NCBI GenBank assembly: GCA_026003195.1
Contig: BPGU01000001.1
Coordinates: forward strand, 1,039,398-1,103,397
Source: Armatimonadota bacterium
Lineage (GTDB): Bacteria > Armatimonadota > HRBIN16
Length of the DNA stretch: 64,000 nt
Direction: 5' to 3'
Numbering within the stretch: the first letter of the stretch is position 1; every line of letters starts with the position of its first letter. Position numbers and translations under genes: made by a program. Positions 1 through 64,000 of this stretch are shown here, piece by piece. A model generated the notes under the pieces. The model saw only the letters and a program-made list of their open reading frames with translations, searched no databases and was not told where the DNA came from.

Positions 1-36
1 TTTTCGCCTATATCTGAACCCGAGAGGTAGTTGTGT

Positions 37-1569
37 ATGCCTGCCAGCACCACGATAGAGATCAAGGTCTCGCATGACGAGATTAAAATAGAACCGGGCG
101 GAACCGCTCAGCTGCAAGTAGAACTGGTGAACACCTCGGACCAGCCGGACACTATTGGACTGGAGGTGGAAGGGCTGGACTACGAGTGGGTAGCGATACC
201 CGTTCCTACCGTCACCCTGGCACCCCGTTCACAGGGCAGTGAAAAGATACTGCTGAAGATACCCCGACGCAGCGAAAGCACCGCAGGAGCGTATCCCTTC
301 GTGGTACGCGCTCGCTCAATGGAGACAGGCGATACGGCTGTGGCGCCGGTGACGTTGCTGGTGGAGCCATTTGCCGCACTGTCGGTGGAACTGTACCCGC
401 GCCGGGGGGTGTGTACCTACTGGAAACCGGTCAGCGAGTTCGAGGTCACCGTTCATAACCTGGGCAATACTCCACTGGATGTCCGTCTGTATGCGAGTGA
501 CCCAGACGACGTGGGAGTGTACACCTTCGAGCGCGAGATGCTGAGTTTGCAAGCGGGGGCATCGGAGACCGTGGTGCTCAGTGTGGAACCCTCCCGTCGC
601 GCTATGGTTGGGAGGAGCCAGATCGCCTCTTTCACCGTCACCGCACGTTGTCTGGACAATGCGTATGTGGCGGTGCATACGCAGGGACAGTTGTATACCC
701 GTCCGCTGGTTTCGCCGGTGACACTGAGCGTGCTGGCTTTACTCCTGCTTGCACTGGGCGTATGGGCGTTTACCCGTCCCAAGCCGGTGGAGATACTGGA
801 GTTCGCCGTTGAACCCTCTACTATCCAGCAGGGTGGTACCGCCATCCTTCGCTGGCATGTGGCGAACGCATCCGAAATCAGCATTACTCCCGACATCGGT
901 GTGGTGAGAGAGAGCGCTGGCAGTCGGCAGGTCCTTCCTGCACAAACCACCACCTACCACCTGGTAGCGCGTGGACGCGGGGGTGTGGCGGAAAAAGAGG
1001 TGGTGTTGACGGTTCAACCGGCGCCGGAACCACCACCGCCCGCCATAGTCTCCTTCAAAGCGGAGCCTCCGCAGGTCACGAAAGGGGAGCCGGTAACGCT
1101 CAGCTGGCAGGTACAAAACGCGACGAAGCTGTTGCTCAGCCCGATTGGGGAGCTGGACCCATTGCTCACCTCAGTGCGGGATACACCTGCCGTGACCACC
1201 ACTTACACGCTGGTCGCCATCAATACCGCTGGGCGGAAGGTGGAGAAGAAAATCACCGTGAAGGTGCGTGACCCGAACGCGCTGGAAGTGCTGGAGTTCA
1301 AGGCGGAGCCATCGGTCATTACGGCGGGAGGAACCGTCACTCTGCGCTGGCGAGTTCAGGCAGCCTCACGAGTCATTATCGACAACGGAGTGGGGGAGGT
1401 AGCCCCTCAAGGAGAGACGACCGTCTCGCCAACAGAAGACACCACGTATACGCTGACTGCCACCAACGATGCCGGAGAGGTGGTCACCAAAAGCGTGAAG
1501 GTCACTGTGACCGCAACCCCGCCGGTGAGCACACCTCCGCCGATCAACCCTGCTCCACCGGGGCGTTAA
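37..1569 (+). CDS. Ig-like repeat protein with a central membrane segment
   Basis: A 510-residue protein of unknown role, probably attached to the membrane. Residues about 5-220 read as two beta-sandwich segments of the CARDB/NEW3 kind (motif PGGTAQLQVELVN). A single hydrophobic segment follows at about 224-247. Three homologous Ig-like repeats of about 80 residues come next (about 252-330, 335-415 and 417-497), each beginning with an E-F-x-x-E-P motif and ending in TTYxL, then a Pro-rich tail. There is no N-terminal signal peptide, so which half faces outward is unclear. ATG 37 is preferred over TTG 31 because GAGAGG at 22-27 is well spaced. The gene converges on the next one with a 6-base gap. 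Binding of protein or glycan is only a guess. Confidence 0.75.
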   Translation: MPASTTIEIKVSHDEIKIEPGGTAQLQVELVNTSDQPDTIGLEVEGLDYEWVAIPVPTVTLAPRSQGSEKILLKIPRRSESTAGAYPFVVRARSMETGDTAVAPVTLLVEPFAALSVELYPRRGVCTYWKPVSEFEVTVHNLGNTPLDVRLYASDPDDVGVYTFEREMLSLQAGASETVVLSVEPSRRAMVGRSQIASFTVTARCLDNAYVAVHTQGQLYTRPLVSPVTLSVLALLLLALGVWAFTRPKPVEILEFAVEPSTIQQGGTAILRWHVANASEISITPDIGVVRESAGSRQVLPAQTTTYHLVARGRGGVAEKEVVLTVQPAPEPPPPAIVSFKAEPPQVTKGEPVTLSWQVQNATKLLLSPIGELDPLLTSVRDTPAVTTTYTLVAINTAGRKVEKKITVKVRDPNALEVLEFKAEPSVITAGGTVTLRWRVQAASRVIIDNGVGEVAPQGETTVSPTEDTTYTLTATNDAGEVVTKSVKVTVTATPPVSTPPPINPAPPGR

Positions 1570-1575
1570 AGGGGG

Positions 1576-2763
1576 TCAGCGCTTCATCAGGCGGAGTGGA
1601 GAGCTGCTTTTCAGCAGATACCAGCCGCTTCTGGGCAAGCGCCAGAGGGGTTGTGTGGACTGCCAGCGAGCCTTATCCTGCTGTAACATCGCTTTCCTGT
1701 CTTCCGTCTCTACACTCCACTGTCCTGAGGGCAGCCATACCTGTGTGGTCGCGCCGGGTGGGGTTATTTGCACCTCTTCCGATTCGCTCAACGCTTCGGT
1801 AAAAGCCCTCCACAGCGCAAGGGGCTGAGGTTCCGCCATGCGTGCGAAGGTCGCCCGGAGCACCGGACTGCCGTAAACGCTATCGATGTACAGCACCAGC
1901 CCGATGAGTGAACCCATTCCCCCGGCGTCCGTGCGCCTGAAATCTTTATCCGGGAAACCGCTGGTGAGCCAGAGTTGACGCAGCGGCAAGCAGCGCTGAT
2001 TCACAAACCGGCGTACATCGTCGAGCGAGGTGCCGCACACATCTTCGGGGGAGAGAGCACCGTTTTGCAGGAGGGGTTCGATCCATGTTACGAACAGCCG
2101 CTCCCCGATGTAGCCGTTCGCCCAGGGTTCCGGTGTGGTATATCCCGTAATGCCGGGGAGCAAAGCGTGGGAGAACTCATGCGCTACTTCGCGCAGCCAC
2201 TCCAGCGGCTCCCGAATCTCCTGAATCGAATAGATGTAGAGGTTATTGCGCCACTGCTCGCCCCCGGAGTTGCCCTGTCGGCATAACCAGACGTTCAGTA
2301 CGCGCTCGCCCTGCAGGTTCACCTGCAAACGCAGCTTCCACCAGGCGATTTCCTGAAGCCGAAGCAGCGAACGGCATACTTTCTGGACGGCTGGCAGGTC
2401 CTCGGTCTGCTGAGCGTACACGCGAAAGCGCAACTCCGGCTGACTCAGATGCTCGGTACGGAAGTAGCCGTAGCAGGCGACGGTAAATTGCCAGCCGTGC
2501 TTGGGGTCGGTTCGGACAATCTTTTGTCGATTCCTGTATGGAGTCAGCACCACTGCTGTCGTGTTCGGGGCAAGAGGGTCCAGCGTCACGCCCTCCCATT
2601 CGGCAGATGGAGAGGAGTTGTAGATGAGTGGGGGAGCAGGCTGCTCTCTATCTGCACTTGCCCCCCCGGTGACGGCAGACCAGAACAGGATTACAAGGGC
2701 GAAAGCCACTCCTCGGTTGCGGCAAAAGCGTTGTGGTTGTGTATGGACTCTACCGACTCGCAT
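1576..2763 (-). CDS. Secreted gluzincin-type zinc metallopeptidase
   Basis: A 395-residue predicted exported peptidase. The N-terminus holds a hydrophobic signal (AFALVILFWSAV) ending near Ala-Ser-Ala. HEFSH at about 195-199 followed by Glu221 in NGYIGE gives the HExxH-plus-distal-Glu zinc site of gluzincins. The closest known family could not be named from sequence alone. The start is uncertain: ATG 2763 gives a long basic leader and overlaps folE2 by 73 bases, whereas GTG 2709 would begin just before the hydrophobic core and cut the overlap to 19 bases. It lies directly downstream of folE2 on the same strand, so translational coupling is likely. The substrate is unknown. Confidence 0.75.
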   Translation of the reverse strand: MRVGRVHTQPQRFCRNRGVAFALVILFWSAVTGGASADREQPAPPLIYNSSPSAEWEGVTLDPLAPNTTAVVLTPYRNRQKIVRTDPKHGWQFTVACYGYFRTEHLSQPELRFRVYAQQTEDLPAVQKVCRSLLRLQEIAWWKLRLQVNLQGERVLNVWLCRQGNSGGEQWRNNLYIYSIQEIREPLEWLREVAHEFSHALLPGITGYTTPEPWANGYIGERLFVTWIEPLLQNGALSPEDVCGTSLDDVRRFVNQRCLPLRQLWLTSGFPDKDFRRTDAGGMGSLIGLVLYIDSVYGSPVLRATFARMAEPQPLALWRAFTEALSESEEVQITPPGATTQVWLPSGQWSVETEDRKAMLQQDKARWQSTQPLWRLPRSGWYLLKSSSPLRLMKR

Positions 2764-3509
2764 TCCACCTTGAACCGCCTGATACCCGGTAGCTGCCTCA
2801 ACGCCAGCACCGAGTCGCGCAACATGTCCTCCACGAATTTGGCGTTGTCGTATGCGAATTCCGTAACGTGTTTCTCGTCAGGACGCTTCAGTACAGGATA
2901 CAACGGGCTGCTTCCCTGTTCCTCCAAAAGAGTGCAAAGCTGTTCCATGTCTATGTCGTGAGTAGAGGGCAACAGCTCGATCTCTGCGCGGATGTAAGCA
3001 CGTTGGTTATGCGCACCGTACAGGGCAATCTGTTTGCTACAGGGACACAGCGATTTCACTGGCATATTCACTCTCACCAGGCGCGTCACGCTGCCGTTCT
3101 CCAGGGTCACCACCCATTCCACATCAGCATCCAGCCAGCCAGTGGCGCCTGTGATGGGGGCGCGCTTGCGCAGGAAATACTTAAACCGCATGGTGACCTC
3201 AGCGCGGTCGGCATCCAGCATATCACGGGCGTGATCCAGCATCCTTTGCAATTCATCCAGAGTGAGAGGGTATTGAGCCGTCTCGTCCAGTATCTGCATC
3301 AGCCGGCTCATGTGCGTGCCCTTCTTGTTATGCTGCAGGGATACCGCGAAGTCCACCGAAGCAACGGTGTGAAAGACGCCGTTTCCCCCGCTGGCAATCT
3401 GCACGGGCAATTGCACTCCTCGCACGCCCACTCGGGGAATGGGTACCTGACGACGGTCTTCCTGATTGGCTACGTCGGGCAGTGAAACGGCAAATCTGGT
3501 CTCTATCAT
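2691..3509 (-). CDS. folE2: GTP cyclohydrolase FolE2 (type IB)
   Basis: A 272-residue enzyme that converts GTP to 7,8-dihydroneopterin triphosphate, the first step of folate and of queuosine-type deazapurine synthesis. The family hallmarks are visible: an N-terminal LPDV segment, the metal-binding CPCSK motif in the middle, and a C-terminal E-S-I-H-N-H-N-A segment. FolE2 enzymes work with metals other than zinc and are often used under zinc limitation (family knowledge). ATG 3509 is preferred over TTG 3524 because GGAG lies six bases upstream of it. The 3' end overlaps the peptidase gene. No Zur-type site is evident in the short gap to the upstream glycosyltransferase. Confidence 0.93.
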   Translation of the reverse strand: MIETRFAVSLPDVANQEDRRQVPIPRVGVRGVQLPVQIASGGNGVFHTVASVDFAVSLQHNKKGTHMSRLMQILDETAQYPLTLDELQRMLDHARDMLDADRAEVTMRFKYFLRKRAPITGATGWLDADVEWVVTLENGSVTRLVRVNMPVKSLCPCSKQIALYGAHNQRAYIRAEIELLPSTHDIDMEQLCTLLEEQGSSPLYPVLKRPDEKHVTEFAYDNAKFVEDMLRDSVLALRQLPGIRRFKVECESVESIHNHNAFAATEEWLSPL

Positions 3510-3544
3510 CCTCGTCTCCGACAAATTTGGTTTGCTTCCCTAGA

Positions 3545-4681
3545 TTACCCACTCTGGAAGGTTGGAGTCAACGTTTTGTTCTTTCTCATCACCAACTTCC
3601 AGAATGTCACGTACTCCGCAGCCACTTTTTTCATGCTGAATTGCCTTACGGCGCGCTCCCTCGCCGCCTGAGAGAGCTCCTGCCACAACTCCGTCTGTTC
3701 CGAGAGCACACGGAGATGTTGCGCCAGCTGGTGCGCATCTCCTTCCCGAAAAACCAGTCCTGCTTCACCGATAACGCGCGGTATCTCGCCACTATCGGAA
3801 CCGATGACGGGCACCCCACACGCCATTGCCTCCACCAGCACCCTGCCGAACTGCTCCTTCCAGCGCGGCGTGGTGCGGGAGGGCAATACCAGCACATGCA
3901 ACGTGCGCAAGAAATCCGCTACCTGTGTGGAAGGAACTGCACCCACCCAGTGTACGCGGTGCGCGATACCCAACCTCTCCGCCTGAGCCTTCCATACCGA
4001 ATCGTCGCCCTCTCCGCCGATCCATGCCTCGCAGCTGTGGGGACACTCCCGCAGGCTTTCCAGCAACACGTCTATTCCCTTCGCGGGCACCAGTCTCCCC
4101 AGATAGCCCACGCGAAACGGCGGTGAAGCAGGGGGTGGGGCAGGCGCAAACCTCTCGATATCCACCCCATATTGCGGGATGATGTCCATCGGGATGCGGA
4201 ACCCCTTTCGCACGAGCACCTGTGCGGCGTCGGCGTTTCCAGCGATCACTCCGCTGAGCCTTCGGGCAAGAGCCTTCTCCAACCAGCAGAAGGGGGGAGG
4301 ATAGCGGCGGTAGATGTTCTGCCAGCAGAAGGCAACCGCGTGCGCGCCTGAACCTTTGGCTGCCAGCGCAGCGTGATAGGTTGCGAAGTTGTACACCTCT
4401 TCGTCGAGGTGTACCAGGTCGGGACGAAACTCACGAATCAGGCGGGGCAGCTGGGGGGCGTAGTACAGGTGGTACTGACCGTTCCAGCGAAGGGGAGTGA
4501 CCTCTAACCGGTAATGGCGGGGATGCACCTCTTCCAGTACCAATCGTCCGACGTGCGGCTCTTTCCAGTATGGGGGCACGACCACTATCAGTTCCTGCAC
4601 TTCGGGCTGAGCCGCGATATATTCGTACTGTTTGTGGTAAGCAGCACGGACGGCAGCTTTCGAGAAGAGCAAGACACGCAT
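3545..4681 (-). CDS. Glycosyltransferase, GT4 family
   Basis: A 378-residue retaining glycosyltransferase of the GT-B fold, probably transferring a nucleotide-sugar residue to a surface glycan or lipid. The C-terminal donor domain has VGYLGRLVPAKG and the conserved FGRVLVEAMACGVPVIGS block, with the EX7E pattern running through E-Q-F-G-R-V-L-V-E. The N-terminal domain begins MRVLLFSK and has no signal or membrane segment, so it acts at the cytoplasmic face. A purine-rich site (AGGAAAAGGG) sits immediately before the ATG. It lies 35 bases upstream of folE2 on the same strand, but no shared pathway is obvious. Donor and acceptor cannot be deduced. Confidence 0.88.
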   Translation of the reverse strand: MRVLLFSKAAVRAAYHKQYEYIAAQPEVQELIVVVPPYWKEPHVGRLVLEEVHPRHYRLEVTPLRWNGQYHLYYAPQLPRLIREFRPDLVHLDEEVYNFATYHAALAAKGSGAHAVAFCWQNIYRRYPPPFCWLEKALARRLSGVIAGNADAAQVLVRKGFRIPMDIIPQYGVDIERFAPAPPPASPPFRVGYLGRLVPAKGIDVLLESLRECPHSCEAWIGGEGDDSVWKAQAERLGIAHRVHWVGAVPSTQVADFLRTLHVLVLPSRTTPRWKEQFGRVLVEAMACGVPVIGSDSGEIPRVIGEAGLVFREGDAHQLAQHLRVLSEQTELWQELSQAARERAVRQFSMKKVAAEYVTFWKLVMRKNKTLTPTFQSG

Positions 4682-4696
4682 CCCTTTTCCTCAAGG

Positions 4697-4736
4697 GGAG
4701 GGCTGGGCTCCGTATCGGGACGGAGCGTGGCCCTCC
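4697..4736. repeat. Hairpin element, member of a 3'-end palindrome family
   Basis: Nested inverted repeat: GGAGGGC (4697-4703) pairs with GCCCTCC (4730-4736) and GCTCCGT (4707-4713) pairs with ACGGAGC (4720-4726), separated by symmetric 3-base bulges around a 6-base loop. It lies 29 bases past the stop of the gene at 4766. Related palindromes occur after the stops at 20692 and 45132. There is no T-run, so it is not a standard terminator; it may stabilise the 3' end or be a REP-like repeat. Confidence 0.6.
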
Positions 4737-4765
4737 GTCAAAGGCACAGTATCCGGCAGCATGTC

Positions 4766-5518
4766 CTAACGCGGCGCTGGTGCCCCTGGTGGCGGTTTGA
4801 TTTGCCTTTCTTTCGCACCCGCCGGTGGCTTGAAAGCGAATACCGAATCCGGCAGGTTGGGGTTAATCTGCTGGGAAGCGAAGGTGACCTGAATGACCTG
4901 CGCTGCCTTCTGTGCGCCCTGGCTCTGGGTCGCTTCGAGCGTCAGCTGGCGCAACATATAGGTGGCTTTGTCGATGAAGGCGGTCGCCTTCATGTTGAAC
5001 GAGCTCTTCCCGTCTTGCGACTGTCCCGAACGAGTGGACTGGAGAACGAACACTGGCTTGCCCCCGATATTCCGGTCAGGCAGCTTCTTCCCTCCATTGG
5101 CGAAGATGGCTTGAAGCTGTGCACCAATCTGCGAAGGGTCGCCAGAACCGACTCCACTCATTCCCGCCATTTGTGCGAAGGAAACGGGAGCTGGCATCTT
5201 CATATACTCCTTGTCCTTGGGGGAGTAGATGTACATCGTCTTTCCATCGCTGTACATCTGCCTGTTATCACTGCCCCGGACAATGGTGACCACTTTGTTC
5301 GGCGCTTTGTACTTCGTGGAGATAGTGCTCGTTCGCTTCTGTTGCTGCCCACCCATCTGACGAGTCTCGGTCAGCGATGCCTGAGCCTGATAGCTCTTCG
5401 CGTTCTTGTACACATCAGCCACCTTACTCAGGATGCTCTGCACGTCCTGCGCGGAGCCGGGCAAGCTGGCGAACACCACACTTGCTGCCAGCAGGCAGGC
5501 GAAAAACTTTGTTCTCAT
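4766..5518 (-). CDS. Exported LolA/DUF2092-like protein
   Basis: A 250-residue protein with a clear Sec signal peptide (MRTKFFACLLAASVVFASLP, cleavage near GSAQ). The mature part looks like the LolA/RseB-type half-barrel found in DUF2092 and outer-membrane lipoprotein-sorting proteins: a helix with VADVYKNAKSYQAQ, then strands with ARG-rich and YSDGKTMYIYSP segments. Such proteins bind lipid or acyl chains in the periplasm (family knowledge); cargo here is unknown. The C-terminus is Pro-rich. ATG 5518 is chosen because the signal peptide starts there and AAGGAG is upstream. It has its own promoter (5552-5581). The protein at 49954 seems to have a similar fold. Confidence 0.75.
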   Translation of the reverse strand: MRTKFFACLLAASVVFASLPGSAQDVQSILSKVADVYKNAKSYQAQASLTETRQMGGQQQKRTSTISTKYKAPNKVVTIVRGSDNRQMYSDGKTMYIYSPKDKEYMKMPAPVSFAQMAGMSGVGSGDPSQIGAQLQAIFANGGKKLPDRNIGGKPVFVLQSTRSGQSQDGKSSFNMKATAFIDKATYMLRQLTLEATQSQGAQKAAQVIQVTFASQQINPNLPDSVFAFKPPAGAKERQIKPPPGAPAPR

Positions 5519-5551
5519 GGGAACCTTACTCCTTCTGGTTGTTGCTATAGA

Positions 5552-5581
5552 AGTATACGCATTGTGGCGACAGAATGTCAA
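5552..5581 (-). promoter_or_regulatory. Promoter of the LolA-like gene
   Basis: On the minus strand TTGACA (5581-5576) and TATACT (5557-5552) are separated by 18 bases and lie 34 bases before the ATG at 5518, a near-consensus sigma70-type promoter. Confidence 0.75.
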
Positions 5582-5586
5582 ACCTC

Positions 5587-7755
5587 CTATCGTACTGTAA
5601 TGGGGCGTCTTCCACCTCTTCCCGGTCGCTGAGCTGGCGGGTCTATCGGAACCAGCACCCGTATACCGTCCGACACGCCGACCGTGCTGGTCAACCCTGC
5701 TCCGTTCACCGCCCGTACGGCAACGTAGTAGGTTTTGCCATGCGCCAGGCTCACGTTGAAGGTGACTTCCGTGTGCGTGCCCACGCTCGTCCATCCCATC
5801 ACGTCGGTGCCGCCGGAGGTAGTACCAATGGCTACCTCATAGCGAAAGATACCGGTTTCCAAATCCCGGCTCCACCAGCGAGCGTGCAGGGTGTTCAAGC
5901 TGCTTTGCACCGCTCCATCATCCCACACCTGTGGTGTCTCGGGGGGCGTGACATCCGGCTGCATGTCCACCGGACCGAGCCAGAAGTCCACTCCGGGTGT
6001 ATCCGCACCGGCAACCACTTCCACCCACTCGAACTCCTTACTGTAACCGTAGGCGGTCGCCTTCACCCGATAGTACCCGGGCGGCAGGTTGGGAATGCGC
6101 CATAGCCCGTAGTTTTGAGCAGTAGTTACCTTGCGTGTGCTACCTACCATCGCGCGTGCCTCAATCTGTGCTCCCTGCACGGGCGTGCCGTTAAAGTACA
6201 CCTGTCCCGACAAACAGCCCACGGTCGCGTTGCGGGCATTGAGTTCCAGCAGAGTGTTGCGCACGTTGATGCGCCCGAACCCGTAGCTGGGTGTCCATCC
6301 GCCATCCGCGCGTCCCTGAGCGTTGTCCGCGCCACGTTGTATGGCCCGCCATATCGCAAGGTTACCACCCGGTGTGTTCACGGTAAATCCTTTGTACTCC
6401 GCGTACAGCGCCGCCAGCCCCGATACATGGGGAGCTGCCATAGAGGTGCCAATCTGGTAGCCGTACATGTAGAACTGCTCGCCGAAGGCATCAGGGAGAA
6501 GCACAGGATAACTGGGTGCTGTCGAGTAGATGGTAAATGCCTCGGGCCACAGGTTGCCGTCGTCATCTTCTACCCACAGCAGACTGCCGCCCGGCGCACT
6601 GATGCCGATATAGTCACCCGTGCCTGCGTAGAGCGCCTCTGGAAAGTCATCCAGAATGCCGGTCGGCGAAACCCCCAGCACCTTGCTGTGCGCCGCCGGA
6701 TAGATGTTGCCGATATTGCCGCCACCGTTGCCCGATTCGTTCGCCGCCGCGATGAGGATGCACCCCTTGTAGTAGGCGTAGTTCACCGCGTCGGCGAGGA
6801 TTTGCGGGTAGCTGGTAGTGCCCAGACTCATGTTGATGACAGGAATGTTGTTATCCGCGCAGTAGATGAGGGCTTCCACCAGGTCGGCGTCCTCTCCGGT
6901 GCCCGTTGCATCCACTATCTTCACCGGTACAATCTGCGCGTTATACGCCACCCCGAAGACGCCCTCACCGTTGTTGGCTGCCGCTGCAGCGATGCCCGCT
7001 ACATGCGTGCCGTGCCCCAGTTCATCGGTGAAGTCGGAATCATACACACCGCCGAAGATGCTGCAGCCAAGCGTCCAATCTATCTGTCCGCCATAGCGCG
7101 AATCGGTGCTGGTACCACCTGCGTTCTTGAAGTCAGGGTGGTAGGGGTCCACGCCGCTATCGATAACCGCGATTCGGATGGCATCGCGTGGCTTGTTGGC
7201 GGCGGTGTAATAACGATTCGGATAAATCTGCCATCCTTCATACGCTTGGATGATGATCATATCCCAGAGGTACGGATACAGATTGGGGATGCCTGAGATT
7301 TTACCAGAGTCATATTCGTGGAACTTCGGGTCGTTCGGCTCCGGCAGCAGTGGACGTACGATGTAATTCGGCTCCGCGTAGAGTACCTGCGGTTGTTTGT
7401 GGAGCAGGTCTACCGCGCGCGCGACCGACACTCCCTGAGGCAGACGCACTACTGCCCAGCCGATCCTCTCGATAGTCCGCTCCACACGCGCTCCTGCCAG
7501 CTCAGGGATACTCTCCAGAACGGGTTGTAGCGCTGTTGCCACGGCGGTCCTTGTTGTCGTTGGAGAGAGAGCACGCTGTGCTGCCTGTACATACTGTGGG
7601 CGTAGCTTCACCAGCACCTGTCCGTCGCGATACTCCTGCCGTATCGTCGCCTGCCTGGCAACAGGCGTAGCGGGAAGCCGCAAAGGTGCCGAATAAACAC
7701 CTGCTGCAAGCAGAGCTATCAGTGTAAGAACTTGCCATGCTGTGTTCGCACGCAT
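5587..7755 (-). CDS. Secreted subtilisin-like serine protease (S8) with C-terminal domains
   Basis: A 722-residue extracellular protease. A signal peptide (about 1-22) is followed by a propeptide of about 110 residues containing DGQVLVKLRPQY, of the kind seen in fervidolysin-type proteases. The catalytic triad is complete: Asp199 in AVIDSGVD, His247 in HGTHVAG and Ser438 in GTSMAAPH, with the oxyanion Asn in IAAANES. After about residue 510 there is a carboxypeptidase-regulatory-like segment (GQVYFNGTPVQGAQIEARA), then a fibronectin-III-like domain to the end, probably for substrate or surface binding. A consensus promoter lies upstream (7789-7817). It is likely to serve in protein scavenging. 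Confidence 0.93.
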   Translation of the reverse strand: MRANTAWQVLTLIALLAAGVYSAPLRLPATPVARQATIRQEYRDGQVLVKLRPQYVQAAQRALSPTTTRTAVATALQPVLESIPELAGARVERTIERIGWAVVRLPQGVSVARAVDLLHKQPQVLYAEPNYIVRPLLPEPNDPKFHEYDSGKISGIPNLYPYLWDMIIIQAYEGWQIYPNRYYTAANKPRDAIRIAVIDSGVDPYHPDFKNAGGTSTDSRYGGQIDWTLGCSIFGGVYDSDFTDELGHGTHVAGIAAAAANNGEGVFGVAYNAQIVPVKIVDATGTGEDADLVEALIYCADNNIPVINMSLGTTSYPQILADAVNYAYYKGCILIAAANESGNGGGNIGNIYPAAHSKVLGVSPTGILDDFPEALYAGTGDYIGISAPGGSLLWVEDDDGNLWPEAFTIYSTAPSYPVLLPDAFGEQFYMYGYQIGTSMAAPHVSGLAALYAEYKGFTVNTPGGNLAIWRAIQRGADNAQGRADGGWTPSYGFGRINVRNTLLELNARNATVGCLSGQVYFNGTPVQGAQIEARAMVGSTRKVTTAQNYGLWRIPNLPPGYYRVKATAYGYSKEFEWVEVVAGADTPGVDFWLGPVDMQPDVTPPETPQVWDDGAVQSSLNTLHARWWSRDLETGIFRYEVAIGTTSGGTDVMGWTSVGTHTEVTFNVSLAHGKTYYVAVRAVNGAGLTSTVGVSDGIRVLVPIDPPAQRPGRGGRRPITVR

Positions 7756-7788
7756 AGACGGGCGCCTCCTGCGAAATTTCCTGGGCTT

Positions 7789-7817
7789 ATCATAGATGAA
7801 TCGGAAAGCGTTGTCAA
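7789..7817 (-). promoter_or_regulatory. Promoter of the subtilisin gene
   Basis: Minus strand TTGACA (7817-7812), 17 bases, TATGAT (7794-7789); the start codon is at 7755 and an AGGAGG-type ribosome site precedes it. Confidence 0.8.
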
Positions 7818-7857
7818 TAGCGTCAGCCAGAATCTGCGCAGATGTATAGTTTTGTGA

Positions 7858-8985
7858 TTACAGCTGCTGTGCGATACACTGAGTCACAGGATAGGGGGCG
7901 TTGGTCTTGAAGCCAGCGGTTTCAAAATGAGTGCGTGAGGCGACGTATCCCTCCCGACGCAGCTGCTGCACCAGTGCATCTATAGGGGGCAGGTGACCCA
8001 GACGAGTGCGTTTGCCCAGCTCCGGCACAGCATAGTAGCCAGCGGGTGAATCCGCTTCATCCACCATGAGCCGTAGCAGCCTCAGCAGCGCCTGATGTCC
8101 TGCCTTGCGCGCCTCCACGCTCATGAGGTGCAAGAACTCCGCGTCGTAGAGCGAACCTGTCCACAGCGGTCCCGCCCACTGTACGTCTTCACTACCGCAC
8201 ACGCGACATCTGCCTACCGTCACGTGCAGGGGCAGGGTAGTCTGGCTAAAGCATCCCATACACTGCACCAACCAGCCGATGTGCTGCGTGGGAAACGAGG
8301 AAGAGCCATAACGCAAGCGTACGGCGATCCGCATCGCGTAGCCCTCATCCAGCACAAAGAGGGGGTCATAGTATAATCCGCGCTCTCCTGCACTTTGTTG
8401 TAAGGCTCCGATGAGCACTCTGGCGCCGATTTCGTCCGCACACTCCCACGCGCGGGTCACGGCTCCGTAGTGGCGTATAGCCGGCTCGCGCAGTTTACCA
8501 CACAGTGCTGCCATATCGGTTGCCGTCAGATACAGCACGCCATCCCAGCGAGGGACCAGCGATGCGGCGTGCCAGTACACGGAAGGGCTACCGAAAGCAT
8601 CCAGGTCCACCCAGTCGAAGCGTTCATCGCGCAGGCGCATGGCGTAACACAGGCGATGCACCTGCTCGCAGGTCACTTCTACCTGCACATCAGGAGGAAT
8701 GGTGTTGATCCCCAGATTGTGCCGGATTGCCTCTACCGCTGCCGGGTTGCCATCGTTCAACACAAGGCGTTCTACGGGTGCTTCCAGCGCATACCGGATG
8801 CCTCGTGTGCCGATTCCTGCCATCAGGTCAATCACGTGCAAGCGCCGTTCCTGCAGCTCTGCTTCTGCGCGCATCGCCAGCACGCCGAAATCCCTCGCGA
8901 GACGAGCGCGAGGGTTGAAGAAAAGCTCTACCGGCACGACGAAGCGAGCCTGTCCTTCCTGCAGCTGTACCTGCTCTTCACTCAT
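7858..8985 (-). CDS. trm1: tRNA (guanine26-N2)-dimethyltransferase Trm1
   Basis: A 375-residue SAM-dependent enzyme that methylates N2 of G26 in tRNA. The Rossmann core shows DLMAGIGTRGIRYA (SAM loop), VLNDGNPAAVEAI and the catalytic D-L-D-A-F-G-S-P-S block typical of Trm1. A later pair of Cys motifs (CMGC and CRVC) forms the expected zinc ribbon, and the C-terminus has SRTHFETAGFKTNAP, matching the R-T-H-F/K-T-x-A-P ending. Trm1 is general in archaea and eukaryotes but restricted in bacteria, with Aquifex aeolicus the studied example. Start ATG 8985 overlaps the hemW stop as ATGA, so the two are translationally coupled. Confidence 0.9.
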   Translation of the reverse strand: MSEEQVQLQEGQARFVVPVELFFNPRARLARDFGVLAMRAEAELQERRLHVIDLMAGIGTRGIRYALEAPVERLVLNDGNPAAVEAIRHNLGINTIPPDVQVEVTCEQVHRLCYAMRLRDERFDWVDLDAFGSPSVYWHAASLVPRWDGVLYLTATDMAALCGKLREPAIRHYGAVTRAWECADEIGARVLIGALQQSAGERGLYYDPLFVLDEGYAMRIAVRLRYGSSSFPTQHIGWLVQCMGCFSQTTLPLHVTVGRCRVCGSEDVQWAGPLWTGSLYDAEFLHLMSVEARKAGHQALLRLLRLMVDEADSPAGYYAVPELGKRTRLGHLPPIDALVQQLRREGYVASRTHFETAGFKTNAPYPVTQCIAQQL

Positions 8986-10118
8986 GCCAGAAACTCCGCG
9001 CAGATGGTATTGGCGATCGGTAGTCCTTTAGGGGTGATACGCCAGTAATGGGAGGTGACCTCCAGCAGTCGCAGGCGCTGCAGCCGGTGGAGCTGGGGGG
9101 CGTAGCGTTGCGTCAGGTTCACCCCGTATCGCTGCTCTACTGCCTTCACATCCACGCCATCCCGCAGGCGAAGCATCAGCATGATGGTCTCGCCCAGAGA
9201 AGCATCCGCGTCCAGGCGTTCCTCCTCCTCTACCAGCGAAAGCCCCTCCGACACCGCCTGCACATAGCGACGTGGATTGCTCAGGCACTTCCATCGGACG
9301 CCATGCCGATAGGATACCGCCCCCGGGCCGAAGCCGAGATACTGCTCGTTGCGCCAGTAGACCATGTTGTGCTGGCACCGATAGCCCGGTCGGGCGAAGT
9401 TGGAGATTTCGTAGTGCTCATAGCCTGCACGGGGCAGAACGCGAATGGCGTGCTGATACATCCGCAGGTCTTCTTCCTCGTCGGGCAGCTGGAGCAACCC
9501 TTGCTGGTGCATGGTGTAGAACGGTGTGTTCGGCTCGATGGTCAGAGCGTAGCAGGAGAGGTGCTCCGGCTGCAGGCTGATCGCGGTGCGCAGAGTGCGC
9601 TGCCAGTGGCGTATGGTCTGACTGGGCAGGGCGAACATCAGGTCCAGATTGATGTTCTCGAAACCTGCAGCACGTGCCGCCTCATAGGAGCGTATCGCCT
9701 CCGCAGAGGAGTGTACTCTTCCTAGCACCTGTAGCAGGCGGTCGTCGAACGCCTGCACGCCCATGCTGAGCCGGTTGAATCCTGCCTGCCTGAGTATCGC
9801 GAAGCGCGAGCGGTCCGCTGAGCCGGGGTTTGCCTCCAGGCTGATTTCAGCATCGGGCAATACGCGAAAGCGGCGGCGGATGGCTTCCAGAATACCGATA
9901 ATCCATTCGGGCTCGGGAAAAGATGGTGTCCCCCCTCCGAAGAAGATAGTAGGCACCACCACGTCCTCTGCATCCGTACTCTCGACGTGGGCGCGTATCG
10001 CCTCCAGCGTGCGGCGCACGATACTGCCGCGCCAGGCGTAGGTGTTGAAGTCACAGTAGGCGCAGCGCTTGACGCAGAAAGGTATGTGCACGTATATGGA
10101 GACGCGCTCGAGGCTCAT
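8982..10118 (-). CDS. hemW: Radical SAM heme chaperone HemW
   Basis: A 378-residue radical SAM protein of the HemN/HemW group. The iron-sulfur motif CxxxCxxC is seen as CVKRCAYC close to the N-terminus, followed by FFGGGTPSF. Length and the lack of an N-terminal extension fit HemW, a heme-binding chaperone for haem enzymes, rather than the true coproporphyrinogen oxidase HemN; older databases call both oxygen-independent coproporphyrinogen III oxidase. ATG 10118 is chosen because MSLERVSIYVHIPFC is the usual N-terminus. A TATAAT box lies at 10143-10138 on the minus strand without a clear -35. The stop overlaps trm1. Confidence 0.9.
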   Translation of the reverse strand: MSLERVSIYVHIPFCVKRCAYCDFNTYAWRGSIVRRTLEAIRAHVESTDAEDVVVPTIFFGGGTPSFPEPEWIIGILEAIRRRFRVLPDAEISLEANPGSADRSRFAILRQAGFNRLSMGVQAFDDRLLQVLGRVHSSAEAIRSYEAARAAGFENINLDLMFALPSQTIRHWQRTLRTAISLQPEHLSCYALTIEPNTPFYTMHQQGLLQLPDEEEDLRMYQHAIRVLPRAGYEHYEISNFARPGYRCQHNMVYWRNEQYLGFGPGAVSYRHGVRWKCLSNPRRYVQAVSEGLSLVEEEERLDADASLGETIMLMLRLRDGVDVKAVEQRYGVNLTQRYAPQLHRLQRLRLLEVTSHYWRITPKGLPIANTICAEFLA

Positions 10119-10153
10119 AGCGTTTTCCACATACGGAATTATATCACACAACG

Positions 10154-10180
10154 CCGACTGGGGACAGTGTCCCCAGTCGG
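10154..10180. repeat. Perfect 13-bp inverted repeat between tlpA-like gene and hemW
   Basis: CCGACTGGGGACA (10154-10166), one central base, then TGTCCCCAGTCGG (10168-10180). It starts 2 bases after the stop of the minus-strand gene at 10183 and is followed on the plus strand by TTTT. It could be a transcript 3' end structure, a dispersed palindrome or a protein site near the hemW promoter. Confidence 0.65.
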
Positions 10181-10182
10181 TT

Positions 10183-10632
10183 TTACTGCGTTTCGAAGAG
10201 GCGTTTCAGGGTGTTCTCCAGCATGGACAAGCCTGCGTGTCCTGCCGTTCGTCCACGCAACTTGCCCTCGTGGTCGAAGAGGTAGTAGGCAGGCACCCAC
10301 TGGTTCTCATAAGCCTCCGCCACGCGATGCAGGTTGTCGATGCCGCAGGGATGGTTGATGCCCAGCTCCGTTGCCTTCTGCCGAACGGTCTCCACATCGG
10401 TTTCCCAGTCGGCGCGAGGCATGTGGATAGCGATCACCTGCAGACCCACTGGAGTGTACGCATCACGCCACTGTAGCACTTTCGGCATGTTTTCGTGGCA
10501 GAGATGACAGCTCACCGACCAGAAGTGGACCAGTACCGGATGGGTTTTCAACGCTTCCCAATCCGGCTCGGCGTTGAGCCACTCGGTGACGCCACGCAGG
10601 TCAGGTATCGGCGTGCCTATGCGCAAAGGCAT
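10183..10632 (-). CDS. Thioredoxin-like (TlpA/redoxin) protein
   Basis: A 149-residue thioredoxin-fold protein without signal peptide or membrane anchor, hence cytoplasmic. The active-site pair is CHLC in VHFWSVSCHLCHENMP, and VPAYYLFDHEGKLRG supplies the cis-Pro region of the fold. It begins only 3 bases after the peroxiredoxin stop, so the two are surely cotranscribed; a natural inference is that it reduces the neighbouring 2-Cys peroxiredoxin or another peroxide-stress target. Its His-Leu dipeptide between the cysteines differs from the Gly-Pro of classical thioredoxins. Confidence 0.85.
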   Translation of the reverse strand: MPLRIGTPIPDLRGVTEWLNAEPDWEALKTHPVLVHFWSVSCHLCHENMPKVLQWRDAYTPVGLQVIAIHMPRADWETDVETVRQKATELGINHPCGIDNLHRVAEAYENQWVPAYYLFDHEGKLRGRTAGHAGLSMLENTLKRLFETQ

Positions 10633-10635
10633 CGC

Positions 10636-11211
10636 TTAACCCCCCGAGCTCAGTGTCTTTTGGCCAGGTTTCCAGTCGGCGGGGCACAAGCCACCCGTCT
10701 GCAGTGCTTCCAGCACGCGCAGCGTTTCGTCCACACTGCGCCCGACATTCAGGTTGTGTATCACGGCGTACTGCAGGATGCCGTCGGGGTCGATGATAAA
10801 CAGACCGCGCAGGGCAACGCCCTCTTCTTCCACCAGCACGCCGTAGTCGCGCGACACCTGCTTCGTGATGTCGGACGCCAGCGGGAACTTCAAGCCAGCC
10901 AGTCCGTTCTTCTCGCGCGGGGTGTTAATCCACGCCCGGTGCGAGTACACGGAGTCCACCGATACCCCCAGCACATCCGCGCCCAGCTCCACGAACTCCT
11001 CATAGCGGTCAGAGAGGGCGAGGATCTCGGTGGGGCACACGAAGGTGAAGTCCAGAGGGTAGAAGAACAGTACCAGCCACTTGCCGCGGTAGTCCGATAG
11101 GGAAACCTTCGACTGGAGCTTATCCATATCGGCAGTGGTGAACATCGTGAAGTCAGGGGCAGGTTTGCCCACCTTGGCTTTACTGCAGTACATTGGTGTG
11201 TTCTCGGACAT
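10636..11211 (-). CDS. 2-Cys peroxiredoxin (AhpC/TSA, Prx1 type)
   Basis: A 191-residue cytoplasmic peroxidase that reduces hydrogen peroxide and organic hydroperoxides. The peroxidatic Cys lies in FYPLDFTFVCPTE and the resolving Cys in the C-terminal GGLCPADWKPG, so this is a typical 2-Cys enzyme. Start ATG 11211 follows a very strong GGAGGAGG site; an upstream in-frame start at 11232 is unlikely. A PerR/Fur regulator lies 51 bases upstream on the same strand and a thioredoxin-like protein immediately downstream, giving a peroxide-defence operon perR-prx-trx. Expression is probably set by the promoter and operator near 11666-11724. Confidence 0.93.
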   Translation of the reverse strand: MSENTPMYCSKAKVGKPAPDFTMFTTADMDKLQSKVSLSDYRGKWLVLFFYPLDFTFVCPTEILALSDRYEEFVELGADVLGVSVDSVYSHRAWINTPREKNGLAGLKFPLASDITKQVSRDYGVLVEEEGVALRGLFIIDPDGILQYAVIHNLNVGRSVDETLRVLEALQTGGLCPADWKPGQKTLSSGG

Positions 11212-11262
11212 GTTCCTCCTCCTTCCATACAAAAGTATTCCTGAACGGTCACACTAAACGTT

Positions 11263-11640
11263 CTATGCCTGCTGACATTCCGGACAGATGCCAAACCACT
11301 CTACACGATGCACGCTCACCCGGTAGCCAGTGAGCTGTTGAAGGTGTTCGATCGCTGCTTGATCTACGACGTCAGGAACGTCTGTAATGCGTCCACAGCG
11401 CTCGCACACAATGTGCTGGTGCGCACCGGGTTGCCCATCAAAGCGGCTCTTGCGGGATCCGGCTTCCAGATGAACGACCAGCCCCTCTTCCTCCAGGCGC
11501 CCTAACAGGCGATACACTGTACCCAGACTGATGTTGGGTATGATCTTCCGCGCCTGCTCATACACCCAGTCCGCCGTGGGGTGGGCATCGGTGCTGCGCA
11601 CGATGTCCAGAACCACCTGTCGTTGCCTTGTGTTGCGCAT
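11263..11640 (-). CDS. Fur-family regulator, PerR-like
   Basis: A 125-residue metal-dependent repressor. The N-terminal winged helix is visible (VYEQARKIIPNISLGTVYRL), then the metal-sensing HQHIVCERCGRITDV and the C-terminal CPEC; the two CxxC pairs form the structural zinc site. An Asp-rich DVPDV segment replaces the longer His cluster of Fur and Zur, which favours PerR. ATG 11640 gives the usual family length. The divergent position to the MFS gene and the downstream peroxiredoxin support peroxide sensing. An inverted repeat at 11666-11689, just downstream of its own -10 box, is the likely autoregulatory site. Confidence 0.87.
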   Translation of the reverse strand: MRNTRQRQVVLDIVRSTDAHPTADWVYEQARKIIPNISLGTVYRLLGRLEEEGLVVHLEAGSRKSRFDGQPGAHQHIVCERCGRITDVPDVVDQAAIEHLQQLTGYRVSVHRVEWFGICPECQQA

Positions 11641-11665
11641 CGGAATATCATTCACTCCGGAATTA

Positions 11666-11689
11666 GAAATAGTATTCGTTCCTATTTTC
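11666..11689 (-). promoter_or_regulatory. Putative PerR/Fur operator
   Basis: Imperfect inverted repeat in AT-rich DNA: GAAATAG (11666-11672) facing CTATTTTC (11682-11689). It begins a few bases past the -10 box of the regulator's promoter, where a bound repressor would block initiation. It only loosely matches the classical 7-1-7 Per box. Confidence 0.5.
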
Positions 11690-11695
11690 ACATAT

Positions 11696-11724
11696 AGTAT
11701 ACTGAAAGGCGTTGAAAATGTCAA
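11696..11724 (-). promoter_or_regulatory. Promoter of the perR-prx-trx group
   Basis: Minus strand TTGACA (11724-11719), 17 bases, TATACT (11701-11696). Confidence 0.8.
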
Positions 11725-11823
11725 GTTAGCCCTCAAAAACCCTGCGGGGATGACTCTTGCTCTCGCTAGATATTCTGGGGTACGATTCTGATATGCTGTC
11801 ATCTCTGGGTGGAGGAAAGGGTT

Positions 11824-13023
11824 GTGCCAGACCGGTTGAAATCTGCGAAACAGGTTGTGACCTTTACTATCTTTTTAGACCTGCTGGGTTTTGGACTCAT
11901 TATTCCGCAGTTGCAGTATTACGCAGATGCCTTTCATGCTACCCCTGCCTTTATCGGCATGATTCAGGCGATCTACTCGCTGATGCAATTCCTTTTTGCG
12001 CCCTTCTGGGGCAGGTTGTCGGACAGGGTGGGGCGCCGTCCAGTGCTGCTAGTGAGCATCGCAGGCTCTGTGGTTTCGTATATTCTGTTCGCGCTGGCGC
12101 GTGATGCATGGACCATCTTTTTCTCACGCCTGCTGGCTGGTATCACCGCCGCCAATCTTTCCGCCGCGCAGGCATATATTTCCGACATCACCCCCCCGCA
12201 GGAGCGTACCCGTGCCATGGGGCTGATTGGCGCAGCGTTTGGGGTCGGTTTTATTCTCGGCCCGGCGGTTGGTGGCCTGCTGGGGACGTGGGGAGGGAAC
12301 TTCGCTATTGGTATGGGAGGCGCGATACTGGCAAGCATGAACTGGCTCAGCGCGTTCTGGCGGCTCCCCGAAAGCCTGTCACCTGAAAAACGACGACGCA
12401 CGGGTGAGTGGTACGCCTTGCCTCTGCGCGACCTGCCACGTATTCTGGCGATACCACATGTAGGCTTGTTGGCTCTGGTGTTGTTCGTCGCCGTTTTTGC
12501 GATTGCCAACCTCGAGTCGACCTTTGTCTTGCTGGCAAAGCACCGCTACGGTTTAGACCAGCGCGAATGCGGCTACCTGTTCGCTTATCTGGGCATGATG
12601 GGTGTGGTGGTGCAGGGCGGTTTGGTCGGCAGGCTAAGCGCGCGATTCGGTGAGAATCGCCTGCTCCTCGGTGGTTATCTGATGCAGGTGCCTGCTCTGC
12701 TGTTGATCCCTTTCATGCCATCCACAGGCTGGCTCCTGGTGGCGCTGGCGATGATGGCAGTGGGAGGGGGCGTTGCCGGACCTAGTCTGAACAGCTTGCT
12801 TTCCAAACTGGCGCCCGCCGACCGTCGCGGCGAAGTATTCGGAGTCACACAATCGCTGGGCAGTCTGGCTCGCGTGTTCGGACCTGCATGGGGTGGGTGG
12901 AGCTTTGGACATCTGGGCATGGGTGCGCCCTACGTGACCGCTGCCATGCTGATGCTTTTCGCCAGCGCGATGGTCATGTGGTGGCTGGCAAGCGCGATGC
13001 CCGTAGCATCGACGTCGGGATAA
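11824..13023 (+). CDS. MFS drug-efflux transporter (TetA-like)
   Basis: A 399-residue inner-membrane protein with about twelve hydrophobic helices. The MFS motif A between helices 2 and 3 is seen as GRLSDRVGRRP, and LGFGLIIPQLQYYA in helix 1 and GFILGPAVGG in helix 5 are typical of the DHA1/TetA-like proton-coupled drug exporters. Start GTG 11824 is preferred over GTG 11809 because GGAGG (11811-11815) is eight bases before it. It is divergent from the PerR-like gene and might share its operator, although no convincing plus-strand promoter was found. Substrate unknown. Confidence 0.88.
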   Translation: MPDRLKSAKQVVTFTIFLDLLGFGLIIPQLQYYADAFHATPAFIGMIQAIYSLMQFLFAPFWGRLSDRVGRRPVLLVSIAGSVVSYILFALARDAWTIFFSRLLAGITAANLSAAQAYISDITPPQERTRAMGLIGAAFGVGFILGPAVGGLLGTWGGNFAIGMGGAILASMNWLSAFWRLPESLSPEKRRRTGEWYALPLRDLPRILAIPHVGLLALVLFVAVFAIANLESTFVLLAKHRYGLDQRECGYLFAYLGMMGVVVQGGLVGRLSARFGENRLLLGGYLMQVPALLLIPFMPSTGWLLVALAMMAVGGGVAGPSLNSLLSKLAPADRRGEVFGVTQSLGSLARVFGPAWGGWSFGHLGMGAPYVTAAMLMLFASAMVMWWLASAMPVASTSG

Positions 13024-13076
13024 ATGGAGTGGTCAGGCGACAGGAATCGGGTTGCTCTGTTGCTAACTGTTGTAGC

Positions 13077-16000
13077 ATGAAACGAGCGGCTATTGCTTTG
13101 TGGTGCGCGTTTTGCATCTTCTTGGCGCCTGTACGGCTCTGGGCACAGCTGCCCGTGCCCCCTGTTCAGCCCATCATGGGGGCGCGTATGCCTGCCCTCA
13201 GTCCCGATGGCAAGCGAATCGCCTTCGTGTACCGCGGAGATGTGTGGGTCGCTCCTGCGACGGGTGGACAGGCAACGCCTCTTACTCGCCATGTGGAGAT
13301 GGATGCTTTTCCGCTCTTCTCGCCCGACGGCAGATGGATTGCTTTCTCCAGCCTGCGCAACGGCAACTGGGACATTTTTGTGGTGCCAGCAGACGGAGGG
13401 GAGGTGCGACAGTTAACCTATCACGCGAACAGCGAAATCGCGTATGGCTGGAGCCCCGATGGCAAGTATCTGCTGTTCTCTTCGGTGCGCGATACCACGA
13501 ACAACACGCTCTTTGCACTGGATGTGCGCACGTTGCGCTTCAAGAAGCTAACTGAGGACTACGCCTCTATCAACTATCCGAGCTACTCGCCGGATGGCAA
13601 GATGGTGGTGTATGGGCGGTATGGTTTCCACTGGACCCGCCCACGTTATGTGGGATCAGCCGCGGCACAAATCTGGCTACTGGACCTGACCAGAAACACG
13701 CGCCGTGCTCTGACAAACAGTAACCGCCAGCACCTGTGGACGAAGTTCCTGCCCGACGGCAAGAGCCTGCTCACCGTCACCATCGGCGAGGAAACACCCT
13801 CGGTTAGCAAGCTGGGCACCACCATTCCCAAGATTGTGGACAGCCCCAGCCGAACCCCCAATCTGTGGATATTCGATCTGGAAGGACGTGGCAGGCAATG
13901 GACCTTCTTTACCGGCGGCTCGGTGCGCTTTCCGACAGTAGCCCTGCGCACCGGTGATATCGCCTTCGAGTATGAACATGACCTGTGGTTGCTGCCTGCT
14001 GGCTCACGTCATCCGCAAAAAATCGTGCTCTATGCTGCCGAAGACGAAAAGCAGAACACCCGACGGCGCGAGGTGCTGACCTCCGGCGTCACTGAGGCGG
14101 AACCTTCGCCCGACGGTAAAGTGTTCGCCTTTGGACTGCGTGGCGACATCTGGACGGTGCTTATCGACAAACCGAAGGGTGTTGCGGGGCGCAGTGCGGA
14201 AATTGCCCGTCGCCTCACCGACTGGGCGGGGGATGACTCGGATTTCGTGTGGTCGGCGGACGGTAAGAAGCTCTACTTCACCTCTGACCGCGAGTTCAAT
14301 ACACGCCTGTACGAGCTGGATATCGAGACTTTGCAGGTGAAACCCCTCTGGAACCGGTCAGAAGATGTTACCAATCCACGCCTTTCTCCCGACGGCAAGC
14401 AGCTGGGCTTCTGGGTGTCAGGGAGCGAGGGGGGATTGTATGTGCTGACCCTGGAGACCGGCGAAGTCAAGCGACTGGCGAAGGTGCCCGGCACACACTG
14501 GTACGGCTTGGGCGGTGGCCAGTTCACCTGGTCGCCCGATATGCGCTGGGTGGCGTTTACCTATCGCGGAGAAGACCTGGCGTGGAATATCTGGATCGTG
14601 CCCGCCACAGGAGGTGACGCGGTGAACGTCACCCATCTGAACGCTTACCACAGTCAGCCTGCCTGGTCTCCTGACGGCAAGTACCTTTTCTTCCAGAGCG
14701 ACCGCGATGGGAACGGGCTGTATGTCCTGCCGCTCAAAGAGGAACCTGCCCGTACGGTGGATACCGACCTCAAGTTCGAGAAGCCTAAGGAAAAGGTTGT
14801 CGTAGAGATTGATTTTCAGGATATCCAGCGGCGGATTCGCAAGGTGGTCAATCAGAATCCACAGTCAGACCTCACAGTAAGCAGCGAAGGGCTGATCCTT
14901 TTCCTCTCCGAGGGTGATATTTGGTCGGTGTCGTACGACGGCAAGGAGACCAAGCGGCTCACGACCGGCGGAGGAATATCCAGCCTGCGTGTATCCCCTG
15001 ATGGCAAGCGGCTTTTCTTCATCCGCAACGGCGAGTTGTGGACGATGAAGCTGGAAGGCAATAACCCGCAAGAGAAGGTCACCTTCACCGCAGACTGGGA
15101 CCGCGACGTGCGTGCTGAGCGCAGGGCGGCGTTTACGCAGTTCTGGCGCAGCTACCATCGCGGCTTCTACGATGCCAACTTCCACGGCAGGGACTGGGAA
15201 GCCATTCGCAAGCGCTACGAGCCTTTGCTGGACGCCGTCGAGACCCGCGAGGAGTTTGCTACCCTGCTTCAGATGATGGTCGGCGAGCTGGAAGCTTCCC
15301 ATTCGGAAGTCTCTCCTGCCCCCGGCGGCAATCCCAGCCCCGTCACACCGCATCTGGGCTTCACCTTCGATTACAGCTACGAAGGACCCGGAATCAAGGT
15401 GGGCAAAGTGCCACAGGGCGCACCCGGCTCCTATCCGCAAACACGCATCCGCGAGGGCGAGTACGTACTGGCGATTAATGGGCAGGATGTTACCCTTGAC
15501 GAGAACCTGTGGAAGCTCATCAACGACAAACAGGGGCGTGAGTTCGAGTTTCTGGTCAACTCTAAGCCCAGCAAGGATGGCGCGAGGGTGGTCAAGTATC
15601 GTGTGCTCAGCTCGGGCGAGTGGGGTGACCTCATCTACCGCAACCGCATCGAGCGCCTGCGCAAATACACCGACGAAAAAAGCGGCGGCAAAATCGGATA
15701 CGTGCACATCTCGGGCATGGGCTTTGGTAATCAGGTGCAGTTCGAGCGTGAAGTGTACGAGCAGGTCGTCGGCAAGCAGGCGATGATCATCGACGTGCGC
15801 TTCAACGGAGGGGGCAATATCTCCGACACGCTGGTGGACTGGCTGGAGCGTAAGCCGCACGGTTTCTACCGTCCGCGTGACGGTGCGGTGGAGCCTGCTC
15901 CGAGCCGCGCCTGGGACAAGCCCATCATCGTGCTGATGAACGAACACAGCTACTCTAACGCGGAGATGTTCCCCTACGCCATGCGTACCAAGGGGCTGGC

Positions 16001-16229
16001 AAAGCTGGTGGGCATGCCTACACCTGGATACGTTATCTGGACGTGGGGACTGCAACTGGTGGACGGCACGGGGGCGCGAATGCCGCAAAGTGGTGTCTAC
16101 CGCCTAGACGGTACGCCAATGGAAAACATCGGCGAGAAGCCTGATGTGCAGGTGTGGATGAGCCCGGACGATTGGCTGGCTGAGCGCGACCCCCAGCTGG
16201 ACAAGGCGATAGAGATGCTGATGCGGTAG
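13077..16229 (+). CDS. Tricorn-type S41 serine protease
   Basis: A 1050-residue protein with an N-terminal signal peptide (AIALWCAFCIFLAPVRLWAQ). The first 650 residues are two beta-propellers built of TolB/WD-like blades with repeated SPDGK motifs. A PDZ domain (about 760-860, GEYVLAINGQDV) and an S41 catalytic domain follow; the nucleophile is Ser960 in HSYSNAEMFPYA, with the oxyanion segment DVRFNGGGNISD upstream. This is the architecture of tricorn protease and of its bacterial exported relatives, which cut oligopeptides released by other proteases. ATG 13077 is the start because the signal peptide begins there; no earlier start has a ribosome site. Confidence 0.93.
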   Translation: MKRAAIALWCAFCIFLAPVRLWAQLPVPPVQPIMGARMPALSPDGKRIAFVYRGDVWVAPATGGQATPLTRHVEMDAFPLFSPDGRWIAFSSLRNGNWDIFVVPADGGEVRQLTYHANSEIAYGWSPDGKYLLFSSVRDTTNNTLFALDVRTLRFKKLTEDYASINYPSYSPDGKMVVYGRYGFHWTRPRYVGSAAAQIWLLDLTRNTRRALTNSNRQHLWTKFLPDGKSLLTVTIGEETPSVSKLGTTIPKIVDSPSRTPNLWIFDLEGRGRQWTFFTGGSVRFPTVALRTGDIAFEYEHDLWLLPAGSRHPQKIVLYAAEDEKQNTRRREVLTSGVTEAEPSPDGKVFAFGLRGDIWTVLIDKPKGVAGRSAEIARRLTDWAGDDSDFVWSADGKKLYFTSDREFNTRLYELDIETLQVKPLWNRSEDVTNPRLSPDGKQLGFWVSGSEGGLYVLTLETGEVKRLAKVPGTHWYGLGGGQFTWSPDMRWVAFTYRGEDLAWNIWIVPATGGDAVNVTHLNAYHSQPAWSPDGKYLFFQSDRDGNGLYVLPLKEEPARTVDTDLKFEKPKEKVVVEIDFQDIQRRIRKVVNQNPQSDLTVSSEGLILFLSEGDIWSVSYDGKETKRLTTGGGISSLRVSPDGKRLFFIRNGELWTMKLEGNNPQEKVTFTADWDRDVRAERRAAFTQFWRSYHRGFYDANFHGRDWEAIRKRYEPLLDAVETREEFATLLQMMVGELEASHSEVSPAPGGNPSPVTPHLGFTFDYSYEGPGIKVGKVPQGAPGSYPQTRIREGEYVLAINGQDVTLDENLWKLINDKQGREFEFLVNSKPSKDGARVVKYRVLSSGEWGDLIYRNRIERLRKYTDEKSGGKIGYVHISGMGFGNQVQFEREVYEQVVGKQAMIIDVRFNGGGNISDTLVDWLERKPHGFYRPRDGAVEPAPSRAWDKPIIVLMNEHSYSNAEMFPYAMRTKGLAKLVGMPTPGYVIWTWGLQLVDGTGARMPQSGVYRLDGTPMENIGEKPDVQVWMSPDDWLAERDPQLDKAIEMLMR

Positions 16230-16267
16230 ATTTCAGCATCTGAAAAGGCAAAAGGTGTGAAATCCGC

Positions 16268-16295
16268 AGCTGCTCAGGGGGTCTCCTGAGCAGCT
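16268..16295. terminator. Hairpin terminator between convergent genes
   Basis: Perfect 11-bp stem AGCTGCTCAGG / CCTGAGCAGCT with a 6-base loop, in the 106-base gap between the convergent tricorn and NPCBM genes. There is only a weak T-rich tail, so it may end both transcripts inefficiently. Confidence 0.65.
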
Positions 16296-16335
16296 TGGCT
16301 TTGGCAATGCATGTGAGGCAGTGTGATGTGATGGG

Positions 16336-19300
16336 CTATCGGAACCCCCATCCCTCGAACAGCCGCTTCACCCCGGCGTCTTTCGTGATCTCTACCAGCA
16401 CATCGATGATGCGCTGGTTCTTGTCGCGGTCGGGAAGGTCTTTGAGACCCATCTTGCCCTCACGGTTTCGGCGGAACAGTTCCGCCCACGCGCGGTTGCC
16501 GTAGCGCTGTGCAATAGTGCGTAGTATCTCGTGCGCCATCGCCTCACCGAGCATTCGCTGCGCCGCTGGTTGCTGGCGGAACTCGCTTTCCGACCACTGT
16601 AACGGGGTGGGCGGGTTCGGAAACCGTTTGCGGAAGGCATCCGCGCCCGGGCGCAGCGACCGCTGAAACCACACGTCGGGGAAGGCGGTGTTACCAGCCA
16701 GTTTGCCCTGTTCCTCGATGTAGATGACTGCTCCTGTCTGCAACCAGTGCGGCAGTCCTTTGCCCACACCATGCAGGAATACCCATTTCAGCTCGTGTGC
16801 TTCTACGCCGTCGCCGCCCGATTCGTAGCGCAGGTTGTAGGGTCCAACCCGGCCGGTGCAGGCAATCCATGTTTCGGAGTGTGGTCCACCCCAGGTTGCC
16901 CCGCCGTAGCCCGATAGCTGCGCGGGAGCGGTCAGCGAGACAAAGAGCGCATCCTCTGGCTCGTAACCGCCCACTATCTGCCGTTCGCGGTCGTAAATGC
17001 GCATGAGCAAAGCCAGATACTCGGGCAGCCAGCGGCGGTAGAAGGGAGTGTCGGGGATATGGATGGTCATGCGCCGATAGGTCGCCGTGAGCCAGCGGGT
17101 GTTCATCTGGGGATGTTTGGCGTTGACGACAGCTACCCTGTCCTGCGGCAAGCGAAAGCGGAGGGTGGTGCCCTCACGAGATTGTGGTTCGGGAACCAGA
17201 GTATCAATTTCGCCCGTACCCTCTGGCAGATGGACGGTGACATCCATCTCTCCCTGCGCCTTGCCCAAGCCGGCGAGCGAGCGGAAGTAAAAGTGCTCTT
17301 TGCGGTCGGGGGCATAGCGGGGCATCGGCACGTTGTACGCCGCATCCAGCCAGCGGAAGCGCACGGTAGCCCGCTCAGCCGTCGGTTGCAGCAGCAGCAC
17401 CTGCGCATGGCGCAGGTCCAGTCGGGAAAGGTACTCGTATACCGGCGGCAGCAGGGAGTATCGTGCCCCTTCCACCTGCAGGTCGTCGGCAGTGAGAGGA
17501 ACCGGCAGCGCTATCGTGCCCGTGATGGTTGCCTCTACCTCGGCGGAGCCGTCCGTGCGCAGGCGATACGTCCATCGCGGTGGTGCAGGTGCTGGTTTCT
17601 CGCGCGAGAGTGACAGGCTCAGTGCGACGTGAAAGCTGCCTTCCACGCCGTCGCGCGTGCTGTCGTGCTGGATGCACAGGCGGTATTCGCCAGCAGACAC
17701 CGGACACACCAGCTGGGGAAACTCTTGAGGCTCGGCAGGGGAGATGCGCCACACTGTTTGCCAGAGGCTTCCCTGCTTGCGCTCCAGTGACGCCGTGACC
17801 GCCAGCCCGCGCGTGTCGAGGCACCCCTGCAACCACCAGCCGGAATGCTCCTGCGACACGGTGAAACGGAGTTCGCCTGTTTGCATGTCGTCGACAGGAG
17901 AGAAGGGCTTCAGTTGCAGTCTCCAGATTCCGCCTGTCAGCGTGCCAACATCGGCGTTGGGAGGAGGGGCAGGTGGCAAGCGGAACTCCCATTCGGGGCG
18001 GTTGCCATCCAGCAGGCGATACAGCTCGGCGATGCGCTCCTTTGCCTGCCGTCGCAGGGGCAGGTTTGCCCGCGAGATTTCCACCAGGCGTTTCCATGCT
18101 TGCAGCTCGATGTCGTTCCTGCCAGCTGCCCCTGCCATCTGTGCGCGCAGGCGATACACCTGTGGATTGCCCTCGTCCAGCCTCTGTGCGATTGCCAGCC
18201 TCTCGGTCGCCTCAGATACCTTGCCTGCCTTCCACAGCCATTCCGCCTCGCGCACCAGCCTTGCGGCGTTATCCAGACGAGCCATCGCGGCGCCATAGCC
18301 TTCCAGCACGATATGAGCAGGAGCCTGCACGCGGAACGCCGAAGTGGGCTGGACGGACAAGGAATGTGTGCTCCAGCGCATCTCGGAGGTGGGGAAGTGG
18401 AATACCTGCACCGCCTCCTGCGAGGTCTCCTCCAGCAAGTAAGGCAGGTGGGTAACAGGGGTAGACCGCCCGCTAGCGCGCTCTTTCAGCACTCCGCCGA
18501 TGTACACTTCGTCGTCCAGATTGCCGTCGCCAGCATCGTTCACCACGATTCGAAGCGGCGCATTGCCTTGCAGAAGCAGCTCGGGGAGTGCCTGCACCTC
18601 ACCCGCGCTTAGCAAGCGGGTACGCGCCCGCAAGGTTTGCCCCTCGTACACTGCCACACTCAGGGTGCTGTAGCGTGGGGTAGTTTGTTCTGCAGGCGTA
18701 CGCACGGCACACCACAACTGCAGGGTGTACCGCGCTTTCGCAGGCGGGCTGGGTAGCGCTGCAGAGGTTTGTCGGAAGGGGTAACGGTACGTTAACAGTA
18801 TCTCTCCGCTCACAGCAGACACGCCGGGGTATGCCGTCCCGTTCAGGACGGGCAGGTCTGCCTCCTGCGAAGGGGAGAGCAGCTGGATGTCTTCGGGATG
18901 CCACAGACGCAGGGGTATCACCCCCTTCGCCGAGCGCACTCGCACGCTTTCCCAAAGGGGATGGTTCCATAACCTCTGCCCTTTGTCCAGCGTCAGCCTC
19001 ACCTGCACCGTCGCGGAGGGAGGAATGGACGCTGGCAACGCACCTGTCGGACGACCGTTCACCAGCAGTTGCGCTCCGTACAGGTTTCCCCCCAGGCGCA
19101 GGAACTGGAGCCGGCGCACCGCTTGCTGTTCCTCCCTCTTCAGGAGACCTTCTCTTTGCTGCCAGTGGGTGTACCAGTCGGCGTATTTCATGCGGGAGCC
19201 GGAGATGGTACCCAGCCCTCTTCGGTAGATGCGTCCCTGAAGCTTCAGCGGTTGCCCGACGATGTTGCGGTCTTTGCGGGTGGTAATCCATTCCTCCAGC

Positions 19301-19731
19301 ACCTGTTCGCGCAGGTCACTGAGCCAGATGGTGGTCTGCCCCGAATCGTCCTGAATGCGGGCGTCGCACCAGTTGCCCCAGTCCCCGCCATGGCCGTCGC
19401 CGGTATCCGCGACCTCCAGAGTGAGGGAATCCGTGCTGCGCAGGGGAATATGGAGGGTGATAGGGCTGTTTCCTGCCTTCAGCACGGGGCTTTCGTATAC
19501 CTTTTCGTCACCCACGAACACGCGGAAAATGGCTGCACCGGGGCGCCCCAACACGCCGTCATCCACGCCAATAGTGGCGCGGAAGTGCCAGCGAGTATCT
19601 GCCTGAGCGAGAACGGCAAAGAAGAGCAACAGAAAACATATCGCGATGGTGGACGCAGGCTGAAGCCTGCGGCGCCGGCTCGGCAGGAGCCAAGCCCTCC
19701 AGAACGTACGCGAGAGAAAAACCTTCACCAT
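16336..19731 (-). CDS. Giant exported NPCBM protein with degenerate peptidase-like tail
   Basis: A 1131-residue predicted exported protein. A hydrophobic segment (IAICFLLLFFAVLAQAD) at about 29-45 is a signal peptide or anchor. An NPCBM carbohydrate-binding domain follows at about 46-145 (GVDDGVLGRPGA, GGDWGNWCDARI). The middle has beta-rich domains and TPR-like helices near 500-570 (AERLAIAQRLDEGNPQVY). The last 250 residues resemble a gluzincin peptidase fold, with HELKW in place of HExxH and then GLPHWLQTGAVIYIEEQ, so the second zinc ligand is missing. The 5' end is encoded by two palindromes (19654-19691), which makes the start at 19731 uncertain. It precedes no obvious partner except the PHP gene 10 bases upstream. 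Confidence 0.75.
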   Translation of the reverse strand: MVKVFLSRTFWRAWLLPSRRRRLQPASTIAICFLLLFFAVLAQADTRWHFRATIGVDDGVLGRPGAAIFRVFVGDEKVYESPVLKAGNSPITLHIPLRSTDSLTLEVADTGDGHGGDWGNWCDARIQDDSGQTTIWLSDLREQVLEEWITTRKDRNIVGQPLKLQGRIYRRGLGTISGSRMKYADWYTHWQQREGLLKREEQQAVRRLQFLRLGGNLYGAQLLVNGRPTGALPASIPPSATVQVRLTLDKGQRLWNHPLWESVRVRSAKGVIPLRLWHPEDIQLLSPSQEADLPVLNGTAYPGVSAVSGEILLTYRYPFRQTSAALPSPPAKARYTLQLWCAVRTPAEQTTPRYSTLSVAVYEGQTLRARTRLLSAGEVQALPELLLQGNAPLRIVVNDAGDGNLDDEVYIGGVLKERASGRSTPVTHLPYLLEETSQEAVQVFHFPTSEMRWSTHSLSVQPTSAFRVQAPAHIVLEGYGAAMARLDNAARLVREAEWLWKAGKVSEATERLAIAQRLDEGNPQVYRLRAQMAGAAGRNDIELQAWKRLVEISRANLPLRRQAKERIAELYRLLDGNRPEWEFRLPPAPPPNADVGTLTGGIWRLQLKPFSPVDDMQTGELRFTVSQEHSGWWLQGCLDTRGLAVTASLERKQGSLWQTVWRISPAEPQEFPQLVCPVSAGEYRLCIQHDSTRDGVEGSFHVALSLSLSREKPAPAPPRWTYRLRTDGSAEVEATITGTIALPVPLTADDLQVEGARYSLLPPVYEYLSRLDLRHAQVLLLQPTAERATVRFRWLDAAYNVPMPRYAPDRKEHFYFRSLAGLGKAQGEMDVTVHLPEGTGEIDTLVPEPQSREGTTLRFRLPQDRVAVVNAKHPQMNTRWLTATYRRMTIHIPDTPFYRRWLPEYLALLMRIYDRERQIVGGYEPEDALFVSLTAPAQLSGYGGATWGGPHSETWIACTGRVGPYNLRYESGGDGVEAHELKWVFLHGVGKGLPHWLQTGAVIYIEEQGKLAGNTAFPDVWFQRSLRPGADAFRKRFPNPPTPLQWSESEFRQQPAAQRMLGEAMAHEILRTIAQRYGNRAWAELFRRNREGKMGLKDLPDRDKNQRIIDVLVEITKDAGVKRLFEGWGFR
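19654..19691. repeat. Two adjacent palindromes inside the NPCBM gene 5' end
   Basis: CGCAGGC-TGAA-GCCTGCG (19654-19671) and GGCTC-GGCAG-GAGCC (19677-19691). They encode the Arg/Pro-rich stretch WLLPSRRRRLQPAS in front of the signal peptide, which looks like a REP-type repeat that has become coding, or a sign that the true start lies downstream. Confidence 0.6.
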
Positions 19732-19741
19732 GTCGTGTCGC

Positions 19742-20599
19742 CTACTCCAGAAACACCGGTTGTGTCCATGCACGAGCCTGTCCTTCGCCAAGCGCTTCCA
19801 CGCGAGCATAGATGCGTGCTTTACTCAGGGAGAAGACCGCTTGACTACCGCTCACACGCTCTATAACCTGTCCCTGCAGGGTCACCAGACGCAGTTCCCT
19901 TGCGTTTTGCGTGCGTACCCGATAGATGCTATCTTCTACCGTGATCTCCTCTATCACGACACCGGTAGAGGCGTAAAACCTGCCTTCTTTCAACGCTTCC
20001 AGAACCGCCTCTTTACTGCGTTCTCGCACGTTGACCGCGTTCCACGCCGAACCTATCTGCAGGGTACGGTGGGTATCTTCATTGGCGTAGCCCCATACCT
20101 GTTTGCCCGCCGAAAGCAACCTGTCCCAGCGGTCCAGGGCGTACGAACTGCCTTCCAGGTACTCAATCACGTTATTATAGATTTCAATGCCGTGATACCG
20201 TTCCAGATGCAGCAGTTGCGTGTCGCGCCAGTGGTCGAAGTTTTCCCCCCAGTTGGGATGATTCAGGATGACCAGACCGCCCTCTTGCACTGTCAGGTCT
20301 ATCACCGATTGGTAGCTGAGGTCATGAGGCAGGGTAGAAGCCACATTGATACGCAGGATGTGTTGCTGCGCGCTGTGTTCCACCCCGGGCAGGAAGAGAA
20401 TCTGCGGAGGATGTTGTTCGTTGGGGAGAGCCACCACATCGTGGTCGGTAAGTGCCACAAAGTCATAGCCCCGCCGGACGAAAGCGTCCAGCATGTCATC
20501 GGGAGGCAGTTCGCCATCGCTGAGGGTGGTGTGTGCGTGCAGGTTGCCTTTGAGCCAGAGCGGATAACGTTGTGCATACGGGTTATATCGTATCGGCAT
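19742..20599 (-). CDS. PHP-domain metallophosphoesterase
   Basis: A 285-residue cytoplasmic protein of the PHP superfamily, metal-dependent phosphoesterases. The ordered metal-binding motifs are clear: LKGNLHAHTTLSDG near residue 20, FVALTDHD, LPGVEHS, VILNHPNW and YANEDTH. The C-terminal 80 residues form an all-beta extension often seen in stand-alone PHP proteins. Substrate is unknown; relatives include histidinol phosphatases and 3',5'-nucleoside bisphosphate phosphatases. It ends 10 bases before the NPCBM gene on the same strand, so the two may be cotranscribed, though no functional link is evident. Confidence 0.88.
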   Translation of the reverse strand: MPIRYNPYAQRYPLWLKGNLHAHTTLSDGELPPDDMLDAFVRRGYDFVALTDHDVVALPNEQHPPQILFLPGVEHSAQQHILRINVASTLPHDLSYQSVIDLTVQEGGLVILNHPNWGENFDHWRDTQLLHLERYHGIEIYNNVIEYLEGSSYALDRWDRLLSAGKQVWGYANEDTHRTLQIGSAWNAVNVRERSKEAVLEALKEGRFYASTGVVIEEITVEDSIYRVRTQNARELRLVTLQGQVIERVSGSQAVFSLSKARIYARVEALGEGQARAWTQPVFLE

Positions 20600-20625
20600 G
20601 AGGTCTCCTCATCTGCACCGCCGGT

Positions 20626-20683
20626 GGGGGGCGAGGCTCCGTCCGAGTCGCTGAACCTGCATGGTCGCAACAGAGCGCCCCCC
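20626..20683. repeat. Hairpin element, member of the 3'-end palindrome family
   Basis: GGGGGGCG (20626-20633) pairs with CGCCCCCC (20676-20683), 8 bases beyond the stop of the gene at 20692. The minus strand starts GGAGGGGGGCGCTCTGT, similar to the elements after the stops at 4766 and 45132. Confidence 0.55.
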
Positions 20684-20691
20684 TCCAGAGA

Positions 20692-21132
20692 CTATTTCAG
20701 CCTTGCTTTCTGCTTGATGGCAGCCAGTTCCTTCTCGGTGACGACCTTCACCGAGCCATCCGCAAAGCCCACCACATAGCGTTTGTCCTTGTGAGGTACT
20801 GCGTCATAGAGCACCACCACCTCGCTCAGCTTGGGGTACATGCTGGCGGGGCGCCACGTGACATGCGGGTTGGTCCTGTAATCCTTGCGAGTGACGGGGC
20901 AGGTCAACACATACTTATCCGCCGCGTAGGGTTGCAGCGCCTCGCTCAGCTTCTGGGCGGTGGTGGCTGGTGGGAACATGTTGTCCCACTCCTGCAGATA
21001 CATCTGCACCGCCTTCAGAGCCTTCTTCATGTGGGCACTGCACTTCTGGCTATCCGGCGAAACCTGCGCCCATGCCAGCGTGAAAAGGATAGCGGTTGCC
21101 GCTATCACCACCGCGAACTGTCGCCAGTTCAT
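20692..21132 (-). CDS. Small exported protein with DG-type C-terminus
   Basis: A 146-residue exported protein. The N-terminal hydrophobic segment (FAVVIAATAILFTLAWAQ) is a signal peptide. The mature part has two Cys (KCSAH and LTCPVT) and ends with HKDKRYVVGFADGSVK, recalling the His-spacer-DG ending of the prepilin-like proteins elsewhere in this window, but without the FTLIELL start. It may be a soluble relative of the pilin C-terminal domain. A ribosome site GAGGAGG precedes the ATG. Function unknown. Confidence 0.7.
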   Translation of the reverse strand: MNWRQFAVVIAATAILFTLAWAQVSPDSQKCSAHMKKALKAVQMYLQEWDNMFPPATTAQKLSEALQPYAADKYVLTCPVTRKDYRTNPHVTWRPASMYPKLSEVVVLYDAVPHKDKRYVVGFADGSVKVVTEKELAAIKQKARLK

Positions 21133-21246
21133 CGTATCGTTACCTCCTCAGTGAGTATTCCACAGGTACAGACGGGATAAGGGTACTGTATGTTTCTTTT
21201 CGCCGTGGCGCGAGGAGAATCCTTACCGCATATCGGGCGGCGTCGG

Positions 21247-21276
21247 TTGCCTGCGAACAAGGGGATGGACTATAAT
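21247..21276 (+). promoter_or_regulatory. Promoter of smpB
   Basis: TTGCCT (21247-21252), 18 bases, TATAAT (21271-21276), 33 bases before the smpB ATG. Confidence 0.7.
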
Positions 21277-21309
21277 AAGGTGGAACGACATTTTTGTTCG
21301 GGTACCTCT

Positions 21310-21795
21310 ATGGCGAAACAGAAGGGTCAGAAGACGGGGGAATTGGGAGAACGTGTGGTGCTGGTCAACCGCCGCGCCTACCATGACTACGAGATACTGG
21401 AGACCTTCGAGGCGGGTATCGCGCTGGTGGGTACGGAGGTGAAGTCGGTGCGCGCGGGCAGGGTGAATCTGCAGGACGCCTACTGCAAAGTGGAAGACGG
21501 CGAGGTATGGCTGTATAACCTGCACATCAGCCCCTACTCGCACGGTAACCGCTATAACCCCGACCCCATACGTCCCCGCAAACTGCTGCTGCATAAGTGG
21601 GAGATCCACCGCCTGATGGGTAAGGCGGAGATGAAAGGGTTGACCATCGTGCCGCTGAAGATATACTTCAAGCGCGGTTACGCCAAGGTGGAAATCGCCA
21701 TCGTGCGAGGGAAGAAGCTGTACGACAAGCGTGAAGCCATCGCGGAACGCGATCGCCAGCGCGAAGAAGAACGGATGATGATGAACCGACAATAA
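21310..21795 (+). CDS. smpB: SsrA-binding protein SmpB
   Basis: A 161-residue RNA-binding protein that delivers tmRNA to stalled ribosomes in trans-translation. Family motifs run in order: RRAYHDYEILETFEAGI, ALVGTEVKSVRAGRVNL, LYNLHISPY, RPRKLLLHKWEI and IYFKRGYAKVEIA, ending in the basic tail KKLYDKREAIAERDR that enters the mRNA channel. ATG 21310 is chosen because the conserved N-terminus begins soon after and the promoter (21247-21276) lies upstream; earlier in-frame starts would be upstream of the transcription start. No ssrA gene was recognised in the window. The kinase gene starts 34 bases downstream and may be cotranscribed. Confidence 0.96.
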   Translation: MAKQKGQKTGELGERVVLVNRRAYHDYEILETFEAGIALVGTEVKSVRAGRVNLQDAYCKVEDGEVWLYNLHISPYSHGNRYNPDPIRPRKLLLHKWEIHRLMGKAEMKGLTIVPLKIYFKRGYAKVEIAIVRGKKLYDKREAIAERDRQREEERMMMNRQ

Positions 21796-21829
21796 AGGGT
21801 AGAGGCTCAAGGAAAGTGGTGAGGTTTCC

Positions 21830-23413
21830 GTGATAGGCACACACATTGGTAAATACCGCATCGTACGCCAGCTGGGAGTAGGGGGCATGGCGCATGTGTA
21901 TGAAGCGCAGGATGAGCTCATCGGGCGTACCGTGGCACTGAAGGTGCTGGTGCTGCCCTCCATCATCAGCGAGAGCGAGCGTCTGGATATGGTGCGTCGC
22001 TTCGAGCGAGAGGCGCGTTCGGCAGGCAAGCTCTCTCACCCCAATATCGTCACTATCTACGAGGTGGGCAGTGCCAATGGTATGCACTACATCGCCATGG
22101 AGTTCATGCATGGCAAAACCGCCCGCGAGGTGCTGAATGAGGAGGGCAAAATCCCCCCAGACCGCGTGCTGAATATCGTGAAGCAGGTTGCCAGTGCACT
22201 GGACTACGCCCATGCGCGAGGTGTCATCCATCGCGACGTCAAGCCCGACAACATCGCCCTGCTGGAAGACGGCATCGTGAAGCTAACCGACTTCGGTATC
22301 GCACGGCTGGCAAACGACCTGGTGCGCACCCAGGCGGGAATCATGGTGGGCTCGCCTGCCTACATGTCGCCGGAGCAGATTGTAGGCGAGGAGATAGATG
22401 GGCGCTCGGATGTGTTCTCACTGGGGGTAACCACCTACGAACTGCTCACCGGCTCTAAGCCTTTTGATGCCAGCACGATTACCGCGGTGATGCACAAGAT
22501 TATCTACGAGCAACCCACCCCTGCCGAAGACCTCTCGCCCGCCGTGGAGCGCGTGCTGCGCAAAGCAATGGAGAAAGAGCCTGCCAAACGCTATCAGTCC
22601 GCGCGTGCCTTTGCAGAGGACCTGGGTTTGGCGATGCTGACGTCGGGCGTGCAAGGCGAAACAGACATCTTCCATGCCCGTCCCCAAACACCCAAGCCAG
22701 TGGTGGAGAGGACGGTCATCACCACACCGCCCGAGGAGGTGGCTGTTTCTCCGCGCAAGCGCCGGTGGGGTTGGGCAGCAGCACTGGCGTCCACCGTTAC
22801 GGTGCTAGTGGCTGTGGGGGCGTGGGTGGTGCTGAGCGGCAACGACGGGCAGTGGCGACACTATCTGGCAGACTGGGGCATCCTCTCCAAGCCAGAGGCT
22901 ACGCCCGTATCCGCTTCGGAAACAAGCACGGTCAGTGCCAGGCCGATTGGGGCGACTTACGTGCTGAGCGATTTCGAAATCGCAGCGGGTGGCTGGCAGG
23001 GCGAGAACAGCGCCATCGCCCTACAGCGCGTGCGCGGTGGTGCCAGTCAGGGAGCGTACTGGCTCAAGGTGATGAGTCGTTCTCTGGAGTACCAGCCTGC
23101 GCTCGTCGTCCGCCTGATGCCCGAATCCAGCGACTGGTCGCGCTTCGGCGATACGCTGGCGGTGGACATCTTCCTGCCGCTGCAGGTCAGCGTGACGTGT
23201 CGCGCGACGGTAGTGCTGGTAGACAGTGGGGGACATGAACACCGTCTGCCCCAACCAGCGACGCTGCGCCCGGGGTTGTGGGTGAACGTAGAGTGGCGGG
23301 CAGGGGATTTGTTGCGCGATGTCAAAGAGTTGCGTGTGGAGATAGAGAACCTGCCAGTGGGCGACACGGGCTGGTTTGGTATCGACCACCTGCGCGTCTA
23401 CCGCATGCAATAG
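21830..23413 (+). CDS. Transmembrane Ser/Thr protein kinase with extracytoplasmic sensor
   Basis: A 527-residue PknB-type receptor kinase. The kinase domain (about 9-265) has the glycine loop QLGVGGMAHVYEA, Lys38 in VALKV, the catalytic HRDVKPDN near residue 135 and DFGIAR. A Pro/Arg-rich juxtamembrane stretch leads to one membrane helix at about 310-330 (WAAALASTVTVLVAVGAWVV). The outer 180 residues form a jelly-roll-like domain (YVLSDFEIAAGGWQG to WFGIDHLRVYRMQ) resembling carbohydrate-binding CBM-type folds rather than PASTA repeats. The start is GTG 21830. The stop is 9 bases before the E2 gene, which suggests cotranscription. Confidence 0.92.
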   Translation: MIGTHIGKYRIVRQLGVGGMAHVYEAQDELIGRTVALKVLVLPSIISESERLDMVRRFEREARSAGKLSHPNIVTIYEVGSANGMHYIAMEFMHGKTAREVLNEEGKIPPDRVLNIVKQVASALDYAHARGVIHRDVKPDNIALLEDGIVKLTDFGIARLANDLVRTQAGIMVGSPAYMSPEQIVGEEIDGRSDVFSLGVTTYELLTGSKPFDASTITAVMHKIIYEQPTPAEDLSPAVERVLRKAMEKEPAKRYQSARAFAEDLGLAMLTSGVQGETDIFHARPQTPKPVVERTVITTPPEEVAVSPRKRRWGWAAALASTVTVLVAVGAWVVLSGNDGQWRHYLADWGILSKPEATPVSASETSTVSARPIGATYVLSDFEIAAGGWQGENSAIALQRVRGGASQGAYWLKVMSRSLEYQPALVVRLMPESSDWSRFGDTLAVDIFLPLQVSVTCRATVVLVDSGGHEHRLPQPATLRPGLWVNVEWRAGDLLRDVKELRVEIENLPVGDTGWFGIDHLRVYRMQ

Positions 23414-23422
23414 GAGGAAAGG

Positions 23423-24808
23423 ATGGCAGAGTATTTCAACCTGCCCATGCTCGGGCAAACGATGGAGGAGGGTACCATTACCCGGTGGCTCAAAGCGGAA
23501 GGGGATTACATCCGTCGTGGCGACATCATCGCCGAGGTGATGACCGATAAAGCCAACCTGGAAGTGGACGCCACCTTTGAAGGCTATCTGCGCAAGATTC
23601 TGGTGGCAGAGGGAGAAACCATTCCCGTCAACGCCCCCATTGCCATTATCAGCAAGACGCCCGATGAGGACATCTCCGCCCTGCTAACACCAGGTGCGAA
23701 GCCCGAACCGCAACCTGCTGCGGCTCAGGTAGCGGCACGAGAATCGGCTCAGACGGCACCCGTCGCGCAGACCTCTGCGACAACAACCACCGAGCAACGC
23801 CTGTTCATCAGCCCACGCGCACGACGACTGGCGCAGGAGAAGGGAGTGCCCCTGCAGGCTCTCGCTGGACGCGGCACGGGACCACAGGGACGCATCCTGG
23901 AACGCGATGTGGAAAGCGTGTGGCAGGAACTGATGTCCACCAGGCCGCGCGTGACACCGCTGGCAGAGAAGGTGGCCGCAGAGGCAGGCGTGGACGTGGC
24001 GGCGGTTGCAGGCACAGGCGTCGGGGGACGAGTGACCAAAGAGGATGTGCTTCGCGCTACCACGCCTTCCGTCGCCCCCGCACCACCTCCCCCTGTCACG
24101 CCGACCGCGCCACCTGCAGGTGCGCAGGTCATCAAACTGGCTGGTCTGCGCAAACTGGTCGCAGAGAACGTGGTGAAAGGTTTCTTCTCCGCGCCACCGG
24201 TGACGCTGGTGGCGGAGGTGGACATGACCGATTGTGTGCGCCTGCGCGAACAGCTGATGCCTGAGGTGGAGAAGGCGTACGGCACTCGTCTGACCTACAC
24301 CGACCTTATCGTGAAGGCGGTGGCACGCGCCCTGCGGGAGTTCCCCCTGATGAACGCCACCCTGCAGGACGACCAGATTACGATACACGCCGACATCAAC
24401 GTGGGCGTGGCTGTGGCGGTCGAAGAGGGCTTGCTGGTTCCCGTCGTGAAGGGGGCAGACTGCAAAACGCTGGGCGAAATCTCTCGCGAGCTGAAAGAGA
24501 TGGCGGAGCGCGCTCGCGCAGGCAAAAGCACCCCCGATGACCTGTCGGGTGGCACGTTCACTATTACCAACCTCGGCGCGTATGACGTGGAGATGTTCAA
24601 CCCCGTGCTGGTGCCGGGGCAGACGGGCATTCTGGGCGTGGGGCGTATTGCGGAGAAGCCCGCCATTCGCGAGGGACAGATGGTGGCGCGTCACCTGATG
24701 AACCTGTGCCTCACCTTCGACCATCGCGTGCTGGATGGCGCACCCGCCGCGCGCTTCCTGCAGAGGGTGAAGGCGCTTCTGGAATCGCCCATGCTGTTGT
24801 TGATTTGA
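23423..24808 (+). CDS. Dihydrolipoamide acyltransferase E2 component
   Basis: A 461-residue 2-oxoacid dehydrogenase E2 subunit, which accepts an acyl group on lipoyl-lysine and passes it to CoA. The lipoyl domain (about 1-80) carries Lys43 in VMTDKANLE. Two successive peripheral subunit-binding domains follow, at about 128-165 (SPRARRLAQEKGV) and 173-210 (TPLAEKVAAEAGV), each with a G-x-G-G/P-x-G-R core; one is usual. The catalytic domain (about 230-461) has His434 and Asp438 in DHRVLDG. No E1 or E3 gene is nearby. Whether it serves pyruvate, 2-oxoglutarate or branched-chain oxoacids is unclear. It has its own AGGAGG site after the kinase. Confidence 0.92.
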   Translation: MAEYFNLPMLGQTMEEGTITRWLKAEGDYIRRGDIIAEVMTDKANLEVDATFEGYLRKILVAEGETIPVNAPIAIISKTPDEDISALLTPGAKPEPQPAAAQVAARESAQTAPVAQTSATTTTEQRLFISPRARRLAQEKGVPLQALAGRGTGPQGRILERDVESVWQELMSTRPRVTPLAEKVAAEAGVDVAAVAGTGVGGRVTKEDVLRATTPSVAPAPPPPVTPTAPPAGAQVIKLAGLRKLVAENVVKGFFSAPPVTLVAEVDMTDCVRLREQLMPEVEKAYGTRLTYTDLIVKAVARALREFPLMNATLQDDQITIHADINVGVAVAVEEGLLVPVVKGADCKTLGEISRELKEMAERARAGKSTPDDLSGGTFTITNLGAYDVEMFNPVLVPGQTGILGVGRIAEKPAIREGQMVARHLMNLCLTFDHRVLDGAPAARFLQRVKALLESPMLLLI

Positions 24809-24828
24809 GCCGTGTTACCAGGTGCCTG

Positions 24829-24886
24829 CCGCAGGGGACGCAGAGTGCCTGGAGCGTCCTCTCTGTATTCCTTGCGTCCTCTGCGG
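24829..24886. repeat. Intergenic palindromic element
   Basis: Between the E2 and URO-D-like genes, CCGCAGGGGACGC (24829-24841) pairs with GCGTCCTCTGCGG (24874-24886) with one mismatch, and CAGAG (24841-24845) with CTCTG (24861-24865) inside it. Similar gcgtcctctgcgg-type palindromes are scattered in many environmental genomes. It could end the kinase-E2 transcript, but there is no T-run. Confidence 0.55.
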
Positions 24887-24925
24887 TAAGAAGATGAAGA
24901 CCCCGCCATCGAACAGGAGGCAAAC

Positions 24926-26029
24926 ATGACCTTTCGTGAGATGAATTTGCGAGTGTTTCGGGGTGAACCGCTGCCGCATGTGTTCTTTCAACCGCGCATC
25001 GAGCCATGGTATGCCTGGCACAAGCAGTTCGGCAAACTTCCCCCGCGCTATCGTGAGATGAGCCTGCTGGAGCTGTTTGACGACTTGAAGGTGTCCATGC
25101 GCTACGTGCATTACTACACCGGCATGCCTGACCCGGTGGTTCGGCAGTTCTCCCCGCAAGTGAAGATGCGCCACCACTGGGGCGAGGAGGAAGGCTACGT
25201 CGCCTACGAGACACCGTATGGCGACCTGGTGGAGCGTTACATGCGGACGGTAGATGGTCCCTGGCGCACGGTGCAGTTCGCCGTGAAAACAGTAGACGAC
25301 CTGCGCGCCCTGCGCTGGCTGTATCAGCATACCACCTACACCTTCTCGCGCGAGAACTTCCAGCAGGGAAGCGACTTCATGGGCGATCGTGGCGAACCGC
25401 AGTTCTGGGTGCCCAAAAGCCCGTACCAGGCTCTGGCGCAGATATGGATGAAGCTGGAAGACCTCATCTACGCGCTGGCGGACGCCCCCCGTGAGGTGGA
25501 AGAGACCATGCGCGCCATAGACGACTCGTACGACGCGCTCTATGAACAGATTATCGCCAGCGGGATGGTACGAATCGTGAACTTCGGGGAGAATATCCAC
25601 GATAGTCTGCTCTCCCCGCGCTACTTTGAGTGTTATCTCGTTCCCTTCTGGGAGAAGCGCGCCGGTCAGCTGCGCAAGGCAGGTATCTTCACGCATGTGC
25701 ATATCGACGGCTACTTCCGCTCGCTATTGCCGTATCTGAAAGACCTGCCCTTCGACGGTCTGGAGGCTTTGACCCCGCTGCCTCAGGGCGACGTGACACC
25801 GGAGGAAATCAAAGAGCACATCGGCGACAAGGTACTGCTGGACGGCATCCCCGCTATCCTGTTCCTGCCGCCTTTCACGCGCGAGCAGGTGATGGAGATG
25901 GTAGAGAAGCTGGTGAAGCTGTTCCACCCGCGTTTGGTGCTGGGCATCTCGGATGAGCTGCCTGAGGGCGGTGGCGAAGAGCCGATAGAGCGTGTGCGCA
26001 TGATTGCCGAGTGGTGCTTACATCACTAG
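24926..26029 (+). CDS. URO-D superfamily protein (methyltransferase-like)
   Basis: A 367-residue protein of the uroporphyrinogen decarboxylase superfamily. The fold is suggested by FVPKSPYQALAQIWMKLEDL-like helices (about 165-190), the HVHIDGYFRSLLPYLKDL strand-loop and the DGIPAILFLPPFTREQV and LVLGISDELPEG endings. It lacks the HemE N-terminal P-x-W-x-M-R-Q-A-G-R-Y motif, so it is not the haem pathway enzyme. Relatives of this type include MtaA/CmuA-like corrinoid methyltransferases, and many uncharacterised copies occur in Armatimonadota and Planctomycetota. An AGGAGG site precedes ATG 24926. No corrinoid protein is adjacent. Confidence 0.8.
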   Translation: MTFREMNLRVFRGEPLPHVFFQPRIEPWYAWHKQFGKLPPRYREMSLLELFDDLKVSMRYVHYYTGMPDPVVRQFSPQVKMRHHWGEEEGYVAYETPYGDLVERYMRTVDGPWRTVQFAVKTVDDLRALRWLYQHTTYTFSRENFQQGSDFMGDRGEPQFWVPKSPYQALAQIWMKLEDLIYALADAPREVEETMRAIDDSYDALYEQIIASGMVRIVNFGENIHDSLLSPRYFECYLVPFWEKRAGQLRKAGIFTHVHIDGYFRSLLPYLKDLPFDGLEALTPLPQGDVTPEEIKEHIGDKVLLDGIPAILFLPPFTREQVMEMVEKLVKLFHPRLVLGISDELPEGGGEEPIERVRMIAEWCLHH

Positions 26030-26067
26030 GTGGCAATCTGATACAATCAAAACGAGGTGATGGTTTC

Positions 26068-26555
26068 ATGAGCCAGCAGGCGGTATTGCTGGAAAAGCAG
26101 TGGACACAGGAGGAGTGGCTTGCTCTCCCCGAGGGTCCACCCTACTACGAGCTGGAAGAGGGAAAACTGGTTCCAATGCCCTCACCACGCCGCGAGCATC
26201 AGCAGGTGACCGGTTTGCTGTTCGCTCGCCTGCACGACTATTGCCGCTGGAATGGAACAGGCACAGTGGTAATGGAAGTGGATGTCGCTTTGCCCAACGG
26301 GCGAGGCTATATTCCCGACGTCGCCTTCATTGCGCGCGAAAGGGAGAAAGATCTTCTTGGTTGGAGGGCTATCAGCAGGCAGGCGTACGATTCTATTGGG
26401 TGATTGACCCCGAAAGCTTGCTCATTGCGGAGTACGAGCTGACCGAGGAAGGTTATGTGTTGCGCAGCCAAGTGGAGGAAGATACTCCCTTCCGCCCGCG
26501 ATTGTTCCCCAACCTGGAGATAGGGCTGTCGGAGTTGATGAGTATACAGGCATAG
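26068..26555 (+). pseudogene. Uma2-family (DUF820) nuclease remnant, internal deletion
   Basis: Two reading frames together make a Uma2/DUF820 protein, a PD-(D/E)XK-like family of uncertain function that is abundant in cyanobacteria and other environmental bacteria. The first frame (ATG 26068 to about 26362) has WTQEEWLALPEGPPYYELEEG and YIPDVAFIARER. The second frame resumes at about 26363 with EGYQQAGVRFYWVIDPE and runs to 26555. The usual linking segment with P-D-L-V-V-E-V-L-S-P is absent, so roughly 25-30 codons plus a frame shift have been lost around 26360, next to a short TTGGTTGG repeat. The catalytic Asp is kept but the E-V-x-S core strand is gone, hence probably inactive. Confidence 0.8.
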
Positions 26556-26677
26556 TCCCACACTCACTTGACAGGAAATGTTGACCCTGAAAGCTCTCCG
26601 GCTTGTCCAAGCAGGAAGCGCGTTCCCTATCAGCCAAATAATCAGCTTAGAAAAATACACTGTATGGAGGGCAAGCA

Positions 26678-27451
26678 ATGTCCCAACACGACTGGCAGGT
26701 TGTCTCTCGTGCCACCCCAGAACAGGTAGCCTTTTACAGGCAACAGGGTTACTTGAAGTTCGGGCGTCTCTTCACCCGCGAGGAGCTGGACGCTCTGCGC
26801 GAGCATGTAGACCAGATGATCGCTTCACTACCTCCCGGAAAACGCCCTGAAGAGCTGGATGTGCCTCATTTTGAAGACCCCTGGTTATTCCGCTATCTGG
26901 CTCATCCGCGTGTGCTGGATGTGGTCGAGTGCTTCATCGGACCCGACATCGTGCTGTGGAGCAGTCACTTCATTGCCAAGCCGGGGGGCGACGGCAAAGC
27001 GGTGCCCTGGCATACGGACGGCGACTACTGGGGGAACCGCCTGGAGCCGATGGAGGTGATCACCCTCTGGCTGGCAGTAGACGAGTCCACCCGAGAGAAC
27101 GGCTGCATGCGCGTCATTCCCGGCTCGCATCGCTGGCAGCATCCCGGGCGCGAAGCGTACCGCCCGGTGGACATCGCGACGCACGTCTTCTCCACCGAAC
27201 TGCAAAACGTAGACGAGTCGCAGGCGGTAGACATCGAGCTGGCGATAGGGGAATGCAGCTTCCACGATGCATGGACGGTTCACGCCTCCGCCCCCAACCA
27301 TTCCAGCAAGCGTCGATGTGGGTATACCATGCGCTACATGCCAGCGTATGTGGTGCATAACGACACCAGTGGCAGGCACCGCATTTACCTGCTGAGGGGC
27401 GAAGACCGCACTGGTGGGAGGAACGTCTACACGCCGGTACCGTCGTTCTGA
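26678..27451 (+). CDS. Phytanoyl-CoA dioxygenase (PhyH) family protein
   Basis: A 257-residue Fe(II)/2-oxoglutarate-dependent oxygenase of the PhyH family. The facial triad is His and Asp in VPWHTDGDYWG and the distal His in FHDAWTVHASAPNHS, with an Arg about ten residues later (RRCGYTMRYMP) for 2-oxoglutarate. It also has the conserved ENGCMRVIPGSHRW loop. Substrate is unknown; family members hydroxylate lipids, amino acids and natural products. ATG 26678 follows a GGAGGG site. It is unlinked to recognisable biosynthetic genes. Confidence 0.88.
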   Translation: MSQHDWQVVSRATPEQVAFYRQQGYLKFGRLFTREELDALREHVDQMIASLPPGKRPEELDVPHFEDPWLFRYLAHPRVLDVVECFIGPDIVLWSSHFIAKPGGDGKAVPWHTDGDYWGNRLEPMEVITLWLAVDESTRENGCMRVIPGSHRWQHPGREAYRPVDIATHVFSTELQNVDESQAVDIELAIGECSFHDAWTVHASAPNHSSKRRCGYTMRYMPAYVVHNDTSGRHRIYLLRGEDRTGGRNVYTPVPSF

Positions 27452-27484
27452 ATCCGGCTGGCGGATGCACACCGAAGCGACGCG

Positions 27485-28618
27485 CTACTGAGGACGCGCT
27501 CCCTCCGCCACTCGACGCACGATTTCCAGCACCCATAAGGCGGTTTTCTCCAGGTCGGAAATGCGGCAGCATTCTTGATGAGTGTGCACCTGGTCCATGC
27601 CTGTGCTGAGCACTACGGTGGGGATGCCTTTCGCATTATACACGTTTGCGTCGCTGCCTCCGCCCGCCAGCTTCGCCTCGTAGGGCAGCCCTAACGCGAG
27701 CGCGCTCTCACGGGCTATTCGCACCACCGGGTCGTCTTCAGAAAGGCGATACGCCTGGTAGTGGCGCGAGGTTTCCACCTCCACCTGTGCACCCATCGCC
27801 TCCGCCTCCTCGCGGAAGCAGGCTATCATGTGAGCCAGCTGCGCTTCCAGCTTTTCCGTGCTGTGGCTGCGCGCCTCTGCGCGGATTTCCACCTCCGGGC
27901 ATACCACGTTGGTCGCCTGTCCACCGTGAAAGGAGCCAATATTGGCGGTGGTTTCGTCGTCAATGCGCCCCAGCTTCATGCGAGCGATTGCCCTCGAAGC
28001 GGCTACAATCGCACTGATACCCTGTTCAGGAGCCGCCCCGGCGTGCGCGGCGCGCCCTATGACACGTATCGTCAGGTGGTCGTGCGTCGGTGCACCCACT
28101 ACTACCCGTCCCACAGGCGGACCCGTGTCCAGCACGAAGCCCATCGTGGCATTGACCCGTTCCAGAGGCAGGTGCTTCGCGCCCAGAAGACCTATCTCTT
28201 CCGCCACGCTGAGCAGTAGCCATATCTCACCGTGGGGCAGGTTGTTTTCTGCAATACACTCGATGGCTTCCAGCAGGGATGCCAGTCCCGCCTTGTCATC
28301 CGCGCCCAGGATAGATCTACCATCGGTGCGGATCAGGTCGTCCTCGACGAGAATCTGCACGTTCGGATTGGGTTCCACCGTATCGAAGTGCGCGCTGAAG
28401 AAGACAGGAGGCACGTGGGGCACGTTCGCAGGCAGGCGGGCAATGACGTTATCTGCGTTCCCACCGATATGCTTGCCTGCCTCATCGCGCTGAACCTCCA
28501 GTCCCAACCGCTGCAGGCGAGGAAGTACCGCTTCGATGACCTCCGCCTCCTGTTTGGGCGGGCTGTTGATACGGCACAAGGCGATAAAATCATCCACCAG
28601 ACGCTGTCGCTGAATCAT
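27485..28618 (-). CDS. M20-family metallopeptidase (PepT-like)
   Basis: A 377-residue di-zinc aminopeptidase of the M20 family, close to tripeptidase T-like enzymes. Metal ligands appear in order: His in FFSAHFDTV, bridging Asp in LGADDKAG, catalytic Glu pair in SVAEEIG, Asp in VLDTGPP and His in VHTHQE. The lid (dimerisation) domain lies at about 180-290 (GRAAHAGAAPEQGISA). ATG 28618 is preferred over GTG 28624 because AGGAGG lies five bases before it. It is the last gene of the minus-strand group trpS, acetyltransferase, SIS protein, M20. Confidence 0.92.
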   Translation of the reverse strand: MIQRQRLVDDFIALCRINSPPKQEAEVIEAVLPRLQRLGLEVQRDEAGKHIGGNADNVIARLPANVPHVPPVFFSAHFDTVEPNPNVQILVEDDLIRTDGRSILGADDKAGLASLLEAIECIAENNLPHGEIWLLLSVAEEIGLLGAKHLPLERVNATMGFVLDTGPPVGRVVVGAPTHDHLTIRVIGRAAHAGAAPEQGISAIVAASRAIARMKLGRIDDETTANIGSFHGGQATNVVCPEVEIRAEARSHSTEKLEAQLAHMIACFREEAEAMGAQVEVETSRHYQAYRLSEDDPVVRIARESALALGLPYEAKLAGGGSDANVYNAKGIPTVVLSTGMDQVHTHQECCRISDLEKTALWVLEIVRRVAEGARPQ

Positions 28619-28654
28619 AGCCACCTCCTGTTTGTCCGCACGACAGAAGCCATC

Positions 28655-29701
28655 TCATCGGGTAATCGTGATCTTGCTCAGCCCACGTGGACGGTCCGGG
28701 TCGTATCCGCGCGTTTCGGACAGATGGAACGCGAACAGCTGCCCCGCAACGATATACACCAGCGGGCTAATGCGTTCGGCAATATCACACGGCAGCACCA
28801 CCATACGGGTTGCCAGACGCAGAATCTCCGGGTTGCAGGAGATGACCACAATCTCCGCCCCGCGTTCGCGCAGTTTGGCGGTGAGCTGGAGCATGGTCGC
28901 ATAGGCGCTACCGTTCGGCGCATACACGAAACAGGGAAAGCCTGTGTCCACCACCGCAATCGGACCGTGCAGGAAGTCGGCGGCGGAGTAGGCACGTGCA
29001 ATCACGTAACCGGTCTCCATCATCTTCAGCGCAGCTTCATGCGCCGTGCAGAAGTTGTAGCCCCGCGACAGCACCATACACGCAGACATGTAACGGTAGC
29101 GCTCGGCGAGCAGCTCTATCTCCTCTTCCATTGCCAGCACTTGCTCCATGCCCTGTGCTGCTTCCTCGATGTCCTCGCCCGGGCGCGTTCGCCCCACCAG
29201 GGCATCCACCAGCAGCGCAACGTTTGCTAGGGTAGCGGTATAGGTCTTGGTGGCGGCGACACTGCGCTCCTCGCCCGCATGGCAGAGCAGCACATGCTCC
29301 GCCACCTGCGCCAGCTCCGAGCTGGGGTCGTTGGTGATGGCGGCGGTCAGCGCTCCTGCGGCGCGTGCGGCGGAAACGACCTCCACCACGTCTTGCGCCT
29401 TGCCGGACTGACTGATGCCCAGCACCAGAGCGCGAGAAAGGTTCAGCTGTCCGTGATACAGCGTGAAAATAGAAGGTGCTGCTGAACCCACCGGAATACC
29501 CGCTTCTATCTCCATACGGTACTTCGTGTAGAGTGCTGCGTTGTCCGAGGTGCCGCGAGCACTGATCATCGCGAACTGGATGCCCCTGTCGCGTATTGCC
29601 TGCGCTAATGCCTGTGCGGAGCGTACACTCCTCTCCGCCACGGTGCGAATCACCTGCGGTTGTTCGTGTATTTCGCGATGCATGTGATGCTGTTCTGCCA
29701 T
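28655..29701 (-). CDS. SIS-domain phosphosugar isomerase (GlmS C-half-like)
   Basis: A 348-residue protein with two SIS domains, matching the isomerase half of glucosamine-6-phosphate synthase but without the N-terminal glutaminase. SIS 1 carries SARGTSDNAALYTKYRME and LGISQSGKAQDVVEV; ERSVAATKTYTATLA follows; SIS 2 carries LSRGYNFCTAHEAALKMME and FLHGPIAVV. Such stand-alone proteins (AgaS/FrlB/NagB-II types) deaminate or deglycate aminosugar phosphates. ATG 29701 is chosen for its GAGGAG site. It is 36 bases upstream of the M20 gene and downstream of the acetyltransferase, suggesting amino-sugar recycling, an inference only. Confidence 0.9.
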   Translation of the reverse strand: MAEQHHMHREIHEQPQVIRTVAERSVRSAQALAQAIRDRGIQFAMISARGTSDNAALYTKYRMEIEAGIPVGSAAPSIFTLYHGQLNLSRALVLGISQSGKAQDVVEVVSAARAAGALTAAITNDPSSELAQVAEHVLLCHAGEERSVAATKTYTATLANVALLVDALVGRTRPGEDIEEAAQGMEQVLAMEEEIELLAERYRYMSACMVLSRGYNFCTAHEAALKMMETGYVIARAYSAADFLHGPIAVVDTGFPCFVYAPNGSAYATMLQLTAKLRERGAEIVVISCNPEILRLATRMVVLPCDIAERISPLVYIVAGQLFAFHLSETRGYDPDRPRGLSKITITR

Positions 29702-29722
29702 CGTACTGCTCCTCAACACTTT

Positions 29723-30899
29723 TTAGAAGCCATCCCACGCCCAGTATATCGCCGGCTGGCGCGGGAAGAGAACATTCAACAAGGCACGAGTCTGCGGAGG
29801 AACGGGTTCGGGCAGTTCCTCGGCACCCAGCAGCCCCAAAACCATTCCCAGAAACTGCGCCTGTGTTACCGATACTTCGGGCAGGGCGTTTGCATCTCGT
29901 ACCACCTCGTCGCCCAACGCCCTCAGTCCTGTTGTGCCTGCAGGCAATCGGAGCCGCACCGTACCTCTGGCACCCACCGCCTGCACGCGCCGGGATAACT
30001 CAGGCAGAAGCTTGTTTATCAGAGGCTGCAGACGTATCACGCGCACCATCAGCGCATGCTCGTGCCACGTCAAATGATGGAACAGGTTGCAGACGACGCC
30101 CATCAACGCAGGGTCACGGGGGATGTGCAGACGAGCCTGTGTCACATGGCGTTCCGAAGCCAGCCGTGTGACATGCAGCATCAGCGCGAACACACACTCG
30201 CTGTACGCTGGTAGCCAGCCTACTTCCATAACAGAGAGCTTCTCACCCATCGGAGCGACGATATATCCCACCACCTTGCTGGCTGCCTCTGCCACATACA
30301 CGTCGCCCGGCGTGCGTTCTTCCCAACCCGTCCAGCCGCGCAGATAGGCAGGGGATCGCACTACGGTGAAACTGCGACCTACATTACACTGCTCATAGCA
30401 CGCACATAGCGCCTCCAGGTCTGCATCGGCGAGCGGGCGAATACGGTACCCCCCCTTCAGGGACGGGAAGATCTGGGCGGATCTCGGCGGACATCACCTG
30501 CACCGGCAGGTTCTCCCATCCCAGTCGCGCGTAGAAGCCGTGGATGCCCGTGAAAAGCATGGAAAAATCGAAGCCGTCGTTCTCCATCACGGTGATGGCG
30601 TCACGCAGCAACTGAGTCGAATAGCCTTTAGAGCGATACGCAGGAATGGTGCCCACATTGGCGATGCCGCCCAGTGTGAGCGTCACCTGCCCCACACGCA
30701 CCTCTCGCCGCACGATCTGCACAGCGGATACCATTCGCTTGCCTTCAAAGGCGCAGCGTGTATACTCCGGATGGAACCAGGGATCGCCTGTAAAGTATTT
30801 TCGGAAGTAATCGCGTGGCGTCTCCTCAAAGGCGGCATCCCAAACGTCCAGACACGCCTCCAGTTCGTCGGGGTGTATTGCTCGAAAGGTTACTTCCAT
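29723..30899 (-). pseudogene. Eis-like GNAT acetyltransferase, frameshifted in a G7 run
   Basis: Two frames join into one protein of about 390 residues of the Eis/enhanced-intracellular-survival-like group (tandem GNAT domains plus an SCP2-like C-terminal domain). The N-terminal frame starts at ATG 30899 (MEVTFRAIHPDELEAC) and shows the acetyl-CoA motif VGTIPAYRSKGYSTQLL. After LPVPEGG it drifts into a short junk tail. Reading six rather than seven G at minus-strand positions 30455-30449 continues as YRIRPLADADLEALCACYEQ and then through the second frame to 29723 without a stop. Either a sequencing slip or a true homopolymer mutation (possibly phase-variable). It starts 3 bases after the trpS stop. 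Confidence 0.82.
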
Positions 30900-30902
30900 A
30901 GA

Positions 30903-31883
30903 TCACTCCAGATGCATCGCCTCGCGCACTTCCTTCATCGTTTCGCTGGCGACGGCACGGGCTTTTTCCGCTCCTTCCTTTAGGATGCGTTCCAGCTCGC
31001 CAGCCTTAGCCAGCAGCTCCTGCCTGCGATGGCGTAGCGGGTCTAAAGCGGTGTTCAGATTGCCTGCCAGTTGCATTTTGCAATCTACGCATCCCCGCTG
31101 TCCGGCGCGGCATTCCGCCTCCACGGTTGCCGCTTCCTCCTTGCTGTATATTTGATGCAGGGCGAAGACCACGCACCCTTCGGGATGACCCGGGTCGTTC
31201 TTGCGAATCTTCAGCGGGTCGGTAAAGGCTTGTTTCACTTTGTGCGTGACTGTCTGCGCATCGTCGGAGAGGTAGATAGCGTTATCATAGGACTTGCTCA
31301 TCTTCCGTCCGTCCAGACCGGGCACACGTGCAGCCGGAGTGAGCAGTGCCTGTGGCTCCGGGAACACCTCGCCGTACAGGAAGTTAAACCGCCTGGCGAT
31401 CTCACGAGTCAACTCCAGATGAGGCAGCTGGTCCTCGCCGACCGGCACGACGGCAGCCTTGTAGATAAGGATGTCCGCAGCCTGCAGTACGGGGTATCCC
31501 AGCAGACCATAGGAGACCGATTCCATCTGCAAATTCTCCCGCTTCTCCTTATAGGTAGGCACTCGCTCCAACCATCCCAGCGGGGTGATCATCGAAAAGA
31601 GCAGATGCAGCTCCGCGTGTTCTTTGACATGCGATTGCACGAAGATAGCGCATTTTTGCGGGTCCAGTCCGGCAGCAATATAGTCAATGGCGACTTCGCG
31701 CACGTTGTGCGGTATCTCCTCGGTGCGCTCGGCAAGCGTGGTGAGCGCGTGCCAGTCGACAATACAAAAGTAGGAGTCATACTGCTCTTGCAGTTGTACC
31801 CAGTTCCGCAAAGCGCCTTCCAGGTTCCCCAGATGCAAGACGCCCGTTGGTTGCATTCCGCTGAGAAGGCGGGGTTTGGACAT
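30903..31883 (-). CDS. trpS: Tryptophanyl-tRNA synthetase
   Basis: A 326-residue class Ic aminoacyl-tRNA synthetase that charges tRNA-Trp. The HIGH-equivalent is in SGMQPTGVLHLGNLEGAL and the KMSKS motif in GLDGRKMSKSYDNAI; VGEDQLPHLELTREIARRFN is also typical. The C-terminal half contains CRAGQRGCVDCK, a Cys-rich insert seen in a subset of bacterial TrpS. ATG 31883 is used; the AGGAGG site is about 12 bases upstream, a rather long spacing. The promoter is at 31924-31953. It heads the four-gene minus-strand operon. Confidence 0.95.
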   Translation of the reverse strand: MSKPRLLSGMQPTGVLHLGNLEGALRNWVQLQEQYDSYFCIVDWHALTTLAERTEEIPHNVREVAIDYIAAGLDPQKCAIFVQSHVKEHAELHLLFSMITPLGWLERVPTYKEKRENLQMESVSYGLLGYPVLQAADILIYKAAVVPVGEDQLPHLELTREIARRFNFLYGEVFPEPQALLTPAARVPGLDGRKMSKSYDNAIYLSDDAQTVTHKVKQAFTDPLKIRKNDPGHPEGCVVFALHQIYSKEEAATVEAECRAGQRGCVDCKMQLAGNLNTALDPLRHRRQELLAKAGELERILKEGAEKARAVASETMKEVREAMHLE

Positions 31884-31923
31884 CGAACGTGCATACCTCC
31901 TGAACAACAGGTTCCTCACACGC

Positions 31924-31953
31924 ATTATAGCGGAAGGACAGGGGGGTGTGCAA
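31924..31953 (-). promoter_or_regulatory. Promoter of the trpS operon
   Basis: Minus strand TTGCAC (31953-31948), 18 bases, TATAAT (31929-31924). Confidence 0.7.
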
Positions 31954-32009
31954 GGGCAGGTAAGAAAGCGGTTTTTTCTCAAAATCCAGCGAAAATCGTG
32001 TGAGACAGC

Positions 32010-32062
32010 TTGACACCGATAGAGGTATCTGGTAAGATATTCTTGCGTAACCGATTACGCAA
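32010..32062 (+). promoter_or_regulatory. Prepilin promoter with LacI-type operator O1
   Basis: TTGACA (32010-32015), 17 bases, TAAGAT (32033-32038). Four bases later is a perfect palindrome with 8-bp arms TTGCGTAA and TTACGCAA around CCGA (32043-32062), the size and C-G-centred type bound by LacI-family dimers. It covers the expected transcription start. The same arrangement recurs at 34167-34219. Confidence 0.88.
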
Positions 32063-32086
32063 AACTTGTCAGGAGGGGAAACTCAG

Positions 32087-32806
32087 ATGCGACGAAACGG
32101 CTTCACACTGATCGAGCTGCTTGTTGTGATCGCGATTATAGCGATACTAGCAGCCATTCTCTTCCCGGTGTTCGCACAGGCTCGGGAGAAGGCACGTCAG
32201 ACTTCCTGTCTGTCTAACCTCAAGCAGCTGGGTCTGGCTATCGTCATGTACGCTCAGGACTACGACGAGAAGTTCCCGAATGCTGGCAGCTGGGAGTGGT
32301 GGGAGTGGCAGGCAGAGCATGACAATCCCGATACCTTCCCGGGAGGTATTGTCTTCCGCCTGCGCCCCTATGTGAAGAACATGGGCATCTTCGCCTGTCC
32401 CAGTGACAGCGGTGCGCCGCTGACCTGGTGGGGTATCAACGTGCCGAACATGTGGAGCCCGGACTGGACCGGCAAGACCAGCTACGAGTACTACGCCAAG
32501 CCGGCTGCCATGTTCTGCTGGATGCCCGCGCTTTGCGAAAACGGTACCCGACGCTGTGATAACGGACTGTCTATTTATGTCATCACCAGCTGGGATGGTT
32601 GCTCGGGCTACCATTCGGGCGACAGTCGCTCGCTGGCATCGGTGACCAATCCTGCCGAAAAGCCCACCATCGGAGATTTGGTATACTATCATATGACGGG
32701 CAACACAGCAGGACTGTCGCGCAAGAACGCGGCGTACGCAGATGGTCACGCCAAGTTCCAGAACGGCGATAAGCTGGACTACTACGAGCGTGCTGCACCG
32801 CTATAA
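32087..32806 (+). CDS. Prepilin-like protein (FTLIELL type)
   Basis: A 239-residue type II/IV-pilin-like secreted protein. The prepilin peptidase site is at the N-terminus ([13 protein letters not shown], cleavage after Gly) and is followed by a hydrophobic helix and [16 protein letters not shown], a hallmark of the abundant prepilin-like proteins of Armatimonadota and Planctomycetota (DUF1559-related). The C-terminal [10 protein letters not shown] keeps the DG element but has Gly where the usual H-X9-DG His would be. ATG 32087 follows AGGAGG. The gene is controlled by operator O1 and probably by the LacI-family gene downstream. Whether it forms fibres or is a monomeric surface lectin is unknown. 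Confidence 0.88.
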
Positions 32807-32812
32807 GGAGAG

Positions 32813-33025
32813 GTGGTGTTCCCGTTGAAGCGTGAGATCAGTCCACTGACGGCGGTATTGGTTATCGGGCTGGTGCTGCTGGTTGTGGTTGCCTTGGGAT
32901 GGTGGTCTACCCGTCCCAAAAACCCTCCGCCGCCGGGAATGCAGCAGCCGCCTCCTGAGGTGCTGGAGATGATTAAACGCTCGAAAGAGTCCTGGGAACT
33001 GCAGCAACGCAACATGCCCCGATAA
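32813..33025 (+). CDS. Small single-pass membrane protein
   Basis: A 70-residue protein starting at GTG 32813 or GTG 32816 after AAGGAG (32805-32810). A basic N-terminus is followed by one membrane helix (AVLVIGLVLLVVVALGWW, about 12-30), a Pro-rich linker and a short helical tail. It begins 6 bases after the prepilin stop and is therefore in its operon, where it might assist secretion or anchoring of the pilin-like protein. No family recognised. Confidence 0.7.
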   Translation: MVFPLKREISPLTAVLVIGLVLLVVVALGWWSTRPKNPPPPGMQQPPPEVLEMIKRSKESWELQQRNMPR

Positions 33026-33028
33026 CAA

Positions 33029-33061
33029 CGATGTCCGAACCCGTTGGGGGTTCGGACATCG
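33029..33061. terminator. Strong hairpin between the prepilin operon and the LacI gene
   Basis: Perfect 14-bp stem CGATGTCCGAACCC (33029-33042) / GGGTTCGGACATCG (33048-33061) with a 5-base loop. It starts 3 bases past the small membrane protein's stop and lies 20 bases before the LacI ATG. There is no T-run, so it may act as a transcript end, an mRNA stabiliser or an attenuator of regulator expression. Confidence 0.6.
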
Positions 33062-33080
33062 AAATCACGAGGATGGTGTC

Positions 33081-34133
33081 ATGAAACTACAGCGTACAGA
33101 TATGGGTTCGATTGCCCGCGAGGTGGGAGTTTCCAAAACGACGGTCTACCGTGCTCTCCATAACAAAGGCAGGATCCACCCCCAGACTCGTGAGCGGATT
33201 CTTCGCGTCGCGCACGAACTCGGTTACCGTCCCAATCTGGTTGCCCGGAGTCTGCGAATACAAAAAACATCCACGATCGGTCTGGTCGTCATCGGTCTCA
33301 CTGGCTGGTTCTACTCGCATATTCTGGAGGGCGTGGATGGAGTGGCGCAGGCAAACCAGTATGGTGTGCTGCTTGCCTGCTCCTACGGCAATCCCGACAA
33401 GGAACGGGAAATCATCCAGATGTTGCTGGACAAGAGAGTAGACGGTTTGATCGTCGCCCCTGCAGACCCCGAGGAGAACCGGGATTTCTACGAGGAACTG
33501 CTTGCTTTGCAAGTGCCTGTGGTGCTCATAGACCGCTATATCCCCGGTCTACCCATTGATTTTGTCGCCACGAACAATGAACTGGGGGGGTATCTGGCAA
33601 CCAAGCATCTGCTGCAACTGGGCAGGCGACAGATTGTGTTCGTGTCGAACGGTTCGCGCGAACGACGCGCTACCTCGGTCATTGGACGCTTTACAGGATA
33701 CCAGCGTGCCCTCGCGGAGTGCGACATCTGTCAGACGATCGAACTGGGCCCCGGTTTGCCTGATATTTTCCCCGAAGAAGAGTATGCATACAACGCGGTC
33801 AGCCACTATCTCGAACGGGGTGGAAAATTGGATGGTGCCTTTGCGGTGAACGACGATGTCGCTTACGGAGTTATCCGCGCTCTGCAGACACGTGGCATTC
33901 GCGTCCCAGATGACGTCTCGGTGGTTGGTTTTGACGATCAGGATACCAGTGCATTTTTCTCACCTCCTTTGACAACGGTGGCACAGCCCATGCGCGAAAT
34001 CGGTCGACAGGCGGCTTTCCTCTTGTTGGAAAGGATACACAAGGGCAGGTCGACGCCGCAGCAACAGATAATGCTGGTTCCTCGTCTGGTTGTCCGGCAA
34101 TCTTGTGGGGCACATTCGAAGAACGACGTTTAG
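33081..34133 (+). CDS. LacI-family transcriptional regulator
   Basis: A 350-residue repressor-type regulator. The N-terminal helix-turn-helix (IAREVGVSKTTVYRAL, about 11-26) and hinge helix (RPNLVARSLR) are intact, and the rest is the periplasmic-binding-like ligand domain (TIGLVVIGLTGWFYSHIL, DGLIVAPAD, GFDDQDTSAFFSPPLTTV). No own promoter was found; it may be read through from the prepilin operon. It lies exactly between two prepilin genes that carry matching LacI-type palindromes at 32043 and 34200, so it is their probable regulator. LacI-family members usually sense sugars or nucleosides, so the pilin-like proteins may be deployed in response to a carbohydrate. Confidence 0.93.
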   Translation: MKLQRTDMGSIAREVGVSKTTVYRALHNKGRIHPQTRERILRVAHELGYRPNLVARSLRIQKTSTIGLVVIGLTGWFYSHILEGVDGVAQANQYGVLLACSYGNPDKEREIIQMLLDKRVDGLIVAPADPEENRDFYEELLALQVPVVLIDRYIPGLPIDFVATNNELGGYLATKHLLQLGRRQIVFVSNGSRERRATSVIGRFTGYQRALAECDICQTIELGPGLPDIFPEEEYAYNAVSHYLERGGKLDGAFAVNDDVAYGVIRALQTRGIRVPDDVSVVGFDDQDTSAFFSPPLTTVAQPMREIGRQAAFLLLERIHKGRSTPQQQIMLVPRLVVRQSCGAHSKNDV

Positions 34134-34166
34134 GTTCGCTATTGCCTGATCGAATGCCCTACCCCC

Positions 34167-34219
34167 TTGACAGACAAAACAGAGTGTGTTATGATGAGAT
34201 TGCGAAATCGATTACGCAA
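34167..34219 (+). promoter_or_regulatory. Second prepilin promoter with LacI-type operator O2
   Basis: TTGACA (34167-34172), 17 bases, TATGAT (34190-34195). Four bases later comes TTGCGAAA-TCGA-TTACGCAA (34200-34219), one mismatch from a perfect palindrome and nearly identical to O1. The -35-to-operator distance is 33 bases in both cases. Confidence 0.88.
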
Positions 34220-34239
34220 AAAATGAGGAGGTTTCCAAC

Positions 34240-35001
34240 ATGTCCAGACGTGGCTTTACCCTGATCGAATTGCTGGTGGTTATCGCGATTATCGCGATAC
34301 TGGCAGCGATTCTGTTCCCCGTCTTTGCACAGGCGAGAGATAAGGCTCGGCAAACGGCTTGTCTTTCCAACATGAAGCAACTGGCAACGGCGATGGCGAT
34401 GTATGCCCAAGACTATGACGAAACGACCATCTTGTTATGGTGGTTTCCGCAGCCTGATGGTAGCGCTATTCACTGACCACAGCGCATCTACCCCTATGTA
34501 AAAAACAATGGCGTGTTTCTGTGCCCTAGCGCTCCCAGGGTGAACCCCACGGATATGACCCGCACCGACAACGGCGCTGCCGGTCCTGCCTATGCCGGAA
34601 ACTGGCACGTCGGCTGGGGAGTGTCGCTCGGAGCCTACGAGCGCGTGGCGGATGCGATTATCATCGGAGAGACAGGGGTGAACGACTGGAACGGCAATGG
34701 CAGCCTTGTCCGAGCCGCTTCCACCATGAACCCCTGGCACCACAACGACATCGGAGGTGGGTTCCCCGACTGGGCATCCGTTCGCTGTCAACAGCGGTAT
34801 GATGCGTTCCATCCCTATGCTGCCTCGCGGGGACAGTCTGGTTTCGCTATTCACTGGCGACACGCCAGCGGCGCGAACTTCGTTTTCGCCGATGGACACG
34901 CCAAGTGGATCAGGCAACCCGGCTTGAAGCCTGAGAACTTCTATCCGGGCAATCCGCCAAGCTACGCATACGAAGACCCTGCAAACTGCTCGACGCTGTA
35001 G
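34240..35001 (+). pseudogene. Prepilin-like gene interrupted by an in-frame TGA
   Basis: Start ATG 34240 ([18 protein letters not shown], then [16 protein letters not shown]) with an AGGAGG site. After DGSAIH the frame hits TGA at 34474-34476 and then continues unchanged as PQRIYPYVKNNGVFLCPS to the natural end at 35001, including a canonical H-X9-DG ending (HASGANFVFADGHAKW). Trp (TGG) is the plausible original codon, so one G-to-A change explains it. TGA is a normal stop in other genes here, so general recoding is unlikely. The 78-residue product could still be exported as a fragment. Under operator O2 and followed by a strong terminator. Confidence 0.85.
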
Positions 35002-35015
35002 TGGTCATGTGCTCT

Positions 35016-35046
35016 GGTCAGGAGGGCATCCCTCCTGACCTTTTTT
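35016..35046 (+). terminator. Rho-independent terminator after the second prepilin
   Basis: GGTCAGGAGG (35016-35025) and CCTCCTGACC (35031-35040) form a perfect 10-bp stem with a 5-base loop, followed by six T. Confidence 0.92.
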
Positions 35047-35077
35047 CGTGACTTCGCCCCGCCTGGGGCAATCCTGA

Positions 35078-35106
35078 TTGACAACACCTTCCGCCATGCG
35101 CATAAT
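35078..35106 (+). promoter_or_regulatory. Promoter of the helicase gene (leaderless)
   Basis: TTGACA (35078-35083), 17 bases, CATAAT (35101-35106). The ATG at 35113 is where transcription should start, and no ribosome site fits between, so the mRNA is probably leaderless. Confidence 0.75.
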
Positions 35107-35112
35107 ACCTGT

Positions 35113-37368
35113 ATGAACATCATGGTTCTCTACGAAAACCTGAGGACGGCAGTGGAGGCAGAGATTATCGCGCAGCAGGCGGACAAGGCGAACCTCAAAA
35201 GCCTGCGCGCCGTATGGGCAGAGCGAATCCGACAGATAGAAGACGAGCAAGCCGTCTACCGCTTCGAGACCGCAAAGCAGGTGCACCCTTCACTGGAAGA
35301 CGCGCCAGTGGTTGTAGATACCGGTGAAACGGAGGTGCCAGGTGAGGTTCTCTTCGCCCTCGGCTACGAAGTGCATGTTGCCACCGCTGACCTGGGCGAG
35401 TCGCTGGGCGCGTGCCAGCTGTTGATTGACCTCACCTTTATTCTGGAGCGCCTCCACCAGCTGCTGGAAGAGCAAATCCGCTCTCCGCGCCACTTCGAGA
35501 TGGGAACCGCAGAAACCGTTCTGGGGCTGCGCGACTGTGAGAGGGTTCCTGTAGACAACGAGGTGCTGTCTCTTCTGCGATGCATGCAACAGGACGCCCC
35601 TGCGCACGAACGACCCAATTCTGAGCAACGTGCAGCCATTCAGATCTCCGCAAATGCACCTGTGCTCTTCGTGTGGGGACCGCCCGGTACAGGCAAAACC
35701 ACCACGCTGGCGTGGATTGCAGAGGCGTGTGTACGCCGGGGTGAGAGCGTGTTGCTGGTTTCCAACACCAACGTGGCAGTAGACCGCGCCCTGACCAAGC
35801 TGTTGGATGCGGTAGGCACGGATGGCGAATGGGCACGCAAGATAATACAGGGAGCGATACTGCGCCTGGGCATCTCGGAGCAACCCCATTTGCAACCTCT
35901 GCTGCTGGGCACACATCTGGAGTTGCACAGGCAAGACAGTATGTCCTCAGAGAGGGAGGACAAAGGGGAGCACAGCTTCCAGCGCGAGCGACGACGCCTG
36001 ATGGAAAAGGCGCAACTGATCGCTTGCACGCTTGCCAAAGCAGTCACCGACCCCTATCTGCGCGAGCGACGGTTTGACGTGCTACTGGTGGACGAAGGGA
36101 GTATGGCGCCTCTGCCATATGTCGCAGCGCTTGCCGCGCTGTGCCGGAAGCGGGTAGTCATCGGCGGCGACTTCCGCCAGCTGCCCCCGATCAGCATGGT
36201 ACAGGAAGAGGAATCAGCGCGGTGGCTGAACACCGACATCTTTCAGCAAGCAGGCATCGTTGCTCCCGATGGGAGCGTGCAGCATCGCTGGAATCTAGTG
36301 GCTTTGGCGGAACAGTGGCGCATGCGCACCCCCATTTGCGAACTGGTCAACGAGCCGATGTATGAGGGCATGCTTCGCACCCCTGAGCACCTCCAGGGCG
36401 ACCCGGAAGACAGCCTTTACCTGGTAGACACTGGTGCCTTACGAGCCTGTTCCGACCGTACCAGTGGTTATTCGCACTTCAACATCGCGAATGCGCTCGT
36501 ATGCGTGGGGTTGACACAACGTCTGCTCATTGAAAATCCCTTCGCTCGCGTCGGCATCGTGACTCCCTACAACGCCCAGGCATCATTGATACACGCCATG
36601 CTACTGGATTGCGACCTGGCACACGAGGTGCGTGTGGCTACCGTACACCGCTTTCAGGGCGAGGAAAGACAGGCAATTATCTTTGATTGCGTGGATGCGC
36701 CGCCTTTTGGATGGGTAGGGCAGTTCCTGCGAGGGAGTAGGCCCGCTGAAGAGAGCACGCGCCTGTTGAACGTGGCGGTGACACGCGCGCAGCAGCAACT
36801 CTATCTAGTGGGTGATGCGGGGTATCTGGAACGCAAACTTCCCCCACAGGTGTTGCTCCGGTATATCCTGTGGAAGATACGGCGCGAGGGAACGGTGCTG
36901 GACGGTTCACATTTCGTGGGCGTAGCAATGGACAACAACCGTTCGTGGCGGTGGGTGAGCGAAGCGGATTTCCTGCCGATGCTTCAGCAGGACCTGCGTG
37001 AGGCGATGCGGCAAAGAGGAAGCATTACCGTGATGGAACCCCTCCTGCGCCGCGACGATGGAGAAACGCTGGTCTCTCTGCTCACGGACCTGCTACGGAC
37101 AAGAGTGGAGGTAAACATCCTACACGCAGAGAGCACCACCCTACACGAACGCGCTACCGCTTTGCATCAGATGGGAGCAAAGCTCATCCCTTTGCGTCTG
37201 CCACAGGGCAGACAGGAGTTTCAGGACTGGTGCGCCTTTATCGGTAGGCAGGCTGCATGGTGGGGCAGCGTGGTGATGCCCTATCGGCAAGCGGCGTTCG
37301 TGCGGGTAGCTTCGCGCGCCACCATGAACGAGCTGCAATTTCTGCGTCGTCCCCGCTCCGGGGCATAA
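35113..37368 (+). CDS. Superfamily 1 Upf1-like helicase with PLD-like tail
   Basis: A 751-residue DNA/RNA helicase of the Upf1/Dna2/IGHMBP2 type. Motifs in order: Walker A GPPGTGKTTT (about 188-197), Ia VSNTNVAVDRAL, Walker B VLLVDEGSM, III GGDFRQLPPI, V TVHRFQGEERQAIIFD and VI NVAVTRAQQQLYLVGD. The first 170 residues are alpha/beta without known family. The C-terminal 170 residues (about 580-751) look like a phospholipase-D-fold nuclease domain, with WCAFIGRQAAWWGSV where an HKD-type block normally lies, but His and Lys are gone, so this part is likely non-catalytic. It stands alone with its own promoter. Roles in nucleic-acid surveillance or defence are possible. Confidence 0.9.
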   Translation: MNIMVLYENLRTAVEAEIIAQQADKANLKSLRAVWAERIRQIEDEQAVYRFETAKQVHPSLEDAPVVVDTGETEVPGEVLFALGYEVHVATADLGESLGACQLLIDLTFILERLHQLLEEQIRSPRHFEMGTAETVLGLRDCERVPVDNEVLSLLRCMQQDAPAHERPNSEQRAAIQISANAPVLFVWGPPGTGKTTTLAWIAEACVRRGESVLLVSNTNVAVDRALTKLLDAVGTDGEWARKIIQGAILRLGISEQPHLQPLLLGTHLELHRQDSMSSEREDKGEHSFQRERRRLMEKAQLIACTLAKAVTDPYLRERRFDVLLVDEGSMAPLPYVAALAALCRKRVVIGGDFRQLPPISMVQEEESARWLNTDIFQQAGIVAPDGSVQHRWNLVALAEQWRMRTPICELVNEPMYEGMLRTPEHLQGDPEDSLYLVDTGALRACSDRTSGYSHFNIANALVCVGLTQRLLIENPFARVGIVTPYNAQASLIHAMLLDCDLAHEVRVATVHRFQGEERQAIIFDCVDAPPFGWVGQFLRGSRPAEESTRLLNVAVTRAQQQLYLVGDAGYLERKLPPQVLLRYILWKIRREGTVLDGSHFVGVAMDNNRSWRWVSEADFLPMLQQDLREAMRQRGSITVMEPLLRRDDGETLVSLLTDLLRTRVEVNILHAESTTLHERATALHQMGAKLIPLRLPQGRQEFQDWCAFIGRQAAWWGSVVMPYRQAAFVRVASRATMNELQFLRRPRSGA

Positions 37369-37371
37369 ACT

Positions 37372-37400
37372 TTGACAACGGCGCCAACTGGCGTTATAAT
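37372..37400 (+). promoter_or_regulatory. Promoter of tRNA-Arg
   Basis: TTGACA (37372-37377), 17 bases, TATAAT (37395-37400): full consensus on both boxes. Confidence 0.9.
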
Positions 37401-37413
37401 AAAGATGCAGTGC

Positions 37414-37488
<75 letters not shown>

Positions 37489-37562
37489 TTTTCTTTCTTC
37501 CCCTGCAGGCTCTTTTTCGGTTATAATCTTAGTGACTTCATTCCGCAGAAAGGGGTCTATTC

Positions 37563-38288
37563 ATGGCACGTCCTGATGGGCGCGGCTCGCAGGAGCTGCG
37601 TCCCCTGCGCTTGACGCGGGGGGTGATGAAATATGCTGAAGGCTCTTGTCTGATCGAAGCGGGAGATACCCGTGTGATTTGTACCGCCTCTGTGGAGGAC
37701 CGCGTTCCGCCTTTCCTGAAGGGCACCGGCACCGGTTGGGTGACCGCGGAGTACGGGATGTTGCCACGCTCCTGTCGCCAGCGCACACCTCGCGAGATCA
37801 CCAAAGGCGCGCCCGGTGGACGCACGATGGAGATACAGCGGCTGATCGGACGTGCCCTGCGCTCAGTGGTGCAGCTGGAGAGCTTGGGAGAGCGTACCAT
37901 TACTATCGACTGTGACGTACTCCAGGCGGACGGCGGCACGCGAACAGCTTCCATCACCGGTGGGTTTGTTGCACTGGCGGAGGCGCTGCACTGGATGCGC
38001 CAGAAGGGCATGATTAAACACATGCCTCTCAATGACATCGTGGCGGCAGTGAGCGTAGGAGTGGTGGGAGGAGCGGATTTGCTCGACCTGTGCTACGATG
38101 AAGATTATCAAGCCTCGGTGGACATGAACGTGGTGATGACAGGCAAGGGCAAATTCGTGGAGGTGCAGGGCACTGCAGAGGGGCTACCTTTCGGCAGAGA
38201 TCGACTGAACAAGCTGCTGGACCTGGCGCAGTTGGGCTTGCAGCAAATCTTCCAGATACAGCGTGAGGTACTGAAGGACATTCTATAG
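37563..38288 (+). CDS. rph: Ribonuclease PH
   Basis: A 241-residue phosphorolytic 3'-5' exoribonuclease that trims tRNA 3' ends and takes part in rRNA decay. Family blocks: [18 protein letters not shown] at the N-terminus, [17 protein letters not shown] (phosphate-binding Arg region), [29 protein letters not shown] and [20 protein letters not shown] box lies at 37522-37527. The stop is directly adjacent to the ATG of rdgB, the common rph-rdgB pair. It sits just after a tRNA gene, which suits its role. Confidence 0.96.
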
Positions 38289-38921
38289 ATGAAAAGGGAA
38301 CTGGTCATCGCGACGAACAATCTCAAGAAGCTCCGCGAGATGCACGCTCTGCTACAGGTGTTGGAGGAGGATGGCATCGCCATCAGGTCGCTGCGCGATT
38401 TCCCTCCGTACCCGGAGCCCGAAGAAGATGGCGACGATTACATCACGAATGCTCTGCTTAAAGCGCGTGCTGCCGTCGCACACACAGGCAGGGTTTGCAT
38501 CGCCGACGACAGCGGGCTGGAAGTAGAGTATCTCGGTGGCAAGCCCGGGGTGCATTCCAAACGCTTCGCTGGCGAGGATACCCCCTGGAATGTCAAAATC
38601 GCCAAACTGCTGGAGCTGCTGGAAGGTGTTCCGCAGGAGCAGCGAGGTGCACGCTTCAACTCGGTTATCGCTATCAGCACTCCCTGGGATGCAGAATATA
38701 TCCTGCGGGATACCTGTCGCGGATGGATTTACTGGGAGCCTCGTGGCGAGCATGGCTTCGGTTACGACCCTGTGTTTTACTTACCTGAGCTGGGCTGCAC
38801 GATGGCGGAGCTACCTATGGAGCGCAAGAACCAGATCAGCCACCGTGCCAAGACTCTATCGGCAGCGATACCTCTACTGCGGTGGCTATTTGGGCAACGG
38901 AAGCCCGATTTCGCATTCTAG
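38289..38921 (+). CDS. rdgB: RdgB/HAM1 non-canonical purine NTP pyrophosphatase
   Basis: A 210-residue house-cleaning enzyme that hydrolyses dITP, XTP and ITP to the monophosphate. The signature runs VIATNNLKKLREM, VCIADDSGLEVEYLGGKPGVHSKRFAG and EHGFGYDPVFYLPE, ending KNQISHRAKTLSA. Its start codon follows the rph stop with no gap, so translation is coupled. The length is typical. Confidence 0.96.
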   Translation: MKRELVIATNNLKKLREMHALLQVLEEDGIAIRSLRDFPPYPEPEEDGDDYITNALLKARAAVAHTGRVCIADDSGLEVEYLGGKPGVHSKRFAGEDTPWNVKIAKLLELLEGVPQEQRGARFNSVIAISTPWDAEYILRDTCRGWIYWEPRGEHGFGYDPVFYLPELGCTMAELPMERKNQISHRAKTLSAAIPLLRWLFGQRKPDFAF

Positions 38922-38969
38922 CCCAATATTGGGGTACAATCTACATGGGAAGAAGGAAGACCTGGCGAC

Positions 38970-40157
38970 ATGACAGTGAATGACGTGAACGACCTCATCC
39001 GTATACTGAAAGAGCATCCAGAGTGGCGCGATGAATTGAGACGGGTGCTGCTCACGGAGGAGCTGCTTCAGCTGCCTGACCTCGTGAGAGAATTGGTCGA
39101 GGTGCAGCGCCAACAGTCACGGGAATTAGCGCAGATTCGTGCTACCCTCTCTGAGGTGTTGCAGATACAGCGCCAGCACTCAGAAATGCTCGCTCAGCAT
39201 TCACTGGCTATCACACAGCTTGCGGAGGCGCAGCGTCGCACGGACGAGCGTTTGGAGCAGTTGGCAGCTGAAGTGCGGGCATTAGCCGAGGCACAGCGTC
39301 GCACCGAGGATCGTTTGGAGCAGTTAGCCGAGGCGCAGCGTCGCACGGACGAGCGTTTGGAGCAGTTAGCCGAGGCGCAGCGTCGCACCGAGGATCGTTT
39401 GGAGCAGTTAGCCGAGGCACAGCGTCGCACGGACGAGCGTTTGGAGCAGTTGGCAGCTGAAGTGCGGGCATTGGCCGAGGCACAGCGTCGCACCGAGGAT
39501 CGTTTGGAGCAGTTAGCCGAGGCACAGCGTCGCACGGACGAGCGTTTGGAGCAGTTGGCAGCTGAAGTGCGGGCATTGGCCGAGGCACAGCGTCGCACCG
39601 AGGATCGTTTGGAGCAGTTAGCCGAGGCGCAGCGTCGCACGGAACAGCAACTTTCGGAGCTCATCGAGGCGCAGAAGCGCACAGACCAGGAGCTGCGCAG
39701 ACTGGCAGACTGGCAGCGCGGAGAAGCAGGACGACGTGAAGGAGAAAGATATGAGAGAGATACGGTCAGGCGGGCGCCAAACCTGTTCTTCGGGGGAGAA
39801 GGTGGCTCGCCTGAGTACCCACATGTGAGCAGCGTGGTTGCTCAGTGGCTATCCCCTTACTTCCGGCAACAACGTGCACCCGATCCGGCTGAGGACCCAT
39901 TACTGTCTGATATCATCTGGTGGAAGGGCGATCGTGTACTGGTGGTAGAAGTTTCTCAAAAAGTGAACGGGCACGATGTGCGCCGTGCTCGACAGCGAGC
40001 AAACACACTGAGAGAGGTTGGGGTAGATGCAATCCCTGTAGTAATTGGTGAGGAATGGGCTACCCCCGAATCGCAGGCGATTGCTCAGCAAGAGGGCGTG
40101 GAATGGATGGTTAGCGGAGGTCTATCTCAGGGGGTGTTACAGTTCCGTCGGTCGTAG
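38970..40157 (+). CDS. 14-residue-repeat coiled-coil protein with nuclease-like C-terminus
   Basis: A 395-residue soluble protein. A helical N-terminus (VNDLIRILKEHPEWRDELR) leads to a long coiled coil of ten near-identical 14-residue units, mostly LAEAQRRTDERLEQ alternating with LAEAQRRTEDRLEQ, interrupted three times by LAAEVRA (residues 84-244). The last 150 residues (GERYERDTVRRA to the end) match the PD-(D/E)XK-like domain of DUF3782-type proteins: Asp in LLSDIIWWKGDRVLVVEVS, then DVRRARQRANTLREVGV. The usual catalytic Lys after E-x is replaced (EVSQK), so activity is doubtful. Such proteins are widespread in cyanobacteria and thermophiles; function unknown. Confidence 0.8.
   Translation: MTVNDVNDLIRILKEHPEWRDELRRVLLTEELLQLPDLVRELVEVQRQQSRELAQIRATLSEVLQIQRQHSEMLAQHSLAITQLAEAQRRTDERLEQLAAEVRALAEAQRRTEDRLEQLAEAQRRTDERLEQLAEAQRRTEDRLEQLAEAQRRTDERLEQLAAEVRALAEAQRRTEDRLEQLAEAQRRTDERLEQLAAEVRALAEAQRRTEDRLEQLAEAQRRTEQQLSELIEAQKRTDQELRRLADWQRGEAGRREGERYERDTVRRAPNLFFGGEGGSPEYPHVSSVVAQWLSPYFRQQRAPDPAEDPLLSDIIWWKGDRVLVVEVSQKVNGHDVRRARQRANTLREVGVDAIPVVIGEEWATPESQAIAQQEGVEWMVSGGLSQGVLQFRRS
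39219..39701 (+). repeat. 42-bp tandem repeats coding for heptad pairs
   Basis: Ten 42-bp units and three 21-bp spacers (483 bp) within the coiled-coil gene. Units 1-8 alternate strictly between TDERLEQ and TEDRLEQ forms, so the recent duplication unit is 84 or 105 bp. Nucleotide identity between units is very high, which implies recent expansion and easy copy-number change. Confidence 0.9.
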
Positions 40158-40240
40158 CACAAGGGCATTATAACAGCCATCACCTGCATCCACTGCGGCT
40201 CAAAACGCGTCCTGTGTCTGGGGCACGGTAGATGTCAGGA

Positions 40241-40299
40241 ACCTTCCGCCCGCAAATGGTGTCAGAAGTAAAGGGCGAGTAGCTTGCGGTGCGGAAGGT
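40241..40299. promoter_or_regulatory. Nested inverted repeat overlapping the cdaA -35 box
   Basis: ACCTTCCGC (40241-40249) pairs with GCGGAAGGT (40291-40299) and CCGCAA (40250-40255) with TTGCGG (40284-40289), leaving a 28-base loop. The right arm contains the -35 box of the cdaA promoter. As RNA from upstream it would be a strong stem that could end the preceding transcript; as DNA it may be a regulator site. Confidence 0.6.
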
Positions 40300-40312
40300 A
40301 TTGTGCTATACT
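40284..40312 (+). promoter_or_regulatory. Promoter of cdaA
   Basis: TTGCGG (40284-40289), 17 bases, TATACT (40307-40312), 41 bases before the TTG start. Confidence 0.65.
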
Positions 40313-40353
40313 GAAACCGTTCCCATGAAACTTTCAGATAGCAGGGTGGTGCG

Positions 40354-41271
40354 TTGTCCGTCATTGAAACGGTATTCAAGCCGTTACTGGTGACTTTAAG
40401 GGAACTGGATGTGGCATCCACGCTGGTGCTGCTGGTGGACATCCTCGCTGTAGCGTACTTGCTTTATCGCCTCATCCTCTTGGCGAAGGGCACCCGCGCG
40501 TGGCAAATCATGTCGGGGCTGTTTCTCTTCTTCCTGTTGATGTACATCAGTGGCAAGCTGGGCTTAACGACGCTCAACTGGTTGATGCGCCAAGTACTTC
40601 CCTTGGGTCCCGTAGCACTGGTTATCCTCTTCTACCCCGAGTTGCGCCACGCGCTGGAGGAGATGGGACGGCTCGGATTCTGGGGGCAGAGTATTAATCC
40701 CACAGGGCGCGAGAATCTGGCATCTGTAGTGAATGAAGTGGTACGCGCTGCTACCGAGATGGCCAGGCAAAAGATAGGTGCGCTTATCGTCTTTGAACCT
40801 TATCCTTCACTGGATTACTATGTCTCGCCGGGTGTTCCTATCGATGCAAAGGTGAGTGCACGCCTGCTGACCTCTTTGTTCTATCCGGGCAATCCGTTGC
40901 ATGACGGTGCGGTGGTAATCTGGGGGGACCGTATTATCGCAGCGGGGTGCACGCTCCCCCTGACCGAGAACCCCATGGTAGACCAAAACGTGCACATGCG
41001 TCACAAGGCAGCGATAGGTGCTTCGGAACGAGGGGCAGTGGCTCTGGTGGTATCCGAAGAGACGGGAATCATCTCCGTCGCCTTTTCTGGACGCTTGCAG
41101 CGAGGCTTTCGGGAAGATACCTTACGCGAACGTCTGATGAATCTGCTCACCGCCCAGCCGCCCAAGCAGGCACTGGAAAGTCTGCGACAGACCATGCGCT
41201 GGCGTCCGGCGTGGGGGTTCGGCCGTCGTCAGCAGAGCCAGCAGCGATCAGCGCAAGCGGAGAGGAGGTAA
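40354..41271 (+). CDS. cdaA: Membrane diadenylate cyclase CdaA
   Basis: A 305-residue enzyme that condenses two ATP into the second messenger c-di-AMP. Three membrane helices occupy the N-terminal 100 residues; the DAC domain (about 120-255) has the DGA motif in NPLHDGAVVIW and the RHR motif region as VHMRHKAAIGASE. The usual sequence is G-T-R-H-R, so the residue before Arg is Met and the second Arg is Lys here. A basic Gln/Arg-rich tail ends the protein. It starts at TTG 40354. The cdaR gene follows after 5 bases, as in Firmicutes. Confidence 0.93.
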   Translation: MSVIETVFKPLLVTLRELDVASTLVLLVDILAVAYLLYRLILLAKGTRAWQIMSGLFLFFLLMYISGKLGLTTLNWLMRQVLPLGPVALVILFYPELRHALEEMGRLGFWGQSINPTGRENLASVVNEVVRAATEMARQKIGALIVFEPYPSLDYYVSPGVPIDAKVSARLLTSLFYPGNPLHDGAVVIWGDRIIAAGCTLPLTENPMVDQNVHMRHKAAIGASERGAVALVVSEETGIISVAFSGRLQRGFREDTLRERLMNLLTAQPPKQALESLRQTMRWRPAWGFGRRQQSQQRSAQAERR

Positions 41272-41276
41272 GGACG

Positions 41277-42224
41277 GTGTGGAGAGTGCTGCGCGAGAAC
41301 ATTCCTGAGAAACTGATGGCTTTGAGCAGTGCCTTGCTGATATGGCTGTATGTCAATGCGGAGAGAAACCCCAGTATCACTCAAAGGTTTACCGTAGACG
41401 TAGAGGTGCGAAACCTGCAAAATGGTTACGAGCCACCGGTGATTACCCCCCCACAGGTCACAGTCGTACTGACTGGTGTCCGTAGCAGCGTGGAACAGAT
41501 TGCACCGCGGGGAATGCGCGCTGTAGTCGACCTGTCGAAGGTAACGGAAGGTAAGCAGCGCTTGCCTGTGCAACTCAACCTCACACGCGATGTGCTTCGA
41601 GATGTGCAAGTGGAAATTATTCCGCCGACGGTGCAGGTCTCTCTGACAAGGCGCATTACTCGTGAGTTCAAAATACAGTGCCTCTTTGTCAATGCACCAC
41701 CTGAAGGATACGTGTACCTTACCCCGATCGTCTCTCCTGAAACGGCGGCGGTCTCCGGTGCGCGGGAGCGGGTAAGCCAGGTACAACGGCTTATCGTGAA
41801 TGCGGTGCCACAAAAGGTGGGTGATGAGGTAGATGATGACTTGCCGATAGTTGCACTGGACTCCGACAACCGACCGGTCGAAGGGATAACCATTCGTCCT
41901 TCGCACGCGCGCGTGGTACTGAAGCTGGCACCGGTAAGCCTTACCAAAACGGTGCTGGTTACCCCAGTCTGGAAGGGCAAACCTGACCCCAGTGTTGCCA
42001 TCGAGGAGATTGTTATCGAGCCGCGCACGGTGGTCATTTCGGGCAAGCCTGAGGTCCTCGCGCAGGTGCACAGTGTGGAAACGGAACCGATTGACATAGA
42101 CAATCTGACTTCTGATATCACCAAGAACGTTTCTCTGCGTCCGGTAGAGGGTGCACAGTTAACCACATCGAGCGTGCGAGTCTCGGTGCGCGTGCGCCGG
42201 TTACCGGAACGTCCGGCACCGTAG
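41277..42224 (+). CDS. cdaR: CdaR (YbbR-domain) regulator of CdaA
   Basis: A 315-residue membrane-anchored protein with one N-terminal helix (KLMALSSALLIWLYVNAE) and then three to four YbbR repeats of about 80 residues (for example VEVRNLQNGYEPPVITPPQVTV and VSGARERVSQVQRLI). CdaR binds and tunes CdaA outside the membrane (knowledge from Gram-positive bacteria). Start GTG 41277 follows GGAGAGGAGG. In many genomes glmM follows; here the next gene is a GT4 glycosyltransferase. Confidence 0.92.
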   Translation: MWRVLRENIPEKLMALSSALLIWLYVNAERNPSITQRFTVDVEVRNLQNGYEPPVITPPQVTVVLTGVRSSVEQIAPRGMRAVVDLSKVTEGKQRLPVQLNLTRDVLRDVQVEIIPPTVQVSLTRRITREFKIQCLFVNAPPEGYVYLTPIVSPETAAVSGARERVSQVQRLIVNAVPQKVGDEVDDDLPIVALDSDNRPVEGITIRPSHARVVLKLAPVSLTKTVLVTPVWKGKPDPSVAIEEIVIEPRTVVISGKPEVLAQVHSVETEPIDIDNLTSDITKNVSLRPVEGAQLTTSSVRVSVRVRRLPERPAP

Positions 42225-42230
42225 ACTCCG

Positions 42231-43304
42231 ATGCGCGTCTTGCATCTGGCACGTCCGGCAGCAGGTGGGGTACTGCGTTTTTTACAAAACGTGGTGCCAC
42301 GCCTGGAACGTAATGGGGTAGAGTGTGCCGTTGCCTGTCCTTCCTCCATGCATCCTTCGCTTCCTTCTGTACGCACTCTGCACTGGCAGATTTCTGACCG
42401 TCCGCAGATTCTGACTGACCTCCGGTGTGCTCGACAAACAAAGGGTTGGCAGAAAGAATATGACCTGCTCCACGCGCACGGATTGCGGGCAGCGGGAGTA
42501 CTTGCCCTGGCGTCGCCTCCTTGCTGGGTTTTCACCCTGCATAACCTCCCCCCCGAGCGACTGAAGCCCCCGACGTACTGGTTGTTAAGGCGCGTCGCTC
42601 ACTCGGCAAGGCGGATTCTGACCGTTTCGCAGGCGGTGCAGCAAGCGTGGCTGCATCACTTCCCCCAATCGGAGCCAAAGTGTGTAGTAGTGCCTGGTGG
42701 TGTAGATGTGGTCGCTATCCAGTCTTGCGAGGCAGACAGTCACAATGCTCGCAGGCGATGGAATCTGCCGGAAGGCGCTCCCGTCGCGCTGTGCGTTGCG
42801 CGGTTGATGGAGGATAAAGGAGTGGATGTGTTGTTGAGGGCGCTGGCACATACTCCTGACTGGTTCGCACTGATTGTGGGCGACGGTCCCCAGCGTGAGA
42901 CTCTTGTCCGTCTCGTGGCAGACCTGGGGATAGGGGAGCGAGTGCGCTTCACCGGCTATCTACCCGCTTTGGATGAAGCATGGTGCGCGTGCGACATAGC
43001 CGTCGTGCCTTCACGTCGAGAGGGGTTGGGCTTGTTCGCGCTAGAGGCAATGGCAGCGGAAAAGCCGGTCATCGCCTCGAGCGCGGGCGGGCTGGCGGAG
43101 GTGGTGTTGCCCGGCGAAACAGGCTGGCTGGTTCCTCCAGGCGATCCTCTTGCGCTTGCGAACGCTCTGCGAGAGGCTCTTGCCCTGCGCGAACGCTGGC
43201 AGGATGTGGGAAGGCGAGGCAGGGAGTATGTCTCCCAGCACTTCACGTGGGAACACACCACGCAGCGGCTCCTGGATGTCTATCGCCGATTCAGCAGTAT
43301 ATAA
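42231..43304 (+). CDS. Glycosyltransferase, GT4 family
   Basis: A 357-residue GT-B glycosyltransferase without signal or membrane helix. Hallmarks: LARPAAGGVLRFLQNVVPRL at the N-terminal acceptor side, HAHGLRAAG, VPGGVDV, VARLMEDKGVDVLLRAL and the EX7E block in REGLGLFALEAMAAEKPVIAS. It begins 6 bases after cdaR and is probably cotranscribed with it, which links it to envelope glycan synthesis controlled alongside c-di-AMP. Its 3' end overlaps the convergent NUDIX gene by 25 bases. Confidence 0.9.
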   Translation: MRVLHLARPAAGGVLRFLQNVVPRLERNGVECAVACPSSMHPSLPSVRTLHWQISDRPQILTDLRCARQTKGWQKEYDLLHAHGLRAAGVLALASPPCWVFTLHNLPPERLKPPTYWLLRRVAHSARRILTVSQAVQQAWLHHFPQSEPKCVVVPGGVDVVAIQSCEADSHNARRRWNLPEGAPVALCVARLMEDKGVDVLLRALAHTPDWFALIVGDGPQRETLVRLVADLGIGERVRFTGYLPALDEAWCACDIAVVPSRREGLGLFALEAMAAEKPVIASSAGGLAEVVLPGETGWLVPPGDPLALANALREALALRERWQDVGRRGREYVSQHFTWEHTTQRLLDVYRRFSSI

Positions 43305-43816
43305 TGCGTCACCAGCAGAGCGGCGATGGTTTTGGCATCCCGGATCTCCCCAGACAACACCATATCTACCGCACGCGACAGAGGTACGGGCACCACTTCT
43401 ACGTTTTCGTCCTCTTCCGTACGCTGAACGGTTTTTTCCAAACCCTGTGCCAGAAACACATGCAGTATCTCCTGCGAGTAACCCGGAGCCAGGTACTGGC
43501 TGAATAGCTGGCGCAGAGCACCGGCGCGATAGCCTGTCTCTTCTTCCAGTTCGCGAGCGGCGCATACCTCCGGCGGCTCATCGGGTTCCAGCGTGCCTGC
43601 GGGCACCTCCAGCAGCTCCTCGTTCACCGCCAGTCGGAACTGCCGAATCATCAGGACGGTCTCCTTATCCAACAGGGGCACAATAGCGACCGCTCCGCGA
43701 TGTTCCACGATCTCTCGCTGTGAGGTCTTGCCGTTGGGCAGGCGAACGGTATCTACCCGCAGGTTTACCACCCGTCCCTCGTACACTCTCTCTGAACGGA
43801 GAACCTCTTCCCGCAC
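43280..43816 (-). CDS. NUDIX hydrolase (ADP-ribose pyrophosphatase type)
   Basis: A 178-residue enzyme, probably hydrolysing ADP-ribose to AMP and ribose-5-phosphate. The Nudix box is intact: GTLEPDEPPEVCAARELEEETGY, carrying the R-E-x-x-E-E-x-G core, preceded by IRQFRLAVNEELLEVPAG as in NudF-type enzymes. It starts 4 bases after the DUF3866 stop, so they form a pair, a combination also seen in Firmicutes. The C-terminal end overlaps the convergent GT4 gene. Confidence 0.93.
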   Translation of the reverse strand: MREEVLRSERVYEGRVVNLRVDTVRLPNGKTSQREIVEHRGAVAIVPLLDKETVLMIRQFRLAVNEELLEVPAGTLEPDEPPEVCAARELEEETGYRAGALRQLFSQYLAPGYSQEILHVFLAQGLEKTVQRTEEDENVEVVPVPLSRAVDMVLSGEIRDAKTIAALLVTHYILLNRR

Positions 43817-43820
43817 CTTT

Positions 43821-44924
43821 TCACCCCACCTGTCTCATCGTTTCGGGCAGTCTCGCCAGTTCTGCAGCGTGTGCACCGGCGGCGGCAGCCGCAAGGAAGA
43901 ACTCGCGGTCCTCCAGCACAGTACGTCCCATGCTGGTGACGTGGATACGGTGTTTTCGCAATACCTCCAGCCCCGCCGAGCCGTCTAGCACCCGGATCAG
44001 GTGCTTCGCAGCGATGCCGTGCTCTTCTAATTGCCCCAGCACCTCCCAGAGACGAGGAGGGTTCAGCTCCGGCACAGGTACATGACAGCGTACCAGAGTC
44101 ACCTTGCTCAGTACAGTGAGCGTGTGATGGCTCACTCGGTAATGGCGTGGGCGTGGGTCGGCAAAGCTCATGCGCAGACAGGCAATAGGTACTCCGCCCA
44201 GTGAGGTCGCAGCGTTCAGTGCAATCCCCTGGTCAATGCCAGAAAAGCCGAAGGTGGTCGCCGTGCCTGTGTTGCCCACGCCCTGGGAGACGATAGCTAC
44301 GTCTGCTCCCATCACATGCCGTGCCGCCAGCAGCCCACTGTAGACGTTCACCGCCTCTAGGTCCCCGCCGTATGCCTGTCCCACGGTGACGACGCCGTGT
44401 ATCAGCCCCGCCTCGCTCAGCGTGGGAACCAGATGACTGACCCCCAGCGCCAGAGACGCCGAGTCCGTCATCACGTACACCACGCGACATCTTCCCCCTG
44501 TGTAATGGTGCAGGGCAGCGGCGACCGGCGCAATCTGGCTATGCAGCCCACAACACACCACAGGCATCCCATCCAGCGAGGCGGCTTTCTGCATGACCTC
44601 GTGATGAGGTGAAGCCGGTTCTTCCACAGCCAGCACGGTGTGTTGCATGGGAGTGTAGCGCAGACGGACGATGTGCCCGTCCATCGGGGTAGGTTCCAGC
44701 GGGCGGGTCAGGTTGTGAATCACAAAGTCGTATCCGCCGGAACCGAGGTCCAGTTCGGTAGCGGTGGTATTCAACACCACAGCATCGCCGACTTCGGCAA
44801 CGCCGGTCAGGTTGATATGATTCAACGCCAGGCGGATTTCTTCGCCGCTTTGTACGACCAGTTCCTGCACCCCGGCGCGTGTTTGACGCACCTCGGTGAC
44901 TGTACCGAACGCTTTGGAAATCAT
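43821..44924 (-). CDS. DUF3866 family protein
   Basis: A 367-residue cytoplasmic protein of DUF3866, uncharacterised. Visible features: a beta-rich N-terminus (GTVTEVRQTRAGVQELVV), then repeated alpha/beta blocks with LVPTLSEAGLIHGVVTVGQAYGGDLEAVN and VSQGVGNTGTATTFGFSGIDQG. The gene is coupled to a NUDIX hydrolase, which suggests a nucleotide-sugar or ADP-ribose link. ATG 44924 follows GAGGAG. The promoter is at 44964-44992. Confidence 0.88.
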   Translation of the reverse strand: MISKAFGTVTEVRQTRAGVQELVVQSGEEIRLALNHINLTGVAEVGDAVVLNTTATELDLGSGGYDFVIHNLTRPLEPTPMDGHIVRLRYTPMQHTVLAVEEPASPHHEVMQKAASLDGMPVVCCGLHSQIAPVAAALHHYTGGRCRVVYVMTDSASLALGVSHLVPTLSEAGLIHGVVTVGQAYGGDLEAVNVYSGLLAARHVMGADVAIVSQGVGNTGTATTFGFSGIDQGIALNAATSLGGVPIACLRMSFADPRPRHYRVSHHTLTVLSKVTLVRCHVPVPELNPPRLWEVLGQLEEHGIAAKHLIRVLDGSAGLEVLRKHRIHVTSMGRTVLEDREFFLAAAAAGAHAAELARLPETMRQVG

Positions 44925-44963
44925 TGGCTCCTCACTCCTCGCTCCCACTTTGGGACGCGCCCC

Positions 44964-44992
44964 ATTATAGCAACTTTCGGGAAGCGAGGCAA
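44964..44992 (-). promoter_or_regulatory. Promoter of the DUF3866-NUDIX pair
   Basis: Minus strand TTGCCT (44992-44987), 17 bases, TATAAT (44969-44964). Confidence 0.72.
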
Positions 44993-45097
44993 GATCATCC
45001 ATGCTTTTGCAACAATTCGCCAGGAGGCGTCGGCGCAAAGGGGACGGAAACCGTCTGGCGCAGGCGGGCATCTTCGGCGGGGTTCCTTGTGAAACGC

Positions 45098-45123
45098 GAG
45101 GGTCACGACAGAGCGTGACCCTC
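45098..45123. repeat. Hairpin element, member of the 3'-end palindrome family
   Basis: GAGGGTCACG (45098-45107) / CGTGACCCTC (45114-45123), perfect 10-bp stem with a 6-base loop, 8 bases beyond the stop of the Gfo/Idh gene. The minus strand begins GGAGGGTCACGCTCTGTC, matching the start of the elements at 4697 and 20626. Confidence 0.65.
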
Positions 45124-45131
45124 CACACTGG

Positions 45132-46205
45132 CTATGCCGGATACTCTTTGCGGTTCTCCAGCATGGAAAGGAGCACTGGTTTATCCGGCAGCACCTTAGA
45201 AAGTTCCTCTAGCTCGGGTGGTCCGTCGGGGAGGGGAAGGGCAACTTGCCCGCGTTCTACCACCGAACGCACCATTGCCATCATGATTTCGAAGCCTTTG
45301 TAGGCGTCCTCGCCATTGCAGGGGTGCACCGCGCTGTCGTCGTCCAGCCAGCGTGCCATGTCCTCGATGTAGGGGGGCATGTCGAGGTTGTAGTCCATCG
45401 TGCCGGGTCCCTGCATCAAGCCCTCTCTGGTCACAGCACGCCAGCCTCCGCCCGTCAGCACCTCGGCGAATCCCTCTGTGCCCTGTGCGCCGATTCGCGC
45501 CTTGCGCCACCAGTAGTCTACTTCGGGCACATCGGGTGCGCCTGCGCCACACTCCACGATGCCGCGCACGCCGTTGGCAAAGTGGATGACGCCGGCGATG
45601 TAGTCGGGTGAGGGATGGTTGTCGGAAAGCTTGCCGCGCCCGCTTGCCTGCGCCATCACCCATTCCGCCTCGGCGTTGTCGTTGTACCAGCGCATGTAGT
45701 CGATGAGGTGCGTCATCATGTGCAGCATCCAGCCGGTGGCGTGCCCGTACACGGTATGCACCCGCCCGATGGCGCCGCTGGCGATAATCTGCTTCACCTT
45801 CTGGTAATGCGCGCCGTAGCGGTGCTGGTGACTGACTACCGTTTTGACGCCTGCCTGCCGTACCAGTTCCATAATCTGGCGTGCCTCGCGCAGGCTGAGT
45901 GCCATCGGCTTCTCGTAGGCGATGAGCTGGACACCCGCCTCTACCGCCAGCTGGATCATCGAGTAGCGGATATTGGGCATGGTGGTAAGGCAGAACACGT
46001 CGGGCTTCGTTTTTGCCAGCAGGTCTGCCGCGTCGGTGCTGGTCATCGGGTTGCCCAGCTGCGCGGCGGCAGATTGCAACCTGGTGGTGTCGATGTCGCA
46101 GATGCCCACCACCTCAAAGCGCGGGTTGGCGTGGAAGGTGGTAGCATGGTGCATCCCGCGCTTGCCCATGCCTACCACAACTACCTTGTACACTGGATGG
46201 CTCAT
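45132..46205 (-). CDS. Gfo/Idh/MocA-family oxidoreductase
   Basis: A 357-residue NAD(P)-dependent sugar or cyclitol dehydrogenase. The N-terminal Rossmann fold has VVVVGMGKRGMHHA and GICDID; the conserved AYEKPMAL carries the E-K-P motif with catalytic Lys. The C-terminal alpha/beta domain has MMTHLIDYMRWY. ATG 46205 is used with an AGGTGAG site; GTG 46214 is an alternative. The DegT aminotransferase is 9 bases upstream on the same strand; together they could make an amino sugar (oxidation then transamination), but substrates are unknown. Confidence 0.9.
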   Translation of the reverse strand: MSHPVYKVVVVGMGKRGMHHATTFHANPRFEVVGICDIDTTRLQSAAAQLGNPMTSTDAADLLAKTKPDVFCLTTMPNIRYSMIQLAVEAGVQLIAYEKPMALSLREARQIMELVRQAGVKTVVSHQHRYGAHYQKVKQIIASGAIGRVHTVYGHATGWMLHMMTHLIDYMRWYNDNAEAEWVMAQASGRGKLSDNHPSPDYIAGVIHFANGVRGIVECGAGAPDVPEVDYWWRKARIGAQGTEGFAEVLTGGGWRAVTREGLMQGPGTMDYNLDMPPYIEDMARWLDDDSAVHPCNGEDAYKGFEIMMAMVRSVVERGQVALPLPDGPPELEELSKVLPDKPVLLSMLENRKEYPA

Positions 46206-46214
46206 AGCACTCAC

Positions 46215-47333
46215 CTACGGGTTTGCCTGACACCACTCGAGCACCTTCTCGATGGTGTAGTCAATCTCTTCCTGATACAGTTCGGGGAACATCGGCAGGG
46301 AGACGCAGTTCGCCGCGTTCCACTCGCTGTTGGGCACTCCGCCAACGATTTGCGCCTCTTTGCCCCACGGGTAGCCCTCCTGCTGGTGGATGGCGATGGG
46401 GTAGTGGCACTTGGCGTCGATACCGTTCTTGTTCAGGAAGTGAAGCAGGTCATCACGCTTGCCATTGGTGGTTTCCACCACGTACAGGTGGTACACGTGG
46501 CGGTATCCGGGCAGCTCATAAGGCAGCTTCAACGAGGTATCTTTGAGCGCGCTGGTGTACATCTGCGCGATTTCGCGCCTTCGGTCGTTCCACTCATGGA
46601 TATACTTCAGCTTCACGCTGAGGATACCTGCGTGCAGGTCATCCAGACGGCTGTTGAAGCCGAAACTGTGCACCGACCGCTTGAGCGAGCCGTGGTTGCG
46701 CAGTCGCTTTACACCGACGGCGACATCCTCACGATTGGTGACAACCGCGCCCGCATCGCCCGGGGTACCCAGGTTCTTATGGGCGATGAAGCTGATCGCC
46801 ACCGCGTCGGACAGTTCGCCTACTTTGAAGGTGTCGCCATGTGCATCTATCGCCTGAGCACAGTCCTCGATGACCGCCAGCCCATGTTTGCGGGCTATCT
46901 GGGCGATTTTGTCCATCTCCGCGCACTGACCGTACAGATGCACGGGGATAATCGCCTTGGTGCGCGGGGTGATAGCCGCTTCGATTTTGGTGACGTCGAT
47001 ATTGTTGGTCTTCGGTTCGGTGTCCACAAACACTGCCTTTGCGCCTGCAATCCAGATGGCTTCAGCGGTGGCGAAGAAGGTGTTGGTGACGGTAATCACC
47101 TCGTCACCCGGGCCGATGCCCAGCGCCATTAGCGCGAGCCATATCGCGTCGGTGCCCGAGTTGACGCCGACAGCGTACTTCATGCCGAAGAACTGGGCGA
47201 GCTCGTGCTCGAATCGCTCCAGAGTGGGGCCCGTAATGTAGGAACCTGTCTCCAGCACGTCTACAATCGCTTTATCGATCTCCGCCTTCAGGTTGTGATA
47301 CTGGCGGACATGACCGTAGAACCCGACTTGCAT
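46215..47333 (-). CDS. DegT/DnrJ/EryC1/StrS-type sugar aminotransferase
   Basis: A 372-residue PLP enzyme, fold type I. N-terminal YITGPTLERFEHELAQFFG and VGVNSGTDAIWLAL bind PLP phosphate; EDCAQAIDAHGD holds the Asp facing the pyridine; the Schiff-base Lys is in SFIAHKNLGTPGDAG. Family members aminate keto-sugar nucleotides for surface glycans. A strong AGGAGG site precedes the ATG, with a direct repeat CGTAACCT (plus strand 47334-47351) behind it. It is upstream of the Gfo/Idh gene. Confidence 0.93.
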   Translation of the reverse strand: MQVGFYGHVRQYHNLKAEIDKAIVDVLETGSYITGPTLERFEHELAQFFGMKYAVGVNSGTDAIWLALMALGIGPGDEVITVTNTFFATAEAIWIAGAKAVFVDTEPKTNNIDVTKIEAAITPRTKAIIPVHLYGQCAEMDKIAQIARKHGLAVIEDCAQAIDAHGDTFKVGELSDAVAISFIAHKNLGTPGDAGAVVTNREDVAVGVKRLRNHGSLKRSVHSFGFNSRLDDLHAGILSVKLKYIHEWNDRRREIAQMYTSALKDTSLKLPYELPGYRHVYHLYVVETTNGKRDDLLHFLNKNGIDAKCHYPIAIHQQEGYPWGKEAQIVGGVPNSEWNAANCVSLPMFPELYQEEIDYTIEKVLEWCQANP

Positions 47334-47500
47334 CGTAACCTCGTAACCTCCTGTGCACGCAAGGGTATGGAACTCCCCAACTACCGTACTGGCAGGCTCG
47401 GAAGGACTACCAGTAATCTCGTAGGGAAAGTAGCTTTCGACGTGACTTGCGGAGTCTCCTACCCGTTTGGGACAACTACCGGAATACTCTCTCGACCGTA
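47334..47500. other. Intergenic stretch without a recognised element
   Basis: 167 bases between birA and the aminotransferase. It contains a tandem CGTAACCT repeat next to the ribosome site and several short GGTAGT-type repeats on the minus strand that could pair, but no promoter boxes, no terminator with T-run and no riboswitch class that I can name. Confidence 0.4.
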
Positions 47501-48259
47501 TCAGTCAGTTGCCTGATGGTCAGGATGGTACTGCCCATGCACTGGTTCCGCAGAAGCTACCGCTACTTGTTGCCCCTCCACCTCTACCAGCAATTCGCCA
47601 GTATCGGATACTCCCTGAGCGACACCGATGGCGCCGGAAGGCAGACGGTAAACATATCCCGCTGTGACATCGTGCTGGCGCCATTCCCTCAGCACAGCGG
47701 GCAGGCCATCGTGCCGCCAGATGTCCATCCATCGATCCGTGTGGCGCAAGAGGCTTTGCGCCAGAGGCTCTACCGACAACGCGATGCCTGTTTCGACCCG
47801 CACAGAAGTCGCCTTGCCGCGTATCTCTTCGGGGAAATCGCGCTGCAGCAGGTTGATTCCCACTCCTGCCAGCGCCCAGGGCTGCTGCAGGGCATCGAAG
47901 GCGGTTTCTATCAAGATACCTGCCAGCTTGCGCCTGCTGACCAGCACATCGTTGCTCCACTTGAACTGTACCTCCAGTCCCGCCTGTTCACGAAGGGCAT
48001 CCGCCACAGCCAGCGCGAGCACGAACGCCAGCTGCCCCGCCCGAGCCGATTCCTCGGCTTGAAGGCGCAGTAACAGGGTCATCAGCAGGCTTTCGCCCCG
48101 CGTATCCAGCCAGCGGTTGCCATGTCGTCCGCGTCCCGCCGTCTGGTGTTCAGCGACCACCGCACGTATCTGCACCGGTGGGCTTTGCAGTATCTCCCGC
48201 GCCAGATCCTGCGTAGACGGCACGGTGCCACAGTATACTATCAACCCCAGCTCGCTCAT
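47501..48259 (-). CDS. birA: Biotin-[acetyl-CoA-carboxylase] ligase BirA, no HTH
   Basis: A 252-residue ligase that attaches biotin to the carboxyl-carrier protein. Motifs: STQDLA, the biotinyl-AMP loop TAGRGRHGNRW, and KWSNDVLVSRRKLAGILIE with the catalytic Lys. It lacks the N-terminal winged helix of E. coli BirA, so it is a group I, non-regulatory enzyme. ATG 48259. The aminotransferase gene follows 167 bases later on the same strand. Confidence 0.94.
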   Translation of the reverse strand: MSELGLIVYCGTVPSTQDLAREILQSPPVQIRAVVAEHQTAGRGRHGNRWLDTRGESLLMTLLLRLQAEESARAGQLAFVLALAVADALREQAGLEVQFKWSNDVLVSRRKLAGILIETAFDALQQPWALAGVGINLLQRDFPEEIRGKATSVRVETGIALSVEPLAQSLLRHTDRWMDIWRHDGLPAVLREWRQHDVTAGYVYRLPSGAIGVAQGVSDTGELLVEVEGQQVAVASAEPVHGQYHPDHQATD

Positions 48260-48387
48260 AGTGTAGAGGAGCTTCGTGCCATCAGCCGAACATCCTGCAA
48301 GGGTAAGGGAAGGAGACGGAAAGGGATGTTGAGAATATTTATATCGGTTTATCCAAAATTTCGCCCATCAGGAAGGAGGGTTCTGCA

Positions 48388-49496
48388 ATGAGTACCACCG
48401 TGTGGAGGCGGATATGCCTGTTGTGCTCCATGCCGCTACTGGCGATGGTAGCGGTGCAGGTAGCACGTTCGCAGGCGGCGAAGCAGACGAAACCCGCGGC
48501 AAAACCGCTTCGGTGTGCGTGCAGTGTCACAAGACGGTGACCCCGCAAATCGTGACCGACTGGTCGCTCAGCCAGCATAGCAAGAACGAGGTGGATTGCT
48601 CGGATTGTCATGGCAGCGAGCACAAATCCGCCTTCGACGTAGCCAAAGCCAAAATCCCCACACCGGAAACCTGCGCCACTTGCCACGAGCAACAGGTAGA
48701 GCAGTTCAAGAAGGGCAAACATGCCCACGCCAGGGCGGCGATGAAAGCCATGTCTACGGCACACTGGCAGCCCATGGCGCTGATGGAGGGCATGAAGGGA
48801 TGTGGAGGATGCCACAAGATTGGCTTGAAGAGCGAGGCAGACATCCGTGAGATGAAGAAGGCAGGGGATGTGATCTTCGGGCTGGCTTCGTGCGATGCCT
48901 GCCATACCCGCCACCTGTTCTCGAAAGAGGAGGCGCGTCAACCGCAAGCATGTCAGACCTGTCACATGGGCTTCGACCACCCGCAATGGGAGATGTATTC
49001 CGCATCCAAACATGGCGTGCGCTACCTGCTAAAGCAGAACAAGACACTGCCAGCCAGCGCTGCTGCGCCCACCTGTCAGAGGTGCCACATGCAGGATAGC
49101 AATCACGAGGTGCGTACCGCCTGGGGCTTCCTTGCCGTGCGACTGCCATTACCTGAAGACAAAGGGTGGGCGGCAGACAGGGTAACTATCTTGCAGGCGC
49201 TGGGCGTATTAGACCCCGAGGGGAAGCCGACTGCGCTGGTAGACGTAGTGAAAGCAGCGGACGTGGCGCGGTTAACCCAGGAGGATTGGCAGAAAGAACG
49301 TGACAAGATGCTCAAAACCTGCACACGGTGCCACTCTCGCACGTTTGCCAGAGGCGAGTTGGAGAAAGGCGACAAGATGATTCGGGAAGCAGACCGCCTG
49401 ATGGCAGAGGCTATCCGTGTCGTGGCGGGGCTGTACCAAGACGGCATCTTGAAGAAGCCTGAAAACTACCCCCACGCCTTCCCGATTTTGGGGTGA
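48388..49496 (+). pseudogene. Octaheme cytochrome c resembling hydroxylamine oxidoreductase, frameshifted
   Basis: ATG 48388, after AAGGAGGG, encodes a signal peptide (WRRICLLCSMPLLAMVAVQVA) and the linker AKQTKPAAK. That frame then stops, while a second frame takes over at AAAA (48501-48504) and gives TASVCVQCHKTV. One missing A explains it. The body contains eight CxxCH sites (CVQCH, CSDCH, CATCH, CGGCH, CDACH, CQTCH, CQRCH, CTRCH) and FDHPQWEMYSASKHGVR and TAWGFLAVRLPLP, which recall octaheme HAO. The protein ends at YPHAFPILG, roughly where HAO continues for another 100 or so residues that include the haem-crosslinking Tyr. So either a short epsilonHao-like reductase or a decayed gene. 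Confidence 0.75.
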
Positions 49497-49565
49497 GATG
49501 AAGCCCTCTGGAGAACGAAGCAGGTATAATCTATGTATCAGGAATCTTTCAAAAGGGGTTGAGGA

Positions 49566-49952
49566 ATGCAATTTATCGAGCAGCTGAAGTTTAACGAACA
49601 GGGCTTGATCCCCGCCATCGTGCAGGATTCGGAAAACGGTGACGTGTTGATGATGGCGTGGATGAATCGAGAGGCTCTGCAGCGAACCATCGAGACGGGC
49701 AAAGCCACCTACTGGAGTCGCTCGCGCCAGAAGTTCTGGGTGAAAGGCGAAACGTCGGGGCATTTTCAGGAGGTTCAGGGCATTTACATAGATTGTGACG
49801 CGGACGTAGTGTTGCTGAAAGTGAAACAGACAGGGGCAGCGTGTCACGAGGGATACCGCAGCTGTTTCTTCCGGCAGGTAGACGCGGAGCGCGGCGATCT
49901 GAAAGTGGTGTTAGAGCGTCTCATCGACCCCGAAGAGGTCTACTCGAGTTAA
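49566..49952 (+). CDS. hisI: Phosphoribosyl-AMP cyclohydrolase
   Basis: A 128-residue enzyme for the third step of histidine synthesis, opening the PRAMP ring. Motifs: [36 protein letters not shown], and the metal-binding [11 protein letters not shown] and CHEGYRSCF. It is the HisI domain alone, without fused HisE. A TATAAT box (49525-49530) lacks a clear -35. The other his genes are not in the window. The next gene begins 1 base after its stop. Confidence 0.95.
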
Positions 49953-49953
49953 G

Positions 49954-50682
49954 ATGGGCAATATCGCACAACGGGTATGGAAGCGGTACACCGGCGTGCC
50001 CGGTCTGCAGATTCGGGCGGTGTCGCGCTTTGAGGACCTGTCTCTGGAAGCAAAGCCCAGCGTGTATGAAGGTGTGGACATCGCACGTTGGAAGCAGATG
50101 GAGCAAGAGGTCCAGCGGCTGGTTGGGCAAGAGATACGAACCGATCTGGCAGTGTTACGCCCGAACCGGCTCTTTCTGGAAGAGCGTTCCGCCTTTGGCT
50201 GGTTTCGCAGCGTGTGTGATGGAAAGGTCTGGCAGGCGCAGCAACAGGGCAGCGCGGTCACCCAAACGCCGGCACCGCGATCGCTGTACCAGATGGCTGA
50301 AGCGCGCTACCATCGCTGGCTGGGGCTCGAAGAGCCCGGCATGACCGACGTACTGCGCTTGCTGGCTATCGGCTCGCCACGTCTGCGCCAGAAGCTGCTG
50401 AGCGCAAAGGAACAACCTGCCGACAGGACGAATTTCAAGATGTTAGTATGGTCAGAGCCTGTGACCTACGAAGGGATGAAAGGGCAGGGGACTATCACCT
50501 GCGTCGTCGACGTACCCACCGTCCTCATCCAGCGAGTAGAATATCGATACCATGTCGCTGTGAACAAGGAAGTCTGGATGAGCATTGTCATCGGTCAACG
50601 ATGGGATAACAGCCGGGTATCGAAGCCGCCCCCGTTGACCCGTTTTCGCTTGGAACAGGGGAGGGGAGCGACCAAGCGATGA
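49954..50682 (+). CDS. Hypothetical protein, LolA/DUF2092-like fold without signal peptide
   Basis: A 242-residue protein with no recognised family. The segment LAVLRPNRLFLEERSAFGWFRSVCDGKVWQA resembles the R-P-N-R...V-S-D-G-K pattern of DUF2092/LolA-type half-barrels, as does EYRYHVAVNKEVWMSIVIG near the end. Unlike the relative at 4766 it has no signal peptide; its N-terminus is basic and soluble. It starts 1 base after hisI and its end overlaps the ABC exporter as ATGA, so it is translationally coupled to that gene and may help in lipid or substrate handling. Confidence 0.6.
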   Translation: MGNIAQRVWKRYTGVPGLQIRAVSRFEDLSLEAKPSVYEGVDIARWKQMEQEVQRLVGQEIRTDLAVLRPNRLFLEERSAFGWFRSVCDGKVWQAQQQGSAVTQTPAPRSLYQMAEARYHRWLGLEEPGMTDVLRLLAIGSPRLRQKLLSAKEQPADRTNFKMLVWSEPVTYEGMKGQGTITCVVDVPTVLIQRVEYRYHVAVNKEVWMSIVIGQRWDNSRVSKPPPLTRFRLEQGRGATKR

Positions 50683-52424
50683 ACAATTTCTGGCGACTGC
50701 TGGGTTATCTCAAGCCTTACCGATGGCGCGTTATCGCGGCTGTGCTCCTCATGGCGCTGATTACCGTGAGCGCGGTGCCCATGCCCCTGTTGTTCCAGTA
50801 CGTCATCGACGACGTCTTCCCACACAAGAAGTGGAGCGCACTGACCTGGGTCTTCTGGGCAGTTATCGGCATCCATGTATTGCGCGGGGTGGTTTCCTTT
50901 ACTCTCAACTATCTTATCAACTGGTTAGGACAGCGAGTGGTTTTCGACCTGCGCTTCCAGAGCTACCGCCATCTCAACCGCCTCTCGCTCAGTTACTATG
51001 ACCAGCGGCAGACGGGCAAGATTATGGCGCGTCTGACCGGCGACATCGACGTCATCCAGTATATGATTACCGGTGGGTTCGTCACGCTGATCACTGACAT
51101 TGTGACACTGGTTGCGGTCACAGGGGTGATTTTCTGGAAGGAGTGGCGGCTTGCACTCATTACGCTGGCAGTAGTGCCGCTGTATGTGCTGGTCTACAAG
51201 CTGTACCTCAAATATATTCGCGAACTGAGCGTGCAGCTGCGCGAGAAGTGGGACGCGATGCTGGGCACACTGCAGGAGAAGATAGCGGGCATCAGCGTGG
51301 TGAAAGCCTTTGTGCGCGAAGATGATGAGACCGAGCGCTTCATGCAGACGGTGAAAGAGAACTTCGCACTGGGCATGAAGCAGGTACACCTGAACCGACA
51401 GCTGGGGCTTCTGGCAGGACTGGTGCGCGCGGTGGGCACGGCAGCGGTGTGGTACTATGGGAGCGTGCTGGTGCTGGGCAGGCAGCTGCAGGCGGGCGAA
51501 CTGCTTGCATTTACTTTCTACATGGGCTATCTCTATGATCCGGCCGTGCGCGTGGTAGACTTCAACATCACCCTGCAATGGGCGGGAGCGGCGATTGACC
51601 GCGTGTTCGAGGTGCTGGATACTCGTCCCGATATCGAAGACTCGCCGAACGCTCGCCCGCTTCCCGATATGCGTGGAGAGATCGAGTTTCGCAATGTGAG
51701 CTTCGGTTACCGTCCTGACCAGCTGGTGCTGAAAAACGTCAACCTGCACATTCGCCCGGGTGAGGTGGTTGCACTGGTCGGTCCCAGCGGGGCAGGGAAG
51801 AGCACGCTGGTGAACCTGGTCGCTCGCTTTTACGACGTCACGGACGGTCAGGTGCTGATAGATGGTGTGGATGTACGCGACATCAAACTGGAATCCATCC
51901 GTCGCAACGTCGGGATGGTGATGCAGGAGTCGTTGCTGTTTTCGGTGACCATTAAGGAGAACATCGCCTATGGCAGGCATGATGCAACCGAAGAGGAGAT
52001 CGTGCGCGCTGCCAAGCAGGCAGACCTGCACGACTTCATCCTGAGCCTGCCCGACGCCTACGACACCAAAATCGGTGAAGACGGCATCAAGCTATCGGTA
52101 GGGCAGAAACAGCGCCTGTCTATCGCCCGCGCCATTTTGACCGACCCCAAGATACTGATACTGGACGACGCTACCAGTGCACTGGACAGCCAGACGGAGG
52201 CGAACGTGCAGGAGGCATTAGAGCATGTGATGCAAGGACGTACCAGTATCATTATCGCGCACCGTCTGTCCACCGTGGTGAACGCGGACAAGATCGTGGT
52301 GCTGGACAAAGGGGAAGTGGTGGACATCGGCACGCACGAGGAGCTGGTGAACAAGCCCGGCGTGTACCGCACGCTCTACGAGGAACAGTTTAAGTCGGCG
52401 GCGGACTTGCTGTTGGTGGAGTAA
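50679..52424 (+). CDS. ABC exporter, fused permease and ATPase (MsbA-like)
   Basis: A 581-residue half-transporter that dimerises in the inner membrane. Six membrane helices span about 15-310; the ATPase domain has Walker A GPSGAGKST, Q-loop MQESLLF, signature LSVGQKQRLSIARA, Walker B ILILDDATSALD and the H-loop IIAHRLSTV. Type IV exporters of this kind move lipids, drugs or peptides. The start overlaps the previous gene by 4 bases. It is followed by an AT-rich gap and the third prepilin. Confidence 0.93.
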   Translation: MNNFWRLLGYLKPYRWRVIAAVLLMALITVSAVPMPLLFQYVIDDVFPHKKWSALTWVFWAVIGIHVLRGVVSFTLNYLINWLGQRVVFDLRFQSYRHLNRLSLSYYDQRQTGKIMARLTGDIDVIQYMITGGFVTLITDIVTLVAVTGVIFWKEWRLALITLAVVPLYVLVYKLYLKYIRELSVQLREKWDAMLGTLQEKIAGISVVKAFVREDDETERFMQTVKENFALGMKQVHLNRQLGLLAGLVRAVGTAAVWYYGSVLVLGRQLQAGELLAFTFYMGYLYDPAVRVVDFNITLQWAGAAIDRVFEVLDTRPDIEDSPNARPLPDMRGEIEFRNVSFGYRPDQLVLKNVNLHIRPGEVVALVGPSGAGKSTLVNLVARFYDVTDGQVLIDGVDVRDIKLESIRRNVGMVMQESLLFSVTIKENIAYGRHDATEEEIVRAAKQADLHDFILSLPDAYDTKIGEDGIKLSVGQKQRLSIARAILTDPKILILDDATSALDSQTEANVQEALEHVMQGRTSIIIAHRLSTVVNADKIVVLDKGEVVDIGTHEELVNKPGVYRTLYEEQFKSAADLLLVE

Positions 52425-52456
52425 AGATTTTTTTCCAAAATGTTCTCCTTTACCTC

Positions 52457-52515
52457 TTGACATCCGTTGTGGCGAGCTGTATACTGTAACTAAGCGTACA
52501 CCGTTATAGAACGGT
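52457..52515 (+). promoter_or_regulatory. Third prepilin promoter with a different palindrome
   Basis: TTGACA (52457-52462), 17 bases, TATACT (52480-52485), then the palindrome ACCGTT-ATAG-AACGGT (52500-52515) 15 bases past the -10 box. The palindrome differs from the TTGCGTAA operators at 32043 and 34200, so another regulator is expected. Confidence 0.75.
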
Positions 52516-52538
52516 TCAAAATGGTCAGGAGGTTTCCG

Positions 52539-53318
52539 ATGCGAAAAGGCTTCACCCTGATTGAGCTGCTTGTGGTTATCGCGATTATCGCGATACTGGC
52601 AGCCATTCTGTTCCCCGTCTTCGCGCAGGCTCGCTCTAAAGCGCGACAGACCGCGTGCATCAGCCACAGCAAGCAAATCGGATTGGCGATTATGATGTAC
52701 GCCCAGGACTATGAGGAAACGTACCCGCCTTACCAGATTGTGATCCCGTGCCCGTGGCCCGACGTGTGCGGCACCTCACTGGTATCCGCTGGCTACCTGT
52801 ACCTCGTTCAGCCGTATTCCAAGAACAATCTGTACTCCCAGTGCCCGGAGGCAAAGAAGCTGGATACGAGCGGCGCGGGAGGCAAGCGGCTATGGCTGGA
52901 AGGGCGCGTTGGCTACGGTATGGCGGTGCCTGTGCCCGGCAGTAGCGGTGCTTTCGGCGCGATGGCTCGGATGGAGTCCCCCGCGAATCACGTCCTGGTT
53001 GCCGACGCCGTACCCGATGGACCAAGTAGTCTGCCACTGCACAACGCCTGGGGAGCATACATGAACCACATGTCTCCGCCCTTTAGTCCCACCGCGTGGG
53101 GGCTGACCGGCACATGGCAGACCTGGCACCAGCGTCCTCACGGACGGCACACCGGCAAAGTCACCACCATCTTCTGCGACGGTCACGTGAAGGCACTGCC
53201 GTTCGAGGCGCTGTATCCTGTTGATGAGAAAATATGCACTCAGGGAGATGGCATGGGGTGCTCCACTCTCAACCTGTTGCCGGAGCAGGCGCCCCAGCAG
53301 TGGGAGCTGTGGAAGTAG
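52539..53318 (+). CDS. Prepilin-like protein (H-X9-DG type)
   Basis: A 259-residue pilin-like protein with the prepilin site [18 protein letters not shown] and [16 protein letters not shown]. The C-terminus holds the full H-X9-DG element ([16 protein letters not shown]) and extra Cys pairs that may form disulfides. Start ATG 52539 follows AGGAGG at 52528-52533. It is a single-gene unit between a strong promoter and a strong terminator. Its paralogues at 32087 and 34240 are under LacI-type control. Confidence 0.9.
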
Positions 53319-53338
53319 ACAGGGTGTGAGCATAAGGC

Positions 53339-53368
53339 GGCGCGGACACATTGTCCGCGCCATTTTTT
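53339..53368 (+). terminator. Rho-independent terminator after the third prepilin
   Basis: GGCGCGGACA / TGTCCGCGCC 10-bp stem, 3-base loop CAT, then ATTTTTT. Confidence 0.93.
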
Positions 53369-53429
53369 GTTGTGTGCCTGCAACTTCCTCACCGTGCAGG
53401 GGTCTATAAACACCGATAGGGAAGGTGTG

Positions 53430-53459
53430 TTGACAACGCCTTCCCATTAGTGCGATAAT
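53430..53459 (+). promoter_or_regulatory. Promoter of the pspA operon
   Basis: TTGACA (53430-53435), 18 bases, GATAAT (53454-53459), 40 bases before the pspA ATG. No sigma54-type GG-N10-GC boxes were noticed. Confidence 0.72.
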
Positions 53460-53499
53460 ACCGGTGACAACGCAGGGCGAAAGGAGTGGGCTGTAGCGA

Positions 53500-54288
53500 A
53501 TGCTCAAGCGACTATTCCGATATATTCGGGCGCTATTCGGTAGCCTCCTGGGGCAGGTGGAGAACCCGGAGGTGATTCTGGAACAGGCGCGCGAGGAGAT
53601 GCGCGAGAATCTGCTCAAGAACAAGGAACGTGCCGTTCAGGCGATTACCGAGCGCAATCGCCTGCGCGCCGAGGTGGAGAAGCTGGAACGTGCCTGCATG
53701 GACCTGGAGCGACGGGCGGAGATGGCACTGCGCAAGGGCGACAGGGAGCTGGCGAAACAGTTCTTGATGGAGAAAGCTTCATACCAGCGCTCGCTAGAAT
53801 CGGTGAAGCAGGCACTGGCGCAGGCAGACCAGGTGGTCGAACAGGTGAAGCTTGCTATTAAGCGTGATGAGGAGCGGGTGCGCCAGAAAACGGCGGAAAT
53901 CCTCGCCCAGAAGGCGCGCTGGAAGAGTGCACAGATCCAGAACTCCATCAACAAAGCGCTGGAAGGGATGTCGATGGACGATGTATCCCGCGACCTCGAG
54001 CGGGTGGAGGACAAAATCAGCCGTGCGGAGGCAGAAGCGCAGGCGCGTGCGGAAATGGCTCGCGAAAGCGTGACGGGGCGAGTAGCCGAGCTGGAGGACT
54101 ACGCAGCCAGCCAGGCGGCTGAGGAAGAACTGGCAAAGCTGGAAGCGAGACTGGGGCTGGCTCCAGCGGCTGGTGAAACCCAGCAGGCTCAACCTGTGCC
54201 GGTGGAAACCAGCGAGGTAGATAAGGAGCTTCAGGAACTGGAGGCACGGCTCAAAGGAGACAGCAACACAACCACCTCTGGCTCATGA
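53500..54288 (+). CDS. pspA: PspA/IM30 (Vipp1) family membrane-stress protein
   Basis: A 262-residue peripheral membrane protein of the PspA/Vipp1 (ESCRT-III-like) family. The amphipathic start MLKRLFRYIRALFG and ENPEVILEQAREEMREN are characteristic, followed by long coiled-coil helices (about 30-220) and an acidic tail. These proteins polymerise on damaged inner membranes. The 4-base overlap with the next gene couples it to a putative outer-membrane barrel, unlike classical psp operons with pspBC. It has a vegetative-type promoter. Confidence 0.93.
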   Translation: MLKRLFRYIRALFGSLLGQVENPEVILEQAREEMRENLLKNKERAVQAITERNRLRAEVEKLERACMDLERRAEMALRKGDRELAKQFLMEKASYQRSLESVKQALAQADQVVEQVKLAIKRDEERVRQKTAEILAQKARWKSAQIQNSINKALEGMSMDDVSRDLERVEDKISRAEAEAQARAEMARESVTGRVAELEDYAASQAAEEELAKLEARLGLAPAAGETQQAQPVPVETSEVDKELQELEARLKGDSNTTTSGS

Positions 54289-55166
54289 TGAAAGCGCTCT
54301 TTGGTGTGCTGCTGACAGGATGGTTGGCGCTGGCGGTCATGTGTGGTGCAGAACCGCTGTATGAGTTCGGCTTTAACATCCGTGCGCGCATGCGCGTAGA
54401 CAACAACCGCAACGCCAACCTGTTGCTTTACTCGCAGTTGGGAGAGTACTCGGATGTGCACCTTGCTCTCTATGGGGAGAATCGGCTGAGCATCTACTTT
54501 GCGCAGAAGTTGCAGAACTTTGATAAGCCGGTAGACCCGGACGATATCGAGCAAGCTTTCCTCAGTTATGAGGGGCGAGGCTGGAATGTCCGGGCGGGCA
54601 AGATGTGGGTGCCGTTTGGGCAGGGGATGGGGGAACGTGAGCTGGCAAAAGGCGTCTTCCTTTCTGTACCCATTTGGCGCGGCAACACGCTGGATATTGC
54701 GCTTGCCCACAACGGCAGCCGTCGCCAACAGGGTATGTTCTGTCGTTTCGGTTCGCGCTCGCTGGGCGCGTCCGTGGCGGTGGGGGAGAACCTGGCGCTC
54801 AGCAAAACCGCCTTTCGCTTCATCCGCGGCGAAGAGTATGAACCGGCTCTGGGCAAAGGGTACGGTTTGCTGGTGGGGCTGGATACCCGACAGATTGCCG
54901 GTATTACGCTGTGGCAGATGGAAGCGATCATAGCACGGCGTGGTCAGCTGCCGGATACGGAGTTCCTTATCGTGCAGGCGTCGATACGGTTGCCTGCCGG
55001 TCTGAACCCGGTGGTGCGTGCGGAGGCAGATAGTCATGCCCGCGAGTTGCGCTGGATGGTCTCTATGCAGCAAAACGTGGGTGGAGGCTTTGTGCTGTAT
55101 CCGCAGGTGGTGTTTCGACGGTCGGATTTCGAGCAGGCGAATATCGAGTTGAGGGCAAGTTTCTGA
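54285..55166 (+). CDS. Putative outer-membrane beta-barrel protein
   Basis: A 293-residue exported protein. The signal peptide (ALFGVLLTGWLALAVMCG) ends near GAEP. The rest alternates polar and apolar residues in strands such as EFGFNIRARMRVDN, SYEGRGWNVRAGKMWVPFG and DIALAHNGS, and ends with a C-terminal strand finishing in Phe (ELRASF), like porin-type barrels and phosphate-selective porin relatives. No exact family named. ATGA overlaps on both sides place it in one transcript with pspA and the J-like gene. Confidence 0.7.
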   Translation: MMKALFGVLLTGWLALAVMCGAEPLYEFGFNIRARMRVDNNRNANLLLYSQLGEYSDVHLALYGENRLSIYFAQKLQNFDKPVDPDDIEQAFLSYEGRGWNVRAGKMWVPFGQGMGERELAKGVFLSVPIWRGNTLDIALAHNGSRRQQGMFCRFGSRSLGASVAVGENLALSKTAFRFIRGEEYEPALGKGYGLLVGLDTRQIAGITLWQMEAIIARRGQLPDTEFLIVQASIRLPAGLNPVVRAEADSHARELRWMVSMQQNVGGGFVLYPQVVFRRSDFEQANIELRASF

Positions 55167-55627
55167 TGGGCATCTCACGACGCATCCGACGAATCCTCAA
55201 AGGCTATGTGAAAACCGCACGCGAGCGGCTGGACGAGCTCGAGGCGGAACTGAATGCGCGGCGGGAGCTGGAGGACTATCTGGAGCCCGGAGGCGGTTCC
55301 GGGGTAAACCTGCCGCCTGAGGTATCCACCGCTCGCCCCACGCTACCGCCAGTGGAGCAGGGGAGTACATCCTCAGGCGCTGTGCCGTTGTCACCAGACC
55401 TTCAAGCGCACTTCCGCTTGCTGGGTATCCCTTCCAACGCCGACCTCCGCCAGGCGCAAGAGGCGTATAAACAGCTGATGGAGCGCGCCAAGCCCGAACG
55501 GTTCCCGGAAGGTTCGGAAGAGCGACGGCGGGCGGAACAGATTTGCCAGCGCATCCAGCAGGCATACGACGCGGTGAGGCAGTATCTGGACCCCACCAGC
55601 GCACGGTTCGACCGCCTCGAAATCTGA
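55166..55627 (+). CDS. J-domain-like protein lacking the HPD motif
   Basis: A 153-residue soluble protein. The N-terminus (RRIRRILKGYVKTARERLDELEAELN) is basic and helical; a Pro/Ser-rich linker follows; residues about 75-150 form a J-like three-helix unit (HFRLLGIPSNADLRQAQEAYKQLM, then AYDAVRQYLDP). The DnaK-activating HPD tripeptide is absent (its place reads AKPERFP), so it probably binds without stimulating Hsp70. Starts on the last base of the barrel gene stop. Confidence 0.7.
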   Translation: MGISRRIRRILKGYVKTARERLDELEAELNARRELEDYLEPGGGSGVNLPPEVSTARPTLPPVEQGSTSSGAVPLSPDLQAHFRLLGIPSNADLRQAQEAYKQLMERAKPERFPEGSEERRRAEQICQRIQQAYDAVRQYLDPTSARFDRLEI

Positions 55628-55637
55628 AGGGCTGCCG

Positions 55638-56624
55638 ATGAGCACGCCAAAGATAACCAGATACTCCATCGCTATCTACCTGCTGATTCTTATCCTTTTC
55701 TTCGCTCTGGTCACCGAAGGGCGTTTCATTGAACAGCGAAATCTCGTCAATATACTTCTGCAAAGTGCCATTAACACCATTTTGGCGGTAGGTATGACGC
55801 TGGTGATTATCACCGGCGGGATAGACCTTTCTGTGGGCTCGGTGCTGGCGCTGTGCGGCCTGGTGGGCACTGACCTCATGATGAACGGGCTGGTACTGGG
55901 CGGACGAACCCTGGTTCCGAAACCGGAGCTGGCAGTGGGCATACCGATTGCGGTACTGGTCTCCTGCGTGCTGGGTGCTCTCATCGGCTGGTGGAACGGC
56001 TGGCTGATTGCCCGCTGGAACATCGCACCGTTCATCGTCACACTGGCGACTATGACCATCGCGCGGGGAACGGCGTTCGTGTATTCTGATGGCAAGCCGG
56101 TGGGGAATCTGCCGGAAGCTTTCAATCGTCTGGGCGGCGGCACGGGAGGCGAGGTTCTGGGCATCCCCATTCCGGTATGGATTGCCATTTTTGTAGCATT
56201 GTGTGCACTGGTCATACTGCGGGCAACCCAGTTTGGACGCGCGGTTTACGCTGTCGGTGGCAACGAGCAGGCGGCTCGTTTGTCGGGCGTAGACGTGGCG
56301 AGAGTGAAAATGGTGGTGTACATGCTATCCGGTTTTCTGGCTGGGCTGTGCGGCATCGTGCAGGCGGCGAGGCTGGGCGCGGGCGACCCGAAATACGGCG
56401 AGATGTACGAGTTGAACGCGATCGCAGCAGTGGTGCTGGGCGGAGCGAGCCTGGCAGGCGGACGTGGAGGCGTCGGTGGCACGGTCATTGGGGCGATGCT
56501 CATTGGCGCGCTGGATAACGGACTGGTGATGGCAGGAGTGTCGGCGTTTTACCAGAAAGTCGTGAAAGGGGTAGTGATTCTGCTGGCGGTGCTGGGCGAC
56601 GTGTGGCAGCGTCGGCGACGATAG
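55638..56624 (+). CDS. Sugar ABC transporter permease (RbsC-like)
   Basis: A 328-residue inner-membrane permease with about eight to ten helices. The family signature is seen in GGIDLSVGSVLAL, GWWNGWLIARWNIAPFIVTLATM and the EAA-like AVGGNEQAARLSGVDVARVK. Members import ribose, xylose, galactose or autoinducer-2. No ATPase or binding protein gene is adjacent, so partners must lie elsewhere. It begins 10 bases after the J-like gene and may be read from the pspA promoter. Confidence 0.93.
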   Translation: MSTPKITRYSIAIYLLILILFFALVTEGRFIEQRNLVNILLQSAINTILAVGMTLVIITGGIDLSVGSVLALCGLVGTDLMMNGLVLGGRTLVPKPELAVGIPIAVLVSCVLGALIGWWNGWLIARWNIAPFIVTLATMTIARGTAFVYSDGKPVGNLPEAFNRLGGGTGGEVLGIPIPVWIAIFVALCALVILRATQFGRAVYAVGGNEQAARLSGVDVARVKMVVYMLSGFLAGLCGIVQAARLGAGDPKYGEMYELNAIAAVVLGGASLAGGRGGVGGTVIGAMLIGALDNGLVMAGVSAFYQKVVKGVVILLAVLGDVWQRRRR

Positions 56625-56685
56625 CCGTTGATAAAACATAATATTTCTTATCGGACGTTACATATCTATCCTGAGGGGGTAAGAC

Positions 56686-59600
56686 ATGAGACGTTTGTTC
56701 GGGGTGCTCCTGTGTTGCCTTGCGCTTGCTGGTTTGGCTAGGGCGCAATCGCTGGAAGCCGGGTTCCGAAATCCGCCGGATTGGGCACGTCCCTGGGTCT
56801 ACTGGTTCTGGCTGAACGGCAACATGACGCGCGAAGGCATCACTGCCGACCTTGAAGCCATGCAGCGCGTCGGTATCGGCGGTGTGTTGATTATGGAGGT
56901 TGACCAGGGCGTTCCACTGGGTTCGGTTCCTTTCGCCAGCCCTCAGTGGCGCGAACTGTTCCAGCATGTGGTCTCCGAAGCACATCGGCTCGGCTTGGAA
57001 GTGAACATGAACAATGATGCGGGCTGGTGCGGTAGTGGTGGCCCGTGGGTACCCCCTGACAAAGCCATGCAAAAACTGGTGTGGACGGAAACACAAGTTG
57101 CCGGACCAGCACATATAGACATTGTTCTACCTCAACCACAGGTTGTCGCGGGCTACTACCGGGATGTGGCGGTACTCGCCTTCCCTACTCCTGCCGCTGA
57201 CTACCGTATCCCCGACATTGCTGGCAAATCGGCTCTCATTCGTCAGGAGTTCGTTCCGCCAGCTTCGTACCCGGAGCCGGACGCTTCTGCGGTGGTGAGA
57301 TATGAAAATGTGATAAACCTTACTTCTTATATCCAAGAAAACGGCACGCTCATCTGGGATGTGCCAGAGGGTCGCTGGACGATCCTGCGCATCGGGCATA
57401 CGCCCACTGGTGCGATGAACGCCCCGTCACCTGTCTCAGGTCGCGGTCTGGAATGCGACAAGCTCAGTCAGGAAGGCATTGAGACGCACTTCGCGGGCTT
57501 TATGGCGAAACTGATCTCCGATGTGGGTCATCTGGCAGGCAAGACGCTGGTCGCGACGCATATCGATAGCTGGGAGGTTGGCTCTCAGAACTGGACGCCG
57601 CGCTTTCGGGAGGAGTTTCGGCGGCGACGCGGCTACGATCCCCTGCCCTATCTACCGGTTCTCACAGGCAGAGTGGTAGAAAGCGCAGAGGTATCGGAAC
57701 GCTTCCTCTGGGACTGGCGGCAGACCATCTCTGAGCTGCTGATAGAGAACTACGCGGGACATCTGCGTACCCTTGCCCACCGTCACGGTCTACGCCTGAG
57801 CATCGAGGCGTACGGCGATTGCGTTTTCGACGACATGGCTTACGCCGGGCGTGCTGACGAACCCATGGCAGAGTTTTGGACGACGCCTCGTCTGGCAGCT
57901 AGCAACACGCTGCCAGCGATGGCTTCTGCCGCGCATGTTTACGGCAAGCGCGTGGTGGGTGCAGAGGCGTTTACTGCCGATTCCGCCGAACGGTGGCTGC
58001 ATCATCCGGGAAGCATCAAGTCGCTGGGCGACTGGGCGTTTTGCCAGGGCATCAATCGCTTCGTCTTCCACCGCTACGCCCTGCAACCCTGGAGAGACCG
58101 ACGCCCCGGCATGAGCATGGGACCCTGGGGCTTGCACTATGAGCGCACGCAAACATGGTGGGAGTATTCCAAGCCCTGGCACCGTTATCTTGCCCGCTGC
58201 CAGTATCTGCTGCAGCAGGGCATGCCTGTGGTAGATGTGCTTTTCGTGGCGCCGGAGGGTGCGCCCCGCAGCTTTATCCCGCCTGCCTCCCTCAAACAGT
58301 TCGGTTACAGCGCGGATGCCTGCCCTGCGGAAGTGGTTCTGCGCGACCTGCAAGTGAAGAACGGGCGTCTGGTGCTGCCGCATGGTATGAGCTATCGCGT
58401 GCTGGTGTTGCCCGCCGTCGAGCGGATGACCCCGCGTCTGCTCAGGCGTGTCAAACAGCTGGTAGACGCCGGAGCGATTGTTGTGGGTGATACGGCTCCG
58501 GTCAAGTCCCCCAGCCTGTCGGGCTACCCACGCTGCGATGAAGAGGTGCGAGCGATTGCTGCCGAGCTCTGGGGCAAAGGCAAGGTCATCCGTGGCAAAT
58601 CGGTACAGCAGGTGTTGGCTTCGCTGGGAGTGCCTCCGGATTTCCGCGCCGATCGGCTTCTGGAGTTTGTTCATCGACGTATCGGCAACGCAGACGTGTA
58701 CTTCGTAGCCAACACCAGCGATCGCGCTGTCAGCGCGACCTGTGCGTTCCGCGTCTCCGGTAAGCGCCCGGAAATCTGGCATCCCGAAACAGGACGTATC
58801 GAACAGGTAGCGGTGTACAGGCAGGACAGGCAAATTACGCGGCTGCCTCTACACCTGAAGCCTTCGGAGTCGGTGTTTGTGGTTTTCAGAGCCTCTTCTC
58901 TTCGCGATGACCCCATAGTGCAGGTGAGACGTGGTGGACGCGATGTGTACTTTGTCTCTGCAGCACCGCCGGGAGTTCGCGTCCGCAGTGCGTTATGGGG
59001 ACCAGAGGGCGACGCCGCACGCACCAAAGATGTGACGGGGCAGGTACAGCGCATCGTGGACAGTGGCAGGCTTACCTTTACCGTGGCGGAGCTGGCATCC
59101 GAAGGTGACCCAGCATTCGGCGTGGTGAAGACACTGCGTGTGAAGTACGAAGTGGCAGGAAAAGTTTACACAGCCTCCGCGACAGACCCGGACACTATCG
59201 CGCTGTACCCGCCTCCCGACCCTGAACCGTTGTTGCGTATCGAGAAGCTGTCGGCAGGCAAGTTGCGTATAGAAGCGTTTCAGCCGGGCGATTACGAGCT
59301 GGTTTTCCGCTCGGGCAAGATCAGGCGATTCCGCGTATCCCCTGCCCCACCTACCCTGCCCGTGACAGGCGCGTGGAAAGTGCGGTTCACCCCCGGCTGG
59401 GGCGCACCGTCCGAGGTGGTTTTCCCCAGGCTCATCTCATGGAGCGAGCACGAGCATCCGGGCATCCGCTACTTCTCCGGTACGGCGACCTATCGTGCAT
59501 CGGTGCGCGTTCCGGCAAGCCTCTTACAACCAGAACAACGAGTCTATCTGCATCTGGGGCGTGTGGAGATGGTTGCATCTGTCCACATCAACGGCAAGCC

Positions 59601-59922
59601 TGCTGGCATATTGTGGAAAACGCCCTTCCAGGTGGACGTCACCGGTTTCCTGCGCCCCGGCGAGAACCTGATAGAGATACGGGTTGCTAACCTCTGGGTA
59701 AACCGCATGATTGGCGATGAACAGTTGCCGGAAGACAGTAATCGCAATCCCGATGGCACTTTGCGCGAATGGCCCGTGTGGCTACTGGAAGGGCGTCCCA
59801 GTCCCACCGGGCGGTACACGTTTACCACGTGGAGGTTATGGCGGAAGGATTCTGCCCTGCAACCTTCGGGATTGCTGGGTCCAGTGCGATTTGACACGAC
59901 GCGGTTGTTGACTCTTCGGTAA
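56686..59922 (+). CDS. GH106-type alpha-L-rhamnosidase, secreted
   Basis: A 1078-residue glycoside hydrolase. The signal peptide is MRRLFGVLLCCLALAGLARA. The mature protein starts with RPWVYWFWLNGNMTREGITADLEAM and GIGGVLIMEVDQG, the usual beginning of GH106, and continues through a TIM-barrel and beta-sandwich regions. The C-terminal 120 residues form a galactose-binding-like domain (ATYRASVRVPASLL, VDVTGFLRPGENLIEIRVANLW). GH106 enzymes release rhamnose from pectin, flavonoids or bacterial glycans. ATG 56686 follows a GAGGGGG site. Confidence 0.9.
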   Translation: MRRLFGVLLCCLALAGLARAQSLEAGFRNPPDWARPWVYWFWLNGNMTREGITADLEAMQRVGIGGVLIMEVDQGVPLGSVPFASPQWRELFQHVVSEAHRLGLEVNMNNDAGWCGSGGPWVPPDKAMQKLVWTETQVAGPAHIDIVLPQPQVVAGYYRDVAVLAFPTPAADYRIPDIAGKSALIRQEFVPPASYPEPDASAVVRYENVINLTSYIQENGTLIWDVPEGRWTILRIGHTPTGAMNAPSPVSGRGLECDKLSQEGIETHFAGFMAKLISDVGHLAGKTLVATHIDSWEVGSQNWTPRFREEFRRRRGYDPLPYLPVLTGRVVESAEVSERFLWDWRQTISELLIENYAGHLRTLAHRHGLRLSIEAYGDCVFDDMAYAGRADEPMAEFWTTPRLAASNTLPAMASAAHVYGKRVVGAEAFTADSAERWLHHPGSIKSLGDWAFCQGINRFVFHRYALQPWRDRRPGMSMGPWGLHYERTQTWWEYSKPWHRYLARCQYLLQQGMPVVDVLFVAPEGAPRSFIPPASLKQFGYSADACPAEVVLRDLQVKNGRLVLPHGMSYRVLVLPAVERMTPRLLRRVKQLVDAGAIVVGDTAPVKSPSLSGYPRCDEEVRAIAAELWGKGKVIRGKSVQQVLASLGVPPDFRADRLLEFVHRRIGNADVYFVANTSDRAVSATCAFRVSGKRPEIWHPETGRIEQVAVYRQDRQITRLPLHLKPSESVFVVFRASSLRDDPIVQVRRGGRDVYFVSAAPPGVRVRSALWGPEGDAARTKDVTGQVQRIVDSGRLTFTVAELASEGDPAFGVVKTLRVKYEVAGKVYTASATDPDTIALYPPPDPEPLLRIEKLSAGKLRIEAFQPGDYELVFRSGKIRRFRVSPAPPTLPVTGAWKVRFTPGWGAPSEVVFPRLISWSEHEHPGIRYFSGTATYRASVRVPASLLQPEQRVYLHLGRVEMVASVHINGKPAGILWKTPFQVDVTGFLRPGENLIEIRVANLWVNRMIGDEQLPEDSNRNPDGTLREWPVWLLEGRPSPTGRYTFTTWRLWRKDSALQPSGLLGPVRFDTTRLLTLR

Positions 59923-59927
59923 TCAAA

Positions 59928-59955
59928 ACAGCCCGAAACCTCAGTTTCGGGCTGT
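59928..59955. terminator. Bidirectional terminator between convergent genes
   Basis: ACAGCCCGAAAC / GTTTCGGGCTGT, perfect 12-bp stem with a 4-base loop. On the minus strand it is followed by TTTTGATT, a better T-tail than on the plus strand. Confidence 0.85.
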
Positions 59956-59962
59956 GTGTTTA

Positions 59963-60178
59963 CTATGCACGAGCGTTGCTCGCGTCTGCTGATGCCCGGC
60001 TGCCCAATTCGCTTTCGAGGCGCTGTACAATGTCTTGCGAACGCTGAATCAGACGCTGCACCTCGCTGATCTCGCTCTGCGCCCGCTCATGGCGCAGGGC
60101 AAGATATGCCGCGATACCTACGCCGACAATGGTGGCAACAGCCACTCCCAGCCACAGCCCGAGACGGTCCTTGCCCAT
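59963..60178 (-). CDS. Small single-pass membrane protein with helical tail
   Basis: A 71-residue protein. One membrane helix (LWLGVAVATIVGVGIAAYLAL, about 8-28) is followed by a charged helical region (SEISEVQRLIQRSQDIVQRLE) likely to form a coiled coil. It starts 19 bases after the response-regulator stop, with a GAGG-type site, and is probably cotranscribed with it. No family recognised. Confidence 0.75.
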   Translation of the reverse strand: MGKDRLGLWLGVAVATIVGVGIAAYLALRHERAQSEISEVQRLIQRSQDIVQRLESELGSRASADASNARA

Positions 60179-60197
60179 TGCATTCCTCGCTTTCGGG

Positions 60198-60605
60198 TTA
60201 CAGCTCGTAGCGTTTTTCGCCGCCGGTCTCTTTGGACTTGAAGATGCGCTTCACGAAGGAGATCAGCTCCATCGGGTTAAACGGCTTGGTAAGGTACAGG
60301 TCCGCTCCCGACTGCCATCCGCGGAACACGTCCGCATCCTGTGCTTTCGCGGTGAGCATGATCACTGGCAGGTCGCGCGTTTCGGGGTTCTTGCGCAGGG
60401 TCTGCAGCACCTCGAAACCGTCCATGTAGGGCATCATCACATCCAGCACTACCAGGTCCGGCTTCTCGGTAGCCACCTTCTCCAGCGCGTCCTTGCCATC
60501 CGCGGCGGTGACCACCTCGTACCCATGCCGCTCCAAGTTCACCTGCACCAGGCGACGAATGTGCGGTTCGTCGTCTACCGCGAGAATCTTGTATTTGCGT
60601 TCCAT
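60198..60605 (-). CDS. Single-domain response regulator (CheY-like)
   Basis: A 135-residue receiver domain. The acidic pocket is in ILAVDDEPHIRRLV, the phospho-acceptor Asp in LVVLDVMMPYMDG, the conserved Thr in IMLTAK and Lys in YLTKPFNP. There is no output domain, so it acts through protein contacts. No histidine kinase lies nearby. A strong promoter (60667-60696) drives it and the small membrane protein downstream. Confidence 0.94.
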   Translation of the reverse strand: MERKYKILAVDDEPHIRRLVQVNLERHGYEVVTAADGKDALEKVATEKPDLVVLDVMMPYMDGFEVLQTLRKNPETRDLPVIMLTAKAQDADVFRGWQSGADLYLTKPFNPMELISFVKRIFKSKETGGEKRYEL

Positions 60606-60666
60606 CAGTCGCGCCTTTCCTCCTCTATCCTCCCGTCAGGCTTGTGTGCCTTCGTGTTCCTTCCTT

Positions 60667-60696
60667 AATCTATCATAGCTGTCGGTAGATTGTCAA
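60667..60696 (-). promoter_or_regulatory. Promoter of the response regulator
   Basis: Minus strand TTGACA (60696-60691), 18 bases, TAGATT (60672-60667). Confidence 0.7.
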
Positions 60697-60723
60697 CAGG
60701 TCTGTATGGTATACATATATACA

Positions 60724-61668
60724 CTATGCTTGCAGCCTCGCCCGTGCTACCTGTTGCAGCGCGTCGAGATGTTTCTGCCGACATTCCCTCAGCGTCGGCT
60801 TCCATGTCGTTTGCAGGAAGCCCAGCAACCGTTCCGAGGGGATGTGTTGACGACAGAACTGCACCGTACGCTCGAAGTTCACGTCGCTGGACCAGTTACT
60901 GCCGGTTGGTATCTGCTCGAAGCCATGTTGTGCCAGCTCCACATAAGCGCGTACCGCCACGTCCTGCAGGTCCAACTCGGCGCCGTAATACCAGTTGCTC
61001 TGCAACACGGAGCGTGGCATGTTTCGCAAAAAGGCTTCCGGGTGATGCCAGTAGTCATCCGACCATATCCATGCTCGCACGCCGTGTCGCTCTACCTGCT
61101 CCACCAGAAAACGAAAATCCTCCCACCAGAGCTCATGCTGGCGCACCACCGCGTATGCGTAGTGTCGTTGATGTTCCCAGGTCTCTTCGTCCATCCCCAG
61201 ATGGAAGAAGCGGGGCTGTTCAAAGAGTTCGATCACCTCTTCTATCAGGTCCCGGCAGATAGCGTAGTATCGCGGGGTGGAAACGCAACGGGAGTACTCC
61301 CCCAGCCAGGCGTCATGCGCGGTGGAGAAATTGAGCTTGGGAATGGGCTCCAGCCCTCTGTCTCGAATGCGTTTCAGCTCTTCTCTCAATTTTGCTGTGC
61401 TCCACGCGCCCTGTACGGCGATTTCGGGGTGAGAACGATACTGCACTCCATCGCCCAGGTCTATGACGACCATATTCACTCCGGCACGAGGCATGGCATC
61501 CAGAAGCTCGCTCCACAACTCTTCCTCAAAACGCAAATAGGGCTTGTAAATACCGTAATCGCTCCATTCCTCCGTCTCGCGGTCGCACCACATGTTGAAG
61601 CTCAGGTGCACCAGATAAGCCCAGATGGTACTGGCACCGTTCACCGACGGCAGCTCCTCTCGCCACAA
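60724..61668 (-). CDS. GH20-like glycoside hydrolase (hexosaminidase-type fold)
   Basis: A 314-residue protein resembling the TIM barrel of family-20-like glycosidases: NMVVIDLGDGVQYR, PIPKLNFSTAHDAWLGEY and RFFHLGMDEETWEHQ, where D-E is the usual catalytic pair of GH20-type enzymes, then RAWIWSDDYWHHPE. No signal peptide is seen. The start is uncertain: TTG 61668 has no ribosome site. In the same frame, upstream codons look protein-like back to ATG 61779 but are broken by TGA at 61765-61767. Substrate unknown. It is divergent from the lipoprotein gene. Confidence 0.72.
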   Translation of the reverse strand: MWREELPSVNGASTIWAYLVHLSFNMWCDRETEEWSDYGIYKPYLRFEEELWSELLDAMPRAGVNMVVIDLGDGVQYRSHPEIAVQGAWSTAKLREELKRIRDRGLEPIPKLNFSTAHDAWLGEYSRCVSTPRYYAICRDLIEEVIELFEQPRFFHLGMDEETWEHQRHYAYAVVRQHELWWEDFRFLVEQVERHGVRAWIWSDDYWHHPEAFLRNMPRSVLQSNWYYGAELDLQDVAVRAYVELAQHGFEQIPTGSNWSSDVNFERTVQFCRQHIPSERLLGFLQTTWKPTLRECRQKHLDALQQVARARLQA

Positions 61669-61790
61669 GTGTTTGTTTATCTGCTTCGCCGTATCCGGAC
61701 GCTTCTCCTGCCTGCGCAGGAAGGCATAGCAACCTTGCCGAATCTCTGAAACGATTAAGTGATTTCACAACAAAGACATGGAGGTGTACT

Positions 61791-64000
61791 GTGGACAGGA
61801 AAAGCTATGTGGTGCTTCTGCTACTGGTGGCAGTGGTGGGTTGTTATGCCCAGTCCCCTGCTCCACGCCAGCCTGCTCAGGCGGGACTGGTATGGGTGTG
61901 GTGGGAAGGAGAAAAACCTTCAGCAACCAACTTCCCCGAACGTCACACTTTTGAACCTGCCAACCCCCAAGAGGCAAGCGTGTTATCCGAAGGCAGGTGG
62001 ATTGGCGCGGACGGCAACTACGGCGGCAAAACGCTGTTCCTGGAATACGAAGTGAGGGTGCCGCAAACGGGCAACTACTTTTTCTTCGCTCGCAAGTTCT
62101 GGAAGCACGGTCCTTTCCGCTGGCGCTTCGATGACGGCGCATGGCAGATTTGCGACCGTGACGTATCCCTGCTGGACGAAGCTCCGTTGCGACCGCTACT
62201 GGTCGCGAACTGGGTATCGCTGGGGCAGGTTAAACTGACCGCTGGCACGCATCGCCTGCGCATTGAGGTGCTGCAAAACGAGGGGGCGGTCTGTTTCGAC
62301 GCCTTCCTGCTCACCAGCAGATACATCGTTCCGCGCGGCAAATTGAAGCCAAACGAGAGGTACAACATGGCGATGGACGGATGGTTCGCTTTCGAACCCG
62401 CACCTGATGCCTTTCGTCCCTCCCCGATTGACCTGCGCTTCCTGAACGAGAAGGTGGCAGGCGAGAATGGGTGGATCATAGTGAAAAACGGGCAGTTCGT
62501 TCACAGCAAGACGGGCAAACCCGTGCGATTCTGGGCGGTGAACGCGGGACCGGATATCATTCGCATGGACAGGGCGTCGGTAGACTATCTCGCGCGCCAT
62601 CTGGCGAAATACGGCGTGAATATGGTGCGGATACATGGTGGCATCTGGGGGGATGATTACACGAAAGTCGACCGCGAGTATCTGGACAAGTACTTCTACT
62701 TCATCTCCGCGATGAAGCGCGAGGGCATCTACGTCACGTTGTCCATTTACTTCCCCCTGTGGTTGCGGTTCACGCCACAGGATGGCTACGGCGACTACAA
62801 CAATCAGCATCCCTTCGCCATGCCGTTCTTCAACAAGCGGTTTCAGGAGATTTACAAGGGCTGGTGGCGTGAGCTGATGACCACGCGCAATCCGTATACA
62901 GGCATCGCTCTCAAGGATGAACCGGCGGTGGCGATGGTGGAGCTGATGAACGAGGATTCCTACTTCTTCTGGACGTTCACGCCCTACCAGAACATCCCCG
63001 CCCAGCAGATGGAGATTCTGGAGAAGGAGTTCGGCAACTGGCTGAGGGCGAAGTACGGTTCGCTGGGAGCAGCGTTCGCTACATGGGGTGGCGACCGTAT
63101 CCGCGGGGATGACGAAGCAGCCGGACGCGCCGGCTTCATGGGCTTGTGGGAGATGTTCAACCAGCGCAACAAACGCGCTCAGGATACCGCCGAGTTTCTC
63201 GCCAAACACCAGCGCGCCTGGTTCGCCCAGATGCGTGATTATGTGAAGAAGGAGCTGGGCTACAAAGGGCTGGTACAGGCTTCGAACTGGATTACTGCCA
63301 GCGCACAGATTCTGGGACCGCTGGACAAGTGGAGCAACGCGGTGTGCGACTACATGGACCGGCATGGCTACTTTGGCGGCCCGCACGAGGGTGAACGTGC
63401 AGGGTGGTCTCTGAATGTCGGCGACCTGTACGATGACGCCTGCGCCCTCACCGAAGTGGCGAAGGGTTCCCTGCCACTGATGGACATCATCTACAACGGT
63501 TTGCCCTCCATCATCAGCGAGGTGAACTGGACACCACCCAACCGCTTCCGCGCCGATTTCCCCTTCCTGTTTGCTACCTACGGAGTGCTGCAGGGCACGG
63601 ACGGCGTGTACTTCTTCGCCCTATCGGGTCCCAGCTGGCAGCAGGTGTTGAGCAAGTTCTCCATCCAGACGCCGGTGGTCATGGGGCAGTTTCCTGCCGA
63701 CGCACTCGTCTATCGGCTGGGGCTGGTGCAGGAGAGCCAGCCGGTGGTAGAAGCCAACCTGAAGCTGCAGGACCTCTTTGCGCTCAAAGGAGCGCCTGTC
63801 TCGCAACCGGTGAATCTGGATGAGTTGCGTGCGCGCGACATTCCTGCCGGGCAGACCGCGCAGGTGCAGCAGCTGGAGGCGATAGACCCGCTGGCGCATC
63901 TGGTGGGCAAGGTGCAGATGAACTTCGTGGAGCGCGATACGCCCTCCCGCATCGCCGACCTCTCGCGTTACATTGACCGTAACGGCAGTAAGGTGCGCAG
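61791..64000 (+). CDS. Lipoprotein glycoside hydrolase, clan GH-A type (incomplete at window end)
   Basis: An open reading frame of at least 736 codons that continues past the window. GTG 61791 follows GGAGG (61780-61784). The N-terminus (SYVVLLLLVAVVGC) has a lipobox V-V-G-C, so it is probably an outer-envelope lipoprotein. A carbohydrate-binding-like region comes next (TGNYFFFARKFWKHGPFRW), then a large TIM barrel: NMVRIHGGIWGDDY, YVTLSIYFPLWLRF and the likely acid-base Glu in VELMNEDSYFFW. This resembles GH5 or GH42-like enzymes of clan GH-A acting on plant or microbial polysaccharides. The exact family cannot be set. Confidence 0.85.
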   Translation, partial: MDRKSYVVLLLLVAVVGCYAQSPAPRQPAQAGLVWVWWEGEKPSATNFPERHTFEPANPQEASVLSEGRWIGADGNYGGKTLFLEYEVRVPQTGNYFFFARKFWKHGPFRWRFDDGAWQICDRDVSLLDEAPLRPLLVANWVSLGQVKLTAGTHRLRIEVLQNEGAVCFDAFLLTSRYIVPRGKLKPNERYNMAMDGWFAFEPAPDAFRPSPIDLRFLNEKVAGENGWIIVKNGQFVHSKTGKPVRFWAVNAGPDIIRMDRASVDYLARHLAKYGVNMVRIHGGIWGDDYTKVDREYLDKYFYFISAMKREGIYVTLSIYFPLWLRFTPQDGYGDYNNQHPFAMPFFNKRFQEIYKGWWRELMTTRNPYTGIALKDEPAVAMVELMNEDSYFFWTFTPYQNIPAQQMEILEKEFGNWLRAKYGSLGAAFATWGGDRIRGDDEAAGRAGFMGLWEMFNQRNKRAQDTAEFLAKHQRAWFAQMRDYVKKELGYKGLVQASNWITASAQILGPLDKWSNAVCDYMDRHGYFGGPHEGERAGWSLNVGDLYDDACALTEVAKGSLPLMDIIYNGLPSIISEVNWTPPNRFRADFPFLFATYGVLQGTDGVYFFALSGPSWQQVLSKFSIQTPVVMGQFPADALVYRLGLVQESQPVVEANLKLQDLFALKGAPVSQPVNLDELRARDIPAGQTAQVQQLEAIDPLAHLVGKVQMNFVERDTPSRIADLSRYIDRNGSKVR

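Follow-up and report, generated by a model that had tools for sequence, protein, structure and literature searches.

Introduction

Which enzyme is encoded by the gene that directly follows hemW in a bacterium of the phylum Armatimonadota, and what would it do to the tRNAs of its host? A sequence-only reading of a stretch of 64,000 nucleotides (the window, by which we mean this whole stretch) had proposed Trm1, the tRNA G26 dimethyltransferase, and had called it rare in bacteria. As a passage of one review puts it, Aquifex "exceptionally possesses Trm1 in eubacteria" (PMC6313347), and according to a section of a second review, Aquifex aeolicus is the single bacterial species for which m2,2G26 has been described (PMC10608323). 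HRBIN16 is named as a class of the Armatimonadota in excerpts of hot-spring metagenome papers (PMC11788075, PMC11071339). Our literature search on bacterial and Armatimonadota Trm1 found no study in this phylum; most subscription papers, including the original Aquifex reports, lay outside this search. The enzyme described here is of a known kind, and its known range is slightly widened by a divergent member from an uncultured lineage of hot-spring bacteria.

The gene and its position behind hemW

The open reading frame is real: its boundaries are exactly those that had been read from the sequence, and the 375 codons begin with an ATG (Table 1). The Pfam profile PF02005 matches residues 9-366 of the protein (positions 8-369 of the 376 in the profile) with an E value of 4.7e-70 and 237.1 bits at a gathering score of 27, as expected for a member of the Trm1 family. 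Moreover, the only sequence matches in the PDB are Trm1 proteins, i. e. those of Aquifex (3axs, 4.7e-40) and Pyrococcus horikoshii (2dul, 2.1e-37). For TIGR00308, the TRM1 equivalog of NCBIfam, the protein reaches 226.1 bits and stays below the cut-off of 280.65, which is exceeded by the control proteins of Aquifex (300.9 bits) and P. horikoshii (308.1 bits). This scoring covered two members of the genus and one protein of family f17, the second family of the phylum that carries trm1 (see below); the second genus member (L003, 236.7 bits) and the f17 protein (L024, 225.9 bits) are under the cut-off as well. Since both groups of the phylum score below the cut-off, they represent a divergent part of the Trm1 family; judged by these profiles, the window protein is to be filed in this family but outside the TIGR00308 equivalog. 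Contamination as the source of the gene is ruled out: the contig has a length of 1.34 Mb, the genome contains a single trm1 copy, and the same gene order recurs in eight further genomes.

Table 1. Positions of trm1, its conserved elements and neighbouring genes, and the tRNA gene of the window.
Feature	Position	Strand	Remarks
trm1, tRNA N2-guanine (di)methyltransferase, 375 aa	7858..8985	-	PF02005 237 bits; PDB 3axs/2dul; full-length fold match, Z 36.6-36.8
C-terminal motif T352-H-F...K-T-x-A-P364	7894..7932	-	alignment; lost in f17 (VHH)
Zinc-ribbon cysteines C242-x2-C245...C260-x2-C263 (putative)	8197..8262	-	common to Aquifex; absent from P. horikoshii; not a C-x2-C pair set in f17
Asp184	8434..8436	-	alignment; His in Aquifex, P. 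horikoshii and f17 proteins
Motif IV, DLDAFGSP, residues 127-134	8584..8607	-	Asp129 expected to be catalytic; Ala130 where other Trm1s examined have Pro
ATGA overlap, trm1 start/hemW stop	8982..8985	-	sequence; probable translational coupling
hemW, radical SAM haem chaperone	8982..10151	-	directly upstream of trm1; TIGR00539 308.7 bits, cut-off 205.4
Redoxin gene	10183-10632	-	upstream of hemW, same direction
AhpC-type peroxiredoxin gene	10636-11232	-	upstream, same direction
Fur-family regulator gene	11263-11802	-	upstream, same direction
Subtilase gene	5587-7755	-	downstream of trm1
tRNA-Arg(CCG)	37414..37488	+	only tRNA gene of the window; G26, G10-C25, C11-G24; possible substrate

It is very likely that trm1 genes of this kind from the phylum already carry a database annotation. 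TIGR00308 is named TRM1 yet described as guanine(10)-N(2)-dimethyltransferase, and the G26 enzymes of Aquifex and P. horikoshii pass its cut-off; genes for G26 enzymes may be misnamed by this label.

The arrangement from which translational coupling to hemW had been read is confirmed in both of its parts: the upstream gene belongs to HemW according to TIGR00539, and the ATGA overlap is kept in eight of the nine Trm1-bearing genomes of the genus, the ninth having TGATG with an overlap of one base. Coupling of the two genes as an arrangement of this genus is well supported by these sequences. Moreover, the order fur-hemW-trm1 is found in all eight other Trm1-bearing members of the genus; in four of these, as in the window, the peroxiredoxin and redoxin genes separate fur from hemW. 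In the 17 f17 loci, no hemW was found near trm1 within a flank of 1.5 kb or less. We looked for a functional tie between trm1 and HemW and found nothing beyond the gene order; most likely, the link consists only in co-expression from one transcript.

In the window, hemW and trm1 stand at the end of a co-directional run on the minus strand (7858-11802) that starts with the gene for the Fur-family regulator, followed by the peroxiredoxin and redoxin genes. The subtilase encoded downstream of trm1 has a fervidolysin-type propeptide and a carboxypeptidase-regulatory-like domain; its gene adjoins trm1 in the stretches of four of the eight relatives, and some stretches end too soon to show it.

Distribution and origin in the phylum

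PF02005 exceeds its cut-off in 26 of the 291 genomes of the phylum, and 17 more have weak matches below this threshold only (43 in total at E <= 0.001). All 26 genomes fall into two families, the window's own (f1) and f17; the rarity ascribed to the gene thus holds within the phylum. In the window's own class, trm1 is present in nine of ten genomes, all of one genus and including all seven of good quality. Similarly, 17 of the 18 f17 genomes carry the gene, among them all 11 good ones. The two genomes without trm1, one from each group, are 77% and 65% complete. In neither lineage is the gene sporadic. Four named relatives, HRbin16 among them, show 81-88% identity in their best segment; together with the use of HRBIN16 as a class name, this suggests that the window belongs to the Armatimonadota. 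In a control set of 14 genomes, PF02005 gave eight matches in all, five of them over the cut-off; since only four of the eight are archaea, the five include at least one bacterium, probably, as we infer, Synechococcus elongatus. The Trm1 gene is therefore not limited to Aquifex among bacteria, and its conservation as a single copy throughout two more bacterial lineages makes the Aquifex-only statement too narrow.

How did the gene come to be in two families? In an rpoB tree of 26 genomes (left out were G004 with a partial gene, G060 with a split gene and the second pieces L205 and L206; G163 has no rpoB match), the own genus stands beside a group of f17, f18 and f19 with a support of 100/98. 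The search of the 291 genomes gave no Trm1 match in the f18 and f19 genomes (G177 and G178, one each). Therefore, trm1 was either present in the common ancestor and lost once, or it was gained twice, and one gain plus one loss is as short as two gains. The ratios of Trm1 to rpoB distances (2.1 for f1, 0.95 for f17 and 1.78 between the two) would fit inheritance from a single ancestor, without proving it. The Trm1 tree places the proteins of the phylum on one side and those of Aquifex and P. horikoshii on the other (100/98); because this tree has only two outside sequences, which stand on very long branches and are unlike in composition, it does not tell donor from recipient. No relatives of trm1 were found on plasmids, phages or viral contigs, and there is thus no sign of mobile carriage, nor did this search add sequences to the tree.

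Proposed activity and tRNA substrates

Judged by its sequence, the protein most likely makes m2G or m2,2G at G26, and we consider it quite probable that it is a genuine, divergent bacterial Trm1 that forms m2G26 and then m2,2G26. The N-terminal Rossmann domain would bind S-adenosylmethionine, and Asp129 of motif IV would activate the 2-amino group of the guanine at the junction of the D-stem and the anticodon stem. Two methyl groups would be transferred in turn, giving presumably m2G26 first and then m2,2G26, and the C-terminal domain would dock the tRNA core together with the zinc ribbon, which is expected to bind zinc. The enzyme would be co-translated with HemW.

The reading had asked which tRNAs carry G26. 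In the own genome (55 tRNA hits, the four weakest of which were left out), 50 distinct tRNA genes were read: 32 carry this base, 17 have A26 and one has T26. G26 is combined with G10-C25 and C11-G24 in 25 of the 50, tRNA-Arg(CCG) of the window included: 17 of these have a variable loop of five nucleotides, five belong to class II (Leu or Ser), and three have a four-nucleotide loop. In the case of yeast Trm1, a passage of PMC10608323 names these same elements, G10-C25, C11-G24 and the five-nucleotide variable loop. The census thus answers which genes have G26, but it gives no evidence of modification. A Trm1-bearing f17 genome (G164, all 49 hits covered) has G26 in 35 of 48 genes, and the one Trm1-less control genome of the phylum (G021, 73 hits, ten of which were left out as belonging to a tRNA array or as odd ones) has it in 34 of 60. 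Since G26 is present in the Trm1-less genome too, it shows substrates, not use. Accordingly, G26 enrichment as a sign of Trm1 use was rejected: the pooled 67 of 98 genes in Trm1-bearing genomes do not differ significantly from 34 of 60 (Fisher p 0.17). In the Trm1-less genome, a dense cluster of tRNA hits, several of them low-scoring, lies at G021:C1:1204505-1213169 and looks like a tRNA array.

The alternative that survives best, although we regard it as rather unlikely, is a multi-site enzyme that methylates both G26 and G27 and recognises the T-arm. Aquifex Trm1 is of this type according to a part of PMC4307237, and it is the best match in the PDB by sequence. Like the window protein, it stems from a bacterium and a thermophile, has the full-length fold, the four zinc cysteines and the motif with the catalytic Asp, and the two share 31% identity. 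Moreover, G27 is found in nine of the 50 tRNA genes, four of which have A26, and again this shows substrates only. However, the identity to the P. horikoshii enzyme, an archaeal G26 Trm1, is about the same (31% as well), and the C-terminal THF..KT.AP is complete, as in P. horikoshii (RTHF..KT.APY). In addition, G27 is no commoner in the Trm1-bearing genomes (17/98) than in the Trm1-less one (11/60). The Aquifex protein also differs in its PF02005 score, a piece of 345 amino acids reaching 467 bits as compared to 237 for the window protein. Methylation at G26 thus stays our preferred reading, and the phylum offers a second bacterial system for the origin of G26-only as opposed to G26/G27 specificity.

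Conserved and altered residues

We aligned nine proteins of the own genus and 16 full-length f17 proteins with those of Aquifex and P. horikoshii; L026 (genome G168), which is cut by a contig end, was left out of the alignment, the tree and the counts of fixed positions, and L031-L034 were left out as second copies of genus members. Both reference proteins and all 25 proteins of the phylum are identical at 41 positions, including Asp127, Asp129, Phe131 and Gly132. Asp129 aligns with the motif IV Asp of both references and is the putative catalytic residue. It would correspond to D201 of Schizosaccharomyces pombe Trm1: in this enzyme, as stated in a portion of PMC10652106, the catalytic Asp deprotonates G26, and the D201A mutant is dead.

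At four positions, all nine members of the genus depart from a residue that Aquifex, P. horikoshii and each of the 16 f17 proteins have in common (Y23F, P130A, H184D and I190V). Of these changes, P130A affects motif IV and H184D the conserved block that comes after it: in 9/9 genomes, motif IV is D-(L/M)-D-A-F-G-S-P, i. e. DAFG instead of DPFG, and KHE in Aquifex or CHE in P. horikoshii is replaced by ADE/GDE. This Pro and the His of (C/K)HE are conserved in the other Trm1s examined and are not known to be defining. The four zinc-ligand cysteines are present in all nine genus members and in Aquifex but absent from P. horikoshii and f17, where only L009 has one stray C-x2-C. The statement that all expected blocks are present thus holds for the catalytic Asp, the zinc cysteines and the C-terminal T-H-F...K-T-x-A-P, whereas the Pro of motif IV and the conserved His are gone.

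These changes raise the idea that P130A and H184D alter catalysis: the enzyme might stop at m2G, act on another guanine, or serve mainly as a helper of tRNA folding. That only four otherwise fixed residues differ throughout the genus and that half of them lie in motif IV and the next block speaks for this idea, as does the catalysis-independent chaperoning reported for S. pombe Trm1 in a section of PMC10652106. On the other hand, the catalytic Asp is retained together with the FG next to it, and Ala would preserve the backbone at this position. Moreover, no relaxed selection is seen: dN/dS is between 0.039 and 0.094 in 36/36 same-genus pairs, rough values with many dS near or over saturation, and these comparisons argue strongly for purifying selection on trm1 in the genus. 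We therefore hold altered catalysis to be unlikely. An active Trm1, as had been supposed from the sequence, is likely because of the purifying selection and the kept Asp129. The Trm1 of this genus allows one to ask whether the proline of motif IV is needed.

The f17 proteins share with the window protein 36-39% identity, the equally low TIGR00308 score and one supported rpoB clade. In contrast to it, they keep DPFG and CHE and lack the zinc cysteines and THF, and they differ at 11 positions that are fixed in the own genus, Aquifex and P. horikoshii, the THF motif among them. The set of losses in f17 loci such as L024:1486-2601 is the reverse of that in the window's genus. A bolder reading would be that the Trm1 of two related lineages forms a divergent bacterial subfamily beyond the known equivalog, in which each lineage lost a different canonical part (Pro of DPFG and His in one, zinc ribbon and THF in the other), with a site or degree of methylation unlike those of all studied Trm1s and, in the window's genus, with expression linked to a Fur/PerR-type cluster of redox and haem genes. 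We regard this combination as speculative and improbable.

Predicted fold

An AlphaFold2 model of the protein, with 25 window and locus proteins as input, has a mean pLDDT of 80.8 and a pTM of 0.83; confidence is below 50 at residues 159-180, the conserved stretch after motif IV. That the protein belongs to another N2-guanine or tRNA methyltransferase family (Trm5/TYW2, Trm11 or RlmK-like) and has been misnamed is hardly conceivable: the weak match to PF02475 (TRM5-TYW2) has 20.1 bits at a cut-off of 28, whereas PF02005 gives 237 bits over 358 residues, the other families listed in the fold comparison align at most with about residues 1-303 and mostly with 1-228 at Z <= 21.4, and they were rejected on profile, PDB matches and fold comparison. 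The next-best match after Trm1 is Trm5b (Z 21.4 over 180 residues), and the Trm5/TYW2-type entries, at Z 21.4 and below, cover the catalytic domain alone. The identity as Trm1 is borne out by sequence, PF02005 and predicted fold. The model matches the Trm1 entries 2ejt, 2dul, 2ytz and 3axs from end to end (Z 36.6-36.8 over 335-353 residues; 36.7-36.8 for the P. horikoshii structures 2dul and 2ejt). Residues 5-375 align to 2ejt, 2dul and 3axs, so that the model predicts both the Rossmann methyltransferase domain and the Trm1-specific C-terminal domain, and the Foldseek result agrees with this assignment.
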